A DNA stretch of 64,000 nt from NCBI RefSeq assembly GCF_000269805.1, contig NZ_JH711481.1:1799789-1863788 (forward strand), in the 5' to 3' direction. The position numbers and the translations under genes were made by a program. Shown here piece after piece: positions 1 to 64,000 of the stretch. A model generated the notes under the pieces. It searched no databases. It was not told the origin of the DNA and was given only the letters and a program-made list of their open reading frames with translations. Source of the DNA: Actinomyces massiliensis 4401292 (GTDB lineage Bacteria; Actinomycetota; Actinomycetes; Actinomycetales; Actinomycetaceae). Position 1 is the stretch's first letter, and each line of letters begins with the position of its first letter.

Positions 1-897
1 GATCTGGCCGAAGGGCACCTCGAAGTAGACCCACCACAGGCCCAGTGCGATCGAGATGCCCGAGGCCAGGACCACGACCGTTGAGGCCGACCACCCGTGC
101 TCGGTGTACAGGGCCGTGACCGATTCCGCGGTGCCGACGACCACCTCGCCCAGGGTGATGATCGTCAGCAGGCCGAAACGCTCGGCCAGGTGGTGCGGGT
201 GCCAGCCCATGTGGTCGTAGCGGCTCAAGAGGTATGCCGGGACTCCCAGCTCCATGGCGAACAGCGGCACGGACACCAGGAAGAGCCCCAGTGGGGTGAG
301 GTGGTGGAGGAAGGCGGTGCCGACCCACAGCGCCTGGGCCAGTGCGATCCACAGGGCGTGGATCCGGCAGGCGCGGGCCTGGTCCGGGTTGGCCCGCGCG
401 GCCCGCAGCCACAGTGCGACCAGCGAGACCCTCATGACCACATAGCCGGCCACCATGGTTCCGGAGTGCAGCTGCCATCCATGCTCGAAGCCCTCGTAGA
501 GCGCGGAGATGCCCGCGGTCATCATGATGACGCCCACCATCTGGACCGCGACTCCCAGGCGCACGCCCCAGTCGTCGGTGTCGTAGGAGGAGGCGAAGCT
601 GGAGTAGCTCATCCAGGCCCAGATCGTGGAGAACTGGACGAACCCGAAGGCCGCCAGCCCCGCCGCCACATGCCCGGAGGCCAGGGCGTGCGCCATCTGG
701 ACGCCGCTGACGCCGAAGGCGATCACCAGGGTCAGGTCGTAGAGGAGCTCCAGGGTAGTGGCCACCCGGTGCTCCTCGTGCGGGTCGCGTGAGCGCATGG
801 GCGTCAGGGAGTGCAGGAAGCGGCCCGCGGTCGCAGAAGGGGGGTGCTGCACTGCAGTGGCTGAACGGGGTGCGCCGGGTGCGCTGGTATCGGTCAT
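1..897 (-). CDS. ltrA: Low temperature requirement protein A (LtrA) family membrane protein, partial
   Basis: The reading frame starts with ATG at 895-897 and runs without a stop to the left edge, so the C-terminal part is missing. The N-terminal ~30 residues are Ser/Ala/Pro-rich and probably cytosolic. Then comes the LtrA-type opening (DPHEEHRVATTLELLYDLT) followed by hydrophobic helices, including IAFGVSGVQMAHAL and a Trp-rich segment with SSYDTDDWGVRL, which is characteristic of the family. LtrA proteins are multi-pass membrane proteins of unknown biochemical role, named from a Listeria cold-growth phenotype. An AGGAA lies about 8 bases before the ATG. The gene is divergent from the next one, sharing the 898-1011 region. 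Confidence 0.8.
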   Translation of the reverse strand, partial: MTDTSAPGAPRSATAVQHPPSATAGRFLHSLTPMRSRDPHEEHRVATTLELLYDLTLVIAFGVSGVQMAHALASGHVAAGLAAFGFVQFSTIWAWMSYSSFASSYDTDDWGVRLGVAVQMVGVIMMTAGISALYEGFEHGWQLHSGTMVAGYVVMRVSLVALWLRAARANPDQARACRIHALWIALAQALWVGTAFLHHLTPLGLFLVSVPLFAMELGVPAYLLSRYDHMGWHPHHLAERFGLLTIITLGEVVVGTAESVTALYTEHGWSASTVVVLASGISIALGLWWVYFEVPFGQI

Positions 898-1011
898 GAG
901 GAGTGTTCCTGTCGGCGGGCGCGTGGGCGGGCGGTTCTCGGGTGGTGTTGAAGATATCCGCTGTTCGACTACTGGGCGTCAGCAAGGTTATGGTGAACAG
1001 CATATAGTGCG

Positions 1012-1512
1012 TTGCAGGGAAGTCGAATAACATCACGCCTCGTGCGCGATATTTCTGAGGCCGCCTCCGAGAGCACGGGGCGTCATAATATTGAGGTCTG
1101 GAATGACCTCGTCTCGGTCAAGGATCTTCTGATCTGTTTGCAAATATCGGCGGCATACGCCGCCTGTGCGGCATTACTGGCGATTGTCGTCGGTGGCCAG
1201 CCGCTTTTCTGGGGATTGGGAGCATCGGTGATCGGTTTCACCGTGAACTGCTTCTTCGTGAGCCCGAAGCGGGACGTCACCATTATCGATGACGTGAGTG
1301 ATGCCGATTCCGCGGTTATCGCCGATGATTCCAAGGATGATCTCGGTGATGATCAAAGTGGCGATCCCGGCGAATCCGGAAAACCCAGCGAATCTGGAGG
1401 ATCCGGTGAGTCCGGGGAACCCAGTGAACCCGGCGAGGAATCTGAAGGTGGCTCCGACGCGACTGCCTCTGAGAATTCTGACGACAATTCCGATAAAGGC
1501 GGTGCCGAGTGA
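1012..1512 (+). CDS. Small membrane protein with acidic repeat tail, coupled to TctA-like permease
   Basis: Not a family I recognise. The frame begins at TTG 1012; GTG 1042 is an alternative and neither has a good ribosome binding site, so the start is uncertain. The protein has two hydrophobic segments (about residues 40-60 and 62-82 from the TTG) followed by a ~70-residue very acidic, Gly/Ser/Glu-rich tail built on a three-residue period (GES, GKPSES, GGSGES), encoded by a 9-bp DNA period at about 1362-1448. The stop overlaps the next start as GTGA. By position it may stand where the small TctB subunit of tripartite tricarboxylate transporters would be, but TctB normally has four helices and no such tail. 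Base composition is lower in G+C than in the neighbours. A TATAGT -10-like hexamer lies at 1003-1008. Confidence 0.6.
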   Translation: MQGSRITSRLVRDISEAASESTGRHNIEVWNDLVSVKDLLICLQISAAYAACAALLAIVVGGQPLFWGLGASVIGFTVNCFFVSPKRDVTIIDDVSDADSAVIADDSKDDLGDDQSGDPGESGKPSESGGSGESGEPSEPGEESEGGSDATASENSDDNSDKGGAE

Positions 1513-2873
1513 CTCCTGAGCTTATTCTCATGATGCTGGCGGCAGTGCTCGCCGCCGTCGTCCTGTACACCTTCATCGGTTTCATCCCCGGCACCGATGA
1601 GACGAGCGTGCTCGCGCCCGTGACCCTGGCCGTGGTGCTGGCCGGAGCCCCGCCGCAGGTGGTGCTCGCATTCTTCATCGCCGCGATCGTCACGCTCAAC
1701 CTTATGAACGGCATTCCGACGGCCCTGGTGGGGTTGCCGGGCGGAGTGATGTCGGCACCGCTGATGGAGCACTCCCTGCTCCTGCGCGGCAAGGGCCTCG
1801 CCTCGGACACGATCCGCAAGATGGCCGTCGGCTCCGCCATTGGAACCCTGATCTCCATCCCCCTCAGCTTCGCCCTGGCCGGACTGCTGGCGCCCATGGC
1901 CGATCCGATCAAGAACCGGGCCCCCATCATCCTCGCGGCCGGAGCGGTGCTCCTGGCGCTGCTGGGGAAGAACCGGATTCTCGCGCTGGTGGCGATCATC
2001 CCCATGGCGCTCATGTTCGAGGCCCTGCCCGCGCTCTACCGCACGGCCAGCATCATCCCCGAGGACAAGAAGATCAGCATCTCCTTCTTCCTGGGGATCA
2101 CGGTGGGCCCCATGCTCATCACTCTGCTGGAGCTGCTCAACGCCAAGCGCCGTGCGGGGCTTCCGCACGGGGACCGCACCAAGACGGCGCTGCTGCGCTC
2201 GGGATTCACCTCCCAGGCTCTCATGCCCGGAAAACTGATCTCCCCCTCCGAGGGGTTGTGGAGCACCCTCATGGCGGCCGCCTCCACGCCGTTGTTCGTG
2301 CTCAGCCCCGTGGGCCTCACCTTCCTGCTGGGGGAGGCGTCCGTGGCGGATCAGAAGAACGATCCGGTGCGCCGGTCGCAGCGCGCCGTGACCGTCATGA
2401 GCGCCCTGACGCACTCGACCTATCTTGCCGGCGTGATCATTCCTCTGGTTGCGCTGGGAATTCCCATCTCGGGCGTGTCCGCCGGACCGGCGGGTCCGCT
2501 CTTCAATGCGCCTCCGGTTTATGATCTGACTGACAACCTGCACCATAAATTGCAGATGCCCGGATTCATCGCGGCGGTCACCGTGGGCGCGCTGATCTCG
2601 GTGGCGATCACCTATGTGATCGCGGTGCGCTGGTCCTCTCAGATCACCTATTTCGTCATGCGGCGCATTCCGCATGAGGCGGTTCTCGCTCTGTTCGTGG
2701 CCTTCATTCTGCTGCTGGCCTACATCGATGCAGGTATTCCGAATATCTTCGGGGTTCTTCTCATCGGCGTGGTGTGCGGTGCACTCAACCGCCTCGGGGT
2801 CAACTACGGCGTGCAGTTCATGACGCTCTACGCCGCCCCCGGCATCGTCAAGGCACTGGCCTCGCTGGGCTGA
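1509..2873 (+). CDS. Tripartite tricarboxylate transporter TctA-family permease
   Basis: A 454-residue, highly hydrophobic protein with about 10-12 membrane helices. The N-terminal GFIPGTDETSVLAPVTLAVV and the VGLPGGVMSAPLMEHSLLLR segment are arranged like the TctA (PF01970) large membrane subunit, which moves tricarboxylates or other carboxylates with a periplasmic TctC binding protein and a small TctB subunit. No TctC is visible here and the upstream gene is not a normal TctB, so either the partners lie elsewhere or this is a simplified system; the substrate cannot be told from sequence. Start is GTG, overlapping the upstream stop by GTGA, so translation is likely coupled. Length is close to but slightly below the usual ~500 residues. 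Confidence 0.75.
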   Translation: MTPELILMMLAAVLAAVVLYTFIGFIPGTDETSVLAPVTLAVVLAGAPPQVVLAFFIAAIVTLNLMNGIPTALVGLPGGVMSAPLMEHSLLLRGKGLASDTIRKMAVGSAIGTLISIPLSFALAGLLAPMADPIKNRAPIILAAGAVLLALLGKNRILALVAIIPMALMFEALPALYRTASIIPEDKKISISFFLGITVGPMLITLLELLNAKRRAGLPHGDRTKTALLRSGFTSQALMPGKLISPSEGLWSTLMAAASTPLFVLSPVGLTFLLGEASVADQKNDPVRRSQRAVTVMSALTHSTYLAGVIIPLVALGIPISGVSAGPAGPLFNAPPVYDLTDNLHHKLQMPGFIAAVTVGALISVAITYVIAVRWSSQITYFVMRRIPHEAVLALFVAFILLLAYIDAGIPNIFGVLLIGVVCGALNRLGVNYGVQFMTLYAAPGIVKALASLG

Positions 2874-2895
2874 ATTGGTCTGAATACGCCACCGC

Positions 2896-2964
2896 TTACG
2901 ACGCTCCTCTGCCTCTTACGACGCTCCTTGTGCTCGTACAGTAAGAGGCAGAGGAGCGTCGTAA
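2896..2964. repeat. Perfect 24-bp inverted repeat between convergent genes
   Basis: Arms 2896-2919 and 2941-2964 are perfect reverse complements with a 21-bp loop. The 13-mer TTACGACGCTCCT also occurs again in direct orientation at 2916-2928, so the element holds three copies of the same word (two direct, one inverted). It lies between the convergent permease and fni genes, where a bidirectional terminator would be expected. There is no T-tract, and the internal direct repeat is unusual for a terminator. Confidence 0.8.
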
Positions 2965-3014
2965 AGCGTGGTCAAACGGATGCGAGATCTTGAGCGTCCG
3001 CCTATCGCGTCCGC

Positions 3015-4106
3015 CTACCGCTCAGAGCGACGGGCGAGGGCTTCCAGATCCACCCCGAGCAGGCGCGCCTTCTCGGCCGTGCGGCCCGTCACCAGCACGT
3101 CGGTGCGGCGCAGCCGCTCGACGTCGGGTGCGCCCAGCAGGGTCATGAGGGTGCGCACCTGATCGGTCCAGGCGTGCAGTTCGCGGTTCAGGGCATCGGC
3201 GCCGCCGCTCACCAGGGTGCGCAGGAAGTGCCCCGAGACGCCGACGGCGCTGGCTCCCAGGGCGAGTGCGCGCACCACGTCGAGCGGGCTGCGCACCCCG
3301 CCGGAGGCCAGCACCGGCAGATTGACGCAATCCGGTCCGGTCAACGACTCCAGGAGGCACAGCGCCGCCGACTGCCCCCACCCCGTCAGGTATGAGTACT
3401 CCTGGCCGGGGCGCCGCTCGTTCTCGATGGCGATGAAGTCCGTGCCCCCGGCCCCGGCCACATCGACCGCCGTCACGCCGGTGCGCTCCAGCTCCCGGAT
3501 CGTACGGCGCGAGAGCCCGAAGCCGACCTCCTTGACGATCACCGGCACGGGCACCGCCGCGGCGATGGCGGCGATGCGCCCGGCCCAGTCCCGGAAGTCC
3601 CGGTCGCCCTCGGGCATGACCAGCTCCTGGGCGGCGTTCACGTGGACCTGCAAGGCATTCGCCTCGATCATCTCCACGGCCCGCAGCGCCTGCTCCGGTG
3701 CCACGGTGGGACCCACATTGCCCAGTACGAAGGCGTCCGGCGCCTCGCGGCGGATGACCTCGAAGCCGCCTGCGCGCTCGGGCTCCCGCAGGGCGACGTG
3801 CTGGGAGCCGCAGGCGATGGCGACGCCCGCATCGGCGGCAGCACGTGCCAGGTCCGCGTTGATCGCCGCAGTGGCGCTCGTGCCCCCGGTCATCGCATTG
3901 ATGTAGAACGGGGCCCGCCAGTGCGCACCGCACACGCTCGTGCTGATGTCGATCGAATCGGCGGACGTGCCCGGCAGGGCGTGGTGCATGAAGGAGACGT
4001 CGTCGAAGCCGTTGGGCCGGTCCTCGCCGTGCAGGCGCACGGCCAGGTCCAGGTGCTCATCCTTGCGCGATGCATGCCCCGGCTGTTCGATGCCCCCGGC
4101 GCTCAC
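3015..4106 (-). CDS. fni: Isopentenyl-diphosphate delta-isomerase, type 2 (FMN-dependent)
   Basis: 363 residues, normal for type 2 IDI. It interconverts isopentenyl and dimethylallyl diphosphate, the last step of the mevalonate route, using reduced FMN. RKDEHLDLA near the N-terminus, NAMTGGT, VKEVGFGLSRRTI, the AGAGGTDF region and LASGGVRSPLDVVRALALGA are the family blocks of this TIM-barrel flavoprotein. The frame is open far upstream inside mvaK2, but homology begins just after GTG 4106, which overlaps the mvaK2 stop as GTGA; that is the chosen start. Last gene of the mevalonate operon; the inverted repeat at 2896-2964 follows. Confidence 0.95.
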   Translation of the reverse strand: MSAGGIEQPGHASRKDEHLDLAVRLHGEDRPNGFDDVSFMHHALPGTSADSIDISTSVCGAHWRAPFYINAMTGGTSATAAINADLARAAADAGVAIACGSQHVALREPERAGGFEVIRREAPDAFVLGNVGPTVAPEQALRAVEMIEANALQVHVNAAQELVMPEGDRDFRDWAGRIAAIAAAVPVPVIVKEVGFGLSRRTIRELERTGVTAVDVAGAGGTDFIAIENERRPGQEYSYLTGWGQSAALCLLESLTGPDCVNLPVLASGGVRSPLDVVRALALGASAVGVSGHFLRTLVSGGADALNRELHAWTDQVRTLMTLLGAPDVERLRRTDVLVTGRTAEKARLLGVDLEALARRSER

Positions 4107-5236
4107 GAGTCGGCCCCGCCATGGACGTGGACGTGCAAGTCCAAGGGCTGGATTCCCGCCGCCTCCCAGGCCGAGCGCATGGCCGCTGCATCGGTCCCGG
4201 GCGGGCACAGCGCGATGCCGCAATCCCCGCCGCCGGCACCGGAGCTCTTGGCCACGGCCCCGTGCTCCTGGGCGATCTCCACCAGGCGGCGCAGTGGCGG
4301 GGTCTCGATGACGATCCCGCTGGTGCGGGTCAGGCCCAGCAGCAGACGGCGCCCCTCCCGTATCCGCAGCCCGATCGCCTCGTCGTCGTCGTCCTTGAGG
4401 GCCTGGATCAGGGCGCTCAAGCAGCTCTCGCTGTCTTGCAGGAAGGCCGTGTAAGCGGCGGCGTCCTGCGCCCCGCGCGTGTGGGCCTGGACATCGGCCA
4501 CGAGTCGCGGGGTGGAGGCGGGACTGCCGGTCCACCCCACATTCAACGTCAAGCTCGGGGCGGGCAGGCGCCGGATGCTGAGCAGCGGCCAGTCCATCCC
4601 CACCAGTTCACTCAGCCCCGCTGATTCCCCGGGGCCGGCGCCCATGCCCGGGACTCCGCGCATCCGGTGCAGCCAGGCGCGGTCGGGGGAGGTGTAGGCG
4701 ACCCATCCGGTGAAGGAGCTGGCCGCGATATCGCCCCCGGAGCCGATGGGCTGGACGGCGTCGGTGGCCAGCAGCGCCAGCTTGTAGACGGCCATGTCAT
4801 CCAGGGACAGGCCGTAGAACCTCGCCACGGCGCGCACCGTGGCCACGGTGACTGCCGAAGAGGATCCCAGGCCGAGCTTGTGCCCGCTGCCGTCGTCGAG
4901 CTCGCTGGAGACATCCAGGTCGAAGTAGCGCAGCCGGCCGCCGGCCTCGCGCACCATCTGCTCGACCATGCGGATCGCGGAGACCACGTAGTCGTTGAAC
5001 TGCTTGTCGACCATCACCACCCCGTCCTCGGGGCGCCGGTACCAGGTCAGGGACTGCGCCTCGTACAGGGTGGAGCTGATATGGCCGGCGGGGTCGGCCG
5101 AGCCGCCAGCCTCGGCCTGCGTGATCCGTACCGTGATGAAGCGGTCCACGGCCACCAGCACCGCCTGGTGCCCGGGCTCGACAACGGCGTACTCGCCGGC
5201 GATGTACAGCTTCCCGGGGGCGCTCTGCGAGATCAC
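4103..5236 (-). CDS. mvaK2: Phosphomevalonate kinase
   Basis: 377 residues, GHMP kinase superfamily. Phosphorylates mevalonate 5-phosphate to the 5-diphosphate. The N-terminal SAPGKLYIAGEYAVVEPGHQA block, the glycine/serine-rich nucleotide loop LGLGSSSAVTVATVRAV (about residues 125-141), GSGGDIAASSFTGWVAY, and the C-terminal AKSSGAGGGDCGIAL motif 3 identify it. Begins with GTG 5236 overlapping the mvaD stop by GTGA and ends in a GTGA overlap with fni, so all members of this operon are probably translated by coupling. Cytosolic. Confidence 0.93.
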   Translation of the reverse strand: MISQSAPGKLYIAGEYAVVEPGHQAVLVAVDRFITVRITQAEAGGSADPAGHISSTLYEAQSLTWYRRPEDGVVMVDKQFNDYVVSAIRMVEQMVREAGGRLRYFDLDVSSELDDGSGHKLGLGSSSAVTVATVRAVARFYGLSLDDMAVYKLALLATDAVQPIGSGGDIAASSFTGWVAYTSPDRAWLHRMRGVPGMGAGPGESAGLSELVGMDWPLLSIRRLPAPSLTLNVGWTGSPASTPRLVADVQAHTRGAQDAAAYTAFLQDSESCLSALIQALKDDDDEAIGLRIREGRRLLLGLTRTSGIVIETPPLRRLVEIAQEHGAVAKSSGAGGGDCGIALCPPGTDAAAMRSAWEAAGIQPLDLHVHVHGGADS

Positions 5237-6273
5237 CGGGAGGCCTCCTCGAAGCGCACTCCTGCGCCGGGGAGCCTGACCGAGACCGCTGCACCGGGCA
5301 CGCGCTCGCGCAGCGCGGCCGCGACCCGCTCCGCACTGCCGCCCCGGGTCAGGACCTTCACGTTCGGGCCGGCGTCGATGGTGGCCCAGGCGGGCAGGCC
5401 GTCCTGGCGCATCGCGCGGACCGTGTGCAGCACCTCGATCGTCCGCGGCAGCCAGTACATGATCGCGGGGCGCGCGGCCATCATCGAGGCGTGCATGCCC
5501 AGGGCGTTGGCCTCGGCCACCTCGCCCAGACGCGCCAGGTCCCCGGAGCGCACCGCCTCCAGTGCTGCGCGCAAGTCCTCGCGGCTCGCCTCCACCCAGG
5601 CGGGGTAGAGCGGCGAGGCGGTCATGGTCTGCTTCATGGCTCGCGTGCTGGAGATGGTTTTGCGCCCATCGGAGAGCACGACGACGACCATGGCAAGGTC
5701 AAGGCCGGACACGGTATCCCCAGCGGGTTCCTCGATGGGTTCTGCGTAGGAGGTCGCGTCGTCCTCCCCGGCGTTCCACAGCACCAGCCCGCCGAACACG
5801 GAGCGCGCCGCCGAGCCCGAGCCGCGCCGGGCGAGCCGGGACAGGGCGCGGCCGTCGAGGTCCATGCCCGCCGCGCGCGAGGCCGCCGCCGCCAGGGCGG
5901 CGAAGCCCGCCGCCGAGCTGGCCAGGCCCGCGGCCAGTGGAACCGTGCTGGTGGAGGTGACGCTCGCCCGCTGCGTGACGCCGGAGCGCTCTCGCACGAG
6001 GTCGAGGAAGCGTGTGACCCGGGCCAGCGCCGTCCCGCCGGGGGCGGAGCCGTTGATCCTCACTGCGTCGGCATCACCGTTCCCGCCGTCGAAGGAGACC
6101 GTGGTGGTGGTCCAGGTCTCATCCAGGGTGAGGGAGAGGCTCGAGGTGGTGGGGATCATCAGCGACTCGTCCGCCTTGCCCCAGTACTTGATGAGCGCGA
6201 TATTCGTGTTCGCACTCGCCGTTGCAGTATGTGCGGTGGGTGCAGCAGATGTAGAGGGTGCAGAGGGAGTCAC
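5233..6273 (-). CDS. mvaD: Diphosphomevalonate decarboxylase
   Basis: 346 residues from GTG 6273, which overlaps the mvaK1 stop by GTGA; an in-frame extension upstream is only mvaK1 read in another frame. Catalyses the ATP-dependent decarboxylation of mevalonate diphosphate to isopentenyl diphosphate. ASANTNIALIKYWGK (about residues 18-32) contains the substrate-binding Tyr/Lys cluster, AAGLASSAAGFAALA is the phosphate loop, and RRGSGSAARSVFGGLVLW is the block typical of the enzyme. A short Thr/Ala/Ser-rich N-terminal stretch precedes the conserved domain. Confidence 0.94.
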   Translation of the reverse strand: MTPSAPSTSAAPTAHTATASANTNIALIKYWGKADESLMIPTTSSLSLTLDETWTTTTVSFDGGNGDADAVRINGSAPGGTALARVTRFLDLVRERSGVTQRASVTSTSTVPLAAGLASSAAGFAALAAAASRAAGMDLDGRALSRLARRGSGSAARSVFGGLVLWNAGEDDATSYAEPIEEPAGDTVSGLDLAMVVVVLSDGRKTISSTRAMKQTMTASPLYPAWVEASREDLRAALEAVRSGDLARLGEVAEANALGMHASMMAARPAIMYWLPRTIEVLHTVRAMRQDGLPAWATIDAGPNVKVLTRGGSAERVAAALRERVPGAAVSVRLPGAGVRFEEASR

Positions 6274-7232
6274 CGGTTCGCCTCGCTGGTGCGTATCTGG
6301 TAGATCCATGCGGACGGCGCCCCGGCACTCCGCAGTGCGGAGGCGACGGCGTCGGCGGTCTCGGCGCTGTCGGCCAGGGCGATCACGCACCCGCCGAGCC
6401 CACCGCCGGTGAGCTTGGCGCCGAGGGCCCCGGCGCCGCGAGCGGCCGCCGTGAGCCGGTCCAGCACCGGCAGGCTCAGCTCCAATTGCGCCAGCACCTC
6501 GTGCGCCCGGTCCATGGCTGATCCCAGGGCCGGCGCATCGCCGTCGTCGAGCGCTGCGATACCGGCTTGCGCCAGTGCGCCGAGGCTGTTGATCAGGGGA
6601 CCGACGCCGTCCGGGGCCGCCTCGTAGCGCTCGCGCAGGCCGCCGACGGCCTCGCGGGTGCTGCCGTGGACGCCGGAGTCGGCGATGACGAGGCGGGCCC
6701 CCTCGATGCGCTGGGCGAGCGGCCGCATCTGGCCGCCCTGGAACCGGATGGGGGAGGGGGAGCTGGTGGCGGCGGCGTCCAACCCGGAGGGCCTGCCATG
6801 GGCGACCTGCTCGGCCATCTGGGTCAGGGCGAACAGCTCGTCCGCGGATGCCTCGCGCCCGCAGGCGTCCAGGACGGCGCGAATGACGGCGCCGGCCGCC
6901 GCGGCCGACGATCCCATCCCGCGCTCGTGGGGGAAGTCGCTGGTGGTGACGATCTCGAAGGACTGGTCCATGCGCCCCGAGAACTCGCGGGCCGCCTCGA
7001 AGGCGCGCGCGATGCAGGCGAACCCGGGACCGCTGTCGCCCATGGGGCCTGAATACTCCAGGCTGTGCAGCATCGAGGGGCCGGCGGTGGGTGTGGCCGT
7101 TGCCCGCATCTGGAGGTCGTGCAGCGGCATGGCCACGGCGGGGTGCCCGTAGACGACGGAGTGCTCGCCCAGGAGGATGGCCTTCGCCCAGGTGCGGCCA
7201 TGGCCCTCGCGGATGGGGGAGTGCCTGTCCAT
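6270..7232 (-). CDS. mvaK1: Mevalonate kinase
   Basis: 320 residues, GHMP kinase superfamily; phosphorylates mevalonate at the first kinase step of the pathway. AKAILLGEHSVVYGHPAVAMPL is the family N-terminus, ERGMGSSAAAAGAVIRAVLD the phosphate loop, GRPSGLDAAATSS holds the catalytic Asp, and AKLTGGGLGGCVIAL is motif 3. ATG 7230-7232 follows an AAGGAAACAC Shine-Dalgarno. First gene of the mvaK1-mvaD-mvaK2-fni operon; a candidate promoter lies at 7277-7306. HMG-CoA synthase and reductase, needed to supply mevalonate, are not in this window. Confidence 0.94.
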   Translation of the reverse strand: MDRHSPIREGHGRTWAKAILLGEHSVVYGHPAVAMPLHDLQMRATATPTAGPSMLHSLEYSGPMGDSGPGFACIARAFEAAREFSGRMDQSFEIVTTSDFPHERGMGSSAAAAGAVIRAVLDACGREASADELFALTQMAEQVAHGRPSGLDAAATSSPSPIRFQGGQMRPLAQRIEGARLVIADSGVHGSTREAVGGLRERYEAAPDGVGPLINSLGALAQAGIAALDDGDAPALGSAMDRAHEVLAQLELSLPVLDRLTAAARGAGALGAKLTGGGLGGCVIALADSAETADAVASALRSAGAPSAWIYQIRTSEANR

Positions 7233-7276
7233 GTGTTTCCTTGATTGTGGCCCAGAGGGCGGTGATGATCCGGGAC

Positions 7277-7306
7277 AGATTAGATGCCCCGCCTGCCGCG
7301 CTGCAA
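7277..7306 (-). promoter_or_regulatory. Candidate promoter of the mevalonate operon
   Basis: On the minus strand TTGCAG (7306-7301) and TAATCT (7282-7277) are separated by 18 bp, a fair sigma-70-type match, about 45 bp before the mvaK1 ATG. It lies in the 169-bp gap after the response-regulator gene, so the operon can be transcribed independently of the two-component system upstream. Inferred from sequence only. Confidence 0.5.
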
Positions 7307-7401
7307 TCAGGCGTCGATCACCTTGCCCGGTGCTGCGGCGGGGCTGCGCCAGCAGCGCATGATGAGCCCGGCGCGAGGCCGATCATGGACGGGCCCCGGT
7401 T

Positions 7402-8049
7402 CTAGGCGATCGTCAACTGGCATTCGGCCACTGCGACGGCGAGCTGCACCCGGTTCCTGACCTGGAACTTCTCCAGCAGGGCCGAGACATGGGTCTTGAC
7501 CGTGGCGGCCCCGATCCCCAGGCGGTCCGCGATCTCGACGTTGACCAGGCCCTGCGCCACCAGGACCGCCACCTCGCGCTCACGCGCGGTCAGGGTGCCG
7601 GGGGCCCGGCGCGACGGGGCCTTCATGGCGGTGGTCGTCACCAGCTGCTCCAGCACTGCCGCGGAGAACGGGCGCTCGCCGTCGGCGGCAGTGCGGACCG
7701 CCTCCAGGATCTGCTCCGGGGAGCTGTCCTTGAGGAGGAAGCCGACCGCCCCGGCCCTCAGGGCCGAGGCTACGAGGCGGTCGGTGTCGAAGGCCGTGAG
7801 CACCAGGACTTTGACGTCGGGCGCGAGCTCGCTGATCCGCTCGCTGGCCCACACCCCGTCGTGGCGGGGCATGTGGAGGTCCAGCAGGATGATGTCGGGT
7901 CGTAGACGGCGCGCCGCGTCCAGTGCCCCCTGTCCGTCCGCCGCCTCACCCAGGACGGTCAGTTCCGGGTCCCCCTCCAGGATCAGGCGCAGGGCGGAGC
8001 GGACGAGGGGCTGGTCGTCCGCGATGACGATGCGGATGCGGTCAGTCAT
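7402..8049 (-). CDS. Two-component response regulator, NarL/LuxR type
   Basis: 215 residues. The receiver domain (about 1-120) has the acidic pocket DD at 11-12, phosphoacceptor Asp57 in IILLDLHMP and the FLLKDS lysine block. The C-terminal LuxR helix-turn-helix (about 150-212) begins LTAREREVAVLVAQGL and contains VNVEIADRLGIGAATVKTHV. The ATG overlaps the histidine-kinase stop by 8 nt, so the pair is co-translated. Probable targets are the inverted repeats at 9240-9256, 9278-9295 and 11507-11524 (inference), which lie before the kinase gene itself and before two hydrolase genes. Confidence 0.9.
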   Translation of the reverse strand: MTDRIRIVIADDQPLVRSALRLILEGDPELTVLGEAADGQGALDAARRLRPDIILLDLHMPRHDGVWASERISELAPDVKVLVLTAFDTDRLVASALRAGAVGFLLKDSSPEQILEAVRTAADGERPFSAAVLEQLVTTTAMKAPSRRAPGTLTAREREVAVLVAQGLVNVEIADRLGIGAATVKTHVSALLEKFQVRNRVQLAVAVAECQLTIA

Positions 8050-9223
8050 GAAGCGGTTCCTTCTTCGGTTTCCTCCCTGCAGGGAGCTCTGCGCGCAGGG
8101 TGAATACTCCGGCCTCCCGGGCCAGGCTCAGTCGGCCGCCCAGCAGCCGCATCCGCTCGCGCAGGCCGGGAAGGCCCAGGCCGTGACCGGGCAGCGGCAG
8201 GGCCGGCGTGGACGCCGGATTGGCGCACTGCACGACCAATGCGCTCCCGGTGGTCTCGAAGCTCAACTGGGCCGAGCCCTGCGAGCCGTGGCGACGGGCA
8301 TTGGCGAGCGCCTCCTCGACGGTGCGCAGAACGGCGTGACAGACGGCGGCCCCGGCCCTATCGAATGCTCGCTCCCAATCCGGATCGGTACTGAGCTGGA
8401 TCTCCAGCCCGGCCTCGCGGTGCTGATCGATGATGTGGGCGACGTCCGCCCAGGCGACGGCGGCCTCGTCCCCGGAGCCGTCGTCGTGGAGCACATGGAG
8501 GATCTGACGCAGCTCATGGCCGGCCTCGGCCGCCATGGTCCGGATGGTGCCTGCGGTGCGGGCGGCCTGCTCCTCATCGAGATCGCGACGACTGGCCAAT
8601 GCGGCGGCGTGCAAGGAGATCAAGGAGATGCGCTGGGCCAGGGAGTCATGCATCTCGCGCGAGATGCGGGCCCGCTCCTGCGAACGGGCACGCGCGACGC
8701 GGGCCTCGGTGAGCTCCTGGTGATTGGTGAGTAGGATGCCGAGAAGCACGGCGGTGACGGTGTAGATGAGGTAAGGCAGCTCCGTCCACCAGTCGGCCCA
8801 CCGCCATGGGAACGGGCTCACCGCCAGGCCGAGCGCCGTTCCCACGACCTGCGACCCGAGCGCGATGGGCAGCGACCATGCCTTCGAGCGCGTCCCTAGG
8901 AGCGCTGCCGCAACGAAAGCCGGCACATGGAAGCCTCCGGGCAGCAGGACGCTGAGGAACATGCATGCTGCGGGCAGCAGTAGGCCCCGCCGTCTGAACG
9001 CGGGCAGCAGCAGGAACTGAGCGGCGATCGGGGAGACCACCTGCATCCAGAACCACAGGGCTTCCCACCAGGTCCGCTCGTGATGGAGGGCATGGAGATC
9101 CGCGTTGAGTGAGACCGCTATGTCGAGCAGGAAGATCGCGGTCGCTATGGCGGAAGCACCCCAGAGCAGCCACTGGATGCGTCGTGCCGGGTCGGGTGAT
9201 CTCACCAGCCGGACTCTACTCAC
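8042..9223 (-). CDS. Sensor histidine kinase, HisKA_3 (NarX/DesK-like) family
   Basis: 393 residues from GTG 9223. The N-terminal ~170 residues contain about five or six membrane helices without an obvious extracytoplasmic sensor domain. Then comes the dimerisation/phosphoacceptor block RARISREMHDSLAQRISLIS with His192, and a HATPase_c domain ending with LPGHGLGLPGLRERMRLLGG. This architecture is common for actinobacterial kinases thought to sense membrane or cell-wall-active signals. Partner is the response regulator whose gene overlaps its 3' end by 8 nt. An imperfect copy of the CCGCC-ACCT-GGCGG repeat lies only about 18 bp upstream of the start, suggesting autoregulation. Confidence 0.88.
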   Translation of the reverse strand: MSRVRLVRSPDPARRIQWLLWGASAIATAIFLLDIAVSLNADLHALHHERTWWEALWFWMQVVSPIAAQFLLLPAFRRRGLLLPAACMFLSVLLPGGFHVPAFVAAALLGTRSKAWSLPIALGSQVVGTALGLAVSPFPWRWADWWTELPYLIYTVTAVLLGILLTNHQELTEARVARARSQERARISREMHDSLAQRISLISLHAAALASRRDLDEEQAARTAGTIRTMAAEAGHELRQILHVLHDDGSGDEAAVAWADVAHIIDQHREAGLEIQLSTDPDWERAFDRAGAAVCHAVLRTVEEALANARRHGSQGSAQLSFETTGSALVVQCANPASTPALPLPGHGLGLPGLRERMRLLGGRLSLAREAGVFTLRAELPAGRKPKKEPLHD

Positions 9224-9239
9224 GCCTCAGGGGCGCGCA

Positions 9240-9256
9240 TCCGCCACCTGGGGGAG
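9240..9256. promoter_or_regulatory. Imperfect operator copy upstream of the histidine kinase
   Basis: TCCGCCACCTGGGGGAG differs by one base in the right arm from the perfect inverted repeat at 9278-9295. It lies directly upstream of the histidine-kinase GTG (9223, minus strand) and about 39 bp from the perfect copy. Placement suggests that the same factor binds both sides of the divergent promoter region. Confidence 0.5.
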
Positions 9257-9273
9257 GGGGCTTGCGCGGACTC

Positions 9274-9366
9274 GCATCTCCGCCACCTGGCGGAGTCCGC
9301 TTCCCCCATGTGCCTGGCGCGCCTGGATCCGGGGCCGATTAGCGTTCGGGGCGCCTGAAGGAGGTT
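9274..9366 (+). promoter_or_regulatory. Regulatory cassette copy A (operator, -10, RBS) of serine hydrolase
   Basis: This 93-bp segment is about 96% identical (89/93 by hand alignment) to 11503-11595. It holds the inverted repeat CTCCGCC-ACCT-GGCGGAG at 9278-9295, a TAGCGT -10-like hexamer at 9340-9345 and the Shine-Dalgarno GAAGGAGG at 9357-9364, five bases before the ATG. The centre of the inverted repeat would be about 65 bp before the expected transcription start, a typical activator position. Confidence 0.75.
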
Positions 9367-9369
9367 CTT

Positions 9370-11391
9370 ATGCTGAATGCAGACCCTGGAAGACCGGTTC
9401 GGCGCGCTCTCGGTTCGGGCGGGAGGGGCTCCGCGCCGCTGGTGCGGTTGTCGGCATTGACGGCGGTGCTGTCGATAGTGGCGGTGGTCCTCGGCGGTTG
9501 CTCATCGGCGCTATCGGCCGGGCCCGTTCGGCCTGGTCCGCATGTGTCGCAGCCCGAGGGGAGGCATGAGCTGACCCCGGAGGATGTCACTGCCTGGCTC
9601 GATGGGAAGATTCCCGACGCCCTCAATCGGGGGGATTTTCCTGGAGCGGTGGTGACTGTCGTTCACGGGGGTCGGGTGCTGGTGACGAGGGGGTATGGGT
9701 ATGCGGCTACGGGGGCTGATGGTGAGCCGCGGCGCGCGGTGGATGCCGATACCCTTTTCCGCATTGCATCGGTATCGAAACTCGCCACCAGTATCTCGGT
9801 GATGCAGCTCGTCGAGCGGGGTGAGCTGGACTTGGATGTTGATATTAGTGCCTACACGGATGTGAAGATTCCGCGCCGTTATCCCGGTGATATCACCTTG
9901 CGGCATCTCCTGACGCACACCGCGGGATTCGAGGAGCATGCTGGGAATCCTGAAAAAGAACCAGATCTGGATTCTTATATCCGTCAGGATCCTCCGATGC
10001 AGGTTTTCGCTCCCGGTACCACTCCGGCTTATTCCAACTATGGCATGTCGTTGGCCGGTTACATCGTTGAGCGGGTCAGTGGCGAGGTGTTCGAGGATTA
10101 TGTGCGCGAGCATGTTCTTGAGCCTGCCGGCATGGACTCCTCCACTTTCGATCAGCCGCTGCCGGAGAGGCTCGCCGACAGGGTGGCCAATGGGTACAAG
10201 ACCAGCGCAGGTCAGGCTCAGCCATTCGAAGAGATGCCAGATTCTCCGGCGGGTTCTCTGACTGTGTCGGGTGCTGATGCTGGAAAATTCATGTTGGCCA
10301 TGCTCAATCACTCCCAGGGTGGTGCGCTGCTGAAGGAGGGCACATGGCAGCAGATGTTCAGCCCCGGGCTCGGTGCTGATCAGCTGGGGATGCTCGCCGA
10401 GGGCAAGCAAATGGGGCTCGGATTCTTCGATGAAAATCGAAATGGATATCGGATTGTCGGTCATTCTGGATATGCGAATTCTTTTCATGCAGATCTTGAG
10501 GTTTATCCCGATAATGGATCTGGGGTTTTCGTTGCGGTTAATGGTGAGGGGAAGGATGGGGCTGAGGCTCTGAAAGATGATCTCATGAGAGGTTTCTCCG
10601 ACCGTTATTATCCTGGTTCCGAACCTGATGTGGAGGATCGGCCTTCTGTTAGTGAATCGCGGCAGCATGCGCGGGTGGCGGCCGGGACCTATACCTCGTC
10701 TCGGGCGCCGATGACGTCCTTCGCCAGTATCAGGGAGGCCCTCCCCTCGGGGTGGAGCAGTATTGATGCTCTTGATGATGGTCATCTTCTGCTGCGGGCG
10801 GGGGAGTCCGTGATCGAGTATGAGGAGATCAAGCCGTGGGTGTGGCGGCAGGTCGGGGGATCGCAGACCCTTGCTGTTCAGGTGGAGGGTGGAAAAGTGG
10901 TGCGTGTTGGGGATATCCCCGCTTTCTCGCTGCTGCCCATGACCGTCGCTCAGCGGGTGTTCGTTCCGGTGGTGCTCGGTGCTGCAGCGGTTCTCGTGTT
11001 GCTTGTGCTGGCCTGGCCGCTTGGCGCGGTGCGCCGTTTGATGGCGCGGCGCGCCGGTGATGGTGGTGGTTCCCGGCTGTCCTGGTGGGCGCGCTCGGCC
11101 AGGATCGGGGCGGGGCTGACTCTCGTCGCGATCGGTGCCTGGGCAGGCGCGGCGGTGTCACTGATGGCTGATCGGATCTCTGTGGGCCCGTTGACGCTTC
11201 ACGGGATCCAGATCCTGACCTTTGTGGGCCTCCTGGGGATCATTCCGGGTGTCGTTGAAGCAGTGCGCGTCCTCAGGGCGGGCGGCGGTATGCTACGGAT
11301 CGTCACCGCCTTGCTCCTGCCCATCGCATTGGCTGTTGTTGCCTGGATGGCCCTCGCCTTCAACCTCCTCAACCCCGATGTCGGCTTCTAG
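9370..11391 (+). CDS. Lipoprotein serine hydrolase, beta-lactamase/CubicO family, with C-terminal membrane domain
   Basis: 673 residues. A signal sequence ending in a lipobox (VVLGGC) predicts a lipid-anchored extracytoplasmic protein. The beta-lactamase-fold domain (about 70-420) has the SxxK motif as SVSK within RIASVSKLATSI, the Tyr motif in AYSNYGMSLAGYIVE and a GHSGYA block in place of KTG, as in class C beta-lactamase-like esterases and D-aminopeptidases. The last ~150 residues contain four membrane helices separated by a basic loop (RRLMARRAG), as in other membrane-tailed CubicO proteins. Substrate unknown. Codons in about 9600-10900 use A/T in third positions far more than neighbours, a possible sign of transfer. 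Expressed from the duplicated 93-bp cassette shared with the next gene. Confidence 0.85.
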   Translation: MLNADPGRPVRRALGSGGRGSAPLVRLSALTAVLSIVAVVLGGCSSALSAGPVRPGPHVSQPEGRHELTPEDVTAWLDGKIPDALNRGDFPGAVVTVVHGGRVLVTRGYGYAATGADGEPRRAVDADTLFRIASVSKLATSISVMQLVERGELDLDVDISAYTDVKIPRRYPGDITLRHLLTHTAGFEEHAGNPEKEPDLDSYIRQDPPMQVFAPGTTPAYSNYGMSLAGYIVERVSGEVFEDYVREHVLEPAGMDSSTFDQPLPERLADRVANGYKTSAGQAQPFEEMPDSPAGSLTVSGADAGKFMLAMLNHSQGGALLKEGTWQQMFSPGLGADQLGMLAEGKQMGLGFFDENRNGYRIVGHSGYANSFHADLEVYPDNGSGVFVAVNGEGKDGAEALKDDLMRGFSDRYYPGSEPDVEDRPSVSESRQHARVAAGTYTSSRAPMTSFASIREALPSGWSSIDALDDGHLLLRAGESVIEYEEIKPWVWRQVGGSQTLAVQVEGGKVVRVGDIPAFSLLPMTVAQRVFVPVVLGAAAVLVLLVLAWPLGAVRRLMARRAGDGGGSRLSWWARSARIGAGLTLVAIGAWAGAAVSLMADRISVGPLTLHGIQILTFVGLLGIIPGVVEAVRVLRAGGGMLRIVTALLLPIALAVVAWMALAFNLLNPDVGF

Positions 11392-11426
11392 GAGCAGTGA
11401 GGACTGCTGATCCCCGACTCCTCAGT

Positions 11427-11458
11427 GTGGCCCGCCTCCCGTCGAGGGGGCGGGCCAC
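11427..11458 (+). terminator. Hairpin terminator after serine hydrolase
   Basis: GTGGCCCGCC (11427-11436) pairs with GGCGGGCCAC (11449-11458) around a 12-nt loop that can itself pair partly (TCCC with GGGG). It lies 36 bp past the stop codon. No clear T-run follows, as is common in high-GC actinobacteria. Confidence 0.65.
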
Positions 11459-11502
11459 GCCGTGCATCCGTCGTCCCCGTCGACGGCCAGGAAACGGTTT
11501 TG

Positions 11503-11595
11503 GCATCTCCGCCACCTGGCGGAGTCCGCTTCCCCCATGTGCCTGGCGCGTCCGGATCGGGGGCCGCTTAGCGTTCGGGGCGCCTGAAGGAGGTT
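11503..11595 (+). promoter_or_regulatory. Regulatory cassette copy B of penicillin-acylase gene
   Basis: Second copy of the 93-bp cassette at 9274-9366, with four substitutions clustered around the middle. The inverted repeat CTCCGCC-ACCT-GGCGGAG (11507-11524), TAGCGT (11569-11574) and the AAGGAGG Shine-Dalgarno are all conserved at the same spacing. The start codon at 11599 is 3 bases past the cassette, as in copy A. Confidence 0.75.
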
Positions 11596-11598
11596 TCA

Positions 11599-14403
11599 AT
11601 GCCCACTGAAATGCCCGCTGAGTCGTCTCCCGAGTCATCCACCGATTCACCCTCTGAGTCATCCACTGGGACCGCCACGACTGTGAGCAGGCGCAGAAGC
11701 AGGATCCGGACATGGCTGATCGGATCGCTGTGCGGGCTCCTGGTGCTCGCGCTCACCGCAGGGGTGGCGCTGGCCGTCATCATCCGAGCCCCTTTGCCGC
11801 AGTACGACGGCACGATCACATTGGCCGGCCCCACCGATGAGGTCGCCGTGAGTCGTGACGGCCAGGGCGTCCCGCACATCTACGCCTCCAGCGACCACGA
11901 CCTGTTCTTCGCCCAGGGGTACGTCCAGGCCCAGGACCGGTTCTTCCAGATGGACGTGCGACGCCACCTGACCGCCGGACGGCTCTCCGAGCTGGTCGGC
12001 GAGGCGGGCAAGGAGTCCGACATCTCGATCCGCACCATGGGCTGGCGCCGCGTCGCCGAGCAGGAGTGGGAGCTCCTGTCCGACGAGGCCCGTGGCTTCT
12101 ACGAGGCCTACGCCGAGGGGGTCAACGCCTACCTCAAGGGGAAGGCCCCCTGGCAGGTGGCCAACGAGTACGCGGTGATGGGCCTGAACCTGCCCATCGA
12201 GGATATCGAGCCGTGGAGCGGCATCGACTCGCTGTCCTGGATCAAGGCGATGTCCCAGGGCCTCAGCGGCGCGCACGAGAGTGAAGCCTGGCGCATGAAG
12301 ATGCTCTCGAAGCTGGGCAGTCCGGCCGCCGTCGAGGAGCTGATCCCGCCAGTTGATGAGAGCGCCCGCAGGCCGATCCTGCTCGACGACGGCTCCGGCA
12401 ACCTCAGGCCCCGCTCCGAGTACCCCGTCGCCTCACCGCTGCCGATGCTTGAACAGGACGCCGAGGTCGTCGACTGCCCCGGCTCAGCTGATAACTCTGC
12501 GCCGGACGAGGCCGCCCCGGCGCCCGGGCCTGACACCGAGGAGGCTGCAGCCGCCACGGCACCCGCAGGCATGAGCGGAGTCTCAGGCGTGCTTCAGGAG
12601 GCCCAACGGGCCCTCGACGCCGTTCCGGCCGTCCTGGGTCAGGGGCCGGACATCGGCTCCAACTCCTTCGTCGTCTCCGGCAGCCATACGGCGTCGGGCA
12701 AGCCCATCATCGGCAATGATCCGCACCTGGACATCGACTACCCTTCGGTGTGGTCTCAGGTGGGGCTGCACTGCACTGAGCTCGATGACGACTGCACCTT
12801 CGACGTCGAAGGCTTCTCCTTCGCAGGGCTGCCGGGCGTCGTCATCGGCCGCAACCCCCAGCTGGCCTGGGCCTTTACCAACCTCCAAGGAGATGCGAGT
12901 GACCTGGTGGTTGAGCAGAACGCGGGACCGGACGCCTACCGGCGCGATGGGGCGTGCCTGGCCTACAAGACCCGTACCGAAACGTTCAAGGTGGCCGGTG
13001 GTGAGCCCTTCGAGATGGAGGTCCGCGAGTCCGTGCACGGCCCCGTCGTCTCGGGCCTGTTCGCCCCCGACGAGGATCTCGGGCAGCTGCCCGGGGCCAC
13101 GGGAGACTTCTCGGTGGCCCTGCAATGGACGGCCCTCATGCCGGGCAGGACGGCTGAGGCGTGGTTCGCGCTCAACCGTGCCACCGATGCAACCGAAGTG
13201 GCCGCGGTGGCCGCGCTCTTCGCGGACCCGGCGCAGAACATCCTCTTCGCCACCGCCGACGGCGACATCGGCTACCAGGCGCCCGGCCTGTACCCGATCA
13301 GGCCCATCAAGGCCCCGGCCGACCAGCAGCCCTCCATGGCTCACGGCCCCGACAACCTGGGGGCGGATGGGCGCTGGCCCCGGCCCGGGTGGGACTCCGG
13401 CTACGACTGGCAGGGCTTCTACGCGCCGCAGGATATGCCGGCGGCGCTCAACCCGCCCGATGGCATCATCACCCCCGCCAACCAGCCGGTCACCCCGCAG
13501 GATGCGGGCCCGTACCTCGGTCTTGGAGGCTATGCCCAGGGGTACCGGTCGCAGCAGATGCACGACTACCTGGCCGGCGCGGCGGCGCAGGGTCCGATCA
13601 CGGTGGAGCAGGCCTCCCGGGCCATGCTGCTCGACCACTCCTCCCAGGCCGATGAACTGGCCCCGGCCCTGACTGGTGTGGAACTGACCTCCCCGAGGCT
13701 GGGGGAGCTCCAGCAGGTGCTCGCGTCCTGGTACGCCGACGGCGCCCACATGGCCACCGACTCGCAGGGCGCCGCGATCATGGCGGCGGTCTACTCCCAC
13801 CTGGCGCACGCCGCTCTCAGCGATGAGCTGGGAGATGAGTACCCGACCGATCCCCGGCTGCTGGGAAAGCTGGTTGCCGACCTGGACAACCCCCTGTGGG
13901 ATGACACGGCCACACCGGAGGTGGAGGACGCCTCGGTGATCATGCAGCGCGCCTGGGCGGAGGCCGACGCCGATCTCACCGCGCAGATGGGCGAGGACCA
14001 CGGGGCCTGGACCTGGGGTGGCATCCACGTGAAGAAACCCACCCATCAGTTGCTCGGCGGCGAGGGCCTGCCCTGGATCGCGCGGAAGTACTTCAACGCA
14101 TCCCCACAGCCGGTGGGAGGAGCCGGCGACATCCCCAACGCCACATGGTTCGATCCGGTAGTCAAGGATGGCCGAGTGGATTACCAGGTGATCAGCGGCG
14201 CCTCGATGCGCATGAGCGTCGATATGGCCGACGTCGATAACGCACGCTGGGTGATCTCCTCGGGGTCGTCAGGGCATCCGTGGTCCCCTCACGTCAATGA
14301 CCAGTTCGAGGACTGGGCCGAGGGGCGGATGCGCCCGTGGCCGTTCCGCCGTGAGAGCGTCGAGGCAGCTGCATCGCACACGCTGAGGCTGCGCCCCGCC
14401 TGA
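11599..14403 (+). CDS. Penicillin acylase family (peptidase S45) Ntn-hydrolase, membrane-anchored precursor
   Basis: 934 residues. A Ser/Glu/Thr-rich N-terminus and basic RRRSRIRTW precede one membrane segment (about residues 37-60), so the enzyme is an uncleaved signal-anchored or secreted protein. VSRDGQGVPHIYASSDHDLFFAQGY is the S45 N-terminal block. The autocatalytic site is Gly353-Ser354 in DIGSNSFVVSGS, giving Ser354 as the new N-terminal nucleophile of the beta chain; GNDPHLDIDYPSVW and the Asn-containing blocks follow. A ~60-residue Pro/Ala/Glu-rich linker lies just before the cleavage site, as expected of the spacer peptide. Members cleave acyl amides (penicillins, acyl-homoserine lactones, lipopeptides); substrate here unknown. 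Co-regulated with the serine hydrolase by a shared promoter cassette. Confidence 0.9.
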   Translation: MPTEMPAESSPESSTDSPSESSTGTATTVSRRRSRIRTWLIGSLCGLLVLALTAGVALAVIIRAPLPQYDGTITLAGPTDEVAVSRDGQGVPHIYASSDHDLFFAQGYVQAQDRFFQMDVRRHLTAGRLSELVGEAGKESDISIRTMGWRRVAEQEWELLSDEARGFYEAYAEGVNAYLKGKAPWQVANEYAVMGLNLPIEDIEPWSGIDSLSWIKAMSQGLSGAHESEAWRMKMLSKLGSPAAVEELIPPVDESARRPILLDDGSGNLRPRSEYPVASPLPMLEQDAEVVDCPGSADNSAPDEAAPAPGPDTEEAAAATAPAGMSGVSGVLQEAQRALDAVPAVLGQGPDIGSNSFVVSGSHTASGKPIIGNDPHLDIDYPSVWSQVGLHCTELDDDCTFDVEGFSFAGLPGVVIGRNPQLAWAFTNLQGDASDLVVEQNAGPDAYRRDGACLAYKTRTETFKVAGGEPFEMEVRESVHGPVVSGLFAPDEDLGQLPGATGDFSVALQWTALMPGRTAEAWFALNRATDATEVAAVAALFADPAQNILFATADGDIGYQAPGLYPIRPIKAPADQQPSMAHGPDNLGADGRWPRPGWDSGYDWQGFYAPQDMPAALNPPDGIITPANQPVTPQDAGPYLGLGGYAQGYRSQQMHDYLAGAAAQGPITVEQASRAMLLDHSSQADELAPALTGVELTSPRLGELQQVLASWYADGAHMATDSQGAAIMAAVYSHLAHAALSDELGDEYPTDPRLLGKLVADLDNPLWDDTATPEVEDASVIMQRAWAEADADLTAQMGEDHGAWTWGGIHVKKPTHQLLGGEGLPWIARKYFNASPQPVGGAGDIPNATWFDPVVKDGRVDYQVISGASMRMSVDMADVDNARWVISSGSSGHPWSPHVNDQFEDWAEGRMRPWPFRRESVEAAASHTLRLRPA

Positions 14404-14492
14404 ACCGAAGTGATCTCCACCCGTTGCCCGGCCATCAGGCGGTAGCCTTTTCAGATTCTGATTCCGGGATTCGATCACCTTCTGGAGGAGAC

Positions 14493-14900
14493 ATGACCGA
14501 TTTACCTCACGAGGCGGAGCTGGTGGGGCGTGAACCCATTTTCCACCACCGCGAGCTGATCTGGGATGAGCAGTCCTTCGATGAGCAGGTAGCCGAGGAT
14601 TTCAGTGAGATCGGCGCATCAGGGACGTGTTACGAACGCTCGGAGGTCAAGGGAATCGTGCTAGGGCGCCTGGCGGGAACGCATCTCGATTCTCTTCCGA
14701 CCGGTTACAGGATCGAGGATGCGCATGTCGTCCCACTGGGGGCCGGTGTCGTCCAGGTGCGTTACACCCTGCACGGCCAGGGGCGGGTGACACGCCGCTC
14801 AACCGTCTACCGTCATGAGGAGTCCGGATGGAAGGCGGTCTTCCATCAGGGCACGGTTGTCCAGGGCGCCGAGCCCTCACTCCCGGACCGCGGAGCATGA
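14493..14900 (+). CDS. Small SnoaL-like/DUF4440-type protein
   Basis: 135 residues from ATG 14493, seven-base Shine-Dalgarno GGAGGAG at 14484-14490. The pattern of a long N-terminal helix (LIWDEQSFDEQVAEDFSEIGASG), central AHVVPLGAGVVQVRYTLHGQG and C-terminal STVYRHEESGWKAVFHQGTVV resembles the NTF2-like cone fold of DUF4440 proteins, which are often standalone and of unknown function. A TAGCCT -10-like element lies at about 14441. No signal peptide; cytosolic. Confidence 0.7.
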   Translation: MTDLPHEAELVGREPIFHHRELIWDEQSFDEQVAEDFSEIGASGTCYERSEVKGIVLGRLAGTHLDSLPTGYRIEDAHVVPLGAGVVQVRYTLHGQGRVTRRSTVYRHEESGWKAVFHQGTVVQGAEPSLPDRGA

Positions 14901-15311
14901 GAGCACTACGGCCTGCACAGGGCACATCGTCGACAGCCCGGCTCTGGTGTCGGCGCGGCGCATTGAGGGCGCCAGGTGTCCAAAACGGAGGAGATCAGCC
15001 TGAGCACCATGCAGCGCGACACCGAAGCACACCGGAAAAACAGCGAAATCACGCCAAAAACACTAGGCCATCGCATGGTTTCTTGGAGCTACCCGGGCCA
15101 CCGAGGCTTTAATCCCCTCCGTTTTGGACACATGCGGCCCGAAGTGGGGGGTGTCGGTCCGAAGCAGGGGGCCTGAGGCAGGGGTTCCGTGACGCAGGCG
15201 GGTGGCGGGAGTCCCGCCCCTTCGGTCTTCGCCGCGAGGCGTCCAGGGCGCGGTCGGCGGCGGGTCGTGAATGACCAAGCCTCACATCCCCTCGATATCC
15301 CCTCGCTATCC
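14901..15311. other. 411-bp region without a convincing gene; contains inverted-repeat element
   Basis: No frame here has a good start, ribosome binding site and coding composition together. The only structure I see is the inverted repeat pair at 14976-14995 / 15112-15131 and a GGCGGGAGTCCCGCC hairpin at about 15206, which could end vapC transcription from the minus strand. Confidence 0.6.
14976..15131. repeat. 156-bp element bounded by 20-bp inverted repeats (MITE-like)
   Basis: GTGTCCAAAACGGAGGAGAT (14976-14995) and its reverse complement at 15112-15131 differ at one base in 20. The enclosed ~116 bp is A-rich compared with the surroundings and has no gene. No target duplication is obvious. 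It could be a non-autonomous mobile element or a pair of binding sites. Confidence 0.5.
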
Positions 15312-15731
15312 CTACTTCCCGGGATGGCCCGACCCGACCAGATCGACGATATCGGGGAAGCGCGCCGCCAGTGCCCGATCGAAGGTGGTCAGGCGGCCGC
15401 CATGGTGGCGGGCCAGGGAGGCGAGGTAGGAGTCGGTCACCTGGCGGTGCCCCCGCACGGTGGCCAGGTCGCAGTCCGCATAGGGGAGAACATCGGGCCA
15501 GAACCGCCATCGGGGCATCTCATGGACGCGGCGCAGCGCGTATTGCACCTGGGCGGCGCGGTGCCCGATCCGCACCGCATAACGGGTGAAGGCTCCCTCA
15601 ACCACGGAATCAGAAGCGATCAAGTCCTCTTCCGCCAGCTCGGACATCCAGGACTCGGCCGCCTTGTGGTGCTCGTGATCAGGGATGAGCAGGGCGATCA
15701 AGACGTTGGCGTCAACCAGGTGGGTGCTCAT
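15312..15731 (-). CDS. vapC: VapC-family PIN-domain ribonuclease toxin
   Basis: 139 residues. PIN domain with the acidic metal-binding residues in VDANVLIALL (Asp7), the conserved Glu in SVVEGAFTRY, TDSYLASLA and TTFDRALA. Members cut tRNA or rRNA when freed from their antitoxin. The ATG overlaps the vapB stop by ATGA, so toxin is made only with antitoxin. Lies downstream of a palindromic operator at 15971-16015. Confidence 0.9.
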   Translation of the reverse strand: MSTHLVDANVLIALLIPDHEHHKAAESWMSELAEEDLIASDSVVEGAFTRYAVRIGHRAAQVQYALRRVHEMPRWRFWPDVLPYADCDLATVRGHRQVTDSYLASLARHHGGRLTTFDRALAARFPDIVDLVGSGHPGK

Positions 15732-15970
15732 TCGCTCTCCGCCAGGAAATCAGCGACCTCACCAGCGGTAATGGGCCGTCCTGAGCGCAGCTGGGGGAGG
15801 CCGGTGACGGGACTGGTGCTGATCCTCTCATCGGGGTCCTCGACCTCGGACTGCTCGAGTCCCAGGGCGGTCAACTCACTGATCATGGATGACAGCGAGA
15901 TCCCGCGAGCCGCCGCGGTCCTGGAGACCCGGTGGTGCAGGGCCGGAGGGAGGTCAACCGTGGTGCGCAT
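15728..15970 (-). CDS. vapB: VapB-like ribbon-helix-helix antitoxin
   Basis: 80 residues. MRTTVDLPPALHHRVSRTAAARGISLSSMISELTA is a ribbon-helix-helix DNA-binding domain; the acidic C-terminus (about 45-80) is the likely toxin-neutralising segment. The start codon abuts a 45-bp palindrome, the expected autorepression site bound by VapB or the VapBC complex. Confidence 0.87.
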   Translation of the reverse strand: MRTTVDLPPALHHRVSRTAAARGISLSSMISELTALGLEQSEVEDPDERISTSPVTGLPQLRSGRPITAGEVADFLAESE

Positions 15971-16015
15971 GATGCGAGGTTAGTGCATCACTCAGTGATG
16001 CACTAACCTCGCATC
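15971..16015. promoter_or_regulatory. 45-bp perfect palindrome, VapBC operator
   Basis: Perfect 22-bp arms around a single central C at 15993, immediately upstream of the vapB ATG. It contains the nested word TAGTGCATCACT twice in opposite orientation. It would cover the vapB promoter and ribosome binding region. The TACCAT promoter of proS lies about 80 bp to the right, so the two divergent units may be separate. Confidence 0.85.
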
Positions 16016-16097
16016 GGCCCTGCTCTGTGGAACGACCTGCGCCATGGCTCAACCGGGCCCGTCGCCGACCGGTTGCCGACGGCGGACGCGCAGCACG

Positions 16098-16103
16098 TAC
16101 CAT
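16098..16103 (+). promoter_or_regulatory. -10 hexamer of proS (leaderless)
   Basis: TACCAT is followed by exactly six bases and then the GTG at 16110. The same TAnnnT-N6-start arrangement occurs at pepR, dapB and dapA. There is no Shine-Dalgarno before this GTG, and homology to other ProS N-termini begins here, so a leaderless transcript is inferred. Confidence 0.55.
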
Positions 16104-16109
16104 GTGCCC

Positions 16110-17936
16110 GTGCTGCACAGACTCTCCACCTCCTTCATCCGCACCCTGCGCGAGGACCCTGCCGACGCCGAGGTCGCCAGCCACCGGCTCCTGGTGCGCG
16201 CCTGCTACATCCGCCGCGCCGCGCCCGGCGTCTACACCTGGCTGCCGCTGGGGCTGCGCACCCTGCGCAAGATCGAGGAGGTCGTGCGCGAGGAGATGGA
16301 CGCCATCGGCGCCCAGGAGGTCCATTTCCCGGCACTGCTGTCAGCCGACCCCTACAAGGCGAGCGGGCGCTGGGAGCAGTACGGCCCCACCCTGTTCACC
16401 CTCACCGATCGCAAGGACAACGACTACCTCCTGGCCCCCACCCACGAGGAGATGTTCACCCTCCTGGTCAAGGACATGTACTCCTCGTACAAGGATCTGC
16501 CGGCGATCATCTACCAGATCCAGACCAAGTACCGCGATGAGGCGCGTCCGCGCGCCGGCCTCATCCGCGGCCGCGAGTTCGTCATGAAGGACTCCTACTC
16601 CTTCGACATGGACGAGGCGGGTCTGGACGCCTCCTATCAGCTTCACCGCGATGCCTATGAGCGGATCTTCGCCCGTCTGGGGCTGGACTACATTCCGGTC
16701 AACGCCATGGCCGGCGCCATGGGCGGGTCCCACTCCGAGGAATTCCTCCACCCCTCGCCGATCGGCGAGGACACCTTCGTGCGCTCGGCCGGCGGTTACG
16801 CAGCCAACGCCGAGGCCGTCGTCACCGTCCCCCCCGAGCCCGTGGACGCCGGCGCCGAGCCGTCCGCGCGCGTCGTCGACACCCCCGACACCCCCACCAT
16901 CGAGACTCTTGTGGCGCTGTGCAACGAGCGCTACCCCCGTGAGGACGGCCGGGCGTGGACCGCCGCGGACACCCTCAAGAACGTCGTCGTCACCCTGACC
17001 CACCCGGACGGCTCCAAGGAGCTGCTCGTCGTGGGCCTGCCCGGGGACCGCGAGGTCGACATGAAGCGTCTCGAGGCCGCCGTCGCCCCGGCCGAGGTCG
17101 AGATGGCGGCCGACGAGGACTTCGAGGGTCACCCCGAGCTCGTGCGCGGCTACATCGGCCCCACCGCCATCGGCCCCAACTCGCCCCACCGTCGCGTCGA
17201 GACCGATGAGGACGGCGTCGAGCGCCTCACCGGCTCCGTGCGCTATCTGCTCGACCCCCGCATCGTGGACGGCACCAGCTGGGTCACCGGCGCCAACGAG
17301 CCCAAGAAGCATGTGCTCCACCTGGTCAAGGGCCGCGACTTCAACGCAGACGGCACGATCGAGGCCGCCGAGATCCGCGCCGGGGATCCGGCCCCCGATG
17401 GCTCCGGCCCCCTGGAGCTGGCCCGCGGCATCGAGATCGGGCACATCTTCGCCCTGGGGCGAAAGTACTCCGAAGCACTGGGGCTGAGCGTCCTGGATGA
17501 GAACGGCAAGGCGCGCGTGGTCACCATGGGCTCCTACGGCATCGGCGTCTCCCGCGTCATGGCGGCGCTGGCCGAGGCCAACCACGACGAGCACGGCCTG
17601 GCCTGGCCCATCCGAGTCGCCCCCTACCACGTCCAGATCCTGGCCACCGGCAAGGACGACGCCGTCTTCGAGACCGCCGACGCTCTGGCGCGAGCACTGG
17701 ACGCCGAGGGCATTGAGGTCCTCTACGACGACCGTCGCAAGGTCTCCGCCGGCGTGAAGTTCGCCGACTCCGAGCTGCTGGGCATGCCCTACACCGTCGT
17801 CGTCGGGCGCGACCTGGCCAGGCAGGGCACGGTCGAGATCCGCGACCGCCGCAGCGGCGAGCGCTTCAGTGTGCTCGCAGGAGCCGCCGCCGAGGAGCTC
17901 GCCGACCTCCTGCGCGAGGCCCTCGCGCGCTCCTGA
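16110..17936 (+). CDS. proS: Prolyl-tRNA synthetase (bacterial type with editing domain)
   Basis: 608 residues from GTG 16110; an in-frame ATG at 16044 would add 22 poorly conserved residues without a ribosome binding site. [31 protein letters not shown] matches the usual ProS N-terminus. Class II catalytic core: motif 2 region [25 protein letters not shown] and motif 3 [16 protein letters not shown]. The YbaK-type editing domain that removes mischarged alanine is inserted between about residues 230 and 400, and the C-terminal anticodon-binding domain ([11 protein letters not shown] to [12 protein letters not shown]) follows. Confidence 0.96.
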
Positions 17937-17942
17937 GGGGCG

Positions 17943-20900
17943 GTGCCACGGCCAGGGGCCCGCAACCATGACCAAACCATGACCATGGAGCGTCCGCTCG
18001 CCTCCTGGCGTCTGGGCGTTCCGCTGCGCGGCTATCAGGCCGACCTCCTGGCCCGCGTGAGTCCCGACGACGGCGCGGCCCTCCACCTGGTCGCCCCGCC
18101 CGGCGCCGGCAAGACCGTGCTCGGCCTGGCCCTGGCCGCCCGCAACGGGCGCCGCGCCCTGGTCCTGACGCCGACCACCGTCATCCGCGCCCAGTGGGCG
18201 GAGCAGGCCGCCCGGTTCCTGCGCACCTCCGATGGCGCTGCGCCCGCGGTCGCCGACCGCATTCCCGGCGCCGGGGAGGAGCCCGCGGACCTGACCGTCC
18301 TGACCTACCAGGCGCTGTCGGTGGTGGACAGCACGACCCCGTGGGAGGCGGCCGCCCGCAGCCGCTGGTTGGACGACCTGGTGAGCGATGGGCGCACCCC
18401 GGCCCGGGCCGGCGCCTGGCTCAGCGCCTTGGCCGCCGACAACCCCGCCGCCTACGCGCGCGGCCTGCGCTCGCGCGCCGCCACCGTCCGCGCCCGCATC
18501 GACGAGCTCGACGATGACGCCGTCGCCGCGCTGCTGGCCCCCGGGGCGCGCGAGCGCCTGGACGCGCTCATCGACGCCGGCACGGCCACGATCGTCCTGG
18601 ACGAGTGCCACCATCTGCGCGCCCACTGGGCCGTCGTCGTCCACTACCTGCGCCGCCGCCTCGCCGCCGCGGGTGCGGCGCCCACCCTGATCGGACTGAC
18701 CGCCACCGAGCCCAGCAGCGAGGACCGCTCCTGGCGTCGCTACCGGGCCCTGCTGGGCGATGTCGATGCCGAGGTGCCCGTCCCCGCGGTCGTGCGGTCC
18801 GGCCACCTGGCCCCCTACCGGCCCTTGGCCTGGTTCGCCCTGCCCACGCCCGAGGAGACCTCATTCCTGACCACCGCCGGGGCCGAGCTGCGCCACCGCA
18901 TCGCCCAGTACCTTCTCGCGCCCGACGGCATCGACTACCTCCTGGGCCTGGTCGCGCCGGGACTGGGAACCGACGCGCTCGTGCCGGTGTCCGACGCCCC
19001 GGCGGGCGGCGGCCCTCGCTCCGGCCGGCCGCTCGCCCCCGACGATCCGCTGCTGGTGCGCGCCCTGGCTGCAGGCTTCGACGACGACCCGGGCCTCGCC
19101 GCAGCGGCCGGGGCTCTCCTGCGCCGCACGCACGATTACACCCCGACCCCGCTCAGCGCGCTCGTCGTTCCACTCCTGCCCGAGGTCGATGCCCTTGACG
19201 CCGCCGAGGAGCTGAGGCTGCTCGCCCGTTACGCCCTGGACCGCCTTCTGACCGATCCCGCCCGCCGCAACGAGTGGGACGACATGCGCCAGGCCCTGCG
19301 CGGCTTCGGGCTGCACGTGACCGACTCCGGGATCCGCACCGGCCGCTCGCCCCTGGATGTCATCACCGCCGCCTCCCGGGCCAAGGACGCCGCCGTCATC
19401 GACATTCTGCGCCATGAGCTGGAGGCTCTGGGGGAGCGGCTTCGGGCCGTGGTCGTCACCGACGCCGCCGAGCGCTCCGCGCCCCATCGGGCCCTTGACG
19501 TCCTCGTGGGTGTCGACGGGGCCGGCAGCGCCGACGCCGCGGGCGGCGCGGTGCGCTGCTTCAACGCGATCCTGGCCGATACGGCCTTGCGCGGCCTGCA
19601 CCCGATCCTGCTCACCTCCTCCCACCTGCGCCTGGCCCACGGCGACGACGAGCTTCTGGAGCACCTGCGCGCATGCACCGGCCTGGAGCTGCCCGCCCGC
19701 GACGACGGCTGGTCGCTGTCCGCGACCGGCGGCGGCGTGGGCAGTGCGGACCTCGTGCTCGCGGTGAGCGGGCTCGTCGCCTCCGGTGCCGTGCGCCTGG
19801 TCGTCGGCACGCGCGGACTGCTCGGGGAGGGGTGGGACTGCCCGGCCGTCAACACCCTGGTGGATCTGACGACCGTCACCACGTCCACGGCCGTTCAACA
19901 GCTGCGGGGACGCACGCTCCGCCTGGATCCGGCCTGGCCCGGCAAGGTCGCCCACAACTGGTCCGTCGCCTGCCTGGTGCCTGCCGGCTCCGGGCTGCGA
20001 TCCACCACGGATCTCGATCGCCTGCGCCGCAAGGCCGATCGCCTGTGGGCTGTTGTTCTGCCCGACCCCGATGCCAGTGGCGATTCGGGCCCCGGGCCGG
20101 GGGCGCCGGTGATCGAGACCGGATTGGCCGGCGTCCTGCTCCCCGCCCAGCGCCGTGCCCTGGACCGTGTCGAGGCCGGTGCGACGCGCGAGGACATCGC
20201 CGCCCTCAACACCGCGACTGTGACCACGCTCGGTGATCGACAGGCCGAGGGGAGCCGCTGGTCGGTCGGCGCCTCCGGCGGAGCTTCACCGATGACGGCG
20301 AATGCGTCGAGCACGTCGAGCACGCTGCACGGGGCGGGGCGCGCCCTGGAGGTCGTCCGGATCCGCGCGCGCGGCGGCCTGCTGCGCCACGGCACCCCGA
20401 CGGCCTTCTGGACCGGTGCCGCCCGTGCAGTCCTGGCCGCCATGGGCGAGCACGACGATGCCGTCGGGTCGGAGGCGAGTGGTCTGAGCGGTCTGCTCGT
20501 CCTGACGGACAATGAGCGGGCCGGCATCGGCGGTGCGCGCATAGCCGATACCGTGGTTCTCGGACTGGACGGCGTCAGCGGCGCACTGAGCACGCGCTTC
20601 GCCGACGCCCTGGCCGAGCTGTTGGCCCCGCCGCGGCGCCGGCCCCGTTTCGTGCTGGAGGCGGCGCCCCTGACGCTGGCCCGGCCCGGGCGGCCCGACC
20701 TGGGGCCCGTGCGCCGGATGCTCGGACGCGTGGCGTCTCTCGGAGTCTGGGGAGCGGGGCGCAGCCTGCATCTGCCCGTGCCCACGTCGCTGGCGGCCTC
20801 GCGGGTCGCCATGACCGCGTTCGCGCAGGCCTGGAGCCGGTACGTCGGTCCGTGCCGGGTGCGCCTGGTGCGCGATGCCGATGATGCAGCGGCGCTGCTG

Positions 20901-20990
20901 GCCAGCCGAGGCGGAGGCGGGCGCCGGCGCGTCACCGTGCGGCGCGCTCGTCGCTGGATCGAGGCCTCGGAGCCTCGGACGACTAGATGA
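17943..20990 (+). CDS. Large DEAD/DEAH-box family helicase (SF2)
   Basis: 1015 residues from GTG 17943; ATG 17979 is an alternative start and neither has well-spaced Shine-Dalgarno. Superfamily 2 motor: Q-like LRGYQADLL, Walker A APPGAGKT (Lys57), motif II DECH at about 220, motif III GLTATEP, and in the second RecA lobe VVGTRGLLGEGWDCPAVNTLVDL and motif VI QLRGRTLRLDP. A ~300-residue segment between the lobes and a ~250-residue C-terminal region lack recognisable motifs. Such proteins act on nucleic acid; the specific role is unknown. Sits 6 bp after proS and may be co-transcribed. Confidence 0.8.
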   Translation: MPRPGARNHDQTMTMERPLASWRLGVPLRGYQADLLARVSPDDGAALHLVAPPGAGKTVLGLALAARNGRRALVLTPTTVIRAQWAEQAARFLRTSDGAAPAVADRIPGAGEEPADLTVLTYQALSVVDSTTPWEAAARSRWLDDLVSDGRTPARAGAWLSALAADNPAAYARGLRSRAATVRARIDELDDDAVAALLAPGARERLDALIDAGTATIVLDECHHLRAHWAVVVHYLRRRLAAAGAAPTLIGLTATEPSSEDRSWRRYRALLGDVDAEVPVPAVVRSGHLAPYRPLAWFALPTPEETSFLTTAGAELRHRIAQYLLAPDGIDYLLGLVAPGLGTDALVPVSDAPAGGGPRSGRPLAPDDPLLVRALAAGFDDDPGLAAAAGALLRRTHDYTPTPLSALVVPLLPEVDALDAAEELRLLARYALDRLLTDPARRNEWDDMRQALRGFGLHVTDSGIRTGRSPLDVITAASRAKDAAVIDILRHELEALGERLRAVVVTDAAERSAPHRALDVLVGVDGAGSADAAGGAVRCFNAILADTALRGLHPILLTSSHLRLAHGDDELLEHLRACTGLELPARDDGWSLSATGGGVGSADLVLAVSGLVASGAVRLVVGTRGLLGEGWDCPAVNTLVDLTTVTTSTAVQQLRGRTLRLDPAWPGKVAHNWSVACLVPAGSGLRSTTDLDRLRRKADRLWAVVLPDPDASGDSGPGPGAPVIETGLAGVLLPAQRRALDRVEAGATREDIAALNTATVTTLGDRQAEGSRWSVGASGGASPMTANASSTSSTLHGAGRALEVVRIRARGGLLRHGTPTAFWTGAARAVLAAMGEHDDAVGSEASGLSGLLVLTDNERAGIGGARIADTVVLGLDGVSGALSTRFADALAELLAPPRRRPRFVLEAAPLTLARPGRPDLGPVRRMLGRVASLGVWGAGRSLHLPVPTSLAASRVAMTAFAQAWSRYVGPCRVRLVRDADDAAALLASRGGGGRRRVTVRRARRWIEASEPRTTR

Positions 20991-21096
20991 TGACTGGGTG
21001 AGGATGTCCGCTCTCGGGAGGAGCCGAGGCCGGTGAGGCGGCGTCGGGCTGATCGACCGGCAGGGCCGACCTGATCGACCGGCGAGGCCGGACCGA

Positions 21097-22086
21097 TCAG
21101 GCGGAGGCGTATCCGGGCAGGGCCTCGTCCACCGTGGCGCCCCACGCCTGCGCCCGCAGGCTCGCGTCGGCGGCCGCGTTGATGGCCAGGGTGGTCGCCG
21201 CGCCGCCATTCGCACCCACGCCGGCGACCTCCGCGTCGACGACGGTGGTCCAGGCCGAGCGCGCCCAGGTCACATCGAGCGAGGCGTCGTCCGCCGCCTG
21301 CTCCGGAGGCGCGTAGGCGGACAGGCGGGTGTCCTGCCCCCCGAGCGCAAGCGAGTCCGAGACGAGGCCGTTGGCGTAGGCGGCGTCCTCGATCGCACGG
21401 GCGCGCTGGTCGTCGGCTGCGCGCGCCGCCACCTCCTGGAACGCATAGCGCGCCGCGTCGTAGGCCTGCAGCACCGTTCCCGGCATGGGCGCATCTGCGG
21501 GGGTTGTCCGTCCGGGGATATCGACCGAGTCGGGATTGAGCGACCTCGCCCCCAGCAGCCAGGCCACGGCCAGGGAGGCGTACAGGCGCGCGTCGGCGTC
21601 CTCGGAGGCCTGGGAGGCCGCCGCCGATGCCTGCGTCGCGCCCTCGGTCAGCATTGTCACCAGCTCCTCGGATGAGGCGGTGGGGTTCGGAGTGGGAATC
21701 GGCGAGGCGGTGGGATAGCCCGAGGGTGCGCCCGTGGCCCACGGCTCCCAGACCCCGCCGAGGGCGTCGAGCTGCGCGCGCCCGGAGTCGGCCAGATGCC
21801 CGGCGCTCCCGGTTCCGTCGGCACCGCTGCCGGCGACGACGTCGGCGGTCGAGGCGATGAGGGAGGCGCGTCGCGCCAGCGAATCGCGAGTCGATTCGGA
21901 TGCCGGTGGCATCGGCAGCGAGTCGGGCGCGCCGGTGCCCAGGCGGATATCGCAGCCGGTGGTCAGGGCCAGCGCAATGGCCGCGGCGCCCACCCCGCCG
22001 CCGCGCAGTGCATGCCGTCGCGACAGGAGCCCGCCTGCGCTCGTGCGGACCGGTGCGGGGCCTGAGGAGGGGGAGGTCGATCGCAT
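21097..22086 (-). CDS. DUF4439 ferritin-like lipoprotein with Tat-type signal
   Basis: 329 residues from ATG 22086 (GTG directly upstream at 22089 is possible and better spaced from its Shine-Dalgarno). SRRHALRGGG followed by a hydrophobic run and LTTGC reads as a twin-arginine lipoprotein signal. The C-terminal domain (about 190-329), with AYDAARYAFQEVAARAADDQRARAIEDAAY, is a helical bundle like DUF4439 ferritin-like domains found next to rimP in many actinobacteria. Role unknown; probably anchored outside the membrane. Divergent from rimP. Confidence 0.68.
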   Translation of the reverse strand: MRSTSPSSGPAPVRTSAGGLLSRRHALRGGGVGAAAIALALTTGCDIRLGTGAPDSLPMPPASESTRDSLARRASLIASTADVVAGSGADGTGSAGHLADSGRAQLDALGGVWEPWATGAPSGYPTASPIPTPNPTASSEELVTMLTEGATQASAAASQASEDADARLYASLAVAWLLGARSLNPDSVDIPGRTTPADAPMPGTVLQAYDAARYAFQEVAARAADDQRARAIEDAAYANGLVSDSLALGGQDTRLSAYAPPEQAADDASLDVTWARSAWTTVVDAEVAGVGANGGAATTLAINAAADASLRAQAWGATVDEALPGYASA

Positions 22087-22224
22087 CACGCAGCGATCCT
22101 CCCACGGAGATCCTCCCACGGACGAGTAGCATGAGATTCTGAGATTCATTGACCATGATCACCGAGGTTCCCGCAGCGGCCCTGACCGGCCTGCGGGAGG
22201 AAGCACGACCGGGAGGATCCGCCC

Positions 22225-22770
22225 ATGGCCGACGCGATTGCACGCAGACTCACCGAGCTGCTCACCCCCGTCGTCGAGGGCGCCGGGGCCTTTCTCGAGG
22301 GCATCAAGACGACTCGGGCCGGGAAGTACTCCACCGTGCGGGTTCTGGTCGACCTCCCCGATGGACCCGGAGAGCTGGGCCTGGACGCGCTGACCGAGGT
22401 CTCCCGCGCCGTGTCGGCGGCCCTCGACGAGGCGGACCCGGTCAAGGGTCGGTACACCTTGGAGGTCTCGACTCCCGGCGCGGAGCGCGAGCTGAGCACC
22501 CCGCGTCATTTCCGCCGTGCGGTGGGGCACGACGTCGAGCTGACGGTGGAGGACACTGAGGGCGCTGAAGACACTGAGGACACTGAGGGCGCTGAGGAAG
22601 CGGGAAACACCGAGAGCACGGAGGGCGACGGCGCTGAGGCTGGGCTCACCCGGCTGACCGGCACCGTCGCGGCCGCCGACGACGACTCGGTCACCCTCCG
22701 GATCGACGGCCATGAACGCGTCGTGTCGCTGGACGACATCCGGCAGGCGCGTATGGTCGTCATCTTCTGA
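22225..22770 (+). CDS. rimP: Ribosome maturation factor RimP with acidic repeat insertion
   Basis: 181 residues; assists 30S subunit assembly. The N-terminal domain (VVEGAGAFLEGIKTTRAGKYSTVRVLVD ... STPGAERELSTPRHFRRAVGHDVELTV) is clear, and the C-terminal Sm-like fold ends DDDSVTLRIDGHERVVSLDDIRQARMVV. Between two strands of the C-terminal domain lies an extra ~30-residue Glu/Thr/Gly/Ala tract encoded by 9-bp repeats (22552-22638), absent from normal RimP of 150-160 residues. Shine-Dalgarno GGGAGGA seven bases before ATG. Confidence 0.93.
   Translation: MADAIARRLTELLTPVVEGAGAFLEGIKTTRAGKYSTVRVLVDLPDGPGELGLDALTEVSRAVSAALDEADPVKGRYTLEVSTPGAERELSTPRHFRRAVGHDVELTVEDTEGAEDTEDTEGAEEAGNTESTEGDGAEAGLTRLTGTVAAADDDSVTLRIDGHERVVSLDDIRQARMVVIF
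22552..22638 (+). repeat. 9-bp imperfect tandem repeat inside rimP
   Basis: About nine and a half units of nine bases, e.g. GACACTGAG, GGCGCTGAA, GACACTGAG, GACACTGAG, GGCGCTGAG, in frame with rimP. The unit length keeps the reading frame if copies are gained or lost. Confidence 0.85.
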
Positions 22771-22874
22771 TTCTTCCGAACCTTCCGACTTCATGAACCA
22801 TCGGCCCGGTCCCGACCGCGGCCACGGGCGGCCCGCCCGGCGCACCGCCCAGACGAGAGAGGACCTGAGGAACC

Positions 22875-23921
22875 ATGGACATCAATATGCCGGAGCTGCG
22901 AGGAGCGGCTGACGAACTCGGCATTGATCTGGACACCCTTCTGCCCGCCATTGAGGACGCCATCCTGGGTGCCTATACCAAGGTTCCCGGAGCGATCCGC
23001 GGCGCCCATGTCGAGATCGACAGAAGGACCGGTCACATGACCGTTCTCGCCCCCGAGGTCGATGAGGAGGATCAGCCCACGGGGGAGTACTTCGACGACA
23101 CCCCTGACGACTTCGGGCGCATCGCCCAGGCCACGGCCCGCTCCGTCATCGTCCAGCGCATCCAGGACCGGCGCGACTTCGAGGTGCTGGGCACCTTCAA
23201 GGACAAGTCCGGCGAGCTCATCTCCGGCGTGGTCGAGCAGGGGCGGGACCCGCGCGTGGTCTACGTGCGCCTGGATGAGGAGCACGAGGGGATCATGCCT
23301 CCGCATGAGCAGGTGCCCGGCGAGCGCTACCGGCACGGCGACCGCATACGCGCCTACGTCACGGAGGTCTCGCGCGGTTCGAAGGGCGCGCAGATCATCC
23401 TGTCGCGCACCCACCCCGGTCTGGTGCGCAAGCTCTTCGAGCGGGAGGTCCCCGAGCTCGCCTCCGGCGATGTCGAGATCGTCTCGGTCGCCAGGGAGGC
23501 CGGGCACCGCTCCAAGATGGCGGTGCGCTCGCGGGTGCGCGGTGTGGGCGCCAAGGGCGCCTGCATCGGTCCGATGGGTCAGCGGGTGCGCGCGGTCATG
23601 GCGGAGCTGGGCGGGGAGAAGATCGACATCGTCGACTATTCCGAGGATCCGGCGCGCTTCGTCGCGAACGCCCTGTCCCCGGCACGGGTCTCGTCGGTGA
23701 CGGTGCTCGACGCGGAGGAGCGCACCGCGCGCGCTGTGGTCCCCGACTTCCAGCTCTCCCTGGCCATCGGCAAGGAGGGGCAGAACGCCCGTCTGGCCGC
23801 GCGCCTGACCGGTTGGAAGATCGATATCCACGCCGACGCCGAGTCCGGCGAGGTCGCTCCGGGTTACAGCTCGCGCGCCGACGACGTGACTGGTCCCTCA
23901 ACTCCGAGTGCTCAGGACTGA
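22875..23921 (+). CDS. nusA: Transcription termination/antitermination protein NusA
   Basis: 348 residues, the short actinobacterial form without the C-terminal acidic repeats. N-terminal RNA polymerase-binding domain, S1 domain (about 105-175, [21 protein letters not shown]), then two KH domains ([22 protein letters not shown] and [21 protein letters not shown]). Binds RNA polymerase and nascent RNA. Follows rimP as usual, with TGAGGA before the ATG. Confidence 0.95.
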
Positions 23922-24058
23922 GGCGGCCCAGGGCCTGACAACGGTAGACTCTCGCCGGGTCTGTCCATGGGCCGTCCGTCTCCCTCGGTGAGCCGGTGCG
24001 CTTGGCCGACAGGCCCGAGCAGCGAGCGGAGGACGTGGAGGGACCGGAGGGACGCAGC

Positions 24059-24400
24059 GTGTCGGTGCCAATGACGATGCATGTGCCCGAGCGCAGTTGC
24101 ATCGGCTGCCGGAACAGGGCCCCCCGGGCACAGCTTCTGCGCCTGGTCAGGGGCGGAGGCGGTCAGCTGATGGTCGACGAGCGGGCGGTCATGCCCGGAC
24201 GCGGCGCATGGATTCATCCCGACTCCGCGTGCTTCGCTCTCGCGGAGCGCAAGCGCGTCTTCGGACGCGCGTTGCGAACCAGTGGGTCACCCGATGTGAC
24301 CCCCGTGCGCGACTGGATCGCCTCTTACGAGGCGGGTCGGGTCGGGCGCGACGCACCGGTTCCTCGCGGGACCGGCACGACCGATAGCAAAGGCGGGTAG
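24059..24400 (+). CDS. ylxR: YlxR family RNA-binding protein
   Basis: 113 residues from GTG 24059, chosen because GGAGG lies eight bases upstream and homology starts soon after. VPERSCIGCRNRAPRAQLLRLVR and the GRGAWIHPDSACFALAERKRVFGRAL block are diagnostic of the DUF448/YlxR fold, a small nucleoid/RNA-associated protein found between nusA and infB. A TAGACT -10-like hexamer at about 23946 could give an extra promoter. Confidence 0.9.
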   Translation: MSVPMTMHVPERSCIGCRNRAPRAQLLRLVRGGGGQLMVDERAVMPGRGAWIHPDSACFALAERKRVFGRALRTSGSPDVTPVRDWIASYEAGRVGRDAPVPRGTGTTDSKGG

Positions 24401-24451
24401 GAAGCTGATGGGCACCCGATGAGTACCCGGCGATGAGCTGCCTCTAGAAGC

Positions 24452-24474
24452 GCCCACCCTGATCCGGGGTGGGC
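24452..24474 (+). promoter_or_regulatory. Hairpin in the infB leader
   Basis: GCCCACCC (24452-24459) pairs with GGGTGGGC (24467-24474) around a seven-base loop, ending eight bases before the infB Shine-Dalgarno AGGAGA. It could stabilise or attenuate the infB message; no T-run follows it. Confidence 0.5.
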
Positions 24475-24491
24475 AACCGGACAGGAGAAAA

Positions 24492-27479
24492 GTGGCTAAA
24501 CCACGCGTTCATGAGCTCGCGAAAGAGCTCGACCCCTCTGGCAAGAAGATCACCTCGAAGATGATTCTGGCCTGGCTCAAGGACCAAGGAGAGTTCGTCA
24601 AGGCGGCCTCCTCGGCGGTGGAGCCCCCCGTCGCTCGCAGAGTCCGCGAGCACTTCGCCTCTCAGGCCGCCTCGGCCCAGGGCGGCTCCTCCAAGCCCGC
24701 GTCGGCGGCGTCGGCGACGCCCAAGCCGCGTCCGGGCAAGCCCGCGGCTCCCAAGCCGGGGGGCGCACGACCGGCGGCCCCGCCCCAGGGCGCATCCGGG
24801 CCCGCTGGGTCCACTGCGTCCTCTGCGTCTGGATCCGCCGGGTCCGCTGCCCCCGCACCGTCGAAGCCGTCGAAGCCGGAGTCCCAAGCACCTCATCCGG
24901 CAGCGCCCGCAGCGCCGAAGGCTCCCAAACCCGCTCCCCGTCCCGGTGGTGGCGGGGGCAGTCCGACTCCGGCGGCTCCGAAGCCCAAGCCGGCGGCCGA
25001 GAACAAGAGCGCCGAGAGCAAGAGCAATGCGCCGACGCCCGGCCCGCGTCGCGGGTCCGCGCCGACTCCCGGTCCGCGTCCCGGCGCGCCGCGTCCGGGC
25101 AACAACCCCTATGCCTCCTCCCAGGGCATGCCCCGCCCCGGCGGTCGTGGACGCGATCGCACGGGCCAGGGCGGTCCGCGTCCCGGCGGCCCGCGTCCGG
25201 GCAACAACCCCTATGCCTCCTCCCAGGGCATGCCCCGCCCCGGCGGTTCGAGCGGGCAGCGTCCCGGCGGTCGGTCCGGTGCGGGGCCTCGTCCCGGCGG
25301 TGGTCGTCCGCAGGGCGGTGCCGGAGGCCCCCGTCCGCAGGGGGCACCGCGTCCAGGAGGGCCTCGCCCGAACCCGGGCATGATGCCGGGGCACTCCTCC
25401 GTCCGCGCGCCCGGCGCCCCGCCCGTCGCGGCCAGGCGGCCGACCGGCGGCCGTCCCGGCGGAGGCCGCGGCGGCTCCGGCGGCGGTGGTCCCCGCAGTG
25501 GCGGCGGCTTCGGCGGCGGGCCTCGCGGTGGACGCGGTGGCCGCGGTTCCACGCAGGGCGCTTTCGGACGCGGCGGTGGAGCTCCTCGCGGGCGCAAGTC
25601 CAGGCGCGCGAAGCGCCAGGAGTTCGAGCAGCAGAGTGCGCCGTCGATCGGCGGCGTGATCGTTCCGCGCGGTGATGGCTCGACCCCGATCCGGGTGCGC
25701 CAGGGTGCGACGCTGACGGACCTGGCGGAGAAGATCAACGCCAATCCCGCGGCCCTGGTCACCGTGCTCTTCCACCTGGGCGAGATGGCCACGGCCACCC
25801 AGTCCCTTGATGAGGACACCTTCTCCCTGCTGGGCGCCGAGTTGGGCTACAACGTCCAGATCGTCTCGCCCGAGGACGAGGACCGCGAGCTGCTGGAGTC
25901 CTTCGACATCGACCTGGAGGCCGAGGAGGCCGGCCAGGACGACACCGATCTGCTCCCGCGCCCGCCCGTGGTCACCGTGATGGGACACGTCGACCACGGT
26001 AAGACCAAGCTGCTGGACGCCATCCGCTCCACAGACGTGGTCGCCGGCGAGGCCGGTGGCATCACCCAGTCCATCGGCGCCTACCAGGTGCGCGTGGACT
26101 TGAACGACGAGATCCGCCCGATCACCTTCATCGATACCCCCGGTCACGAAGCCTTCACGGCCATGCGCGCCCGCGGTGCCGAGGTCACGGACATCGCGAT
26201 CCTCGTGGTGGCCGCCGATGACGGCGTCATGCCGCAGACCGTTGAGGCGCTCAACCACGCCCAGGCCGCGAATGTGCCGATCGTGGTGGCCATCAACAAG
26301 ATCGACAAGGAGGGCGCCAACTCGGAGAAGATCCGCGGGCAGCTCACCGAATACGGTCTGGTGCCCGAGGAGTACGGCGGCGACACCATGTTCGTCGAGA
26401 TCTCGGCCAAGCAGCGTCTCAACATCGACGCCCTGCTGGAGGCCGTCCTGCTGACGGCCGATGCGGCGCTGGATCTGCGCGCCAATCCCGATACGGACGC
26501 CCGTGGTGTCACCATTGAGGCCAAGCTCGATCGGGGCCGCGGAGCCGTTACGACGGTTCTGGTCGAGCGCGGCACGCTGCGCGTCGGCGACCCGATCGTC
26601 GCCGGCAGCGCTTACGGGCGCGTGCGCGCCATGTTCGACGAGCACGGCGATTCTCTGGATGAGGTGAGCCCGGCGCGGCCGGCGCTCGTCCTGGGGCTGA
26701 CCAGCGTGCCGAGCGCCGGCGACTCCTTCATCGTCGCCCCCGACGACCGCACGGCCCGCCAGATCGCGGACAAGCGCGAGGCGGCCGAGCGTGCCGCCCT
26801 GCTGGCCAAGCGCCGCAAGCGCGTGTCCCTGGAGAACCTCAGCGACGTCCTCAAGGAGGGCAAGGTCGACACCCTCAACCTTATCCTCAAGGGCGACAGC
26901 TCCGGTGCGGTCGAGGCCCTGGAGGACTCCCTGCTCAAGATCGACGTCGGCGAGGAGGTGGCACTGCGCGTCATCCACCGCGGCGTCGGCGCAATCACGC
27001 AGAACGACGTCAACCTGGCCACGGTGGACTCCGCCGTCATCATCGGCTTCAACGTGCGCCCCGCGGAGCGGGTGGCCGAGCTTGCCGATCGCGAGGGCGT
27101 CGACATGAAGTTCTACTCGGTCATCTACAACGCGATCGAGGACGTCGAGTCCGCCATGAAGGGCATGCTCAAGCCCATCTACGAGGAGGTCGAGCTCGGC
27201 ACCGCGGAGATCCGCCAGATCTTCCGCTCCTCGAAGTTCGGCTCGATCGCCGGTTCGATCGTCCGCTCCGGGACGATCAAGCGCGGCACGAAGGCGCGCC
27301 TCGTGCGTGATGGGGTGGTCGTGGCCGGCGACCTCGCCATCGAGACCCTGCGCCGTGAGAAGGACGACGTCACCGAGGTCCGCGAGGGCTACGAGTGCGG
27401 TATCAACCTGGGCTTCAAGGACATCGCCGAGGGCGACGTCATCGAGACCTGGGAGATGCGCGAGAAGCCGCGCGACTGA
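24492..27479 (+). CDS. infB: Translation initiation factor IF-2
   Basis: 995 residues from GTG 24492. After a short IF2_N domain ([27 protein letters not shown]) comes a ~350-residue Pro/Gly/Arg/Ala-rich linker with two exact copies of [18 protein letters not shown] (starting near residues 200 and 235). A second IF2_N-like domain precedes the GTPase domain with GHVDHGKT (near residue 500), DTPGHE and NKID; domains II to IV complete the protein. Binds fMet-tRNA and GTP at initiation. Followed by a perfect 18-bp hairpin at 27497-27539. Confidence 0.97.
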
Positions 27480-27496
27480 GCGCGACCGCGTTCATC

Positions 27497-27539
27497 GATG
27501 GTGGCCGGCCACCCCGCACTCGGGTGGCCGGCCACCATC
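27497..27539 (+). terminator. Strong hairpin terminator after infB
   Basis: Perfect 18-bp arms (27497-27514 and 27522-27539) around CGCACTC. It lies 17 bp past the infB stop and also faces the convergent gene ending at 27597, so it can serve both strands. It means rbfA, 7 kb away, is not in the infB transcript. Confidence 0.85.
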
Positions 27540-27596
27540 ATCAGTGATGGGCTCGTGTCGACTGTCTTACGAGGGTGATCCAGTGCCGTGAGGACG

Positions 27597-29168
27597 TCAA
27601 ATGCGCGCGTTGACGTCCTGGTACCCGGAGTCCTCGCGGGTCCCGCCCATGCCGTCGCCGACCTCGCTGTAGTGACGGATCAACGTCACCGACCGGACCC
27701 ACTTGATCATCTTGTAGCCGTGGCTCGTCTCGCAGCGCAGGCGCAGTGGAGCGCCGAACATGCCCGACAGCGGCTCGTCATTGCGGTCCCAGGCCAGAAT
27801 CGTGTCATCCTCAAGGGCCATGTCCAGAGACAGGCACGTGTAGTACGGCTCGACCGGGCGTCCGTCGTGCATGCTCTGGGCCATGCCGAAGGACTCGAAC
27901 ATCACCCATCCGGCCTCGGGATCGATCTGACCGACCTGCTCGAGCAGGTCTCTCACACGGATCCCCGTCCACTTGGCGATACCCGTCCATCCCTGCATGC
28001 AGGTGTGCATGGTGATCTGTGACTGGCTGGAGATCGCCTTGAGCTCCGCCAGGGAGAAGGATGCCGGTGCCGAGACCATGCCACCCACCTCGAGGCGGAA
28101 GTCGGTGAAGTCGTTAGCCGCCAGCTTCTGGTACTCCGGGGACTCCTCCCGTGAGGGGGTGCGGGTGTTGACCCAGTGGAACTTGGAGATGTCCTTCTCC
28201 GTCCATGGCTTCTTGGCCGCCTGCTGCGAGGTGAAACGGTCCACCGTGACACGGCGGATTCCCCGCGTGGCGTCCCACAGGATCCGTTGGCTGCGGCGAG
28301 TGTCCGTCAGCGTCCAGTAGGACATGGCGATCCACAGCGCCACAACGACGACGATCGTCACGATCACGGTGACGTAGGCCTGGCCCACCCGGTTGGGGTC
28401 GTAGGAGCCGAAGACGAGGTGGGTGAGGTTATGAGGAGCGTGAACGATGAACACCAGACCCACGTGGACGACGGCGAAGGCCAGGTAGGTGAACATGCCG
28501 ATCAGGTGCAGGGAGCGGGCGGCTTGGCGTCCACCGAATATCTTGGCGTACCAGGGGAAGCGCCCGACGACGGCCGGAGACATGACCGGGCCCGTCACGA
28601 TCATTAGCGGGGCGGCGATGAAGACGATGAAGAAGTACCCCAGCTGCTGAAGGCTGTCGTAGGGGGTGAAGTCGCACAGGGACGGGGTGCGCAGGTGCGC
28701 GTAGGTCAGTAATGAGTCCCAGGCGTCGGGCAGGATCCGCCAGGTGGTCGGAACCAGGCGCTGCCACGCCCCGGTACCCACGAGGAAGGCGACATACACG
28801 ACGCCGTTGAGCAGCCAGAAGCTCGTGGCTACTCCGTGCCAGGCACGTCCTAACCCGATCTTGGCCCGGCCGGGCAGCGAGATGAGTGGGGAGAGGTCGC
28901 GCTGGTCGTCCCGAGCGGTGAAAGCGCCCTCCTCGAGGGGCACCTTGTCCTTGGTGAACCGGATCCACTCGGAGCCGGGCTCGCACTGGTCCTTGAAGTA
29001 GAAGCGCGGGTGCGAGGCGATGATCTCGATACCTGAGCGGATGAGGACGCCCATGAGGAGAAAGTTGATGAAGTGGGTGACGCGCAGCCACAGTGGAAAG
29101 GTCTCGGTGTCGACGCACTGCTGGGCGACATCGTTGGCGGTCTGTGCGGCTAGAGGCAGAAGGGACAT
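27597..29168 (-). CDS. Cytochrome b / molybdopterin (sulfite oxidase-like) oxidoreductase fusion
   Basis: 523 residues from ATG 29168; the open frame continues upstream through A/T-rich DNA that does not look coding. The N-terminal ~290 residues form about five membrane helices with His residues placed as in di-haem cytochrome b561-like subunits (LRVTHFINFLLMGVLIRSG, RSLHLIGMFTYLAFAVVHVG). The C-terminal ~190 residues are a sulfite-oxidase/YedY-like molybdopterin domain with the molybdenum-ligand Cys390 in MHTCMQGWTGIAKWTGI and ETSHGYKMIKWVRS near the end. The catalytic domain lacks its own export signal; its side of the membrane depends on helix count. Probably passes electrons between the quinone pool and a small oxidised substrate. 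Divergent from the NO reductase. Confidence 0.82.
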   Translation of the reverse strand: MSLLPLAAQTANDVAQQCVDTETFPLWLRVTHFINFLLMGVLIRSGIEIIASHPRFYFKDQCEPGSEWIRFTKDKVPLEEGAFTARDDQRDLSPLISLPGRAKIGLGRAWHGVATSFWLLNGVVYVAFLVGTGAWQRLVPTTWRILPDAWDSLLTYAHLRTPSLCDFTPYDSLQQLGYFFIVFIAAPLMIVTGPVMSPAVVGRFPWYAKIFGGRQAARSLHLIGMFTYLAFAVVHVGLVFIVHAPHNLTHLVFGSYDPNRVGQAYVTVIVTIVVVVALWIAMSYWTLTDTRRSQRILWDATRGIRRVTVDRFTSQQAAKKPWTEKDISKFHWVNTRTPSREESPEYQKLAANDFTDFRLEVGGMVSAPASFSLAELKAISSQSQITMHTCMQGWTGIAKWTGIRVRDLLEQVGQIDPEAGWVMFESFGMAQSMHDGRPVEPYYTCLSLDMALEDDTILAWDRNDEPLSGMFGAPLRLRCETSHGYKMIKWVRSVTLIRHYSEVGDGMGGTREDSGYQDVNARI

Positions 29169-29533
29169 CGTCGTGCCTAACAAAACGGGATGAAAACACT
29201 TGCCGTACAAATAATTGTACTGCTGATTATCGGTTTTATGCAGGGCTTTGTGACGGCATGTCTTGATCAACTCTGTGGCGCGAGAGCGTCCAGTCAAGAA
29301 TGCCTTACCTAAATAGCAAAGTATGTCGTTGTTAAAATGATCGACACCTCGGTCGTCGGTCGATTCGACGCATTGAATATACATGGTTTAGATCTGATGA
29401 AATGGGGCCGATCGGTCGGTGGGTTTGCGGAGTAGTCCCGGATTGCTCCGTAAGTGGACAGTGAGGTGCTTGTACGGTGGCTGCCAGACGCGGAAGACAT
29501 CCGCCGTCTCCTGAGATACACGGAGGTACTCTC
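29169..29533. promoter_or_regulatory. A/T-rich divergent regulatory region with palindrome
   Basis: This 365-bp gap between the molybdenum enzyme and the NO reductase is clearly richer in A/T than its surroundings. It contains the palindrome GTACAA-ATAA-TTGTAC at 29205-29220 and the word TTGATCAA near 29262, both reasonable sites for an oxygen- or NO-responsive regulator. No gene is visible. Confidence 0.55.
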
Positions 29534-31876
29534 ATGTCATCCGCTGCCACGGCTGAGGAGGCGACCTCCCGACGCGCTCGCCTCATTGGCAAGGGGTGGA
29601 TCCAGGGCGTCGCCCTGGTCATGCTCTTCGGATTCACTGTCATGAGCCTGCTGGCCTATCGCACCTACACGAACTCCATGCCTCAGCCGGAGAGGGTTGT
29701 CACCGAGAGCGGCGAGACCCTCTTCACGACGCAGGACATCACCGAAGGGCAGAAGCTCTTCCAGGCCAGAGGCCTCATGGAGTACGGCTCCATCCTGGGG
29801 CACGGCGGCTACCTCGGCCCCGACTTCACCGCCGAGTACCTCCGCATGGAGGCCACGAGCGTCAAGGAGCAGCTCGCCTCCCAGGGCGTCGACGATCCGG
29901 CCGCCGCCACCAAGGAGATGCTGCGGACCAACCGCTACGATCCCTCCACGGGGACCCTGGTGTGGACCGATGAGCAGGTCAAGGCCTACAACGACGCCGT
30001 CGGTCACTACACCAAGATGTTCGGGCCCGATGCTCACAGCCATGGTCTTAAACCGGATCTCATCACTGATCCCGTCCAGGTCAAGCAGGTGACGGCCTTC
30101 TTCGGCTGGACCGCCTGGGGCTCGTCTGCGCAGCGCCCAGGTCACGACTACTCGTACACGAACAACTGGCCCCCGGAGTCCCTGGTCGGCAACGCGCCCA
30201 CGGGAGACCTCATGATCTGGTCGGTCCTGTCGCTGATCGTCCTCATCGGCGGAACCGGGGTCATGTTCGCCATCTACGGCCGCTGGAGCCAGAAGATCGG
30301 CTGGCACTCGGAGGAGGCCCCGGCCCTGTCCTTCCGACAACCCGAGGAGATCGGACTGACCAAGTCGCAGAGGGTGGTGGCCTGGTACATCTTCACCATC
30401 GCCGCCCTGCTCCTCGTGCAGACGCTCCTGGGCGCCCTGGCCGAGCACTACCGGGCTGACGTGCTGTCCTTCTTCGGCCTCGACCTGGGCAGGCTCCTGC
30501 CCTTCTCACTGGCCCGCACCTGGCACGTCCAGCTCTCCTTGTTCTGGACCGCCATCGGGCTGCTCGCGGCCGGCCTGTTCCTGACGCCTTTCATCGCCAG
30601 GCGCGAGCCGAGGAGGCAGCACGTCCTGGTATGGACCCTGTTCATCGCGGCCACGGTCGTCGTCGTTCTGTCCTGCCTGGCCGAGGGGGCCAGCCAGCAC
30701 GGTCTGAGCTGGGCCAAGGGGCCGCTGTTCTCCCAGCAGTGGGAGTACCTCGACCTGCCCTTCGTCTTCCAGGTCCTGCTCACCGTGGCCCTGTTCGTCT
30801 GGGTGTTCATCATCTGGCGCGCCATGCGCCGGCGCCTGAGCAACGAGCACGTGGCCAACATGCCCTGGCTGTTCATGTTCGCCGCGCTGGCGATCCCGGC
30901 CTTCTACGCCGTGGGGATGATGGCCCGCACCGGTACCCATGTCACCGTCGCCGAGTTCTGGCGCTTCTGGGTAGTGCACCTGTGGGTCGAGGACTTCCTC
31001 GAGCTGTTCACCACTGTCATGGTCGCCTACGTGTTCGTCCTCCTGGGCGTCGTCCGGGAGAGGATCGCGCTGGGCATCATCTTCATGGACATCATCCTGT
31101 ACTCCGCAGGCGGCGTCATCGGGACCATGCACCACCTCTACTTCTCCGGCACACCGGTGGAGCACATGGCCCTGGGCGCCTTCTTCTCGGCCGCCGAGGT
31201 GATCCCCCTGACCTTCCTGACGGTGGAGGCCTGGGCCTTCATGCAGCTGGGCGCCAACCGTCACGGCAAGGAGGCGGGGCCCTTCCCGCACCGCTGGGCC
31301 GTCATGTTCCTCATGGCCGTCGGCTTCTGGAACTTCCTGGGTGCCGGTGTCTTCGGCTTCCTGGTCAACCTGCCCATCGTGTCCTACTACGAGATCGGCA
31401 CCGCGCTGACGGCCAACCACGCCCACGCCTCCATGATGGGGGTCTACGGCTTCATGGCGCTGGCACTGGGAATGTTCGCCCTGCGCTACCTGATACCGGC
31501 CGACAAGTGGCCCGAGAAGCTCGCCAAGACCTCCTTCTGGAGCCTCAACATCGGCCTGGCCTGGATGTGCTTCGCCACCCTGCTGCCGCTGGGCATCCTC
31601 CAGCTGCGCTACTCGGTGGGCACTGGCTACTTCGAGGCCCGCCAGCTCACCTACGTCACCAACTCGGTCAACACGATCATCGAGTGGGGACGGATGCCCG
31701 GAGACCTCATCTTCATCATCGGCGGAGTCCTGCCCTACCTCTACATCGCCTTCCTGGGACTGAGGAACTGGCGTCGCGGACGGACGGTGGACACCTTCGC
31801 CGAGGACGCCCTCTACGAGGAGATCAAGGGCGGGCGCAAGGCTTGGCGCGGCGAGCGCGCGGAACTGAACGACTGA
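29534..31876 (+). CDS. norZ: Quinol-dependent nitric oxide reductase (qNOR)
   Basis: 780 residues from ATG 29534, with GGAGG seven bases upstream. Single-subunit NO reductase: one N-terminal membrane helix, an extracytoplasmic domain (LFTTQDITEGQKLFQARGLMEYGS, haem-less cytochrome c-like fold), then a 12-helix haem-copper-oxidase core. GTMHHLYFSG gives His533/His534 for the non-haem iron and NHAHASMMGVYG gives His629/His631 as haem ligands. Reduces 2 NO to N2O with quinol. Length matches the family. A protective role against NO made from nitrite is likely in an oral-type actinomycete (inference). Overlaps the next start codon. Confidence 0.94.
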   Translation: MSSAATAEEATSRRARLIGKGWIQGVALVMLFGFTVMSLLAYRTYTNSMPQPERVVTESGETLFTTQDITEGQKLFQARGLMEYGSILGHGGYLGPDFTAEYLRMEATSVKEQLASQGVDDPAAATKEMLRTNRYDPSTGTLVWTDEQVKAYNDAVGHYTKMFGPDAHSHGLKPDLITDPVQVKQVTAFFGWTAWGSSAQRPGHDYSYTNNWPPESLVGNAPTGDLMIWSVLSLIVLIGGTGVMFAIYGRWSQKIGWHSEEAPALSFRQPEEIGLTKSQRVVAWYIFTIAALLLVQTLLGALAEHYRADVLSFFGLDLGRLLPFSLARTWHVQLSLFWTAIGLLAAGLFLTPFIARREPRRQHVLVWTLFIAATVVVVLSCLAEGASQHGLSWAKGPLFSQQWEYLDLPFVFQVLLTVALFVWVFIIWRAMRRRLSNEHVANMPWLFMFAALAIPAFYAVGMMARTGTHVTVAEFWRFWVVHLWVEDFLELFTTVMVAYVFVLLGVVRERIALGIIFMDIILYSAGGVIGTMHHLYFSGTPVEHMALGAFFSAAEVIPLTFLTVEAWAFMQLGANRHGKEAGPFPHRWAVMFLMAVGFWNFLGAGVFGFLVNLPIVSYYEIGTALTANHAHASMMGVYGFMALALGMFALRYLIPADKWPEKLAKTSFWSLNIGLAWMCFATLLPLGILQLRYSVGTGYFEARQLTYVTNSVNTIIEWGRMPGDLIFIIGGVLPYLYIAFLGLRNWRRGRTVDTFAEDALYEEIKGGRKAWRGERAELND

Positions 31877-32817
31877 TGGGCGCTCCCGATCTGAGCGTGT
31901 GGCTCGTCGCCGCCTACGCGCTCATCATGCTGGCCGCCGCGTGGGTCGTGGACGTCCTCGGTTCACGCAGCGCCCGGCACTCGATGTCCTGGCGTCACGC
32001 GGACTTCGTCTACCACGACGACGTCGACGGATGGAGGTGCCACGAGGACCAGTGGCTGTGGCCCACGGCCTTCGACCCGGACAAACGCGTCATCCGCTAC
32101 GAGGGCGCCCACGCGATCTGCGGGCGCTGTCCGTCCAAGGACAGCTGTTCACCCACTCCTGGCCCGCGGGAGATCACCCGGCCCATCGACCCGTGGCCCT
32201 ACTCCGACGCTGGACGCTTCCACCGTGGCGTGGGCCTGGTCATCGCCTGTGTCGGTGTCTTCATTCCGATGCTGCTCATGATGGCCTTTCACGCCACCGG
32301 TGACCTCATCGTCCTGGGCACAACAACCGTCATCGTCATCGTCACCGGAGTCCTGCCACTGGCCCGCCACCTGTGGAGCACTCCTGACAACGCACCGGCA
32401 CACCTGCCCCACGTCGGCTCCCAGGAGTACCGGGAGGCCGAGGAGTCCCGTCGCTTGGCGGCGATCGCCTCAGCCGGACCCGTGCCGGTGACGATCGGCT
32501 CACGCCCCTCGGGCTACCGCTCGGTGCGCGAGGCGGCCGAGGCGATCGCCGCCGCTCAGGCGCGTGCGGCGGCGTCGGGGCGGCCCGTGCACGTCTCCTT
32601 CGTCGCCGAGTCCGACGGCGTCGGGAAGGCGGATGGCGGGACTGCCGCCTCCGCAGAGCCCGAGCTGCGCCGTGTCACCGCCCTGCGCACCCGCAGACGA
32701 GTACCGGTCGCCGGTGCCGAGCTCGGCTCGGACGGTGTTCGTGATGGTGCCCGTGGTGGAGCTCGGCGCTCATGGTCCTCGGCGTGGAACGAGGCCACCG
32801 ACACCACAACCGGATGA
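31876..32817 (+). CDS. Membrane protein with WhiB-like four-cysteine motif, coupled to qNOR
   Basis: 313 residues; the ATG overlaps the norZ stop (TGATG), so the two are translated together. One helix at about residues 7-27 and two more at about 120-170. Between them lies a Trp-rich segment with Cys55-x26-Cys82-x2-Cys85-x5-Cys91 (RCHEDQWLWP ... AICGRCPSKDSC). C-x2-C-x5-C preceded by a distant Cys is the spacing of the [4Fe-4S] ligands of WhiB-like proteins, which react with NO. The C-terminal ~140 residues are hydrophilic, Ala/Arg-rich and probably disordered. I do not recognise the family as a whole; the cluster assignment is inference from spacing and context. Confidence 0.6.
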   Translation: MGAPDLSVWLVAAYALIMLAAAWVVDVLGSRSARHSMSWRHADFVYHDDVDGWRCHEDQWLWPTAFDPDKRVIRYEGAHAICGRCPSKDSCSPTPGPREITRPIDPWPYSDAGRFHRGVGLVIACVGVFIPMLLMMAFHATGDLIVLGTTTVIVIVTGVLPLARHLWSTPDNAPAHLPHVGSQEYREAEESRRLAAIASAGPVPVTIGSRPSGYRSVREAAEAIAAAQARAAASGRPVHVSFVAESDGVGKADGGTAASAEPELRRVTALRTRRRVPVAGAELGSDGVRDGARGGARRSWSSAWNEATDTTTG

Positions 32818-32867
32818 TCCGGCCCCACCACTGAGCCGCTTCGACTCACCCTCCTGAAGGACCCTCC

Positions 32868-33668
32868 ATGACTACTCTCACCACCGCCATCGTGGCCCTG
32901 GCCGTCCTCGTCCTACTCGCCCTGGCACTATCTCTCAAGATCATCACCCAGTACGAGCGGGGCATCGTCTTCAGGCTGGGGCGACTACGACCCGTCTACG
33001 AACCCGGTCTGCATCTGGTCGTCCCCTTCCTCGACCGCCTGGTGCGGGTCGACACCCGAGTGGTCACCCTGACCATCCCGCCCCAGGAGGTCATCACTGA
33101 GGACAATGTGCCGGCGCGTGTCAACGCCGTCGTCCTGTTCAACGTCACCGACCCTGTCAAAGCCGTCATGGCAGTGGAGAACTACGCGATCGCCACCTCC
33201 CAGATCGCGCAGACCACGTTGAGATCCGTCCTCGGCCGGGTCGACCTGGACACCGTGCTCGCCCACCGCAGCGCCCTGAACGCCGACCTGCGCGACATCA
33301 TCGAGAAGCTCACCGAGCCCTGGGGTGTGGAGGTCAGCGTCGTCGAGATCAAGGACGTGGAGATCCCCGAGCAGATGCAGCGGGCCATGGCCCGCGGTGC
33401 CGAGGCCGAGCGCGAGCGCCGCGCCAAGATCATCAATGCCCGCGGTGAGCTCCAGGCCTCCGAGGAGCTGCGCCAGGCGGCGGACACACTCTCCAAGTCC
33501 CCGGCCTCCCTCCAGCTGCGCTACCTGCAGACCCTTCTGGAACTCGGCGCCGACCAGAACTCCACGGTTGTCTTCCCTTTGCCGATGGACATCATCGGCC
33601 CGCTCCTGGAGCGCTTCGGCTCCCAGGTCGCTCTGCCGGACGCTGACGAGGACGAGGACGGCGAATGA
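32868..33668 (+). CDS. Slipin (stomatin/SPFH-domain) membrane protein
   Basis: 266 residues. One N-terminal membrane helix (about 5-25), then the SPFH domain: IITQYERGIVFRLGRLRPVYEPGLHLVVPFLDR, VNAVVLFNVTDPVKAVMAVENY, TTLRSVLGRVDLDTVLAHR. A charged helix (AMARGAEAERERRAKIINARGE) forms the oligomerisation coiled coil. Slipins scaffold membrane proteins, often with proteases; no NfeD-type protease is adjacent. Follows the qNOR and Cys-motif genes by 50 bp with a CTGAAGGA ribosome site. Its 3' end overlaps rarD on the other strand by 77 bp. Confidence 0.9.
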   Translation: MTTLTTAIVALAVLVLLALALSLKIITQYERGIVFRLGRLRPVYEPGLHLVVPFLDRLVRVDTRVVTLTIPPQEVITEDNVPARVNAVVLFNVTDPVKAVMAVENYAIATSQIAQTTLRSVLGRVDLDTVLAHRSALNADLRDIIEKLTEPWGVEVSVVEIKDVEIPEQMQRAMARGAEAERERRAKIINARGELQASEELRQAADTLSKSPASLQLRYLQTLLELGADQNSTVVFPLPMDIIGPLLERFGSQVALPDADEDEDGE

Positions 33669-34638
33669 GCTGGCGCACCGCGTCACCGATGAAGACCGCA
33701 ACCGCCGCCCACACCAGCACCATGGCCGCCCAGCGGGCCGGCAGGATCCGCTCATGGAAGGCGCCCCAGGCCAGCAGGAACTGGATGGTCGGCGCGATGT
33801 ACTGACTCATCCCCACCACCGACAACGGCACCCGCCTGGTCCCTGCGGCGAAGAGCAGCAGGGGCACGGCCGTGACCGGGCCGGCCACCACGAGCAGAGC
33901 CATGATCTGCCAGCCCTGGCCGGGGGCCTGCCAGACCGACTGCCCCTGCCAGGCCATGTGACCCAGGTAGGCGAGCGCGAGGGGAGACACGACGGCGCTC
34001 TCCACCGCAAGCCCGCTCAGAGCGTCCACCTCGGGGCCGATCCTCTTCTTGACCAGTCCGTACAGGGCGAAGGAGAAGGCCAGTACCAGGGAGATCCACG
34101 GCAACGAGCCCTGGAGCACCACCAGGAGGGCCACGGCGACGCCCGCCAGCGCGATCGAGACCCGGTGCGCCGGCCGCAGGCGCTCGCGCAGCGCCAGCGA
34201 TGCCAGTGCCACCGTCACCAGCGGGTTGATGAAGTAGCCCAGGGCCGCGTCGGCCGTGCGTGCGGTGTTGACGCCGTAGACGTAGACGAGCCAGTTGACC
34301 GACACCAGGAGTCCGCAGGCGGTCAGCGCCCCCAGCAGTCGGGGCGTGCGGCAGACGCGGGTAAGGCTTGCCCAACGGCGGCGCGCGACGATGAGCGTCA
34401 GACAGGTGCCCAGGGTCCACACGATCCGGTGACCGATGATCTCCACACTGCCGGCCGCGGACAACAGGTGGAAGTAGAGAGGGAAGGCGCCCCAGAGGGT
34501 GTAGCAGCCGATGACCAGGGCCATCCCGGTACCGTCAAGCACCCCGGAGGCCGACGCGGGCCCCCGGGCGCCTGCCGGAGAGCCCGGCGTCGCGGAGGCT
34601 TCAGGTTCCAAGGAGGATGCACTGGGGGAGGAGCTCAT
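33592..34638 (-). CDS. rarD: RarD-type EamA family transporter
   Basis: 348 residues, ten membrane helices. YTLWGAFPLYFHLLSAAGSVEIIGHRIVWT and VNWLVYVYGVNTARTADAALGYFINPLV match RarD, a drug/metabolite superfamily permease of uncertain substrate. A ~30-residue Ser/Ala/Pro-rich N-terminus and an Arg/Pro-rich C-terminus flank the core. The last ~25 codons lie antisense to the slipin gene, so its conserved part ends before the overlap and the tail may be an extension into the neighbour. Confidence 0.88.
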   Translation of the reverse strand: MSSSPSASSLEPEASATPGSPAGARGPASASGVLDGTGMALVIGCYTLWGAFPLYFHLLSAAGSVEIIGHRIVWTLGTCLTLIVARRRWASLTRVCRTPRLLGALTACGLLVSVNWLVYVYGVNTARTADAALGYFINPLVTVALASLALRERLRPAHRVSIALAGVAVALLVVLQGSLPWISLVLAFSFALYGLVKKRIGPEVDALSGLAVESAVVSPLALAYLGHMAWQGQSVWQAPGQGWQIMALLVVAGPVTAVPLLLFAAGTRRVPLSVVGMSQYIAPTIQFLLAWGAFHERILPARWAAMVLVWAAVAVFIGDAVRQLIRRPRPRQRPAERPGSRSAPGAGR

Positions 34639-34837
34639 TGTGATCTGTTCCTGATCCGTTCGCGCTCGGGGATGGCGGCGGTGGCCGCGTCGCTGCTCCG
34701 CGTAGCATAGTGAGGCGCACTGGACTGCCTCGGAAGGTCTCGCTCTTTCGCGGGCGAGGACGGCGCGCCGAGATCGGTCCCGATCGCTCAGTCCTGGGCC
34801 TCACAGACCCGGCCCCCGCACGTGAAGGAGCCCCGCC

Positions 34838-35326
34838 ATGGCCGACGCCGCCCGCGCCCGCAAGGTCGCCGACCGCATTCATGAGACCGTCGCCCGCCTC
34901 CTTCAGGGGCGTATCAAGGATCCGCGCCTGGGTTTCGTCACCGTCACCGACGTCCGTGTCACCGGCGACCTGCAGCAGGCGACCATCTTCTACACCGTCT
35001 ACGGCAGCGATGAGGAGCGCGAGGAGACGGCCAAGGCGCTGCGCTCAGCCAAGGGGCTGATCCGCTCCGAGGTCGGTCGGGCCCTCGGCATCCGCCTGAC
35101 GCCCTCGCTGACTTTCCAGCTCGACGCCCTGCCCACACAGGCCAAGTCCTTCGACGACGCCTTGGCGCGGGCCCGTGCCAAGGACGAGGAGATCGCTCGC
35201 GCCCACGCGGGCGCCTCCTACGCCGGTGAGGAGGACCCCTACAGGCACGACGACGAGCCCGACGACGAGGCCGATGACGGGGCCGACGCCTTCGATGCCG
35301 CCGGCGCCGACGAGGCGGAGGCGTGA
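34838..35326 (+). CDS. rbfA: Ribosome-binding factor A
   Basis: 162 residues; helps mature the 16S 5' end. [55 protein letters not shown] is the KH-like RbfA core; the last ~40 residues are an acidic Asp/Glu/Ala tail. GAAGGAG precedes the ATG. The stop overlaps the truB GTG start. In most actinobacteria rbfA directly follows infB; here 7.3 kb separate them, and a TAGCAT hexamer at about 34705 may be its own promoter. Confidence 0.95.
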
Positions 35327-36402
35327 GCTCGGCTCGCCCCAGTACGCCTCGAGGGGCCGTGGCGGCTCGCGACGGCATTGTCCTGATCGACAAGCCGGCA
35401 GGGCTGACCAGCCATGACGTCGTCGCCCGCACACGGCGCCTGGCCGCCACTCGCAAGGTCGGGCATGCGGGCACTCTCGATCCGATGGCCACCGGTCTCC
35501 TGGTGCTGGGCATCGGCCGGGCCACGCGTCTGCTGACCTACCTCGTCGGCGCCGACAAGACCTATGAGGCGACCGTGCGCCTGGGACAGGACACGCTCAC
35601 CGAGGACGCCGAGGGCGAGGTCACCGCCTCCCTCGGCTGCTCCGCCCCCGCTTCGTGGCCCGGGGGGCAGGCCGCCTTCAACCGACGCCTGGATGATGCG
35701 CTGCGCGCCCTGACCGGGCCGATCATGCAGGTTCCCAGTGCCGTGTCCGCCATCAAGATCGACGGCGTGCGCTCCTACAAGCGGGTCCGCGGGGGAGAGG
35801 ATGTCGCCCTGCCCGCGCGGAGCGTCACCATCCACTCCCTGACACGCGCGGGCGCGCCGGTGGTCGCGCGCGCCGCCGATGGCGCCGGGGCTGTTGATGT
35901 TGATGTGGTCGATCTCCCCCTGCACGTGTCGTGCTCCTCGGGCACGTATGTGCGCGCCTTGGCCAGGGACCTCGGCGCCCGGCTCGGCACCGGGGCGCAC
36001 CTGACGGCGCTGCGCCGCACGAGTGTCGGTCCCTTCGAGGTCTCCCGGGCCCGCGGTCTTGACGACCTGGCCGTCGAGGTGGCCGAGGACGCCGCCCGCC
36101 CAGAGCCCGCGGGTCTGGCCACGCTGTCACTGAGTTCGGTGGCTCGGCGCTGCTTCCCCGTCGTCGAGCTCGATGCCGCCGAGTCCGTTGCGATCCGCCA
36201 TGGCCAGGCGCTGCCCGCGGAGATTCTCGAACGCGCTGTCCGCACGGCCGACGTGCCGCAGGCCGCCGGTACGCAGGATGCCGGCGCCGCTGATGATCAT
36301 CATGGCGTCACGGCCGGGTTCGCGCCGAATGGTGACGTCGTGGCACTGTTGGCCCGCAAGGGCGGACGCGCGCGTCCCGTCCTGGTGCTCTCACCGGCCT
36401 GA
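35323..36402 (+). CDS. truB: tRNA pseudouridine(55) synthase TruB
   Basis: 359 residues. [24 protein letters not shown] and [24 protein letters not shown], with catalytic Asp53, are the TruB signature; [20 protein letters not shown] and [16 protein letters not shown] follow. Modifies U55 of the T loop of tRNA. The C-terminal part is longer than in E. coli, as in other actinobacteria. GTG start overlaps the rbfA stop by GTGA. Confidence 0.95.
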
Positions 36403-36486
36403 GGTGCCCGAGCGGAGCGGATCGCACACTCCTCATGAGGGGTGCACAGGAGACTGCGGACTCTGCGGATACTCTGCGGATACTGA

Positions 36487-36531
36487 GGGAACTGAGGGAA
36501 CTAAGGGAACTAAGGGAACTGAGGAAATACT
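36487..36531 (+). repeat. 9-bp tandem repeat downstream of truB
   Basis: Five units of nine bases beginning GGGAACTGA, GGGAACTAA, GGGAACTAA, GGGAACTGA and ending next to the ATG of the Cys-rich protein. The frame of the next gene is open across it (reading as TEGTEGTKGTKGTEE). Confidence 0.85.
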
Positions 36532-36532
36532 G

Positions 36533-36895
36533 ATGGGCCAGACCACGAGTCGGACCGGGAGCGGATGCTCCTGCGGCTGCGGCGGGCACGATGCCGGGAC
36601 GTCGCCACAACAGCGGGCGGCCTCCGGCATCGCGCCGTCGGAGGAGGGCGCCGCCTCCGGCGACTCCTCCGATTCTCCCGCGCCTTCTGCGTCTTCCATG
36701 CCTTCTGCGTCGTGCGCCGACCCCATGGCGATCGCCGCAGCTGTCTCGGGCGTCCTGGGAGGCGATCCGGCCGCCCGGGAGCAGGGGAGTGGGGCGGCCT
36801 CGGGAGTCGTTCCGGGCCACAAAACTGGCAATCTGCTGGGTCTGAGGGACGTCTCGGCGCCCGTCTCGGGAGGCTGCGGCTGCGGCGGCCATTGA
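36533..36895 (+). CDS. Small Cys/Gly-rich protein with terminal CGCGGH motifs
   Basis: 120 residues from ATG 36533 with GAGGAAA upstream. Not a family I recognise. GCSCGCGGH near the N-terminus is mirrored by GGCGCGGH at the very C-terminus; the middle is Ser/Ala/Pro-rich low complexity (partly 9-bp repeat) plus GHKTGNLLGLRDVSAPV. The paired Cys/His clusters look metal-binding. The same frame is open upstream to GTG 36404, directly after the truB stop, and that stretch also encodes GCTGDCGLCGYS, so the true protein may be 163 residues with a third Cys cluster. Confidence 0.55.
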   Translation: MGQTTSRTGSGCSCGCGGHDAGTSPQQRAASGIAPSEEGAASGDSSDSPAPSASSMPSASCADPMAIAAAVSGVLGGDPAAREQGSGAASGVVPGHKTGNLLGLRDVSAPVSGGCGCGGH

Positions 36896-36932
36896 GCTGC
36901 GGGAGGGTCAGCGGACTCCCACGGCGCTGACG

Positions 36933-36997
36933 GAGGCTTCCCCCATCCTTCCGCGCATGTGCCCTCAGAAGGAATTCAGAAGGATGGGGAAAGCCTC
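36933..36997. terminator. Bidirectional hairpin between convergent genes
   Basis: GAGGCTTCCCCCATCCTTC (36933-36951) pairs with 36979-36997 with one mismatch in 19 and a 27-bp loop. It lies in the 122-bp gap between two convergent transcription units. Confidence 0.65.
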
Positions 36998-37017
36998 AGA
37001 TCCCTGTCAGAGTCCCG

Positions 37018-37863
37018 TCATACCGACCGGCGCTGAAGCGCCTCGGAGACGGTGGACAGGCGCTCGGCGGCCCGCGCCTCCTGATACCTGCCCAGGGCCA
37101 GGTCCTCCACGACGGCGCCATCGACGAGCAGCAGCACCCGGTCGGCGCGGGCCGCCACCTGCGCGTCATGGGTCACCACCACCAGGGTCGTGCCCGAGGC
37201 GTGGATCTCCCCGAGCAGGTCGAGGATCTGCGCGGCGGTGGCGGAGTTGAGCGCTCCCGTGGGCTCGTCAGCGAAGACCACTCCGGGCTCATTGATCAGG
37301 GCGCGGCAGATTCCGGCCCGCTGGAGCTGGCCGCCGGAGACCTCGGTGATGTCGTTGCCGGCCAGCTCGGAGATGCCCATGCGCTCCATGAGCTTTCTGC
37401 CCCGGGCCTCCACCTCCTGGCGCGGGCGCAGGGAGGCCAGGAATCCCGGCAAGACGATGTTGTCCAGCAGGCACAGTGTGGACAGCAGATGGGCCTGCTG
37501 GAAGACGAAGCCGAAGCGCGACAGGCGCAGTGCGGACAGTTCACGCTCGTCCAGGGCGGCCAGGTCGGTGTCCCCCAGGAGCACGGAGCCGCCGCTGGGC
37601 CGGTCCATACCGCTCAGACAGTGCAGGAGCGTGGACTTGCCCGAGCCGGAGGGGCCCATGATGGCCACGAACTGGCCGTGCTCGATGTCCAGGTCGAGGT
37701 TCTCCAGGACGGGGGCGTCATAGCTCTTGGTCAGTCCTCGGGCTCGCAGGACCGGACGGGAATCGGTGGAGGGCATGGCGGTTCCTGTAGGTGTTGTGGA
37801 TGCTGTGTTTTCTGCAGTGCTAGCTGTGGTGGCTGTGTTAGCAGCGTTGGCTGTGCTGTTCAT
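37018..37863 (-). CDS. ABC transporter ATP-binding protein (MacB/LolD type)
   Basis: 281 residues from ATG 37863, with GAGGA eight bases upstream and 11 bp after the permease stop; ATG 37776 would remove a 29-residue Asn/Thr/Ala tract encoded by 9-bp repeats. Walker A GPSGSGKST, signature VSGGQLQRAGICRAL, Walker B VVFADEPTGALNS and the H-loop THD are intact. LolD/MacB-type ATPases pair with FtsX-fold permeases to export or sense peptides, lipids or drugs. Last gene of a tetR-controlled four-gene operon. Confidence 0.93.
   Translation of the reverse strand: MNSTANAANTATTASTAENTASTTPTGTAMPSTDSRPVLRARGLTKSYDAPVLENLDLDIEHGQFVAIMGPSGSGKSTLLHCLSGMDRPSGGSVLLGDTDLAALDERELSALRLSRFGFVFQQAHLLSTLCLLDNIVLPGFLASLRPRQEVEARGRKLMERMGISELAGNDITEVSGGQLQRAGICRALINEPGVVFADEPTGALNSATAAQILDLLGEIHASGTTLVVVTHDAQVAARADRVLLLVDGAVVEDLALGRYQEARAAERLSTVSEALQRRSV
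37783..37860 (-). repeat. 9-bp tandem repeat coding for ATPase N-terminus
   Basis: On the minus strand the units AACGCTGCT, AACACAGCC, ACCACAGCT, AGCACTGCA follow one another in frame, giving an Asn/Thr/Ala extension before the conserved ATPase domain. Confidence 0.75.
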
Positions 37864-37874
37864 GGGGCGTGTCC

Positions 37875-40184
37875 TCATTCGCTGGTGCTCAGGGTCATGG
37901 TGCGCAGGCGTCTGAGCGCCAGGGCGACGGCGCCGGTGACGGTGGCGATCAGTGCGGCGGGCAGGACCAGCCCCACCAGCCACAGACGCGGCAGGAGCTC
38001 CACGTTCGGCGCTCCGCGCGATCCCAGCACCAATCCGATGGCGGACTCGCCCAGCGTCGCCGCCAGCAGGAGCCCCAGGCCGATGCCGGCCACGGTCAGC
38101 AGGCCGAAGCGGGTGAAGTACTGGCCGGCGATGGCGCGCTGGGTGCAGCCCAGCGCCCGCAGTATTCCCACCTGTGGCTTCTCGCGGGACAGGACCAGGA
38201 CGGTGAACAGTACGGTGATGAGGAACGCCAGTCCCAGGGCGATGGCGCAGGCCATGCCGGCGATGAGGCGGACCTGGGAGCTGGTGGCCCCGAAGAACTC
38301 GGAGGCGTACTCGCTCATGCCGTTGACCTGCACGCCGGGCAGGTCCCGTTGCAGGTCGTCGGCGACCGCGCTCTCCTGATTCTTGTCCTTCACATTGGCG
38401 TACATGAGTTGCCACAGGGCCGGGGCGCCGTCGTCGAAGGTGGCCTTGGCGGTGCTCCCGTTGTTGGTGATGTCCTGATAGATGCCCGTGACCGTCAGGT
38501 CCTTGTCCCCATCGGCGGTGCGCACGGTGACCGTGGAGCCGACCTCGGCGCTTGTGGCCTTGGCCTGGTTGTAGGACAGGGAGACCTCGCTGTCGTCGTT
38601 GGGGGAGCGGCCGGACATGTACTTCATGGGGAAGGCGTTGTGGTCGCCGATGTCGATGAGGACCGACTCCCACTCTCCGTCCTGCGTGCGCATCTTGTAG
38701 TTCCGGCGCAGCACGGTGGTGTACGTGGAGACGCGGGGATCGTCGGCGACGGCGCTCTCCACGGTGCTCAGCTCCTGGGTGCCGGCGCGCACGTCGATGC
38801 GCAGGTCCGCCTCGCCCACGCCCAGGTAGGTGGCGATCTGGGGGTCGTCCAGGGTGGTGGAGACGTTGACCGGCAGCACCATGGTGAAGGTGCACAGGGC
38901 CAGGACGCCGAGCAGAAGGGCGTTGGAGGGGCGCAGCGCCTCACGGATTCCGAGCCACTGCTGGGCGGGCATGCGGCGGGAGCCGGACAGGCGCCACCGG
39001 TGACGGCGCCGGCGCAGGGCGCCGCTGGTCCCGGAGCGCAGGGCCTCGACGGCGGAGATCTTGCCCACACGACGCAGAGTGGCCCAGGTGAAGCCGATGA
39101 TGGTTCCGGCCAGCACCAGCACCATGAGGATGGGCAGGCCCACGCTCCAGATGCTCGTGGGGGGCGTGCCCAGGTAGAGCAGCGCCGGGGCTCCCAGCGC
39201 CGTGGCCAGGGGAATGCCTGCCAGATAGCCGATCACCGCTCCTACGAGAGACAGGACCATGTACTTGAGCAGATAGAGGCGGCGTATCTGGCTGTGCGGC
39301 GCGCCGATGGCCTTGAGCACTGCGATCTGGGCCAGGTCGGCCTCGATCGCGGCCAGTACCGTGTAGCGCAGGGCCAGCATGGCGACCACCACCAGCATGA
39401 CCGCCAATACGAGGGCCACCGCCGCGATGAGCATGGTGCTCAGGGAGTTCATGAGCACCACCATTGAGCCGTCCACATTGATGCCCGTGCTGGGCAGTCC
39501 CGCCGCCTTGTAGTCGTCGATGACGGCGTGGGGGCGGGCGCCGTCGGCCAGGGAGAATTCGATGAGGTATTCCGTCTCGGTGAGGTGCTCCTCGAAGGAG
39601 GAGAAGTCCTCCGGACTGATCACCAGGCGCTTGGAGGGGATCATGGCGGCGTTCATCTGCGCATCCCGCACGAAGCCCACGACTTCCAGATCCATCGTCC
39701 AGTCGCCGGTGTCCACGGTGATAGTGTCGCCGACGTCGGCCGCGCCCACCGCCTTGTAATGGACCGGCAGGGCGACCTGGCCCGGGCTCGGGTGTACCGG
39801 GTCTCCGTCCTCGTCCAGCAGCAGGTCGATGCTCTGGGGAGCCGTGACGAAGGCGGGCTCATGGTAGGAGCCGGTCTGGCTCACGCCGTCGATCCACAGC
39901 TCCTGGCGCGGTATCGGCAGGGTCTTGATGATCTCGTGCTCGGTGATGTCGCTGCGGGTGTCCGTCCAGTCCTCGATCGTCGCGGGATCGAGGTCCCCGG
40001 TGTGCATCTGAATCAGATCGGGCACCTTGGCCCGCTGGGAGAGCCGGCTCATCGCGGAGGTGGTGTCCACGATGAGGGAGGTACTGGCCGACATCAGCGT
40101 GGAGGCCAGCGCAATGAGGGCGGTCAAGGTGAGGGCCACGACGGCGCTGCGCGCCAGGTCTGCTTTCAGCAGTCGTGTCAGCAT
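37875..40184 (-). CDS. ABC transporter permease, FtsX-like
   Basis: 769 residues with a duplicated FtsX layout: an N-terminal helix, a large extracytoplasmic domain, three helices (about 235-350), a linker, then a second helix-domain-three-helix unit (about 400-769). Two FtsX domains in one chain are typical of actinobacterial permeases working with a LolD-type ATPase. The ATG lies 4 nt before the MFS stop (7-nt overlap). Substrate unknown. Confidence 0.9.
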   Translation of the reverse strand: MLTRLLKADLARSAVVALTLTALIALASTLMSASTSLIVDTTSAMSRLSQRAKVPDLIQMHTGDLDPATIEDWTDTRSDITEHEIIKTLPIPRQELWIDGVSQTGSYHEPAFVTAPQSIDLLLDEDGDPVHPSPGQVALPVHYKAVGAADVGDTITVDTGDWTMDLEVVGFVRDAQMNAAMIPSKRLVISPEDFSSFEEHLTETEYLIEFSLADGARPHAVIDDYKAAGLPSTGINVDGSMVVLMNSLSTMLIAAVALVLAVMLVVVAMLALRYTVLAAIEADLAQIAVLKAIGAPHSQIRRLYLLKYMVLSLVGAVIGYLAGIPLATALGAPALLYLGTPPTSIWSVGLPILMVLVLAGTIIGFTWATLRRVGKISAVEALRSGTSGALRRRRHRWRLSGSRRMPAQQWLGIREALRPSNALLLGVLALCTFTMVLPVNVSTTLDDPQIATYLGVGEADLRIDVRAGTQELSTVESAVADDPRVSTYTTVLRRNYKMRTQDGEWESVLIDIGDHNAFPMKYMSGRSPNDDSEVSLSYNQAKATSAEVGSTVTVRTADGDKDLTVTGIYQDITNNGSTAKATFDDGAPALWQLMYANVKDKNQESAVADDLQRDLPGVQVNGMSEYASEFFGATSSQVRLIAGMACAIALGLAFLITVLFTVLVLSREKPQVGILRALGCTQRAIAGQYFTRFGLLTVAGIGLGLLLAATLGESAIGLVLGSRGAPNVELLPRLWLVGLVLPAALIATVTGAVALALRRLRTMTLSTSE

Positions 40185-41617
40185 GGGGCTACCTCCATGG
40201 TTGTCCGTGTCTGTGTCATGGCCCGAGAAGTCTGAGAATTTTGAAGAATTTGAGGAATCTGAGAAATCATGGCCTGGGGGTCGGTTCTGCTCTGGGAGTG
40301 GGGCTCGTGGGAATGCCGGCCCTCGTCAGCTGAGGAATTTGAGGAATCTGGGGAATCAGAAGCAGAGGAGGGAGGGGCCAGGGTCCGGCGTCGGGTGTGA
40401 ATGAGTGCCGCCAGGGCGATGGTGATCAGGCCCGCCAGGGCCACCAGCAGGGCGGCGCCGCGCCCGGTCCCGGTGCCCATGACTGTGCCGAGGCTGTGAG
40501 CCAGGTGGCTGTGGGAGTCCATGAAGGGTTGGAGGACGCGATCCGCCAGGGGGCCGGCGCTCAGGTAGGCCAGGAGATATCCGAGCTGGGTCACCAGGCC
40601 GATCGTTCCCCAGACCCGGGCCTGGCGGTCCTTGTCAATGCTCAGGCGCACCAGGGTCTCGGCGCCGGCGTTGCACAGGGCCAGGCAGGCGAAGACGGCG
40701 AACCCGGTGACTCCCGCCCACCAGGGCCAGGTGCGCAGGGCCAGCAGGATCATGGTGATGCCAGCGCCCGCCGTCCCCAGGCTCAGCAGTGTGGTGGGGC
40801 GCAGACGCGCCAGGACGGTGACCAGTCCCGCACCGGCGAGGATCCCGGTGGCCGCCGCGGTCTCCACCTGTCCCATGGTGGTCGTGCCCACGTGGGGGAG
40901 CAGGATGGGCTTGAGGAGCACTTGCACGATGCCGATGGTCAGAGTCATGAAGGTCATGACGGCCACGAGGGAGCGCACGTTGGGGCGTGCCGTCACGGCG
41001 CGCCAGCCGCCCAGGAGGTGGTCCGCCGCAGTGGCGTCGTGGTCGTCGGCGCTTCGATGTCCCACGGCTCGCATGACGGCGATCGAGCAGGCCACGGTGA
41101 CCAGGCAGGTGGAGGCGTCCAGGGCCAGCAGCCCCCGCAGTCCCACCAGGGGCAGGAGGAGGCCGGCCAGCAGCGGCGACAGGAGGTATCGGGCGGAGGA
41201 GGCGGCCTGCAGCAGGCCCGCGCTGCGGACGTAGTCGTCCTCATCGACCAGGTCGGTCACGGAGGCGCGTAGTGCGGGCTCGGTCAGCGCCGCCAGGCAG
41301 GAGGAGACGACTACGCCCGTCAGGATGTGGCTGAGCCGGGGTTCGGAGGCGCTCAGGGCGGCCATGACCACGCCCAGTCCGAGCACTGAACCGCCGTCTC
41401 CTATCACCATCATGAGCCTGCGATCGAAGCGGTCGGCCAGGGCGCCGGCTACTGGCGCCAGCAGAATGATCGGTGCGAAGGCGCACAGCTGCACCAGGGC
41501 CACGGAGGAGGCCGTGCCGTAGGTGGTGTAGGCGAAGATGGCCAGGCCGAAGGCGGTCATCCCGGTACCCACCGAGTTGACGAAGGCTCCGACCAGCAGG
41601 AGGTGGAGGTACTTCAT
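40178..41617 (-). CDS. Major facilitator superfamily transporter (drug efflux-like)
   Basis: 479 residues, 12 helices. The helix 2-3 loop GALADRFDRRLMMVIGD is the MFS motif A. YLHLLLVGAFVNSVGTGMTAFGLAIFAYTTYGTASSVALVQL resembles MFS_3/enterobactin-exporter-like proteins. The last ~60 residues are a hydrophilic Ser/Asp/Gln-rich tail encoded by two separate 9-bp repeat tracts. Overlaps TetR (ATGA) and the permease, so it belongs to the same repressor-controlled unit. Confidence 0.9.
   Translation of the reverse strand: MKYLHLLLVGAFVNSVGTGMTAFGLAIFAYTTYGTASSVALVQLCAFAPIILLAPVAGALADRFDRRLMMVIGDGGSVLGLGVVMAALSASEPRLSHILTGVVVSSCLAALTEPALRASVTDLVDEDDYVRSAGLLQAASSARYLLSPLLAGLLLPLVGLRGLLALDASTCLVTVACSIAVMRAVGHRSADDHDATAADHLLGGWRAVTARPNVRSLVAVMTFMTLTIGIVQVLLKPILLPHVGTTTMGQVETAAATGILAGAGLVTVLARLRPTTLLSLGTAGAGITMILLALRTWPWWAGVTGFAVFACLALCNAGAETLVRLSIDKDRQARVWGTIGLVTQLGYLLAYLSAGPLADRVLQPFMDSHSHLAHSLGTVMGTGTGRGAALLVALAGLITIALAALIHTRRRTLAPPSSASDSPDSSNSSADEGRHSHEPHSQSRTDPQAMISQIPQILQNSQTSRAMTQTRTTMEVAPC
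40234..40269 (-). repeat. 9-bp tandem repeat in MFS C-terminal tail (first tract)
   Basis: Plus-strand units GAGAATTTT, GAAGAATTT, GAGGAATCT, GAGAAATCA. A second tract with almost the same units occurs 60 bp further on. Confidence 0.8.
40332..40376 (-). repeat. 9-bp tandem repeat in MFS C-terminal tail (second tract)
   Basis: Plus-strand units GAGGAATTT, GAGGAATCT, GGGGAATCA, GAAGCAGAG, GAGGGAGGG. The unit GAGGAATCT is identical in both tracts of this gene. Confidence 0.8.
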
Positions 41618-42243
41618 CGTGCATTGCCCAGGACGGAGGACAGGGCGCCGGGCTCGCAGCCCAGCAGGGTCTCGGTGGCGTAGATGATGCCGGTGGCGCG
41701 GCGCGCGGCCTGGTCCTCCTCGCCGACGAAGAAGCCCTCGTCGAGGAGCGTGCTGGCGCTGGTCAGGAGGATCTCGACGACTTCGCGGGGGTGCTCGGTG
41801 GAGAAGACTCCCTCGGCGATGCCCTGCTCGACGATCTCGGTGAGGATCGGGGCGAGAACACGGACGCCCTCCACCAGGGACAGGACGTGGAACTCCGCAT
41901 TGCCGGCGGCGTGGAACTCCTCGGCCAGCCCCCGCTCCGGCTCCTCCACGCGGGCGGTGGCGGCGACGGCCAGGAACTTGTCCGCGACAGGGGCGTCCGT
42001 ATCGGCGATGGCGCGGGCCTTCTCGGCGATCTGCGCCGTGGTGCGCGAGATGAGGCCGCGCAGAATCTCCTCCTTGGAGGCGAAGTGGTAGTAGAGCGTG
42101 CCCTTCGCGATCCCCACTTCGTTGAGGATGTCCTCCATCGAAGTGGCCTGGAAGCCTTTGGCGGTGAACAGCTTCTGGGCGGCATCGAGGATTTCGGTGC
42201 GTCGTTTGGGGGCGGACTTGTATGTGCGTGTGGTGGGGGCCAT
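41614..42243 (-). CDS. TetR family transcriptional regulator
   Basis: 209 residues from ATG 42243. The N-terminal helix-turn-helix KRRTEILDAAQKLFTAKGFQATSMEDILNEVGIAKGTLYYHFASKEEILRGLI is a textbook TetR domain; the C-terminal ~150 residues form the ligand pocket. First gene of the MFS/ABC operon, overlapping mfs by ATGA, so it most likely represses its own operon from the operator at 42393-42405 and is released by a compound exported by the pumps. Confidence 0.93.
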   Translation of the reverse strand: MAPTTRTYKSAPKRRTEILDAAQKLFTAKGFQATSMEDILNEVGIAKGTLYYHFASKEEILRGLISRTTAQIAEKARAIADTDAPVADKFLAVAATARVEEPERGLAEEFHAAGNAEFHVLSLVEGVRVLAPILTEIVEQGIAEGVFSTEHPREVVEILLTSASTLLDEGFFVGEEDQAARRATGIIYATETLLGCEPGALSSVLGNAR

Positions 42244-42392
42244 GAGCTCCTCGCAGGTTTGTATTAGGGGTTGTGCTGTACGAGTCTGTCCCGGTTCAGT
42301 GCCGGGTGAGTCCGGATGAGTCCGGGTGAGTGTCGGGCGGCCTCCGGGTGACATGGGCGCCGGTTGGCGGGACGGGTCGGCGGTCCATAAAC

Positions 42393-42405
42393 CGACCGTC
42401 GGTCG
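42393..42405. promoter_or_regulatory. TetR operator candidate
   Basis: CGACCG-T-CGGTCG is a perfect 6+1+6 palindrome in the gap between tetR and ribF, about 150 bp before the tetR start. The palindrome size and sequence fit a TetR-family site. ribF, reading the other way, could also be affected. Confidence 0.6.
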
Positions 42406-42558
42406 ATAATGAGGTTAGCCTCTTGCCCCGGAGCGGTCAAGCGGAGTGTGCCGGGAGGCGTCGTGATGGTTCGCGCGGCGCGGCCCGATCGTGGCAGGGT
42501 TGACCCGCAAGGGCGGGCGACGCGCTCGCCGAGTGAATCGAGAGCAGGATTATCCGCA

Positions 42559-43614
42559 GTGGAGGTCTGGTACGGCGCCGAGCAGGTGCCAGCGACTCTG
42601 AGCGCCCCCGGTGACGCCGGGACCGTCGTCACCATCGGCATCTTCGATGGCGTTCACCGCGGGCATCAGGCCATTCTCACCCGCGTGGTCGAGCGCGCCA
42701 GGCAGATGGCCCGCCCGGACGGCGAGCGCCCGCTGGCGGTCGCCATCACGTTCGATCCGCATCCGGTGCTGGTTCACCGGCCCGAGGCTCGCCTTCCCAT
42801 GATCGCCTCCCTGGCCGATCGGCTCGCCGCCCTGTCCGCCACCGGTCTGGATGCGGTTCTCGTCGTCCACTACACCCTCGAGTTCGCCGACCAGAGCCCG
42901 GAGGAATTCGTGCGCACCTGGCTCGAGGGCCTGCTCGGAGCGAGGATGGTCGTGGTGGGCGACGATGTGCGCTTCGGGCGCGGCAACAGCGGTGATGCCG
43001 CTCTGCTCGAGGCGATCTGCCGCGCTGATGGCCTCGGCGTGGAGATCCTTGACGATGTGCGCTCGCCCTCGGGACGCCGCTGGTCATCCACCTGGGTGCG
43101 CGAGCTCCTCGAGGCCGGGGACATGGGCGGGGCGGCCGAGGTCCTCGGCCGCGCCCACCGTCTGCGCGGCACCGTCGTCCACGGACAGCGGCGCGGCCGC
43201 GAACTCGGCTTCCCCACGGCCAACCTCGATGCGGCCAGCGCAGGCGTGGTCCCGCCCGACGGCGTCTACGCCGGTTGGCTCGTGCGCTCGCCCGGAACCA
43301 TTGCTCTGGCCGGTTTGCGAGCGGGCGCGCCGCACGAGGAGCGGCTGCCGGCCGCGATCTCCATCGGCACCAATCCGACTTTCGACGACGTGCCTCAGCG
43401 CACGGTGGAGGCGCACGTGCTGGGACGCGCCGACCTCGACCTGTACGGGGAGGTCGTCGCCATTGAGCTGGTCCGGCTGCTGCGCCCCATGCTCGCATTC
43501 GACAGCCTGGAGCCACTGCTGGTCCAGATGCGTCAGGACGTCCTCGACACCGCCCACGTGCTGGCGGTTCCGATCCCCGGACCGATCCGCCCCGAGGACG
43601 TCACGGCGGGTTGA
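42559..43614 (+). CDS. ribF: Bifunctional riboflavin kinase / FAD synthetase
   Basis: 351 residues from GTG 42559, where the conserved protein begins; the frame is open further upstream through the tetR promoter region. N-terminal FMN adenylyltransferase domain with VVTIGIFDGVHRGHQAIL and FDPHPV; C-terminal riboflavin kinase domain with RRGRELGFPTANL and GTNPTFDD. Makes FMN and FAD. Normally directly after truB; here separated by the efflux operon. Confidence 0.95.
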   Translation: MEVWYGAEQVPATLSAPGDAGTVVTIGIFDGVHRGHQAILTRVVERARQMARPDGERPLAVAITFDPHPVLVHRPEARLPMIASLADRLAALSATGLDAVLVVHYTLEFADQSPEEFVRTWLEGLLGARMVVVGDDVRFGRGNSGDAALLEAICRADGLGVEILDDVRSPSGRRWSSTWVRELLEAGDMGGAAEVLGRAHRLRGTVVHGQRRGRELGFPTANLDAASAGVVPPDGVYAGWLVRSPGTIALAGLRAGAPHEERLPAAISIGTNPTFDDVPQRTVEAHVLGRADLDLYGEVVAIELVRLLRPMLAFDSLEPLLVQMRQDVLDTAHVLAVPIPGPIRPEDVTAG

Positions 43615-43717
43615 GTGGGGTTGAGTAGGGGCGGCCGGCGGCTGAATCTGCAGGCTGCCTGAGACGCCCGAGACAGCTTGAGGCCCTGCGAGTGGCGGCC
43701 CGCCGGCGATCCGCCGG

Positions 43718-44827
43718 TCAGCTCTTGGGGTGCGCGGTGAAGAACTCCCACATGAGCTCAGAGGCGCTGATCTCCTGGGTCGTGGTTCCCAGGGCGCTGA
43801 GATCGGCGGAGGTGCCCGGCCAGGTGTGCCCCCCGTCGGAGACCTTGTAGGAGACGACCTCCGCATTCTGAGTGCAGTCCTGGTGGGCGGTGCGCTCGAC
43901 GTGCTCGCTGATCCGCTCAGTCCCTGTCTCGGCGCACTGGTTGAGATCGGCCCATTCCTGGACGGCGGTATCGAGTCCGTATCCCCACTGCGGATCCTCG
44001 TTCCCGTCGTAAGGGTTGACGAGGTCGGCGGTTCCATGGAAAGACGTGACGGACACGCCCTGGGCCGATGCGCAGGCGGTGGTGTCGATGACGGTCGGGT
44101 CCTCGGCGCTGGGGCTGCCGGCCCGCAGGCCCGCCACCGGAGCGATGGCGGCGACGAGATCGGGTCGGGCGCAGGCGTAGGCGGAGGCCATGCGGCCGCC
44201 GCCGGAGAAGCCGGTGAGATAGACGCGCTGGGAGTCGACGCAGCCCTGAGTGGTGAGCTCCTCAATGACTGCGGACAGGAAGGCGACGTCGTCGCGAGCG
44301 CCCCCGGGCGGGGTCTGTCCGGCGACGGTGGGAGCGCCCGGAATGCTCCACGCCCAGTTCCCGTCCGCCAGCGGACTGCTGGTGTCCACGGCGGTGGCGG
44401 CCGACGGCCGCGCCACGATGAAACCGGTCTCGTCGGCGTCGGCGACGGCGTCCAGCTCGGAGATGCTGGACTGGAAGACGCCGTTCGAATCCGAGTCGTG
44501 CAGGTCCATGACCAGGGGCAGCGGGGCCTCGGGGTCGGCCGTCTCGGGAACGTGCACCTGCACGGGGTAGGTGGTTCCGTCGAAGTCGATGTCGACGCTC
44601 TGAGTGCCGCTGAGCGTGCGGCTGCACTGCGTCGTGGCCGGGGCGGCCTGCGAGGTCGGGGCGTCGTCCGTCTGCGAGGGCGGGGGAGCGGCGCTTGGCG
44701 AAGAGTCGGAGCGGGATGCGAGCGCCGGGGGGCGCGCGGTTGTGCGTTGCAGGAACGACGTGGCCGTCAGGAGCGCGATGATGATGGCGAGGGCGAGTCC
44801 TCCGATGAGGAGGGGACGACGCGACAT
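43718..44827 (-). CDS. Secreted esterase, LpqC/feruloyl-esterase-like alpha/beta hydrolase
   Basis: 369 residues. One N-terminal hydrophobic segment (about 6-24) is a signal peptide or anchor, then a Ser/Pro/Thr-rich linker to about residue 68. The alpha/beta-hydrolase core has the nucleophile elbow YLTGFSGGGRMA, ANADETGFIVARPSA-like strand, a TSFHGTADLVNPYDG acid region and the terminal SDGGHTWPG histidine. It resembles the CE1/poly(3-hydroxybutyrate) depolymerase-like exported esterases (LpqC). AGGAGG directly precedes the ATG. A perfect TATAAT lies on this strand at 44934-44939. Confidence 0.85.
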   Translation of the reverse strand: MSRRPLLIGGLALAIIIALLTATSFLQRTTARPPALASRSDSSPSAAPPPSQTDDAPTSQAAPATTQCSRTLSGTQSVDIDFDGTTYPVQVHVPETADPEAPLPLVMDLHDSDSNGVFQSSISELDAVADADETGFIVARPSAATAVDTSSPLADGNWAWSIPGAPTVAGQTPPGGARDDVAFLSAVIEELTTQGCVDSQRVYLTGFSGGGRMASAYACARPDLVAAIAPVAGLRAGSPSAEDPTVIDTTACASAQGVSVTSFHGTADLVNPYDGNEDPQWGYGLDTAVQEWADLNQCAETGTERISEHVERTAHQDCTQNAEVVSYKVSDGGHTWPGTSADLSALGTTTQEISASELMWEFFTAHPKS

Positions 44828-45159
44828 GGTCCTCCTTGTCCGCCGGGGCTCCTGGCTACGGCGCGAGAGTGGGCGGGGGACGGCTCGTTCGGGACCGCAT
44901 GCCGGTCAGCGGACCGCCCCAGGGGCACCCGGAATTATAACGACGCGGTCTCCGGCTGGTGATGGTGATGTCGCACGGCTGGTCGTCGAATGGACCGGCG
45001 GGCGGGCCGCACTCGGGTCATGTGCGCGAGCCCACGGGTCGGGCGGCTCGGAGCGGGGGCGAGCGCTGGTAGTGTTGACAAGCCGTCGATCGGCCACGGA
45101 TGTGTCATGCCCGGGAGGATCAGCCCCGGTGCTCCGTGCAACGAGAATCAGGAGCCGCA
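44828..45159. promoter_or_regulatory. Divergent promoter region of esterase and rpsO
   Basis: No gene. On the minus strand a consensus TATAAT (44934-44939) lies about 110 bp before the esterase. On the plus strand a perfect TTGACA at 45075-45080 and a TAGTGT at 45070-45075 lie before rpsO; a -10 paired with the former is weak (about GATGTG), so either may be the real element. Confidence 0.45.
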
Positions 45160-45429
45160 GTGTCGATTTCCGCCAAGCGCAAGCAGGAGCTCATCGCCGA
45201 GTACGCCACCCATGAGGGCGACACGGGCTCTCCCGAGGTCCAGGTCGCCGTCCTGTCGGAGCGCATCTCCAACCTCACCGAGCACTTCAAGACTCACACG
45301 CACGACCACCACTCGCGCCGGGGTCTCTACCTGCTCATCGGTAAGCGCCGCCGTCTGCTCGACTACCTCATGCGCGAGGACATCGAGCGCTACCGCTCGC
45401 TGATCTCCCGCCTCGGCATCCGCCGCTGA
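45160..45429 (+). CDS. rpsO: 30S ribosomal protein S15
   Basis: 89 residues, exactly the family length, from GTG 45160 with CAGGAG upstream. [47 protein letters not shown] is the S15 signature. Binds 16S rRNA central domain. Followed by a good hairpin terminator at 45453-45488. Confidence 0.97.
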
Positions 45430-45452
45430 GCGCGCTTCTTGCTTTTACGCAA

Positions 45453-45488
45453 TCGCGTCGGCCCGCCACCATGAGGTGACGGGCCGAC
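45453..45488 (+). terminator. Rho-independent-type terminator after rpsO
   Basis: 16-bp arms with one mismatch (45453-45468 and 45473-45488), four-base loop ATGA, followed by TCGTTTTCTT. The stem starts 24 bp past the rpsO stop. Confidence 0.88.
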
Positions 45489-45511
45489 GCTCGTTTTCTT
45501 CCGCCGATACG

Positions 45512-45566
45512 TCGAGATCGGTCGAGTTCCGGCTTGAGATCGGTCGTACTCCGGCTCGAGATCGGT
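45512..45566 (+). repeat. 22-bp-period array 1 (three GAGATCGGTCG copies)
   Basis: GAGATCGGTCG begins at 45512, 45534 and 45556, exactly 22 bp apart. The spacers of the first two units are also similar (AGTTCCGGCTT, TACTCCGGCTC). It lies between the rpsO terminator and the end of the convergent fucO-like gene. Confidence 0.9.
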
Positions 45567-45584
45567 CGATCGATGGGCCGGCGC

Positions 45585-46736
45585 CTACAGCAGGGAGCGG
45601 TAGAGGGCCTCGATGTCCTCACGGCTCGCCGGACGCGGGTTGCCCGGCGTGCACACGTCGTTGAAGGCGTCCTCGGTCAGGGCCGCAATCCCCGATTCGT
45701 CCACGCCGATCTCGGAGATTCGTGTGGGGTTGCCGAGGTCGGCGGTCAGCGCTGCAACGGCCTCGACGGCGGCGGCGCGGGCATCCGCCAGCGGCATGGT
45801 GCGGGCCTGGGCGACGCCGAAGGCCTCGGCGATGTCCCGGTACTTCTCTCCGGTGAACTCCGCGTTGTAGGCCATGACCGGGGCGAGCAGGATGCCGTTG
45901 GCCAGCCCGTGCGGAGCGCCGTAGCGCCCGCCCAGCGGATGGGCCATGCCGTGCACCAGGCCGAGGCCTACGTTGGAGTAGGCCATACCGTTGATGTAGG
46001 CGGCCAGGCCCATCGCCTCGACGGCGTCGGGGTCGCCGTCGGCGGCCTTGCGCAGATTCCCCGCGATCATCTGGATGGAGCGCAGGCACAGGGCGTCGCT
46101 CAGCTGCCAGGCGCCGGGGGTGATGTAGCCCTCGATGGCGTGCGTCAGGGCGTCCAGTCCGGTGGCCACCTTGAGGGAGCGGGGCATCGCGTCCATGAGA
46201 TCGGGATCGACGACGGCGACCACCGGGATGTCGTGCGGATCGACGCACACGAACTTCCGCTTATTCGCCGTGTCGGTGATGACGTAATTGATCGTGGTCT
46301 CCGACGCGGTCCCGGCGGTGGTGGGCACGCCGATGACGGGCACCCCCGGGTTCTTCGTGGGAGACAGGCCCTCCAGGCTCAGGACGTCCTCGAATTCGGG
46401 GTTGGCGGCGATCACCGAGATGGCCTTGCACGTGTCCTGCGGGGAGCCGCCGCCCAGACCGATGAGGATCTCGGCGCCGGATGCGCGGAAGGCGGCCAGG
46501 CCCGCCTGGACCTTCTCAACGGGAGGATTGGGGGCGACGTCGGAGAAGATCTCCCAGGTGATGCCGGCGGCATCGAGAAGGTCGGTGATGCGCGCGGCCG
46601 TGCCGTTGTCGGCCAGGACCGGGTCGGTGACGACGAATGCCCGGGTCAAGCCGCGGCCTGCGATCTCCTCGGGAATGGAGGAAATCGCGCCACGACCGAA
46701 GTAGCCGGTCTGGTTGAAGATCATGCGGTAGGTCAT
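45585..46736 (-). CDS. fucO: Iron-containing alcohol dehydrogenase, lactaldehyde reductase-like
   Basis: 383 residues from ATG 46736 (AGGAG seven bases upstream), matching FucO at 382-383. MTYRMIFNQTGYFGRGAI, LIGLGGGSPQDTCKAISVI (NAD-binding GGGS), PTTAGTASETTINYVITD and the metal-binding block HAIEGYI ... NVGLGLVHGMAHPLGGRYGAPHGLANGILL with several His ligands place it in group III dehydrogenases. FucO reduces lactaldehyde to 1,2-propanediol; no fucose or rhamnose genes are near, so the substrate is uncertain. Confidence 0.85.
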   Translation of the reverse strand: MTYRMIFNQTGYFGRGAISSIPEEIAGRGLTRAFVVTDPVLADNGTAARITDLLDAAGITWEIFSDVAPNPPVEKVQAGLAAFRASGAEILIGLGGGSPQDTCKAISVIAANPEFEDVLSLEGLSPTKNPGVPVIGVPTTAGTASETTINYVITDTANKRKFVCVDPHDIPVVAVVDPDLMDAMPRSLKVATGLDALTHAIEGYITPGAWQLSDALCLRSIQMIAGNLRKAADGDPDAVEAMGLAAYINGMAYSNVGLGLVHGMAHPLGGRYGAPHGLANGILLAPVMAYNAEFTGEKYRDIAEAFGVAQARTMPLADARAAAVEAVAALTADLGNPTRISEIGVDESGIAALTEDAFNDVCTPGNPRPASREDIEALYRSLL

Positions 46737-47307
46737 GAAGACGCTCCTGGTGGGGGCCGGGCCGGTGCGACCGGCCCGGATGTCTCTGATAGCCCGGAAT
46801 AGCCCGGATGGTTCGGATACGTGCCTGATGCAGCTGACGCAGCTGACACCAACTGGCGTAGCCGGCACGGCTGGCACAGCATGTCCACGATCACACACGG
46901 GCGGGCCCCGCGGGCAGGCCCGAAGGTCCCTGCAGGTCGCTGCAGGACCCTGAGATCAAGGTTGGCCCCGGTGCGCGTCTCATCTCACGCCGGCACGGCG
47001 GTTGCTTCATCCCGAGAACGGCGCCTCCACGGTAGGATCACCGTGCCCGCACGTGTGCGTGTGCCCCTGATTCGTCGGGCCGAACGCATGCCGAGGACCG
47101 GTCGGGGCCGGCGTGTCAGACGCGGCGTCGCCCATCCGGTGCGGGCCCGGGACCCGGGAACAAGCTCCGAACCCGGACGGCGGGAGCCGTCGGTTTTCGG
47201 TGGTGGCCTCCGGAACGGCGCGCCTGTCGCGCGCAGTTGCTCCGTGGGCCTCAATCGAAGACCGCGCTCCGGCCCCAGAGGAAACCTGAGAAAGAGACGC
47301 ATCGCAG
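46737..47307. other. 571-bp gap before pnp, with 9-bp repeats and divergent promoters
   Basis: No convincing gene. The part next to the dehydrogenase holds a 9-bp repeat tract at 46830-46883; a TAGGAT -10-like hexamer near 47034 may serve pnp, leaving a ~270-nt leader. Long leaders of pnp are often targets of autoregulation in other bacteria, but I see no clear conserved stem here. Confidence 0.5.
46830..46883. repeat. 9-bp tandem repeat upstream of fucO-like gene
   Basis: Units GCAGCTGAC, GCAGCTGAC, ACCAACTGG, CGTAGCCGG, CACGGCTGG, CACAGCATG. It is non-coding if the dehydrogenase starts at 46736, although the dehydrogenase frame stays open across it. Confidence 0.75.
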
Positions 47308-49671
47308 ATGTTCATTGACGACCCCGAGGTCACCGCCGCAGAGGCAGTGATCGACAACGGCGCCTTCGGCAAGCGCGTAGTCCGCTTCGAGACCGGACGC
47401 CTTGCCAAGCAGGCCGCCGGAAGCGCCATGGCCTACCTCGACGGTGAGACGGCCATCCTGTCCGCCACCACCGTGGGCAAGCACCCCAAGGACCAGTTCG
47501 ACTTCTTCCCGCTCACTGTCGACGTCGAGGAGCGCCAGTACGCCGCCGGGCGCATCCCCGGCTCCTTCTTCCGCCGCGAGGGCCGTGCCGGAACCTCCGC
47601 CGTCCTCGCCTGTCGGCTCATCGACCGTCCGCTGCGCCCCTCCTTCGTCAAGGGGCTGCGCAACGAGGTCCAGGTCGTCGAGACGATCATGGCCATCGAC
47701 CCCGACGACGCCTACGACGTCCTGGCCATCAATGCGGCCTCCATGTCCACCCAGATCGCGGGCCTGCCCTTCGCCGGCCCGGTTGCGGGCACCCGCCTGG
47801 CCCTCATCGACGGCCAGTGGGTGGCCTTCCCCCGCTACTCCGAGCTCGAGCGCGCCACCTTCAACATGGTGGTGGCGGGCCGCGTCCTGGAGGACGGCGA
47901 CGTCGCCATCATGATGGTCGAGGCAGGGGCCACCGAGAGCGCCTGGGATCTGATCGCCGCCGGCGCCACGGCCCCCACCGAGGCCGTCGTCGCCGAGGCC
48001 CTTGAAGTCGCCAAGCCCCACATCAAGGCCCTGTGCGAGGCCCAGATGGAGGTCGCCAAGCACGCCTCCAAGCCCACCGCCGAGTTCCCGCTCTATCTCG
48101 ATTACACCGATGAGCAGTACGACGCCGTCGAGAAGGCCGCTCAGGCCCATGATCTGGCCGGCGCCATCGCCACCGAGGGCAAGCAGGACCGCGATCTGGC
48201 CATTGGTGCCGTGCGCGACGCGGTCCTCGCCGACCTGGCCGAGCAGTTCAGTTCCGAGGAGGACGTCAAGGCGCTCAAGGCCGCCTTCAAGTCCGTTACC
48301 AAGAAGCTCGTGCGCCACCGCACCCTCACCGAGGACGTGCGCATGGACGGCCGCGGCCCGAAGGACATCCGCACGCTGGCTGCCGAGGTCGAGGTCCTGC
48401 CCCGCGTTCACGGCTCGGCCATCTTCGAGCGCGGCGAGACCCAGATCCTGGGCGTGACCACCCTCAACATGCTGCGCATGGAGCAGCAGATCGACGATCT
48501 CTCGCCGATCACGCACAAGCGCTACATGCACCAGTACGTCTTCCCGCCCTTCTCCACCGGTGAGACCGGCCGCGTGGGCGCGCCCAAGCGCCGTGAGATC
48601 GGCCATGGGGCGCTGGCTGAGCGCGCGCTCGTGCCCGTCCTGCCCAGCCGCGACGACTTTCCCTACGCCATCCGCCAGGTCTCCGAGGCGCTCGGCTCCA
48701 ACGGCTCGACGTCGATGGGTTCGGTCTGCGCCTCCACGCTGTCCCTGCTCAACGCGGGGGTGCCGCTGCGCGCCCCGGTGGCGGGCATCGCCATGGGGCT
48801 CATGCACGAGGAGATCGACGGCGAGACCAGGTGGGCCACGCTGACCGACATCCTCGGGTCCGAGGACGCCTTCGGCGACATGGACTTCAAGGTCGCCGGC
48901 ACCCGTGATTTCATCACGGCCCTCCAGCTGGACACCAAGCTCGACGGCCTGCCCTCGGAGGTGCTCGCCGGTGCGCTGGGTCAGGCCCGCGACGCCCGCG
49001 TCTTCATCCTCGACGTGCTGGCCCAGGCCATTGACGGCCCTGACGAGATGGCCCCGACCGCCCCGCGCGTCCTGTCCGTGCGCATTCCGGTCGACAAGAT
49101 CGGCGAGGTCATCGGCCCCAAGGGCAAGATGATCAACCAGATCCAGGAGGACACCGGCGCGGACCTGACCGTGGAGGACGACGGCACCGTCTACATCGGC
49201 GCCTCCGACGGCCCCTCGGCCGAGGCCGCCCGCGACGCCGTCAACGCGATCGCCAACCCGCAGATGCCCGAGATCGGTGAGCGCTTCGTCGGAACCGTGG
49301 TCAAGACCACGACCTTCGGCGCCTTCGTCTCCCTGACTCCGGGCAAGGACGGTCTGCTGCACGTCTCGCAGATCCGCCGCCTGGTGGGTGGCAAGCGCGT
49401 GGAGAACGTCGAGGACGTCCTGAACGTGGGCGACAAGGTTCAGGTCGAGCTCGCCGAGATCGATCAGCGCGGCAAGCTGAGCCTGCACGCCGTCCTGTCC
49501 GACGAGCAGTTGGCCGCCGAGGCGGAGAACAAGGCCGCACATGCCGGTGGCGGTGAGCGCCGCGAGCGCCGCCCGCGCCGGGAGCGCTCCGAGGGCGAGG
49601 GCGAGCGTCGTGAGCGCCGCCCGCGTCGGCGCCGCACCCGCACGGTCGAGTCCTCCTCCGAGGAGGAGTGA
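47308..49671 (+). CDS. pnp: Polyribonucleotide nucleotidyltransferase (PNPase)
   Basis: 787 residues. Two RNase PH domains (first with [32 protein letters not shown]; second with [18 protein letters not shown] and [35 protein letters not shown]), a KH domain ([26 protein letters not shown]) and an S1 domain ([28 protein letters not shown]). The extra ~45-residue Arg/Glu-rich tail ([28 protein letters not shown]) is common in actinobacteria. Degrades RNA 3' to 5' with phosphate. Strong hairpin follows at 49714. Confidence 0.97.
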
Positions 49672-49713
49672 GCGGCACGCGGTCGCGCACTGACTGGTAA
49701 CTGACTGACATCG

Positions 49714-49753
49714 GCCGGGGGCCGGTTCGCCGCGCGGCGGACCGGCCCCCGGC
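49714..49753 (+). terminator. Hairpin terminator after pnp
   Basis: 18-bp arms (49714-49731 and 49736-49753) with a single mismatch and GCGC loop, 43 bp past the stop. Extremely GC-rich; no T-run. Confidence 0.83.
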
Positions 49754-49789
49754 TTCACCCTGCTCACCCTGCTCACCCCGCTCACCCCG
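49754..49789 (+). repeat. 9-bp tandem repeat after pnp terminator
   Basis: Four units, TTCACCCTG, CTCACCCTG, CTCACCCCG, CTCACCCCG, fill the space between the pnp hairpin and the 22-bp-period array 2. Non-coding. Confidence 0.85.
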
Positions 49790-49793
49790 CGCC

Positions 49794-49848
49794 GAGATCG
49801 GTCGTAACCCGTGTCGAGATCGGTCCGGTTCCGCGTCGAAATCGGTCC
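49794..49848 (+). repeat. 22-bp-period array 2 (GAGATCGGTC copies)
   Basis: GAGATCGGTCG at 49794, GAGATCGGTCC at 49816 and GAAATCGGTCC at 49838, each 22 bp apart. It lies about 100 bp upstream of pepR, in the same orientation as array 1. Confidence 0.88.
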
Positions 49849-49936
49849 TTTCTCCGCATATGCGACGGCGGGCAACACCCGCTACGCCATCGGCGAGGAG
49901 ATCCCGTCCGGTGGACGAGGCCATCCCCGTGCCCGT

Positions 49937-49942
49937 TAGGCT
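49937..49942 (+). promoter_or_regulatory. -10 hexamer of pepR (leaderless)
   Basis: TAGGCT, six bases (CGCCCA), then GTG 49949. No Shine-Dalgarno fits at this distance other than the hexamer itself. Confidence 0.6.
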
Positions 49943-49948
49943 CGCCCA

Positions 49949-51328
49949 GTGACCAACCCATCCTCCTCAACCGACAGTTCCTCCGGGACGAGCGCCACCA
50001 GTTACTCGGAGGTCGATCTCGCACGCGGTACTGCCGGCGCTCCCGGCACTGAGCTGCACCTGACCGACGACGGCGCCACTCTGCGCCGTTCGATCCTGCC
50101 CGGCGGGGTGCGCGTCATCACCGAGTCCGTGCCCGGGCTGCGCTCGACGAGCCTGGGCATGTGGTTCGGAGTCGGGTCCCGGGACGAGGTCGCGGGCCAG
50201 GAGGGCTCGACCCATTTCCTCGAGCACCTCATGTTCAAGGGCACCGCCACTCGCTCGGCCCGTGAGATCGCCGAGGCATTCGACTTCATCGGCGGGGAGT
50301 CCAACGCCGCCACCTCCAAGGAGCACACCTCCTACTACGCGCGCGTGCAGGGGGCGGACGCCATGGAGGCCCTCGACGTCCTGACCGACATGGTGACCTC
50401 CTCCTCGCTCGACCCCGCGGAGGTCGAGACCGAGCGCGGCGTCATCGTCTCCGAGCTGGCGGACGCCGCGGACGATCCCGTCGACGTCGCCCAGGAGGCC
50501 TTCGCCCGCGCCGCCTTCGGCGATGACACCCCGCTGGGCAGGCCGATCGGCGGTACTTACGAGACCGTTACCGCCGTGCCGCGCGAGGCGGTGTGGGAGC
50601 ACTATCAGCGGACCTACGCCTCCGACTCCCTGGTCGTGGCCGTGGCCGGAGCCGTCGACCACGACCAGGTCGTCGAGCGGGTCACCGCCGATCTCGCCGC
50701 CGCCGGCTGGGACACCACGGCTGCCGTTCCGCCGCGCCCGCGCCGTTTCGAGACCGAGCCGGACGCCGACCTGACCGTCCACGATGTGCGCATTGAGCGG
50801 GACTGCGAGCAATCCCACGTCTACCTGACCTGCCAGGGCATCCCTGTGCGCGATGAGCGACGCTGGGCCATGAGCGTGCTCACCACGATCCTCGGCGGCG
50901 GCATGTCCTCGCGCCTGTTCCAGGAGGTCCGCGAGAAGCGGGGACTGGCCTACACGACCTACGCCTTCGACGCCTCCTACGCCGGCGCGGGAGCACTGGG
51001 GCTGTACGCCGGTTGCGCCCCGGAGGCCGTGGACGAGGTGTGCGCCGTCATGGTCGGCGAGTTCGAGAGGCTGGCCGCCGACGGCGTCACCGACCGTGAG
51101 CTCGCCCGCGTCCGCGGGCAGATCCGCGGCGCCATGGTGCTGGGCGGGGAGGACTCGCTGGCCCGCATGGGGCGCCTGGGGCGCGGTGAGGTCGTCACCG
51201 GGCGGCTGCGCAGTATGGAGGAGAACCTGCGCCTGCTGGATGCCGTCACCGGTGAGGAGGTGCGTGAACTCGCCGAGTGGCTCGTGTCGCAGGAGCGCGC
51301 CCGGGTCCTGGTGGGGCCGCCGGTCTGA
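49949..51328 (+). CDS. pepR: M16 family zinc metallopeptidase (PepR/processing-peptidase-like)
   Basis: 459 residues. GVGSRDEVAGQEGSTHFLEHLMFKGTATRSA carries the inverted zinc motif HFLEH, with the third ligand Glu in the downstream ETERGVIVSELADAADDP block. The C-terminal half-domain contains LTTILGGGMSSRLFQEVREKRGLAY, the R/Y substrate-binding pair of the family. In actinobacteria pepR regularly lies between pnp and dapB, as here. Cytosolic; the physiological substrate is not known. Ser/Thr-rich N-terminal ~20 residues. Flanked by 22-bp-period arrays on both sides. Confidence 0.92.
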   Translation: MTNPSSSTDSSSGTSATSYSEVDLARGTAGAPGTELHLTDDGATLRRSILPGGVRVITESVPGLRSTSLGMWFGVGSRDEVAGQEGSTHFLEHLMFKGTATRSAREIAEAFDFIGGESNAATSKEHTSYYARVQGADAMEALDVLTDMVTSSSLDPAEVETERGVIVSELADAADDPVDVAQEAFARAAFGDDTPLGRPIGGTYETVTAVPREAVWEHYQRTYASDSLVVAVAGAVDHDQVVERVTADLAAAGWDTTAAVPPRPRRFETEPDADLTVHDVRIERDCEQSHVYLTCQGIPVRDERRWAMSVLTTILGGGMSSRLFQEVREKRGLAYTTYAFDASYAGAGALGLYAGCAPEAVDEVCAVMVGEFERLAADGVTDRELARVRGQIRGAMVLGGEDSLARMGRLGRGEVVTGRLRSMEENLRLLDAVTGEEVRELAEWLVSQERARVLVGPPV

Positions 51329-51337
51329 GAGGCGCTG

Positions 51338-51391
51338 GACCGATCTCGAGCCGGAGTGCGACCGATCTCGAGGCGGAAGCGGACCGATCTC
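51338..51391 (-). repeat. 22-bp-period array 3 (inverted orientation)
   Basis: GACCGATCTC begins at 51338, 51360 and 51382, exactly 22 bp apart; this is the reverse complement of the core in arrays 1 and 2. On the minus strand the first two units read GAGATCGGTC plus CGCTTCCGCCTC and GCACTCCGGCTC. It fills most of the pepR-dapB gap. Confidence 0.9.
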
Positions 51392-51451
51392 GGCGGGAGG
51401 GGCGCGAGGGGAGAGGCCTCAACCCGTTCAGCACCCCCGGAACCGATCATC

Positions 51452-51457
51452 TAGGCT
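51452..51457 (+). promoter_or_regulatory. -10 hexamer of dapB (leaderless)
   Basis: TAGGCT, six bases (GATGGC), then ATG 51464, so the predicted transcription start coincides with the A of the start codon. Confidence 0.62.
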
Positions 51458-51463
51458 GATGGC

Positions 51464-52216
51464 ATGACGATTCGCGTTGCTGTCGTAGGCGCCGCCGGGC
51501 GCATGGGATCCACCGTCTGCCAGGCCGTCGAGGAGGCCGAGGGCCTTGAGCTCGTCGCCCGCCTCGATGTCGGCGTCGAGATCACCCTCGAGCACCTCAA
51601 CGGCGCCGACGTCGCCGTGGACTTCACCGTTCCCGACGTCACCGAGGCCAATGTTCACGCCCTCATCGCCGCCGGTGTGAACGTCGTCGTCGGCACCACC
51701 GGATGGACCGAGGAGTCCTACGCGCGGGTCCGCGAGCATCTCGCCGAGCCCGATGCCGCCGGCCGCAGCGTTCTCATCGCCCCCAACTTCGCTCTCTCGG
51801 CGGTCCTGGCCATGGCCTTTGCGGCCAAGGCCGCCCAGTACTTCGAGTCCGCCGAGGTCATCGAGCTCCATCACCCCGGCAAGGTGGACGCCCCTTCGGG
51901 CACCGCCATCGCCACCGCCAAGGGCATCGCGGAGGCGCGCGACCGCGCCGGCCTGCCCGCCATGCCGGATGCGACCGCGTCGGATCCCGGCGGCGCCCGG
52001 GGCGCGGTCGTCGATGGCGTTCATGTGCATGCCGTTCGCCTGCGCGGGCTGACCGCCCACGAGGAGGTGGTCCTCGGCAATCCCGGCGAGCAGTTGACGA
52101 TCCGCACCGATTCCTTCGACCGCGCCTCCTTCATGCCCGGCGTCGTCCTCGCCGTCCGCGAGGTCGGCGGGCACCCGGGACTCACCGTGGGGCTGGATCG
52201 GCTTCTCGGCATCTGA
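51464..52216 (+). CDS. dapB: 4-hydroxy-tetrahydrodipicolinate reductase
   Basis: 250 residues. VAVVGAAGRMGSTVC is the nucleotide-binding fold; VGTTGWT and the catalytic ELHHPGKVDAPSGTA block with His-His and Lys are diagnostic of DapB. Uses NAD(P)H to reduce the product of dapA in the lysine/diaminopimelate pathway, which supplies peptidoglycan. dapA lies 1 kb downstream, separated by a GNAT gene on the other strand. Confidence 0.96.
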   Translation: MTIRVAVVGAAGRMGSTVCQAVEEAEGLELVARLDVGVEITLEHLNGADVAVDFTVPDVTEANVHALIAAGVNVVVGTTGWTEESYARVREHLAEPDAAGRSVLIAPNFALSAVLAMAFAAKAAQYFESAEVIELHHPGKVDAPSGTAIATAKGIAEARDRAGLPAMPDATASDPGGARGAVVDGVHVHAVRLRGLTAHEEVVLGNPGEQLTIRTDSFDRASFMPGVVLAVREVGGHPGLTVGLDRLLGI

Positions 52217-52250
52217 GGCCGCGCACCCGCAGCGGGGCGCAGCCCACTTC

Positions 52251-53069
52251 TCAGATGCGGGCGGCCCAGCAATCCTCGGTCACGCCAGAGCCGACGGGCA
52301 GCGTGCGGTGAGAACCGGTGGGTTTCAAACCCGCCTGTGTGAGCAGACGCGCCAGTGACTCATCGCCGCGCACGGTCCACGCCGCCAGCATCGTGGCGCC
52401 GTCCTGCCTGGCGATATCCACGGCCGCCGCGAGCAGCCGAGAACCGTGACCGCGGCGCTGGCGCTCCGGCGCGACGCCGAGCGCTGTGATCTCAGCGACC
52501 TGCTCGGCGGCAGGGGCTCGCTCGGAACCGGCAGTATTGCGCGCGTCGGCACTTCCGGTACCGGCGGCCCTGCCAGGGCTGTCGGAGCTGTCGGTATCGG
52601 CGGCAGTTCCGGCGGCGCCGCCGTCGGTCGTCAGCTCGGTGGGCGCGAGCCCCACCAGTCCGACGACGTCGTCGTCCTGGGTAGCCACCAGGACGTGGTG
52701 CTGTCGGCTCGGGGGAGCGGTGATTGCGGACTCCCAGCCGGCGGCCACCACCGGGGCGGAGACCATGGCGCGCACGCCGTCGGGCAGGGGGCCGTCATGC
52801 CCGGCGGTGAGCGAGGCCAGCATCGTCGCCGCGTGGACCGTGCCGATGGCGGGCAGATCCGCCCGATCGGCCTTGCGCACGAAGCCGCCGGTCTCGGTCG
52901 CGGGCGAATAGGTGTCGGAGGCGTGCAGGCCATCGCAGCCGCCACCGGCGCACCGATCGGAAGAGCCGTGCAGGTGGTCCGCATCCGTGCGCGGGCGGAG
53001 CCCTCCTCGCGCATCGACGGACAGGCCGGCGGTGGGATCGGCATCGAAGACGGAATCGGAGGACGTCAT
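52251..53069 (-). CDS. GNAT family N-acetyltransferase
   Basis: 272 residues from ATG 53069. The acetyl-CoA loop is EITALGVAPERQRRGHGSRLL near residue 205; the preceding region has VLVATQDDDVVGLVGLAPTEL. Between them is a ~45-residue Ala/Gly/Ser/Asp tract with the 9-bp repeat character seen elsewhere. The first ~65 residues are poorly ordered (Asp/Gly/Ser-rich with two Cys). TAGGCT lies seven bases upstream of the ATG, so a one-base leader is predicted. Substrate unknown. Divergent from dapA. Confidence 0.8.
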   Translation of the reverse strand: MTSSDSVFDADPTAGLSVDARGGLRPRTDADHLHGSSDRCAGGGCDGLHASDTYSPATETGGFVRKADRADLPAIGTVHAATMLASLTAGHDGPLPDGVRAMVSAPVVAAGWESAITAPPSRQHHVLVATQDDDVVGLVGLAPTELTTDGGAAGTAADTDSSDSPGRAAGTGSADARNTAGSERAPAAEQVAEITALGVAPERQRRGHGSRLLAAAVDIARQDGATMLAAWTVRGDESLARLLTQAGLKPTGSHRTLPVGSGVTEDCWAARI

Positions 53070-53076
53070 GATCGTG

Positions 53077-53082
53077 AGCCTA
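53077..53082 (-). promoter_or_regulatory. -10 hexamer of GNAT gene (near-leaderless)
   Basis: On the minus strand TAGGCT (53082-53077) is followed by seven bases and the ATG at 53069. Confidence 0.5.
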
Positions 53083-53273
53083 TCGGTGGTGGGGGCTCGA
53101 ACCGGCCCGATCCGACTCGGACCGGCCGAACCCGCTCGGATCGACTCGATCCGGCTGAACGCGTCCGTGCTCGATTCCGGTCCGGCTCGGCGAAGCCGAT
53201 GGCTCTGAAAGGAACCGCGTATGGAGATCTTCTTCACGGGGACCACGGCCGCTGATGCTCCGGGCGACCCCGT

Positions 53274-53279
53274 TACACT
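53274..53279 (+). promoter_or_regulatory. -10 hexamer of dapA (leaderless)
   Basis: TACACT, six bases (GCCGAT), then ATG 53286. A competing idea is a 22-codon upstream frame starting at 53221, which has a Shine-Dalgarno and overlaps the dapA ATG. Confidence 0.58.
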
Positions 53280-53285
53280 GCCGAT

Positions 53286-54182
53286 ATGAGTGCTTTTCCG
53301 ACTCGTCCCTTCGGTTCCGTCGGCGTCGCCATGGTCACGCCCTTCACTCCCGAGGGGGAGATCGATGTCGAGGCCGCTCAGCGCCTCGCCGTCACTCTCG
53401 TCGAGGATGGTGCGGACATGATCCTGCTGGCCGGCACCACCGGGGAGGCCCCCACCACTCATCTGCCTGAGAAGCAGACACTGCTGCGAGAGGTGAGGGA
53501 TGCGCTCGCCGGTCGCGCCATGCTCATGGCCGGTGCGGGCTCGAACGACACCGCCCACGCGGTGCGCATCGGAGTGGGCAGCCAGGAGGCCGGCGCCGAG
53601 GGCCTGCTCATCAACGCCCCCTACTACAACCGCCCCAGCGCCGAGGGCGTCTACCGCCACATCATGGCGATCGTCGAGGCCACCGATCTGCCCGTCATGA
53701 TCTACGACATCCCCGGTCGCACCGGCGTGAGGATCACCGACGAGACCCTCGCCCGGCTGGCCGAGCACGAGCGGATCCTGGCGGTCAAGGACGCCACGGG
53801 CGATGTCGAGCAGGGCTTCCGGCGCATGGAGGCCACCGGCCTGGAGTACTACTCGGGCGATGACGGCCTCAACTTCGCCTGGCTGGCCCACGGGGCATCG
53901 GGCGTGGTCTCGGTCGTGGCGCATGCCGACGCCCACTCCTGGCGCGAGATGATCACCGAGGTCGATGCCGGGGACCTCGCCGGGGCGCGGGCGGTCGCCC
54001 GGCGCATCCGCCCCCTGGTGCAGGCGATCATGGGCGGCGGTCAGGGCGCCGTCATGGCCAAGGAGGCCCTGCTGCTCCAGGGGCGCATCCCCAGCGCTGC
54101 TCTGCGCCTGCCTCTCGTGCGCGCCGAGGCCGATGAGGTCGCCGCCCTGCGTGCGGTCCTGGACGCCTCCGGGCTGCTGTGA
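53286..54182 (+). CDS. dapA: 4-hydroxy-tetrahydrodipicolinate synthase
   Basis: 298 residues, TIM barrel. VAMVTPFTPEGEIDVEAAQRLA, LLAGTTGEAPTTHLPEKQTLL, INAPYYNRPSAEGVYRHI and YDIPGRTGVRI are the class I aldolase blocks of DapA; Lys168 in AVKDATGDV forms the Schiff base with pyruvate. Condenses pyruvate with aspartate semialdehyde, upstream of dapB. No Shine-Dalgarno at good spacing. Confidence 0.96.
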   Translation: MSAFPTRPFGSVGVAMVTPFTPEGEIDVEAAQRLAVTLVEDGADMILLAGTTGEAPTTHLPEKQTLLREVRDALAGRAMLMAGAGSNDTAHAVRIGVGSQEAGAEGLLINAPYYNRPSAEGVYRHIMAIVEATDLPVMIYDIPGRTGVRITDETLARLAEHERILAVKDATGDVEQGFRRMEATGLEYYSGDDGLNFAWLAHGASGVVSVVAHADAHSWREMITEVDAGDLAGARAVARRIRPLVQAIMGGGQGAVMAKEALLLQGRIPSAALRLPLVRAEADEVAALRAVLDASGLL

Positions 54183-54237
54183 TTGCGCCGGTCGGCGTCA
54201 GACACCACAGCGAGAACTGAGCTTCCGGAGGACACTC

Positions 54238-54726
54238 GTGCGAATGTGGTCACTCCACCCCCGTCACCTGGATCGTGCGGGTCTGGTGGCCTGCTGGCGC
54301 GAGTCGCTGCTGGCCCAGGCCGTCCTGGCCGGTCGCACTCGCGGGTACCGGCATCATCCCCAACTCGAGCGCTTCCGCGCTGCTGAGTCCTCAGCATCCT
54401 CAATGTCCTCAGAGTCCTCAGCGCCTTCAGCGCCTTCAACGTCCCCGGTGGCGGTTGTGGGCTGCTACCTGTGGGGGCTGCACCATGAGGCCGTCCGACG
54501 CGGCTACCGCTTCGACTCCTCGAAGATCGATGCACCCGAGGACGGCTGCGCGGGCCTCAGCCTGCCGGTGACCGAGGGGCAGATGCGGCTGGAGCGGAGC
54601 CACCTCGAGGCCAAGTTGGCTCGGCGCGCTCCGGATCTGCTGCCCCTGCCCGAGCGCCTCGAGCCGCATCCCCTCTTCCACGTGGTCCCCGGGGACGTCG
54701 AGTCCTGGGAGCACGCGGTCATCTGA
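54238..54726 (+). CDS. Pyrimidine dimer DNA glycosylase/endonuclease V family protein
   Basis: 162 residues from GTG 54238, with GGAGG six bases upstream (ATG 54244 is second choice). MWSLHPRHLDRAGLVACWRESLLAQAVLAGRTRGYRHHPQLERFRA is the hallmark of PF03013, related to T4 endonuclease V, thought to cut at UV-induced dimers. A ~20-residue Ser/Glu/Ala/Pro insertion from 9-bp repeats (54385-54447) splits this from GCYLWGLHHEAVRRGYRFD, so the loop is longer than usual. The stop is followed by acyl-CoA ligase genes on the other strand. Confidence 0.82.
   Translation: MRMWSLHPRHLDRAGLVACWRESLLAQAVLAGRTRGYRHHPQLERFRAAESSASSMSSESSAPSAPSTSPVAVVGCYLWGLHHEAVRRGYRFDSSKIDAPEDGCAGLSLPVTEGQMRLERSHLEAKLARRAPDLLPLPERLEPHPLFHVVPGDVESWEHAVI
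54385..54447 (+). repeat. 9-bp tandem repeat inside glycosylase gene
   Basis: Seven units: GAGTCCTCA, GCATCCTCA, ATGTCCTCA, GAGTCCTCA, GCGCCTTCA, GCGCCTTCA, ACGTCCCCG, in frame. Confidence 0.88.
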
Positions 54727-54795
54727 ACGCCCTCGTCGAGATCGACTTCTTCGGACGAGATCGACGGTGCCACCGCCGCTCCCGTTCCATCATGT

Positions 54796-56661
54796 CTACC
54801 TCGATGTCTGCTTCGACGCCGGGTGCTCGTTCCGTGTGATCTGCTCGCGCACGACGCGGCGCAGCACTTTCCCGATCGCGCTGCGGGGAATCTCGTCGAT
54901 GATCTCCAGGCGGCGGGGCAGGGCGTAGTGGGGCAGGGTCCGCTCGGCGTGGGAGCGCACGTCCTCCAGCGTGAGAGAGCCCGCAGGTGCTCCGGCATCC
55001 AGGACGACGGCCGCGCACACGAGCTCGCCATCCGCTCCGCCGTCCAGCCCGATGACGGCGGCGTCCGCAATTCCGTCCATGTCGCGGATGGCCGCCTCCA
55101 CCTGCGAGGGGTAGACGTTGAAGCCGCCGGTCAGGATGAGCTCGCGCCTGCGGTCCGCCATCCATAGGAACGAGTCCTCACGGCGGACCATGTCCCCGGT
55201 GCGCAACCACCCTCCGGGCAGCATCGCGGCCGCCGTCGCCTCCTCATCGTCCCAGTAGCCGGCGAAGACCTGCGGCCCGCGCACGAGCAGTTCGCCCGGC
55301 TCGCCGTCGGGCACCTGGCGGTCCGGGTCCGGATCATCCGGATTGACCACGCGCACATCGGTGGAGGGGAAGGGCAGCCCCAGCGCGCCCAGGCGCCGGC
55401 CGGGTCCCATGGGCGTGCCGGCCACGATCGGGCTCGTCTCGGTCATGCCGTAGCCCTCGATGAAGAATCCGCCGGTTGCCGCCTCCCACTCGGCACCCAC
55501 GGCCGACGGCATGGGGGCGGCGCCGCACACCCCGTAGCGCAGCGTCTTCAGGGACACTCCCTTCTTCTGCGCGCCCCGCAGGATCCGCTCGAACATGATC
55601 GGCACCCCCACGAAGAAGGTGAGTGGGCGGCGCCGGTGGGCGTCCAGCACCTTGCTGACGGAGAACTTCGGCAGCATCACCTGCGTGGCCGCCTTCTGCA
55701 CCGCGCAGAACAGGTTGAAGGTCAGCCCGAAGGCGTGGAAGAAGGGCAGCAGGGCCAGGAAGTTCTCCGCCCCCTCATGCAGCATCGGGACCCAGGCGAT
55801 GGCCTGGTTGACGTTGGCCCGCAGGTTGGTGTGGCTGAGCATGGCGGCTTTGGGAGTGCCCGTGGTGCCTCCGGTGTGCAGCAGGACCGCGATGTCGCTT
55901 CCGCGCGGGTGGGGCCATGAGGCCGGCAGTCGTGAGGCTCGTGAGACCTCGCGGTCCCAGGAGAGCACGCCGGCGGGCAGGACGTCCGCCTTCATCGAGG
56001 CGCGCATCCGACGGGCACGCGCGACCGGCAGGTGCAGGGCGGCCCGCAGCCGGACCGGCATGGCCGCGGACAGATCCACCGAGAACACCGTGCGACCCGA
56101 TAACGGGTCTACTGCCGGGTCCGGGCCGCCGGCCGCCGTCGAGGCCGGATCCAGAACCAGGTCGATGCCCTTCTCCCAGACGATGACGACGCGCGCCCCA
56201 TGGTGGTCGAGCTGGGCGCGCACCTCGTGGGCCGGGGCGAGCGGGTTGTGCTCGGCCACGATCGCCCCCAGGCGCAGAGCTCCGTAGACGGCGATCATGT
56301 GCTGGGGGCAGTTGGGCATGATCATGGATACCCGGTCGCCGGCCTCGACCCCCGACTCCCGCAGCAGCTGGGCGGCGCGCTCGGATGCCTTCAGGAGCTC
56401 GGTGTACGTCAGTCCCGCCCCCAGGAAGTCCAAGGCGCAGCGTTCCCCGTAGAAGCGCGCGGCCGTCTCCAGCAGCTCGCTCAGCGGGGCGTCGGGGACG
56501 TCGATGACGGCCGGGATTCCCGGCTGGTAATGAGGGCGCCGGTAGTCGGCAGAATCAGTTGAATCAGTCGAATCCGCGGAATCGGTCGAATCAGTCGAAT
56601 CCGCGCTCCCTGCCGGATGTGAGTCCGATCCCGACTGCGCATTCTCGCCCCGGGGGGTCAC
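54796..56661 (-). CDS. Long-chain acyl-CoA synthetase / AMP-dependent ligase (second of pair)
   Basis: 621 residues. ANL superfamily: P-loop LLHTGGTTGTPKAAMLSHTN, YGMTETSPIVAG, GDMVRREDSFLWMADRRRELI, and the C-terminal catalytic-lysine region ending in PRSAIGKVLRRVVREQI. Activates a fatty acid to acyl-CoA through an acyl-AMP. The N-terminus carries a 22-residue Ser/Thr/Asp/Ala repeat (9-bp units at 56549-56602) before the conserved domain. GTG start overlaps the upstream ligase stop by GTGA. The two ligases share most blocks and look like a tandem duplication. Confidence 0.9.
   Translation of the reverse strand: MTPRGENAQSGSDSHPAGSADSTDSTDSADSTDSTDSADYRRPHYQPGIPAVIDVPDAPLSELLETAARFYGERCALDFLGAGLTYTELLKASERAAQLLRESGVEAGDRVSMIMPNCPQHMIAVYGALRLGAIVAEHNPLAPAHEVRAQLDHHGARVVIVWEKGIDLVLDPASTAAGGPDPAVDPLSGRTVFSVDLSAAMPVRLRAALHLPVARARRMRASMKADVLPAGVLSWDREVSRASRLPASWPHPRGSDIAVLLHTGGTTGTPKAAMLSHTNLRANVNQAIAWVPMLHEGAENFLALLPFFHAFGLTFNLFCAVQKAATQVMLPKFSVSKVLDAHRRRPLTFFVGVPIMFERILRGAQKKGVSLKTLRYGVCGAAPMPSAVGAEWEAATGGFFIEGYGMTETSPIVAGTPMGPGRRLGALGLPFPSTDVRVVNPDDPDPDRQVPDGEPGELLVRGPQVFAGYWDDEEATAAAMLPGGWLRTGDMVRREDSFLWMADRRRELILTGGFNVYPSQVEAAIRDMDGIADAAVIGLDGGADGELVCAAVVLDAGAPAGSLTLEDVRSHAERTLPHYALPRRLEIIDEIPRSAIGKVLRRVVREQITRNEHPASKQTSR
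56549..56602 (-). repeat. 9-bp tandem repeat at ligase N-terminus
   Basis: Six plus-strand units: GCAGAATCA, GTTGAATCA, GTCGAATCC, GCGGAATCG, GTCGAATCA, GTCGAATCC. In frame, encoding repeated Asp-Ser/Thr-containing triplets. Confidence 0.88.
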
Positions 56662-58637
56662 CCGGCGTCCTTGCGGCCCTCGCGGGACGCGGACTGCCTC
56701 GCAGCAGGCGCGGGAGAAGGCGACCCGGCCGCCCCGTCATCGCTGGGCCTCGTCTCGGTGCGGCCGCCCGCTTCCCCGAGGCGCTCGACGATGGCGCTGG
56801 CGGCGCTGGCCGAAGCGGAGGCGGCGGCGCTGGCTGCGCCGGACGCCGCCTCGCGGGCCGCCAGGAGCTCCTCGCGCACGACCCTGCGCAGCACTTTGCC
56901 GATCTGCGAGCGCGGCATCTCGCTCAGGATGGCGATCTGGCGGGGCAGGGCGTAGTGCGACAGGGTCTTCTCGGCCCATTCGCGAACCTGCTCCAGGGTG
57001 ACGGTCTGCCCCTCCTTGGGCAGGATGGCCGCGACCACCGACTCGTTGCCGCTCTCGGCGGGCAGCCCCACGACGGCGACCTCCTCGACCTGCGGCATGG
57101 AGCGCACGGCGGCCTCGACCTCCGTCGGATAGATGTTGAATCCGCCGGAGATGATGAGCTCCTTGCGACGGTCGGCGATGACGTAGAAGCCGTCCTCCTC
57201 CTGACGCACCAGGTCCCCGGTGCGCAACCAGCCCCCGGGCAGCATGACCGCCTCGGTCTCCTTGGGGTTCTCCCAGTATCCGGCGAAGACCTGCGGGCCG
57301 CGGGCGACCAGTTCGCCGACCTGACCGGGCTCGACCTCCCGCTGCGGGTCGTCCGGGTCGATGATGCGCACATCGGTCGAGGGGTAGGGCACGCCCAGTG
57401 TGCCGGCGCGCCGCTCGGGGGAGATGGGGTTGCCCAGGATGATGGGGGAGGTCTCGGTCATGCCGTAGCCCTCGATGATGACTCCATCTGTGGCCTGCTC
57501 CCAGGCCTCGGCGACCGTCTTGGGGTTGGGGGCGGCGCCGCACACGGCGATCTTGCAGCTCGACAGATCGGCTCCTGTCGCCCGGGCGCGCGTGACGATG
57601 CGGTCGAACATGACGGGCACGCCGGGGAAGAAGGTCGCGGGATGCCGCTTCCAGGCGGCCAGGACCATGTCGGCGCTGAACTTGGGCAGCACCACCTGGG
57701 TGGCGGCCAGACCCACGGCGCACAGGAGCGACAGGCTCAGTCCGAAGGCGTGGAAGAAGGGCAGGACGGCGTAGAAGGTCTCCTCGCCGGCCTCGCAGGT
57801 CTGGGACGCCCATGCCAGTGACATCTCGGCGTTCGACCGGGCGTTGATGTGAGTGAGTTTGACGGCCTTGGGAGTGCCGGTGGTGCCCCCGGTGTACAGC
57901 AGGACCGCGACCTCGTCGGCGCTGGGCAGCGGATGCCCGCCGGGAAGCGGTGCAGCGGCCGTCATCAGATCGTCGAAGGAGGCCACCCCCGCCGGGACCC
58001 TTCCGCGCAGCTCGCTGCGCTGGGATCGGGCCGCGGCCACGGGCAGCTTCAGGGCCAGGCGGGTGGTCCACGGCAGCCCTCTCGACAGGTCCACCGCCAG
58101 CACCTTCCGGCCGGCCATGCCGGCGTCCGCCAACGAGCCTGCGGCCTGGACCAGGCGGGTCAGGGACTTCTCCCAGGCGATGATGACCCGTCCGTGGTGG
58201 AGCTCGATCTGCTCGCGGATCTGGGCGGCCGGGGCGAGCGGGTTGTGCTCGGCCACGATGGCTCCTATGCGCCAGGCGGCGTACGCGATCACGACGTGCT
58301 GAGGGCAGTTGGGCAGGATGACTCCGACGACGTCCCCGCGGCCCACGCCCAGACGCCGCAGGGCCTCGGCGGCACGGGCCACCTGCTCGCTGAGCTGGCG
58401 GTAGGTGGTGGATTTCCCGAGGAAGTCCAGCGCGATCCGGTCGGGGAAGCGGCGGGCGGCGTCGTCGAGCATGCGCGACAGCGGTTCGGTGACCGGGGCG
58501 ATGACGCCGGGGACGCCGGGAGCGTAATGGGGGCGCAGATAGCGCGCGGAAGCAGTGGAAGAATCGGGGGCATCAGGCGCATCAGGGGCGCCGGCGGAGT
58601 GGGGCTCAGGTGCAGAAGCGCCAGTGGACCTGCTCAC
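56658..58637 (-). CDS. Long-chain acyl-CoA synthetase / AMP-dependent ligase (first of pair)
   Basis: 659 residues from GTG 58637. LLYTGGTTGTPKAVKLTHIN, YGMTETSPIILGNP, TGDLVRQEEDGFYVIADRRKELI and PRSQIGKVLRRVVREEL are the ANL blocks. A Pro/Asp/Ala/Ser-rich repeat precedes the conserved YLRPHYAPGVP start, and a ~60-residue Ala/Ser-rich tail follows the catalytic domain. The 27-bp palindrome at 58699-58725 lies 62 bp upstream, so the pair is probably controlled by a TetR-type fatty-acid-responsive repressor (inference). Confidence 0.9.
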   Translation of the reverse strand: MSRSTGASAPEPHSAGAPDAPDAPDSSTASARYLRPHYAPGVPGVIAPVTEPLSRMLDDAARRFPDRIALDFLGKSTTYRQLSEQVARAAEALRRLGVGRGDVVGVILPNCPQHVVIAYAAWRIGAIVAEHNPLAPAAQIREQIELHHGRVIIAWEKSLTRLVQAAGSLADAGMAGRKVLAVDLSRGLPWTTRLALKLPVAAARSQRSELRGRVPAGVASFDDLMTAAAPLPGGHPLPSADEVAVLLYTGGTTGTPKAVKLTHINARSNAEMSLAWASQTCEAGEETFYAVLPFFHAFGLSLSLLCAVGLAATQVVLPKFSADMVLAAWKRHPATFFPGVPVMFDRIVTRARATGADLSSCKIAVCGAAPNPKTVAEAWEQATDGVIIEGYGMTETSPIILGNPISPERRAGTLGVPYPSTDVRIIDPDDPQREVEPGQVGELVARGPQVFAGYWENPKETEAVMLPGGWLRTGDLVRQEEDGFYVIADRRKELIISGGFNIYPTEVEAAVRSMPQVEEVAVVGLPAESGNESVVAAILPKEGQTVTLEQVREWAEKTLSHYALPRQIAILSEMPRSQIGKVLRRVVREELLAAREAASGAASAAASASASAASAIVERLGEAGGRTETRPSDDGAAGSPSPAPAARQSASREGRKDAG

Positions 58638-58698
58638 GGGGTCCCCTTCCTCGAGAGTCCTTCGGCCGTGGCCGGGGTGCGTTGGAGTGCGATGACTG

Positions 58699-58725
58699 TA
58701 CGCAACCGTAACCTACGGTTGCGTA
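58699..58725. promoter_or_regulatory. Perfect 12-bp inverted repeat, operator of acyl-CoA ligase operon
   Basis: TACGCAACCGTA-ACC-TACGGTTGCGTA, perfect arms and three-base centre, directly upstream of the two ligase genes. Each arm itself holds the shorter imperfect symmetry TACG..CGTA, typical of sites bound by two TetR dimers. Confidence 0.75.
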
Positions 58726-58824
58726 GGTCTGCAGGAGTCCGTGATGAAAGCGAGGAGCGGGGCCTGTGGCGTCGCGCTCACCATCAATGAGCCCTGATGA
58801 GCCCTGATGAGCGCCCGCGAGCGC

Positions 58825-61338
58825 TTACGGGCGCCGCAGGCCCTCGGGCAGCGGGGTGCGAGAGATCACTCGCAGCCGGCGGGTGGGGCGCGTCATGGCC
58901 ACGTACAGGTCGCCGGGGCTCGCCTCGCCTATGACGGCGGGGTCTGCGAGCACGACGACGTCGAACTCCAGCCCCTTGCTCAACCGCGGCGACATCACCG
59001 CCAGGCGGCTGCGCAGCACGTCCCCACCGGGAGCCGTCAGCGCCTGCAGCAGTGCCGGGTCCTCCTTCAGCAGCGCGGCGTCCTGCTCGGGGTGCGGGGT
59101 GATGACGGCGATCCGCCCTCCGTCCCTGCCGACGAGCCCATCCAGGGCGTCGGACTCTTGACGCACCGCCGTGCGCAGCACCTGACCCCAGGCGTCCTCG
59201 CCATGCGCATCGCCGGCGTCCAGGGGGGCGTCGATCACCAGGCAGTCCTCCAGGTCGCGCACTGAGCGGACCGGGAAGACCGGCGGTTGTCCGAGGGCGG
59301 TCGCCACGTCCTCGGCCGCTGCCATGATGGTGGCCGGCGTGCGGTAGCACACCGTCAGGGCCTCCTGGCGCACAGGGGTCGAGGCGGCGCCCGTGCGCGC
59401 CCGTGTCCCCAGGGAGGCCAGGACGTCCGTCCACGAGCGCGGGGCGTTCGGCCCCGAGTACTGCGCGAGATCCCCGACCACCGTGAAGGAGCGCACCGGG
59501 CACCGTCTGGCCAGGGCGCGCCAGGCCATGTCTCCGAGCTCTTGCGCCTCATCGACGACGATGTGCCCGTAGGTCCACGTCCGATCGGCCCTCGCCCGCT
59601 CCGCCAGGGTCAGCGAGGGACCGGAGTCCTCGACCCGATCCGCCAGCATCTCGGCGTCGACCATGCCCTCGCCCAGGTTCTGGGCCTCGATCGCCTGAGC
59701 CGCGTAGGAGACCAGCTCTTCGCGTCGCTGCGCCTCCAGGCGGGCCCGATGGGACTGCGCGTCCTGGCTGGGGCCCAGCAGTTCGGCGAGCTCGTCGATC
59801 AGCGGCACGTCGGCCGGGGTCAGCTCGGCGCCCGCGGGGCGCTCCACGAGGGCCCGGTCGGATGCGTCGAGCTCGGGGGCCAGACGCTCCAGCAGCGCTG
59901 GGCGCGCCCACAGCCGCTCCAGCAGCCCGACCGGCGTGGTGGGCATCCAGCACAGGTTGATCTCCCGACGGGCGTCGCGGGCGGTGCGGATGTCCTCGCG
60001 AATCCAAGCGCGCGTGTCGGCATCCGAGGCGTCCCGGTGGGTCGCGGAGGCGAGCTGGTCGGTCAAGCGCTCCAGCAGCCACAGCACGAAGGTCTCGCGC
60101 GCGAGGTTGTGGGGCTTGCCCGACCGGCGGGCCCGGCTGATCGCCTCGCGCACATCCTCGGGACGCAGCTGAAGGCGCGTGCCCTCCACGACGATGGGAC
60201 GCGGCGAGTCGGGTACGCGCTGCAGGTCCCGCACTGCTCGGCGCAGGATCGTGGCCCACACCTGCCGCGACTTCACCTCGGCCACGGCCGGTGGCTCTAC
60301 GCCGCGGGCGTGCACGCCGGGAACCAGGTCCGCCAGTGTGGTGGATACCACGCCACTCTCGCCCAATGACGGCAGGACCTGCTCGACGTAGCGCAGGAAT
60401 GTGCGCGAGGGCCCCACCAGCAGCACGCCCGAGCGCTCCAGGCGCTCGCGCTCGGAGTAGAAGAGGTAGGCGACCCGGTGAAGCGCCACCGCCGTCTTCC
60501 CCGTGCCGGGCCCGCCCTGGACGACGAGCGCCCCGGTGCCGTTGGAGGTGACGATCCGATCCTGCTCGGCCTGGATGGTCGCCACGATGTCGCTCATGCG
60601 CCCGTCGCGGGCCGCGCTCATGGCCGCGATGAGGGCGCCCTCGCCCTGCAGGCCCGCGACCATCGCGTTCTCCACCTCGCCTGGCCCGGCATCGCCCGGC
60701 ACCGCCTCGAGACCGCTGACGTCGATGAGCTCGTCCTCGAGGCCGAGAACCCTGCGTTGCCTGGTCTCGATGTGCCGCCTGCGCACGAGCCCCATCGGAT
60801 TCGAGGCGGTCGCCTGGTAGAAGGCCCGCGCCAACGGGGCGCGCCAGTCCAGCACGACTTCTCGGTGCTGGGCGTCCTGCAGCCCGGTGCGCCCCACGTA
60901 GTGCCGTCTGCCGGAGTCGGTGACCGGTCCGGTGGAGGCCGAGCCCTGCGCGGCGACCGCCTCAGGGCTCAGGTCCATCCGCCCGAACACGAGTCTGTCC
61001 TCGACTCCTTCCAGGGAGGAGATCAGGCTCGTGTAGTGCGCGGCGTAGGCGTCCCTCTCCCCGCGGGACTGGTGGGTGCCGCCCACGCCGCCGGCCTCTG
61101 TGGCCGCCAGTGAGCGCTTCGCGTCGGCCAGTTGGCGGTCGAGTTCGGAGTAGGCCAGCTCGACGATCCTCTGCTCGGAGGCGATCTCGCGCTCGCGGGA
61201 GGCCGCGACGGCGGATTCGTCCGATCGCTCGGCCGCAGCTTTCTCGGCGTTCCCGGCGTTCTCGGCGAACTCGGTGCCCTCGGCGAACCCATTGGTCTCG
61301 GCGGCGGGGGACTGGTGCGTGTCGCGGGACTGAGTCAC
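58825..61338 (-). CDS. helR: HelD/HelR-type RNA polymerase-associated ATPase (SF1, UvrD-like)
   Basis: 837 residues from GTG 61338. A Glu/Ala-rich N-terminus (9-bp-repeat-like) precedes a long coiled-coil arm (EQRIVELAYSELDRQLADAKRSLAA), then HYVGRTGLQD and EVVLDWRAPLARAFYQA, which are typical of the HelD/HelR family. Walker A is GGPGTGKTAVALHRVAYLFY, Walker B VVDEAQELGDMAWRAL; the C-terminal motor part has LAVMSPRLSKGLEFDVVVL and LYVAMTRPTRRL. HelD removes stalled RNA polymerase from DNA; HelR versions also give rifampicin tolerance. I see no clear rifampicin-associated element upstream, only GCGAACCG/CGGTTCGC at 61390-61417. Confidence 0.82.
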   Translation of the reverse strand: MTQSRDTHQSPAAETNGFAEGTEFAENAGNAEKAAAERSDESAVAASREREIASEQRIVELAYSELDRQLADAKRSLAATEAGGVGGTHQSRGERDAYAAHYTSLISSLEGVEDRLVFGRMDLSPEAVAAQGSASTGPVTDSGRRHYVGRTGLQDAQHREVVLDWRAPLARAFYQATASNPMGLVRRRHIETRQRRVLGLEDELIDVSGLEAVPGDAGPGEVENAMVAGLQGEGALIAAMSAARDGRMSDIVATIQAEQDRIVTSNGTGALVVQGGPGTGKTAVALHRVAYLFYSERERLERSGVLLVGPSRTFLRYVEQVLPSLGESGVVSTTLADLVPGVHARGVEPPAVAEVKSRQVWATILRRAVRDLQRVPDSPRPIVVEGTRLQLRPEDVREAISRARRSGKPHNLARETFVLWLLERLTDQLASATHRDASDADTRAWIREDIRTARDARREINLCWMPTTPVGLLERLWARPALLERLAPELDASDRALVERPAGAELTPADVPLIDELAELLGPSQDAQSHRARLEAQRREELVSYAAQAIEAQNLGEGMVDAEMLADRVEDSGPSLTLAERARADRTWTYGHIVVDEAQELGDMAWRALARRCPVRSFTVVGDLAQYSGPNAPRSWTDVLASLGTRARTGAASTPVRQEALTVCYRTPATIMAAAEDVATALGQPPVFPVRSVRDLEDCLVIDAPLDAGDAHGEDAWGQVLRTAVRQESDALDGLVGRDGGRIAVITPHPEQDAALLKEDPALLQALTAPGGDVLRSRLAVMSPRLSKGLEFDVVVLADPAVIGEASPGDLYVAMTRPTRRLRVISRTPLPEGLRRP

Positions 61339-61389
61339 ATGACCTCACTGAAGCCGGTGGGTGGACGCGGATGCGCGGAGACTGTACCG

Positions 61390-61417
61390 GCGAACCGTCG
61401 GGCGCGTCGCGGTTCGC
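61390..61417. promoter_or_regulatory. Inverted repeat upstream of helR
   Basis: GCGAACCG (61390-61397) and CGGTTCGC (61410-61417), perfect 8-bp arms 12 bp apart, about 50 bp before the helR start in the 297-bp gap between divergent helR and the PAC2 gene. Nothing else is seen in that gap. Confidence 0.45.
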
Positions 61418-61635
61418 AGGGTGTTTCATTATTCTCCTGATCGGGGGCGTCCGACGACGTCGACGACGGGGACGACCAAGATGTGACACGATCGCCGTAT
61501 CGGATGTGGCGCAGGCCCCCGGGCTGAGGGAACAGGAGGCCGTGGGCGGGTGTTGTATCCGCTGATGGCGCGGTCGCCTGTGCGCACAGCACGACCTCGC
61601 CCCGGATGAGCGCCTCGAGCGCGAGAGGAGGAGCA

Positions 61636-62556
61636 GTGGGACCCCTGTACACCATCGAGCATTCGGCTGAGGAGCCCGTATCCCCGCGCGTGCTCCTGCA
61701 TCACTTCGACGGCGCCATGGACGCCGGGCACGCGGGCGCCCTGGCGATCGAGCAGCTTCTCATGACCCTGCCGCATGAGCGCATGGCCACCTTCGACGTC
61801 GATACGCTCGTGGACTACCGGGCCCGTCGCCCCATCATGACCTATGCGACCCACACCTATAAGAGTGCGGTCATGCCTGAGCTCGCTCTGGATCTTGTCC
61901 AGGACGACGAGGGCGAGGACCTGCTCGTGCTCCACGGGGCCGAGCCCGACTTCCGATGGAACGAGTTCGTCGGCGCGGTCACGCACCTGGTGGTCTCCAT
62001 GGGCGTGTCCCGGGCAGTGGGCATGACCGGACTGCCCCTGGCGACCCCGCACACGCGTCCCACTTACGTCCACCACCACGGCAACAGGCCCGAGCTGCTG
62101 CCGGACCAGCCCGATTTCTTCGGCCGGGTGGAGGTACCGGGATCCATGAGCGCGTTCCTCGAGCTCCGGCTTGGGCAGGCGGGCCTCGACTCGCGCGGCT
62201 TGTCGGCCGGAATCCCTCACTATGTCGCGCGTGACGACTACCCTGCGGGGGCGGCCGCCCTGCTGGCCGCCGTCTCGGCGTCCACGGGTCTGGCCCTGCC
62301 GGTCGGTGATCTTGAGGCGGCTGCCAGCATCAACCGCGCCGAGATCGATGCGGAGGCCGCCGGGCAGCCCGAGGTCGCCGCCGTCGTGAGCGCGCTGGAG
62401 GCCCAGTACGACGCCGTCGCACCTGTCAGTAGCACCGAGCTTGCCCATCTGGTGGATGTGCCCTCGGCGGATGAGATCGGTGCGCGCCTCGAGGCTTTCC
62501 TCGAGGCGGCTGAAGCGGATGACGCATGGCGCCTCGACAACCGCCAGGAGGAGTGA
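61636..62556 (+). CDS. PAC2 family protein (proteasome assembly chaperone-like)
   Basis: 306 residues from GTG 61636, with GAGGAGGAGC upstream. VLLHHFDGAMDAGHAGALAIEQLLMTL, the YRARRPIMTY block, LVLHGAEPDFRWNEFVGAV and HHGNRPELLPDQPDFFGRVEVPGSMSAFLELRLGQAG are the conserved elements of actinobacterial PAC2 (DUF75) proteins. Related archaeal and eukaryotic proteins help proteasome assembly, but many actinobacteria have PAC2 without a proteasome, so the role is open. Cytosolic. Confidence 0.88.
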   Translation: MGPLYTIEHSAEEPVSPRVLLHHFDGAMDAGHAGALAIEQLLMTLPHERMATFDVDTLVDYRARRPIMTYATHTYKSAVMPELALDLVQDDEGEDLLVLHGAEPDFRWNEFVGAVTHLVVSMGVSRAVGMTGLPLATPHTRPTYVHHHGNRPELLPDQPDFFGRVEVPGSMSAFLELRLGQAGLDSRGLSAGIPHYVARDDYPAGAAALLAAVSASTGLALPVGDLEAAASINRAEIDAEAAGQPEVAAVVSALEAQYDAVAPVSSTELAHLVDVPSADEIGARLEAFLEAAEADDAWRLDNRQEE

Positions 62557-62651
62557 GACCTACTCCCACTATCTCTCACTACTGTCCCTCACTGCGGCAG
62601 GTCGGCCGGGCGCGGTCGGGAACCGGGAAATTCAGGGACCCAGCGACATGC

Positions 62652-63566
62652 TCAGGACAAGGCCGGATCGTCGGCCCGCCAGGTGCGCACCGGCAGTGGA
62701 AGTCGCCGCACGGCTCGCTCGATGGCCTCGGCCTCACGGGCCGTGAACGGGTCGCCGCGAGCCACGATCACGAGGTTGCCCCGCCGTCGGCCACGAGCGA
62801 CAGCAGCATCGGCGACCACCAGCACTCCGCCGAACACCCGCCTCGTGATAGCGAGTTCGCCGGAGAGCATCCGGTGCGGCGCGTCGGGCGCTCCGGCTGC
62901 GCCGGCCGTCTTCACTGTATCGGTCGTATCGGCTGTATTGGTCGTATTGGTGGTGTTCGCCAGGTAGATGCCGCTCGGGGACAGGGCGTGTCGGCAGGCG
63001 GCGATGAACTCGTGCGTCCGGCATGCTGCCGGCACGTCGGCGCCGCGGAATGCGTCCCGCACGAGAACGTCCCATTCGCCCGCGCGCAGGCTCGGCACCA
63101 CCCGGGCGGCGTCTCCTACGCGTATGCGCAGTCTCGGGGCGCGCGGCAGATCGAACCACTCCCGTACCCGCTGGGCCAGGACGGCATCGATCTCCACCGC
63201 CAGTTGAGTCGAGCCCGGACGCGCGGCGTCCCAGGCCCGCGCCAGGGCGCAGCCCGCCCCGCCCAGGTGGACGGCCCGCACCGGTTCGCTCTCACCGCGC
63301 AGCGCCGTCAGCGCCGCGTCCATCTGCTGGAGGTACTCGAAATCAAGATGCTCCGGGTCGTGCAGATCGATCCACGATGATTCCGCTCCGTCCAGCAGAA
63401 GCAGGATCCCCCGGTCGCGCATCTGGAGCTCGGCGGTCGCCATCGAGGTGAGCACCGGCTCTGACGGCAGCGCCCGCACGGACGGCGATTCACGCCCGGC
63501 CCTGTCGCCCCTGCGAGTGCGCGTGCCGGAGCGCCTGGAGCCTCGGGGCGACCTCGGTGGTGTCAC
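62652..63566 (-). CDS. Spermidine synthase-like (class I methyltransferase-fold) protein
   Basis: 304 residues from GTG 63566. [31 protein letters not shown] and [43 protein letters not shown] form the spermidine-synthase-like nucleotide fold; [14 protein letters not shown] replaces the usual catalytic Asp segment. In actinobacteria such proteins are often not true polyamine synthases. A Thr/Asn/Ala repeat from 9-bp units (62917-62961) is inserted after [16 protein letters not shown] lies six bases before the GTG, implying a leaderless mRNA. Confidence 0.8.
62917..62961 (-). repeat. 9-bp tandem repeat inside spermidine-synthase-like gene
   Basis: Plus-strand units GTATCGGTC, GTATCGGCT, GTATTGGTC, GTATTGGTG, GTGTTCGCC, in frame on the minus strand. 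Confidence 0.85.
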
Positions 63567-63572
63567 AGGCTC

Positions 63573-63578
63573 ACGCTA
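63573..63578 (-). promoter_or_regulatory. -10 hexamer of spermidine-synthase-like gene (leaderless)
   Basis: On the minus strand TAGCGT (63578-63573), six bases (GAGCCT), then GTG 63566. Confidence 0.52.
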
Positions 63579-63689
63579 TCGTGGATGCATGACCGGCCGG
63601 CGGACGGGCGGGCCGGCAGGGCGATCCCGGATGCGCTGCCGGGAAGCCCGGGAAGCCGCTGTACACAGGGCGCAGAACGGGAGGCGGTC

Positions 63690-64000
63690 ATGAGTCGATC
63701 CCCTCGTGCCCAGGAGGCGCGCCGCTCCTGGGGCCGTGACGATTCCGCCACGCCGATTCTTCATGTCGACATGGATGCGTTCTTCGCCTCGGTCGAGCTG
63801 CTCGAGCGCCCCGAACTCATCGGGCGCCCGGTCATCGTGGGCGGAACCTCGGGGCGCGGCGTCGTCTCAGCGGCCTCCTACGAGGCCCGCGCCTATGGCG
63901 TGGCCTCGGCCATGTCGATGGCAGAGGCGCACCGGCGCTGTCCGCAGGCGGTCGTCCTGCCCGTGCGTCACGGTCTTTACTCCCAGGTCTCGCGCCGAGT
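63690..64000 (+). CDS. dinB: DNA polymerase IV (Y family), partial
   Basis: The first ~104 residues only; the gene runs off the right edge. ATG 63690 has GGGAGG five bases upstream. [30 protein letters not shown] holds the catalytic Asp residues of the palm, followed by [35 protein letters not shown], the Y-family finger block. Translesion polymerase for damaged templates. A ~20-residue basic N-terminal extension precedes the domain. Confidence 0.93.

Follow-up and report, generated by a model that had tools for sequence, protein, structure and literature searches.

Intergenic arrays of a 22-bp unit in Actinomyces massiliensis as probable ends of genus-specific short interspersed elements

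The stretch of DNA analysed here (the window) comprises 64,000 nucleotides of the Actinomyces massiliensis 4401292 genome, hereafter the source genome, and carries three short arrays of direct repeats in the spacers around rpsO, pnp, an M16 peptidase gene and dapB (Table 1). Core starts were established by direct reading and by search, and the neighbouring gene families were assigned by Pfam (Ribosomal_S15, Fe-ADH, M16 peptidase). A preliminary description, made from the sequence alone, had reported these three arrays, and that observation is confirmed: the spacing is exactly 22 bp throughout, each array lies between two called genes and the third is inverted. Its coordinates and uniformity needed small corrections, as the start given for the first array (45512) includes a preceding TC, eight of the nine supposedly identical cores are exact, with GAAATCGGTC as the exception, and the single extra core placed near 34771 starts one base earlier. 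The arrays had also been described as lying beside hairpin terminators or promoters; GC-rich inverted repeats do precede arrays 1 and 2 by eye, but a consensus scan of positions 45300-51600 returned no promoter-like site and three terminator-like sites, none of them beside an array. Across the window, 23 core matches with at most one mismatch were found against 10.7 expected, and none of 100 shuffles reached 23.

Table 1. Repeat arrays and the lone core in the window.
Feature	Position	Strand	Core starts	Content and context
Array 1	45514..45567	+	45514, 45536, 45558	Three GAGATCGGTC cores 22 bp apart; convergent spacer, rpsO (+) / iron-containing alcohol dehydrogenase gene (-)
Array 2	49794..49847	+	49794, 49816, 49838	Three cores, the third GAAATCGGTC; spacer between pnp and M16 peptidase gene
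Array 3	51338..51391	-	51338, 51360, 51382	Three - strand cores; spacer between M16 peptidase gene and dapB
Lone GAGATCGGTC core	34770..34779	+		Upstream of an open frame (by eye); no 22-bp partner; membership uncertain

The preliminary description had called for a genome-wide search at 22-bp spacing, and with at most two mismatches this yielded 707 pairs in the source genome (357 and 350 on the two strands), against 0 and 0 for the reversed pattern. Counts no higher than in shuffled sequence, or a periodicity absent from related genomes, had been named beforehand as speaking against the observation; the counts exceed the control and the periodicity is present in related genomes. Same-strand spacings up to 120 bp in a 464-kb sample were 22 bp (105 pairs), 44 (69), 66 (38), 88 (17) and 110 (6), with six other distances seen once each. 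Together with the window shuffles and the reversed-pattern control, this spectrum rules out a chance origin. Arrays in the sample hold two to eight units, so that three copies per array is not a general rule. In the source genome the repeat family has about two hundred members dispersed in intergenic DNA, often as facing pairs. A low-threshold TRF survey over genomes proved too noisy for counting arrays.

The sample contains 40 arrays, of which three with weak cores (L100:4548, L101:7272 and L115:15029) were left out of the spacer-orientation and unit-profile counts, leaving 37. Each unit consists of GAGATCGGTC and, at a distance of 11 bp, another fixed block, TCCG; in a profile of 113 units, positions 1-10 and 15-18 are nearly fixed, and positions 12-14 and 19-21 vary. 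This profile fits the earlier suggestion of protein molecules bound along one face of the DNA, although no such protein was found. The first spacer segments fall into 21 types against 53.6 expected under independent positions, indicating few haplotypes, and the segments alternate with a 44-bp rhythm. A CRISPR-like array was rejected, since the spacers are not unique (66 distinct 12-nt sequences among 113) and are assembled from few 4-nt segments. A phage or plasmid origin was likewise rejected: the whole element at L104:2574-3288 had no blastn match among phage records (50,697) or plasmid records (72,556), and no exact core pair occurred in viral contigs.

Placement is largely intergenic, with 32 of the 37 arrays inside called spacers of at least 40 bp and the other five at stretch ends or doubtful gene starts of a simple gene caller. 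None of the 24 array-bearing spacers is divergent and eight are convergent, a count that omits the five arrays outside called spacers; the sole array in a divergent spacer, L100:4548, is among the three weak-core exclusions. This distribution is what a transcript-end signal, another early suggestion, would predict, and it invites the view that the arrays act in RNA, where hairpins at the 3' end or long stems would terminate or protect the transcript. Strong folds were obtained for two 2+2-unit palindromes of the source genome (z -7.7, -11.0 and -12.6 in three folds), and the arms are perfectly matched, variant spacers included, in 10 of 11 GAGACC-type palindromes, ten of these loci having been picked as facing pairs. 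Single arrays, on the other hand, fold no better than shuffles (12 folds of six arrays, z -0.98 to +1.61), and an RNA fold of single arrays was rejected on this ground. The arms of seven GAGATC-type palindromes differ by a mean of 6.71 of 33 bases, no better than the 5.62 between arms of different palindromes; in six of the seven the arms are not kept complementary, the remaining one differing by only one base. Arrays point either way relative to adjacent genes, and Rfam gave no match over the arrays in window positions 45000-52000 and none, at gathering scores, on arrays or modules in seven source-genome stretches. We regard a role in RNA as improbable, and the support for the transcript-end suggestion is positional only.

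Neighbouring arrays tend to face each other. In an unselected source-genome sample, all ten neighbours less than 1 kb apart did so, as did 25 of 25 in a wider set drawn partly from stretches chosen for palindromes. A mixed set gave 65 facing pairs, nine in the same direction and one back to back, and four of 24 neighbouring pairs at module loci point the same way. Facing arrays enclose 4-5 nt, a 220-bp non-coding module, or this module next to a 108-bp segment that repeats the 3' end of a LacI-family gene. The module has 40 matches in the source genome, 23 of them full-length and one covering 185 of 221 bp, and 28 of the 30 module loci fetched carry arrays. The 108-bp segment recurs in 12 of these 30 loci, each time on one particular side of the module and with unchanged relative orientation, so that multi-part composites including a gene end are found repeatedly. 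In one complete LacI-family gene, 46 bp from the array of element L123, the final stretch matches the segment at 91% identity over 101 bp; this gene is the likely donor.

The arrays are probably the ends, or arms, of genus-specific, non-autonomous short interspersed elements of a MITE/REP-like kind, and several observations weigh against this mobile-element reading. No target-site duplication was detected around 11 palindromes, direct repeats of 2, 3, 4, 5, 8 and 9 bp being near control levels and the largest excess, at 3 bp, being 0.36 against 0.26. Ten ORFs from 8 of 17 centres of at least 600 bp include no transposase, and a Y1 transposase (PF01797, RAYT-type) was found in 0 of 49 genus genomes by a search whose control was positive in 5 of 14 known genomes. 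The two arms of a facing pair are no more alike in their spacers than swapped arms, either in the source sample (the observed likeness is reached in 260 of 2000 swaps) or at module loci (1778 of 2000). An initial impression of homogenised arms, owed to a control in which genomes were mixed, was dropped after the source-genome swap test. As noted, not all neighbours face.

Comparison with relatives bears on the age of the sites. A generic form of the pattern was matched in 18 of 49 genus genomes, in 1 of 164 other genomes of the family and in none of 395 other sampled genomes of the phylum; this near-restriction to the genus, the hundreds of pairs and the scattered composites bear out the earlier proposal of an interspersed repeat. 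Cores are species-specific (GAGACC, GAGTTC, GAGGTC or GAGAAC in related species) and the period is unchanged. The site of array 2 is occupied at the same place and in the same direction in G013 (three units) and G009 (two units), with other spacers in both; that of array 3 agrees in place, direction and unit number in G013, and in G009 no counterpart was found over the 250 bp that follow the peptidase gene. Unit number differs at orthologous sites, one of which has four units in the source genome and G009 and a single core in G013. Three sites compared among G006, G008 and G016 are occupied in all three genomes. Because these three sites are filled, as are those of arrays 2 and 3 in G013, no recent movement is seen and the sites can be old. 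The G013/G009 comparison produced no clean empty site: the source array at L104:3191-3288 has no counterpart in either genome, synteny breaking nearby. Among the loci read, 30 of 49, the pnp-pepR spacer holds different cores or periods in G023, G027, G010, G041 and G032.

Turnover of units at kept sites, together with the few spacer haplotypes and their 44-bp alternation, is what passive minisatellites would display, short sequences whose copies multiply by slippage and are evened out by gene conversion, no binding protein or mobiliser being involved. Slippage leaves the facing pairs, the recurrent LacI-end composite and the persistence of two fixed blocks amid varying neighbours unexplained, and we consider this account very improbable.

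A more serious, though still unlikely, alternative is that the arrays are binding sites maintained for a cellular protein, of nucleoid or chromosome-domain type, that organises DNA or has a regulatory role, core and protein co-evolving and dispersal being secondary. It would accommodate the near-invariance of core and TCCG while other spacer positions turn over, the array positions shared with G013 or G009 and the filling of the pnp-pepR spacer by other cores and periods. Locus density is also uneven (p = 4e-5), with 61 loci on contig C1 (30.8 per Mb), two on C2 (2.7 per Mb) and 11 on C3 (17.5 per Mb), as counted from 95 matches merged by hand into 74 loci, the ten smallest contigs (~15 kb in total) having no match; C1, the densest, carries dnaA. 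The 250-kb C1 bin with dnaA, however, holds only three loci, and GC skew does not put the origin there. Generic-pattern matches are lacking in 31 of 49 genus genomes, which is unexpected of a core function even though the pattern may overlook other cores, and neither the composite modules with a gene end nor the reduction to a single core in G013 sits well with maintained sites.

Under the preferred reading, that of element ends, each arm is a head-to-tail array of the 22-bp unit, the core CGAGATCGGTC being followed by the TCCG block one helical turn on; some arms are solitary and others are paired, facing across a centre that ranges from 4 bp to several hundred bp. Composites would have been copied from place to place. 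The unit is a predicted binding site of a sequence-specific DNA-binding protein, the most likely candidate being a recombinase or transposase provided in trans, whose molecules would sit side by side on one face of the DNA. Unit number and spacers would turn over through slippage, unequal recombination and gene conversion, and solitary arrays, those in the window among them, would represent solo ends or else elements whose partner has been lost. The interpretation offered in the preliminary description is in this sense partly supported. More speculatively, and with considerable doubt, one may imagine a fast-evolving system in which arrays with a phasing of about two helical turns are recognised by a DNA-binding recombinase or chromosome protein that co-evolves by species with its core (GAGATC, GAGACC, GAGTTC, GAGGTC, GAGAAC). 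Facing arrays would serve as ends that copy the enclosed DNA, host gene ends among it. Related machinery would be used by sister families with periods of 19, 20 and 23 bp. Such a system would amount to a bacterial foldback counterpart that captures genes, or to a means of marking chromosome domains derived from such a counterpart.

Among the open-licence papers listed, we found no account of this array-repeat family, a large one in a genus of human oral bacteria. The arrays allow the turnover of units to be read at fixed sites, and they are a likely example in bacteria of array-ended elements that carry and multiply the end of a gene; biotinylated arrays would give direct access to the predicted protein that reads them.

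Among known systems, REP/REPIN-RAYT repeats are similar, as far as the cited account describes them, in being short, extragenic, present in several distinct groups and able to form hairpins as inverted doublets (PMC3116915). The Actinomyces family shares the many short extragenic copies, but its unit is not palindromic (GAGATCGGTC is not self-complementary) and its arms are head-to-tail arrays; identity with REPIN-RAYT is rejected because no Y1 transposase occurs in the 49 genus genomes. Terminal inverted repeats around a non-coding centre, a MITE trait, are formed by facing arrays (in the source-genome sample their centres measure 4-652 bp) and not by solitary ones, those of the window included; target-site duplication, another such trait, is lacking at the 11 palindromes. 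Foldback/Galileo-type elements of Drosophila resemble the facing pairs in anatomy only, being eukaryotic and using a P-element-type transposase (PMC3573991). The TAACTGA direct repeats of Beggiatoaceae, described as 169 intergenic sets of two to six copies in one genome, share the short intergenic direct repeat, the patchy distribution and a proposed binding protein (PMC4679880). Their repeat, however, is 7 nt long, lies in most cases immediately before a start codon and has a proposed role in translation (PMC4679880), whereas the Actinomyces unit is 22 bp, avoids divergent spacers and forms facing pairs. The BrickBuilt MITE of Porphyromonas gingivalis is reported as an intergenic element with a tandem 23-nt unit, zero to six units per element and 19 copies in one strain; its single array is bordered by leader and tail, and its inverted ends are short (PMC4596501). 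In Actinomyces the unit is 22 bp, no common leader or tail is seen in 37 arrays, and the arrays themselves are the facing arms, far more numerous and set around different centres. Both, as far as the BrickBuilt account extends, combine an intergenic tandem array with conserved and variable positions within the unit and carry no transposase remnant of their own (PMC4596501).

The three arrays of the window, composed of head-to-tail 22-bp units that each carry the 10-bp core GAGATCGGTC (exact in 8 of the 9 units), are flanked by rpsO, an iron-containing alcohol dehydrogenase gene, pnp, an M16 peptidase gene (pepR) and dapB, as assigned with Pfam, on a 1.98 Mb contig of a 3.37 Mb genome in 13 contigs. 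A match to the Actino-pnp leader RNA upstream of pnp scores 44.7 bits, just under the Rfam gathering score of 47.7.

Coordinates of the window arrays and of neighbouring or related features (L-handles denote fetched stretches of own or related genomes)
Feature	Location	Strand	Description
Array 1	45514-45567	+	three cores, spacing exactly 22 bp
Array 2	49794-49847	+	three cores, spacing exactly 22 bp
Array 3	51338-51391	-	three cores, spacing exactly 22 bp
Actino-pnp leader RNA	window 47189-47266		upstream of pnp
Actinomyces-1 sRNA	L105:14139-14247		99.4 bits
LacI-family regulator	L123:2044-3078		complete gene; Pfam LacI and Peripla_BP
CGAGRTCGAC family	window 54737-54765; L100:2146-2212; L102:16915-16981		examples
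CGGTCGTAC arrays	L101:7516-7668; L034, L051, L071, L074, L083, L093		20-bp period
CGGTTCG-type arrays	L161:14726-14957	opposite strands	two adjoining, genus genome G023

Searching the complete genome with up to two mismatches recovered 357 + 350 core pairs at 22 bp and zero pairs with a reversed-pattern control. A 464-kb sample, comprising the window and twenty 20-kb stretches, contained 40 arrays of 2 to 8 units, or 37 once three weak-core arrays were removed; scaling the 707 pairs by 113 units per 37 arrays suggests ~230 arrays genome-wide. Same-strand core spacings in this sample were 22, 44, 66, 88 and 110 bp, with six other distances occurring once each. Across the 113 complete units, positions 1-10 (GAGATCGGTC), 15-18 (mostly TCCG) and 22 (C) are near-fixed, position 11 is G or C, and positions 12-14 and 19-21 vary. 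The core and the second block, 11 bp apart centre to centre, would thus face the same way on the helix. Variation at the other positions is constrained: the four bases at the start of the spacer occur as 21 types against 53.6 expected under independent positions. Spacers two units apart are also more alike (8.52 of 12 positions) than neighbours (7.28) or random pairs (7.52), revealing a 44-bp superperiod.

Placement relative to genes, based on calls from a simple codon-usage script and leaving out five arrays outside called spacers, was biased: the 24 distinct array-bearing spacers comprised 16 co-directional, 8 convergent and no divergent ones, against ~6.4 divergent expected by length (binomial p = 0.0008). 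The exception, a weak two-unit array at L100:4548, was removed before the count. Within co-directional spacers no preference was apparent, the array lying nearer the 3' end than the next start in 8 of 16. An Actinomyces-1 sRNA was also matched in a stretch rich in arrays.

Six single arrays folded on both strands (12 folds) performed no better than shuffles (z -0.98 to +1.61), whereas two palindromes of 2+2 units did in three folds (z -7.7 to -12.6). In the GAGACC core type, the two arms match without a difference in 10 of 11 palindromes, including variants; ten of these loci had been picked as facing pairs. In the seven palindromes of the window's own GAGATC type, the arms differ at a mean of 6.71 of 33 bases (one by only 1) and are no better matched than arms of different palindromes (5.62). 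Conservation in the window's type thus applies mostly to the core sequence rather than to base pairing, which is our main argument for preferring a DNA-binding protein over RNA structure.

Arrays less than 1 kb apart face each other in all 10 neighbour pairs of the own sample and in 25 of 25 of a wider set, which partly consists of stretches picked for palindromes. Loci fetched by module gave 20 facing and 4 same-way pairs, and a mixed set 65 facing, 9 same-way and 1 back to back. Among the ten own-sample centres, six are a homologous ~220-bp non-coding module, two measure 4-5 bp and two are other repeats. The module consensus ends in GGTGTTGCACA and TGTGCAACACC, encloses the inverted repeat CTCCCATGTGC. 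The own genome yields 40 matches to the module (23 full-length, one over 185 of 221 bp), and the relative G013 has further matches. Partial matches covering approximately positions 87-186, around CTCCCATGTGC, occur at own-contig positions C1:109773, C3:393769, C1:1093388 and others; the two such loci that were read (L147, L148) have no array nearby, and perhaps a further dispersed palindrome is nested in the module. One whole element had no match in phage or plasmid records.

That the arrays are part of units that spread is best supported by the end of a LacI-family gene found within composite elements. A 108-bp segment occurs in 12 of 30 module loci, always beside the same end of the module and with an unchanged relative orientation, separated from it by a two-unit array in 9 of the 12; the segment's translation at L142 reads TAADLLLADGSEARHVAFTPELVVRASTSDRSG-stop. 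The 3' stretch of the complete LacI-family gene in L123 is 91% identical to this segment over 101 bp, and this end of the gene lies outside one composite element, 46 bp from its array. On the simplest reading of these sequences, one element would have acquired the end of the adjoining gene and the composite would then have been copied to other places; we infer the direction of copying.

In our favoured model the arrays are the termini of a family of non-autonomous elements, bound by a putative protein acting in trans. Several observations count against it: no target duplication was found, a RAYT-type gene occurs in none of the 49 genus genomes, and apparently old array sites are shared between genomes. 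No transposase was present among ten ORFs taken from 8 of the 17 long centres (five ordinary genes, five without a family match). Shared sites occur around the peptidase gene, where G013 has three units at each flanking site, in the same place and direction, with many spacer letters changed; in G009 the first site has two units and the 250 bp after the gene contain no array. G008, G016 and G006 carry arrays at all three sites compared, as palindromes, direct units or palindromes with a different spacer in both arms. A further site has four units in the own genome and G009 and a single core in G013, and another own array, close to a break in synteny, has no counterpart in either relative.

The main rival, that the arrays serve a housekeeping binding function, is supported by the conserved cores, and the patchy distribution counts against it. 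With up to two mismatches, the GAGATCGGTC pair occurs in 22 of the 49 genomes of the genus, counting the own genome, and exact pairs in at least 64 stretches, with A. israelii, A. gerencseriae and A. glycerinitolerans among the matches listed. A generic pattern of three GAGNNCGGT at 22 bp (up to one mismatch) matches 18 of the 49, nine with at least 10 hits, and 1 of 164 other family genomes once, which is noise level because the reversed control matches four times in three of these; without mismatches it matches none of the 395 genomes sampled elsewhere in the phylum, where the control matches once. Cores are species-specific: GAGATC (own, G009, G013), GAGACC (G006, G008, G016), GAGTTC (G024), GAGGTC (G023) and GAGAAC (G033). 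The pnp-dapB locus finds its best match in G013 (85% identity over 2.4 kb). The pnp-pepR spacer, the place of array 2, was read in 30 of the 49 genomes and contains 23-bp-period arrays of GAGGTCGGTAGATCTGACGTAC and similar units in G023 (L201) and G027 (L211), related copies in G010 and G041, and in G032 a 22-bp array on the opposite strand with core GAAACCGGC; most of the remaining genomes lack an array by the motifs tried. Since other cores and periods occupy this spacer, the generic counts may understate the class. Both readings are compatible, as an old repeat may be co-opted as a binding site.

Within the own genome, 95 matches to a subset pattern, hand-collapsed to 74 loci, are unevenly distributed over contigs C1 (61; 30.8 per Mb), C2 (2; 2.7) and C3 (11; 17.5; p = 4e-5) and along C1 (KS p = 0.0025), with few beyond ~1.5 Mb. 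An origin-centred gradient is not claimed, since just 3 loci fall in the 250-kb bin containing dnaA (565 kb of C1) and the GC skew calculated from the samples did not place the origin there.

Other repeat families were also observed. In one, each arm carries a pair of CGAGRTCGAC cores at 19-bp spacing, and the arms often face around GGTGCCACC to form palindromes of 67 bp; the 464-kb sample contains 21 half-arms. Another, of CGGTCGTAC arrays, occurs in loci of the own genome, A. israelii and A. gerencseriae; in L101 and L074 the arrays form facing pairs. The CGGTTCG-type arrays of G023, defined by TRF consensus units, have a 20-bp period.

Among the open-licence papers listed for Actinomyces repeats and for the core sequence, no account of these arrays appeared. 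Their nearest relatives in kind are BrickBuilt (PMC4596501), REPINs (PMC3116915) and the TAACTGA arrays (PMC4679880).
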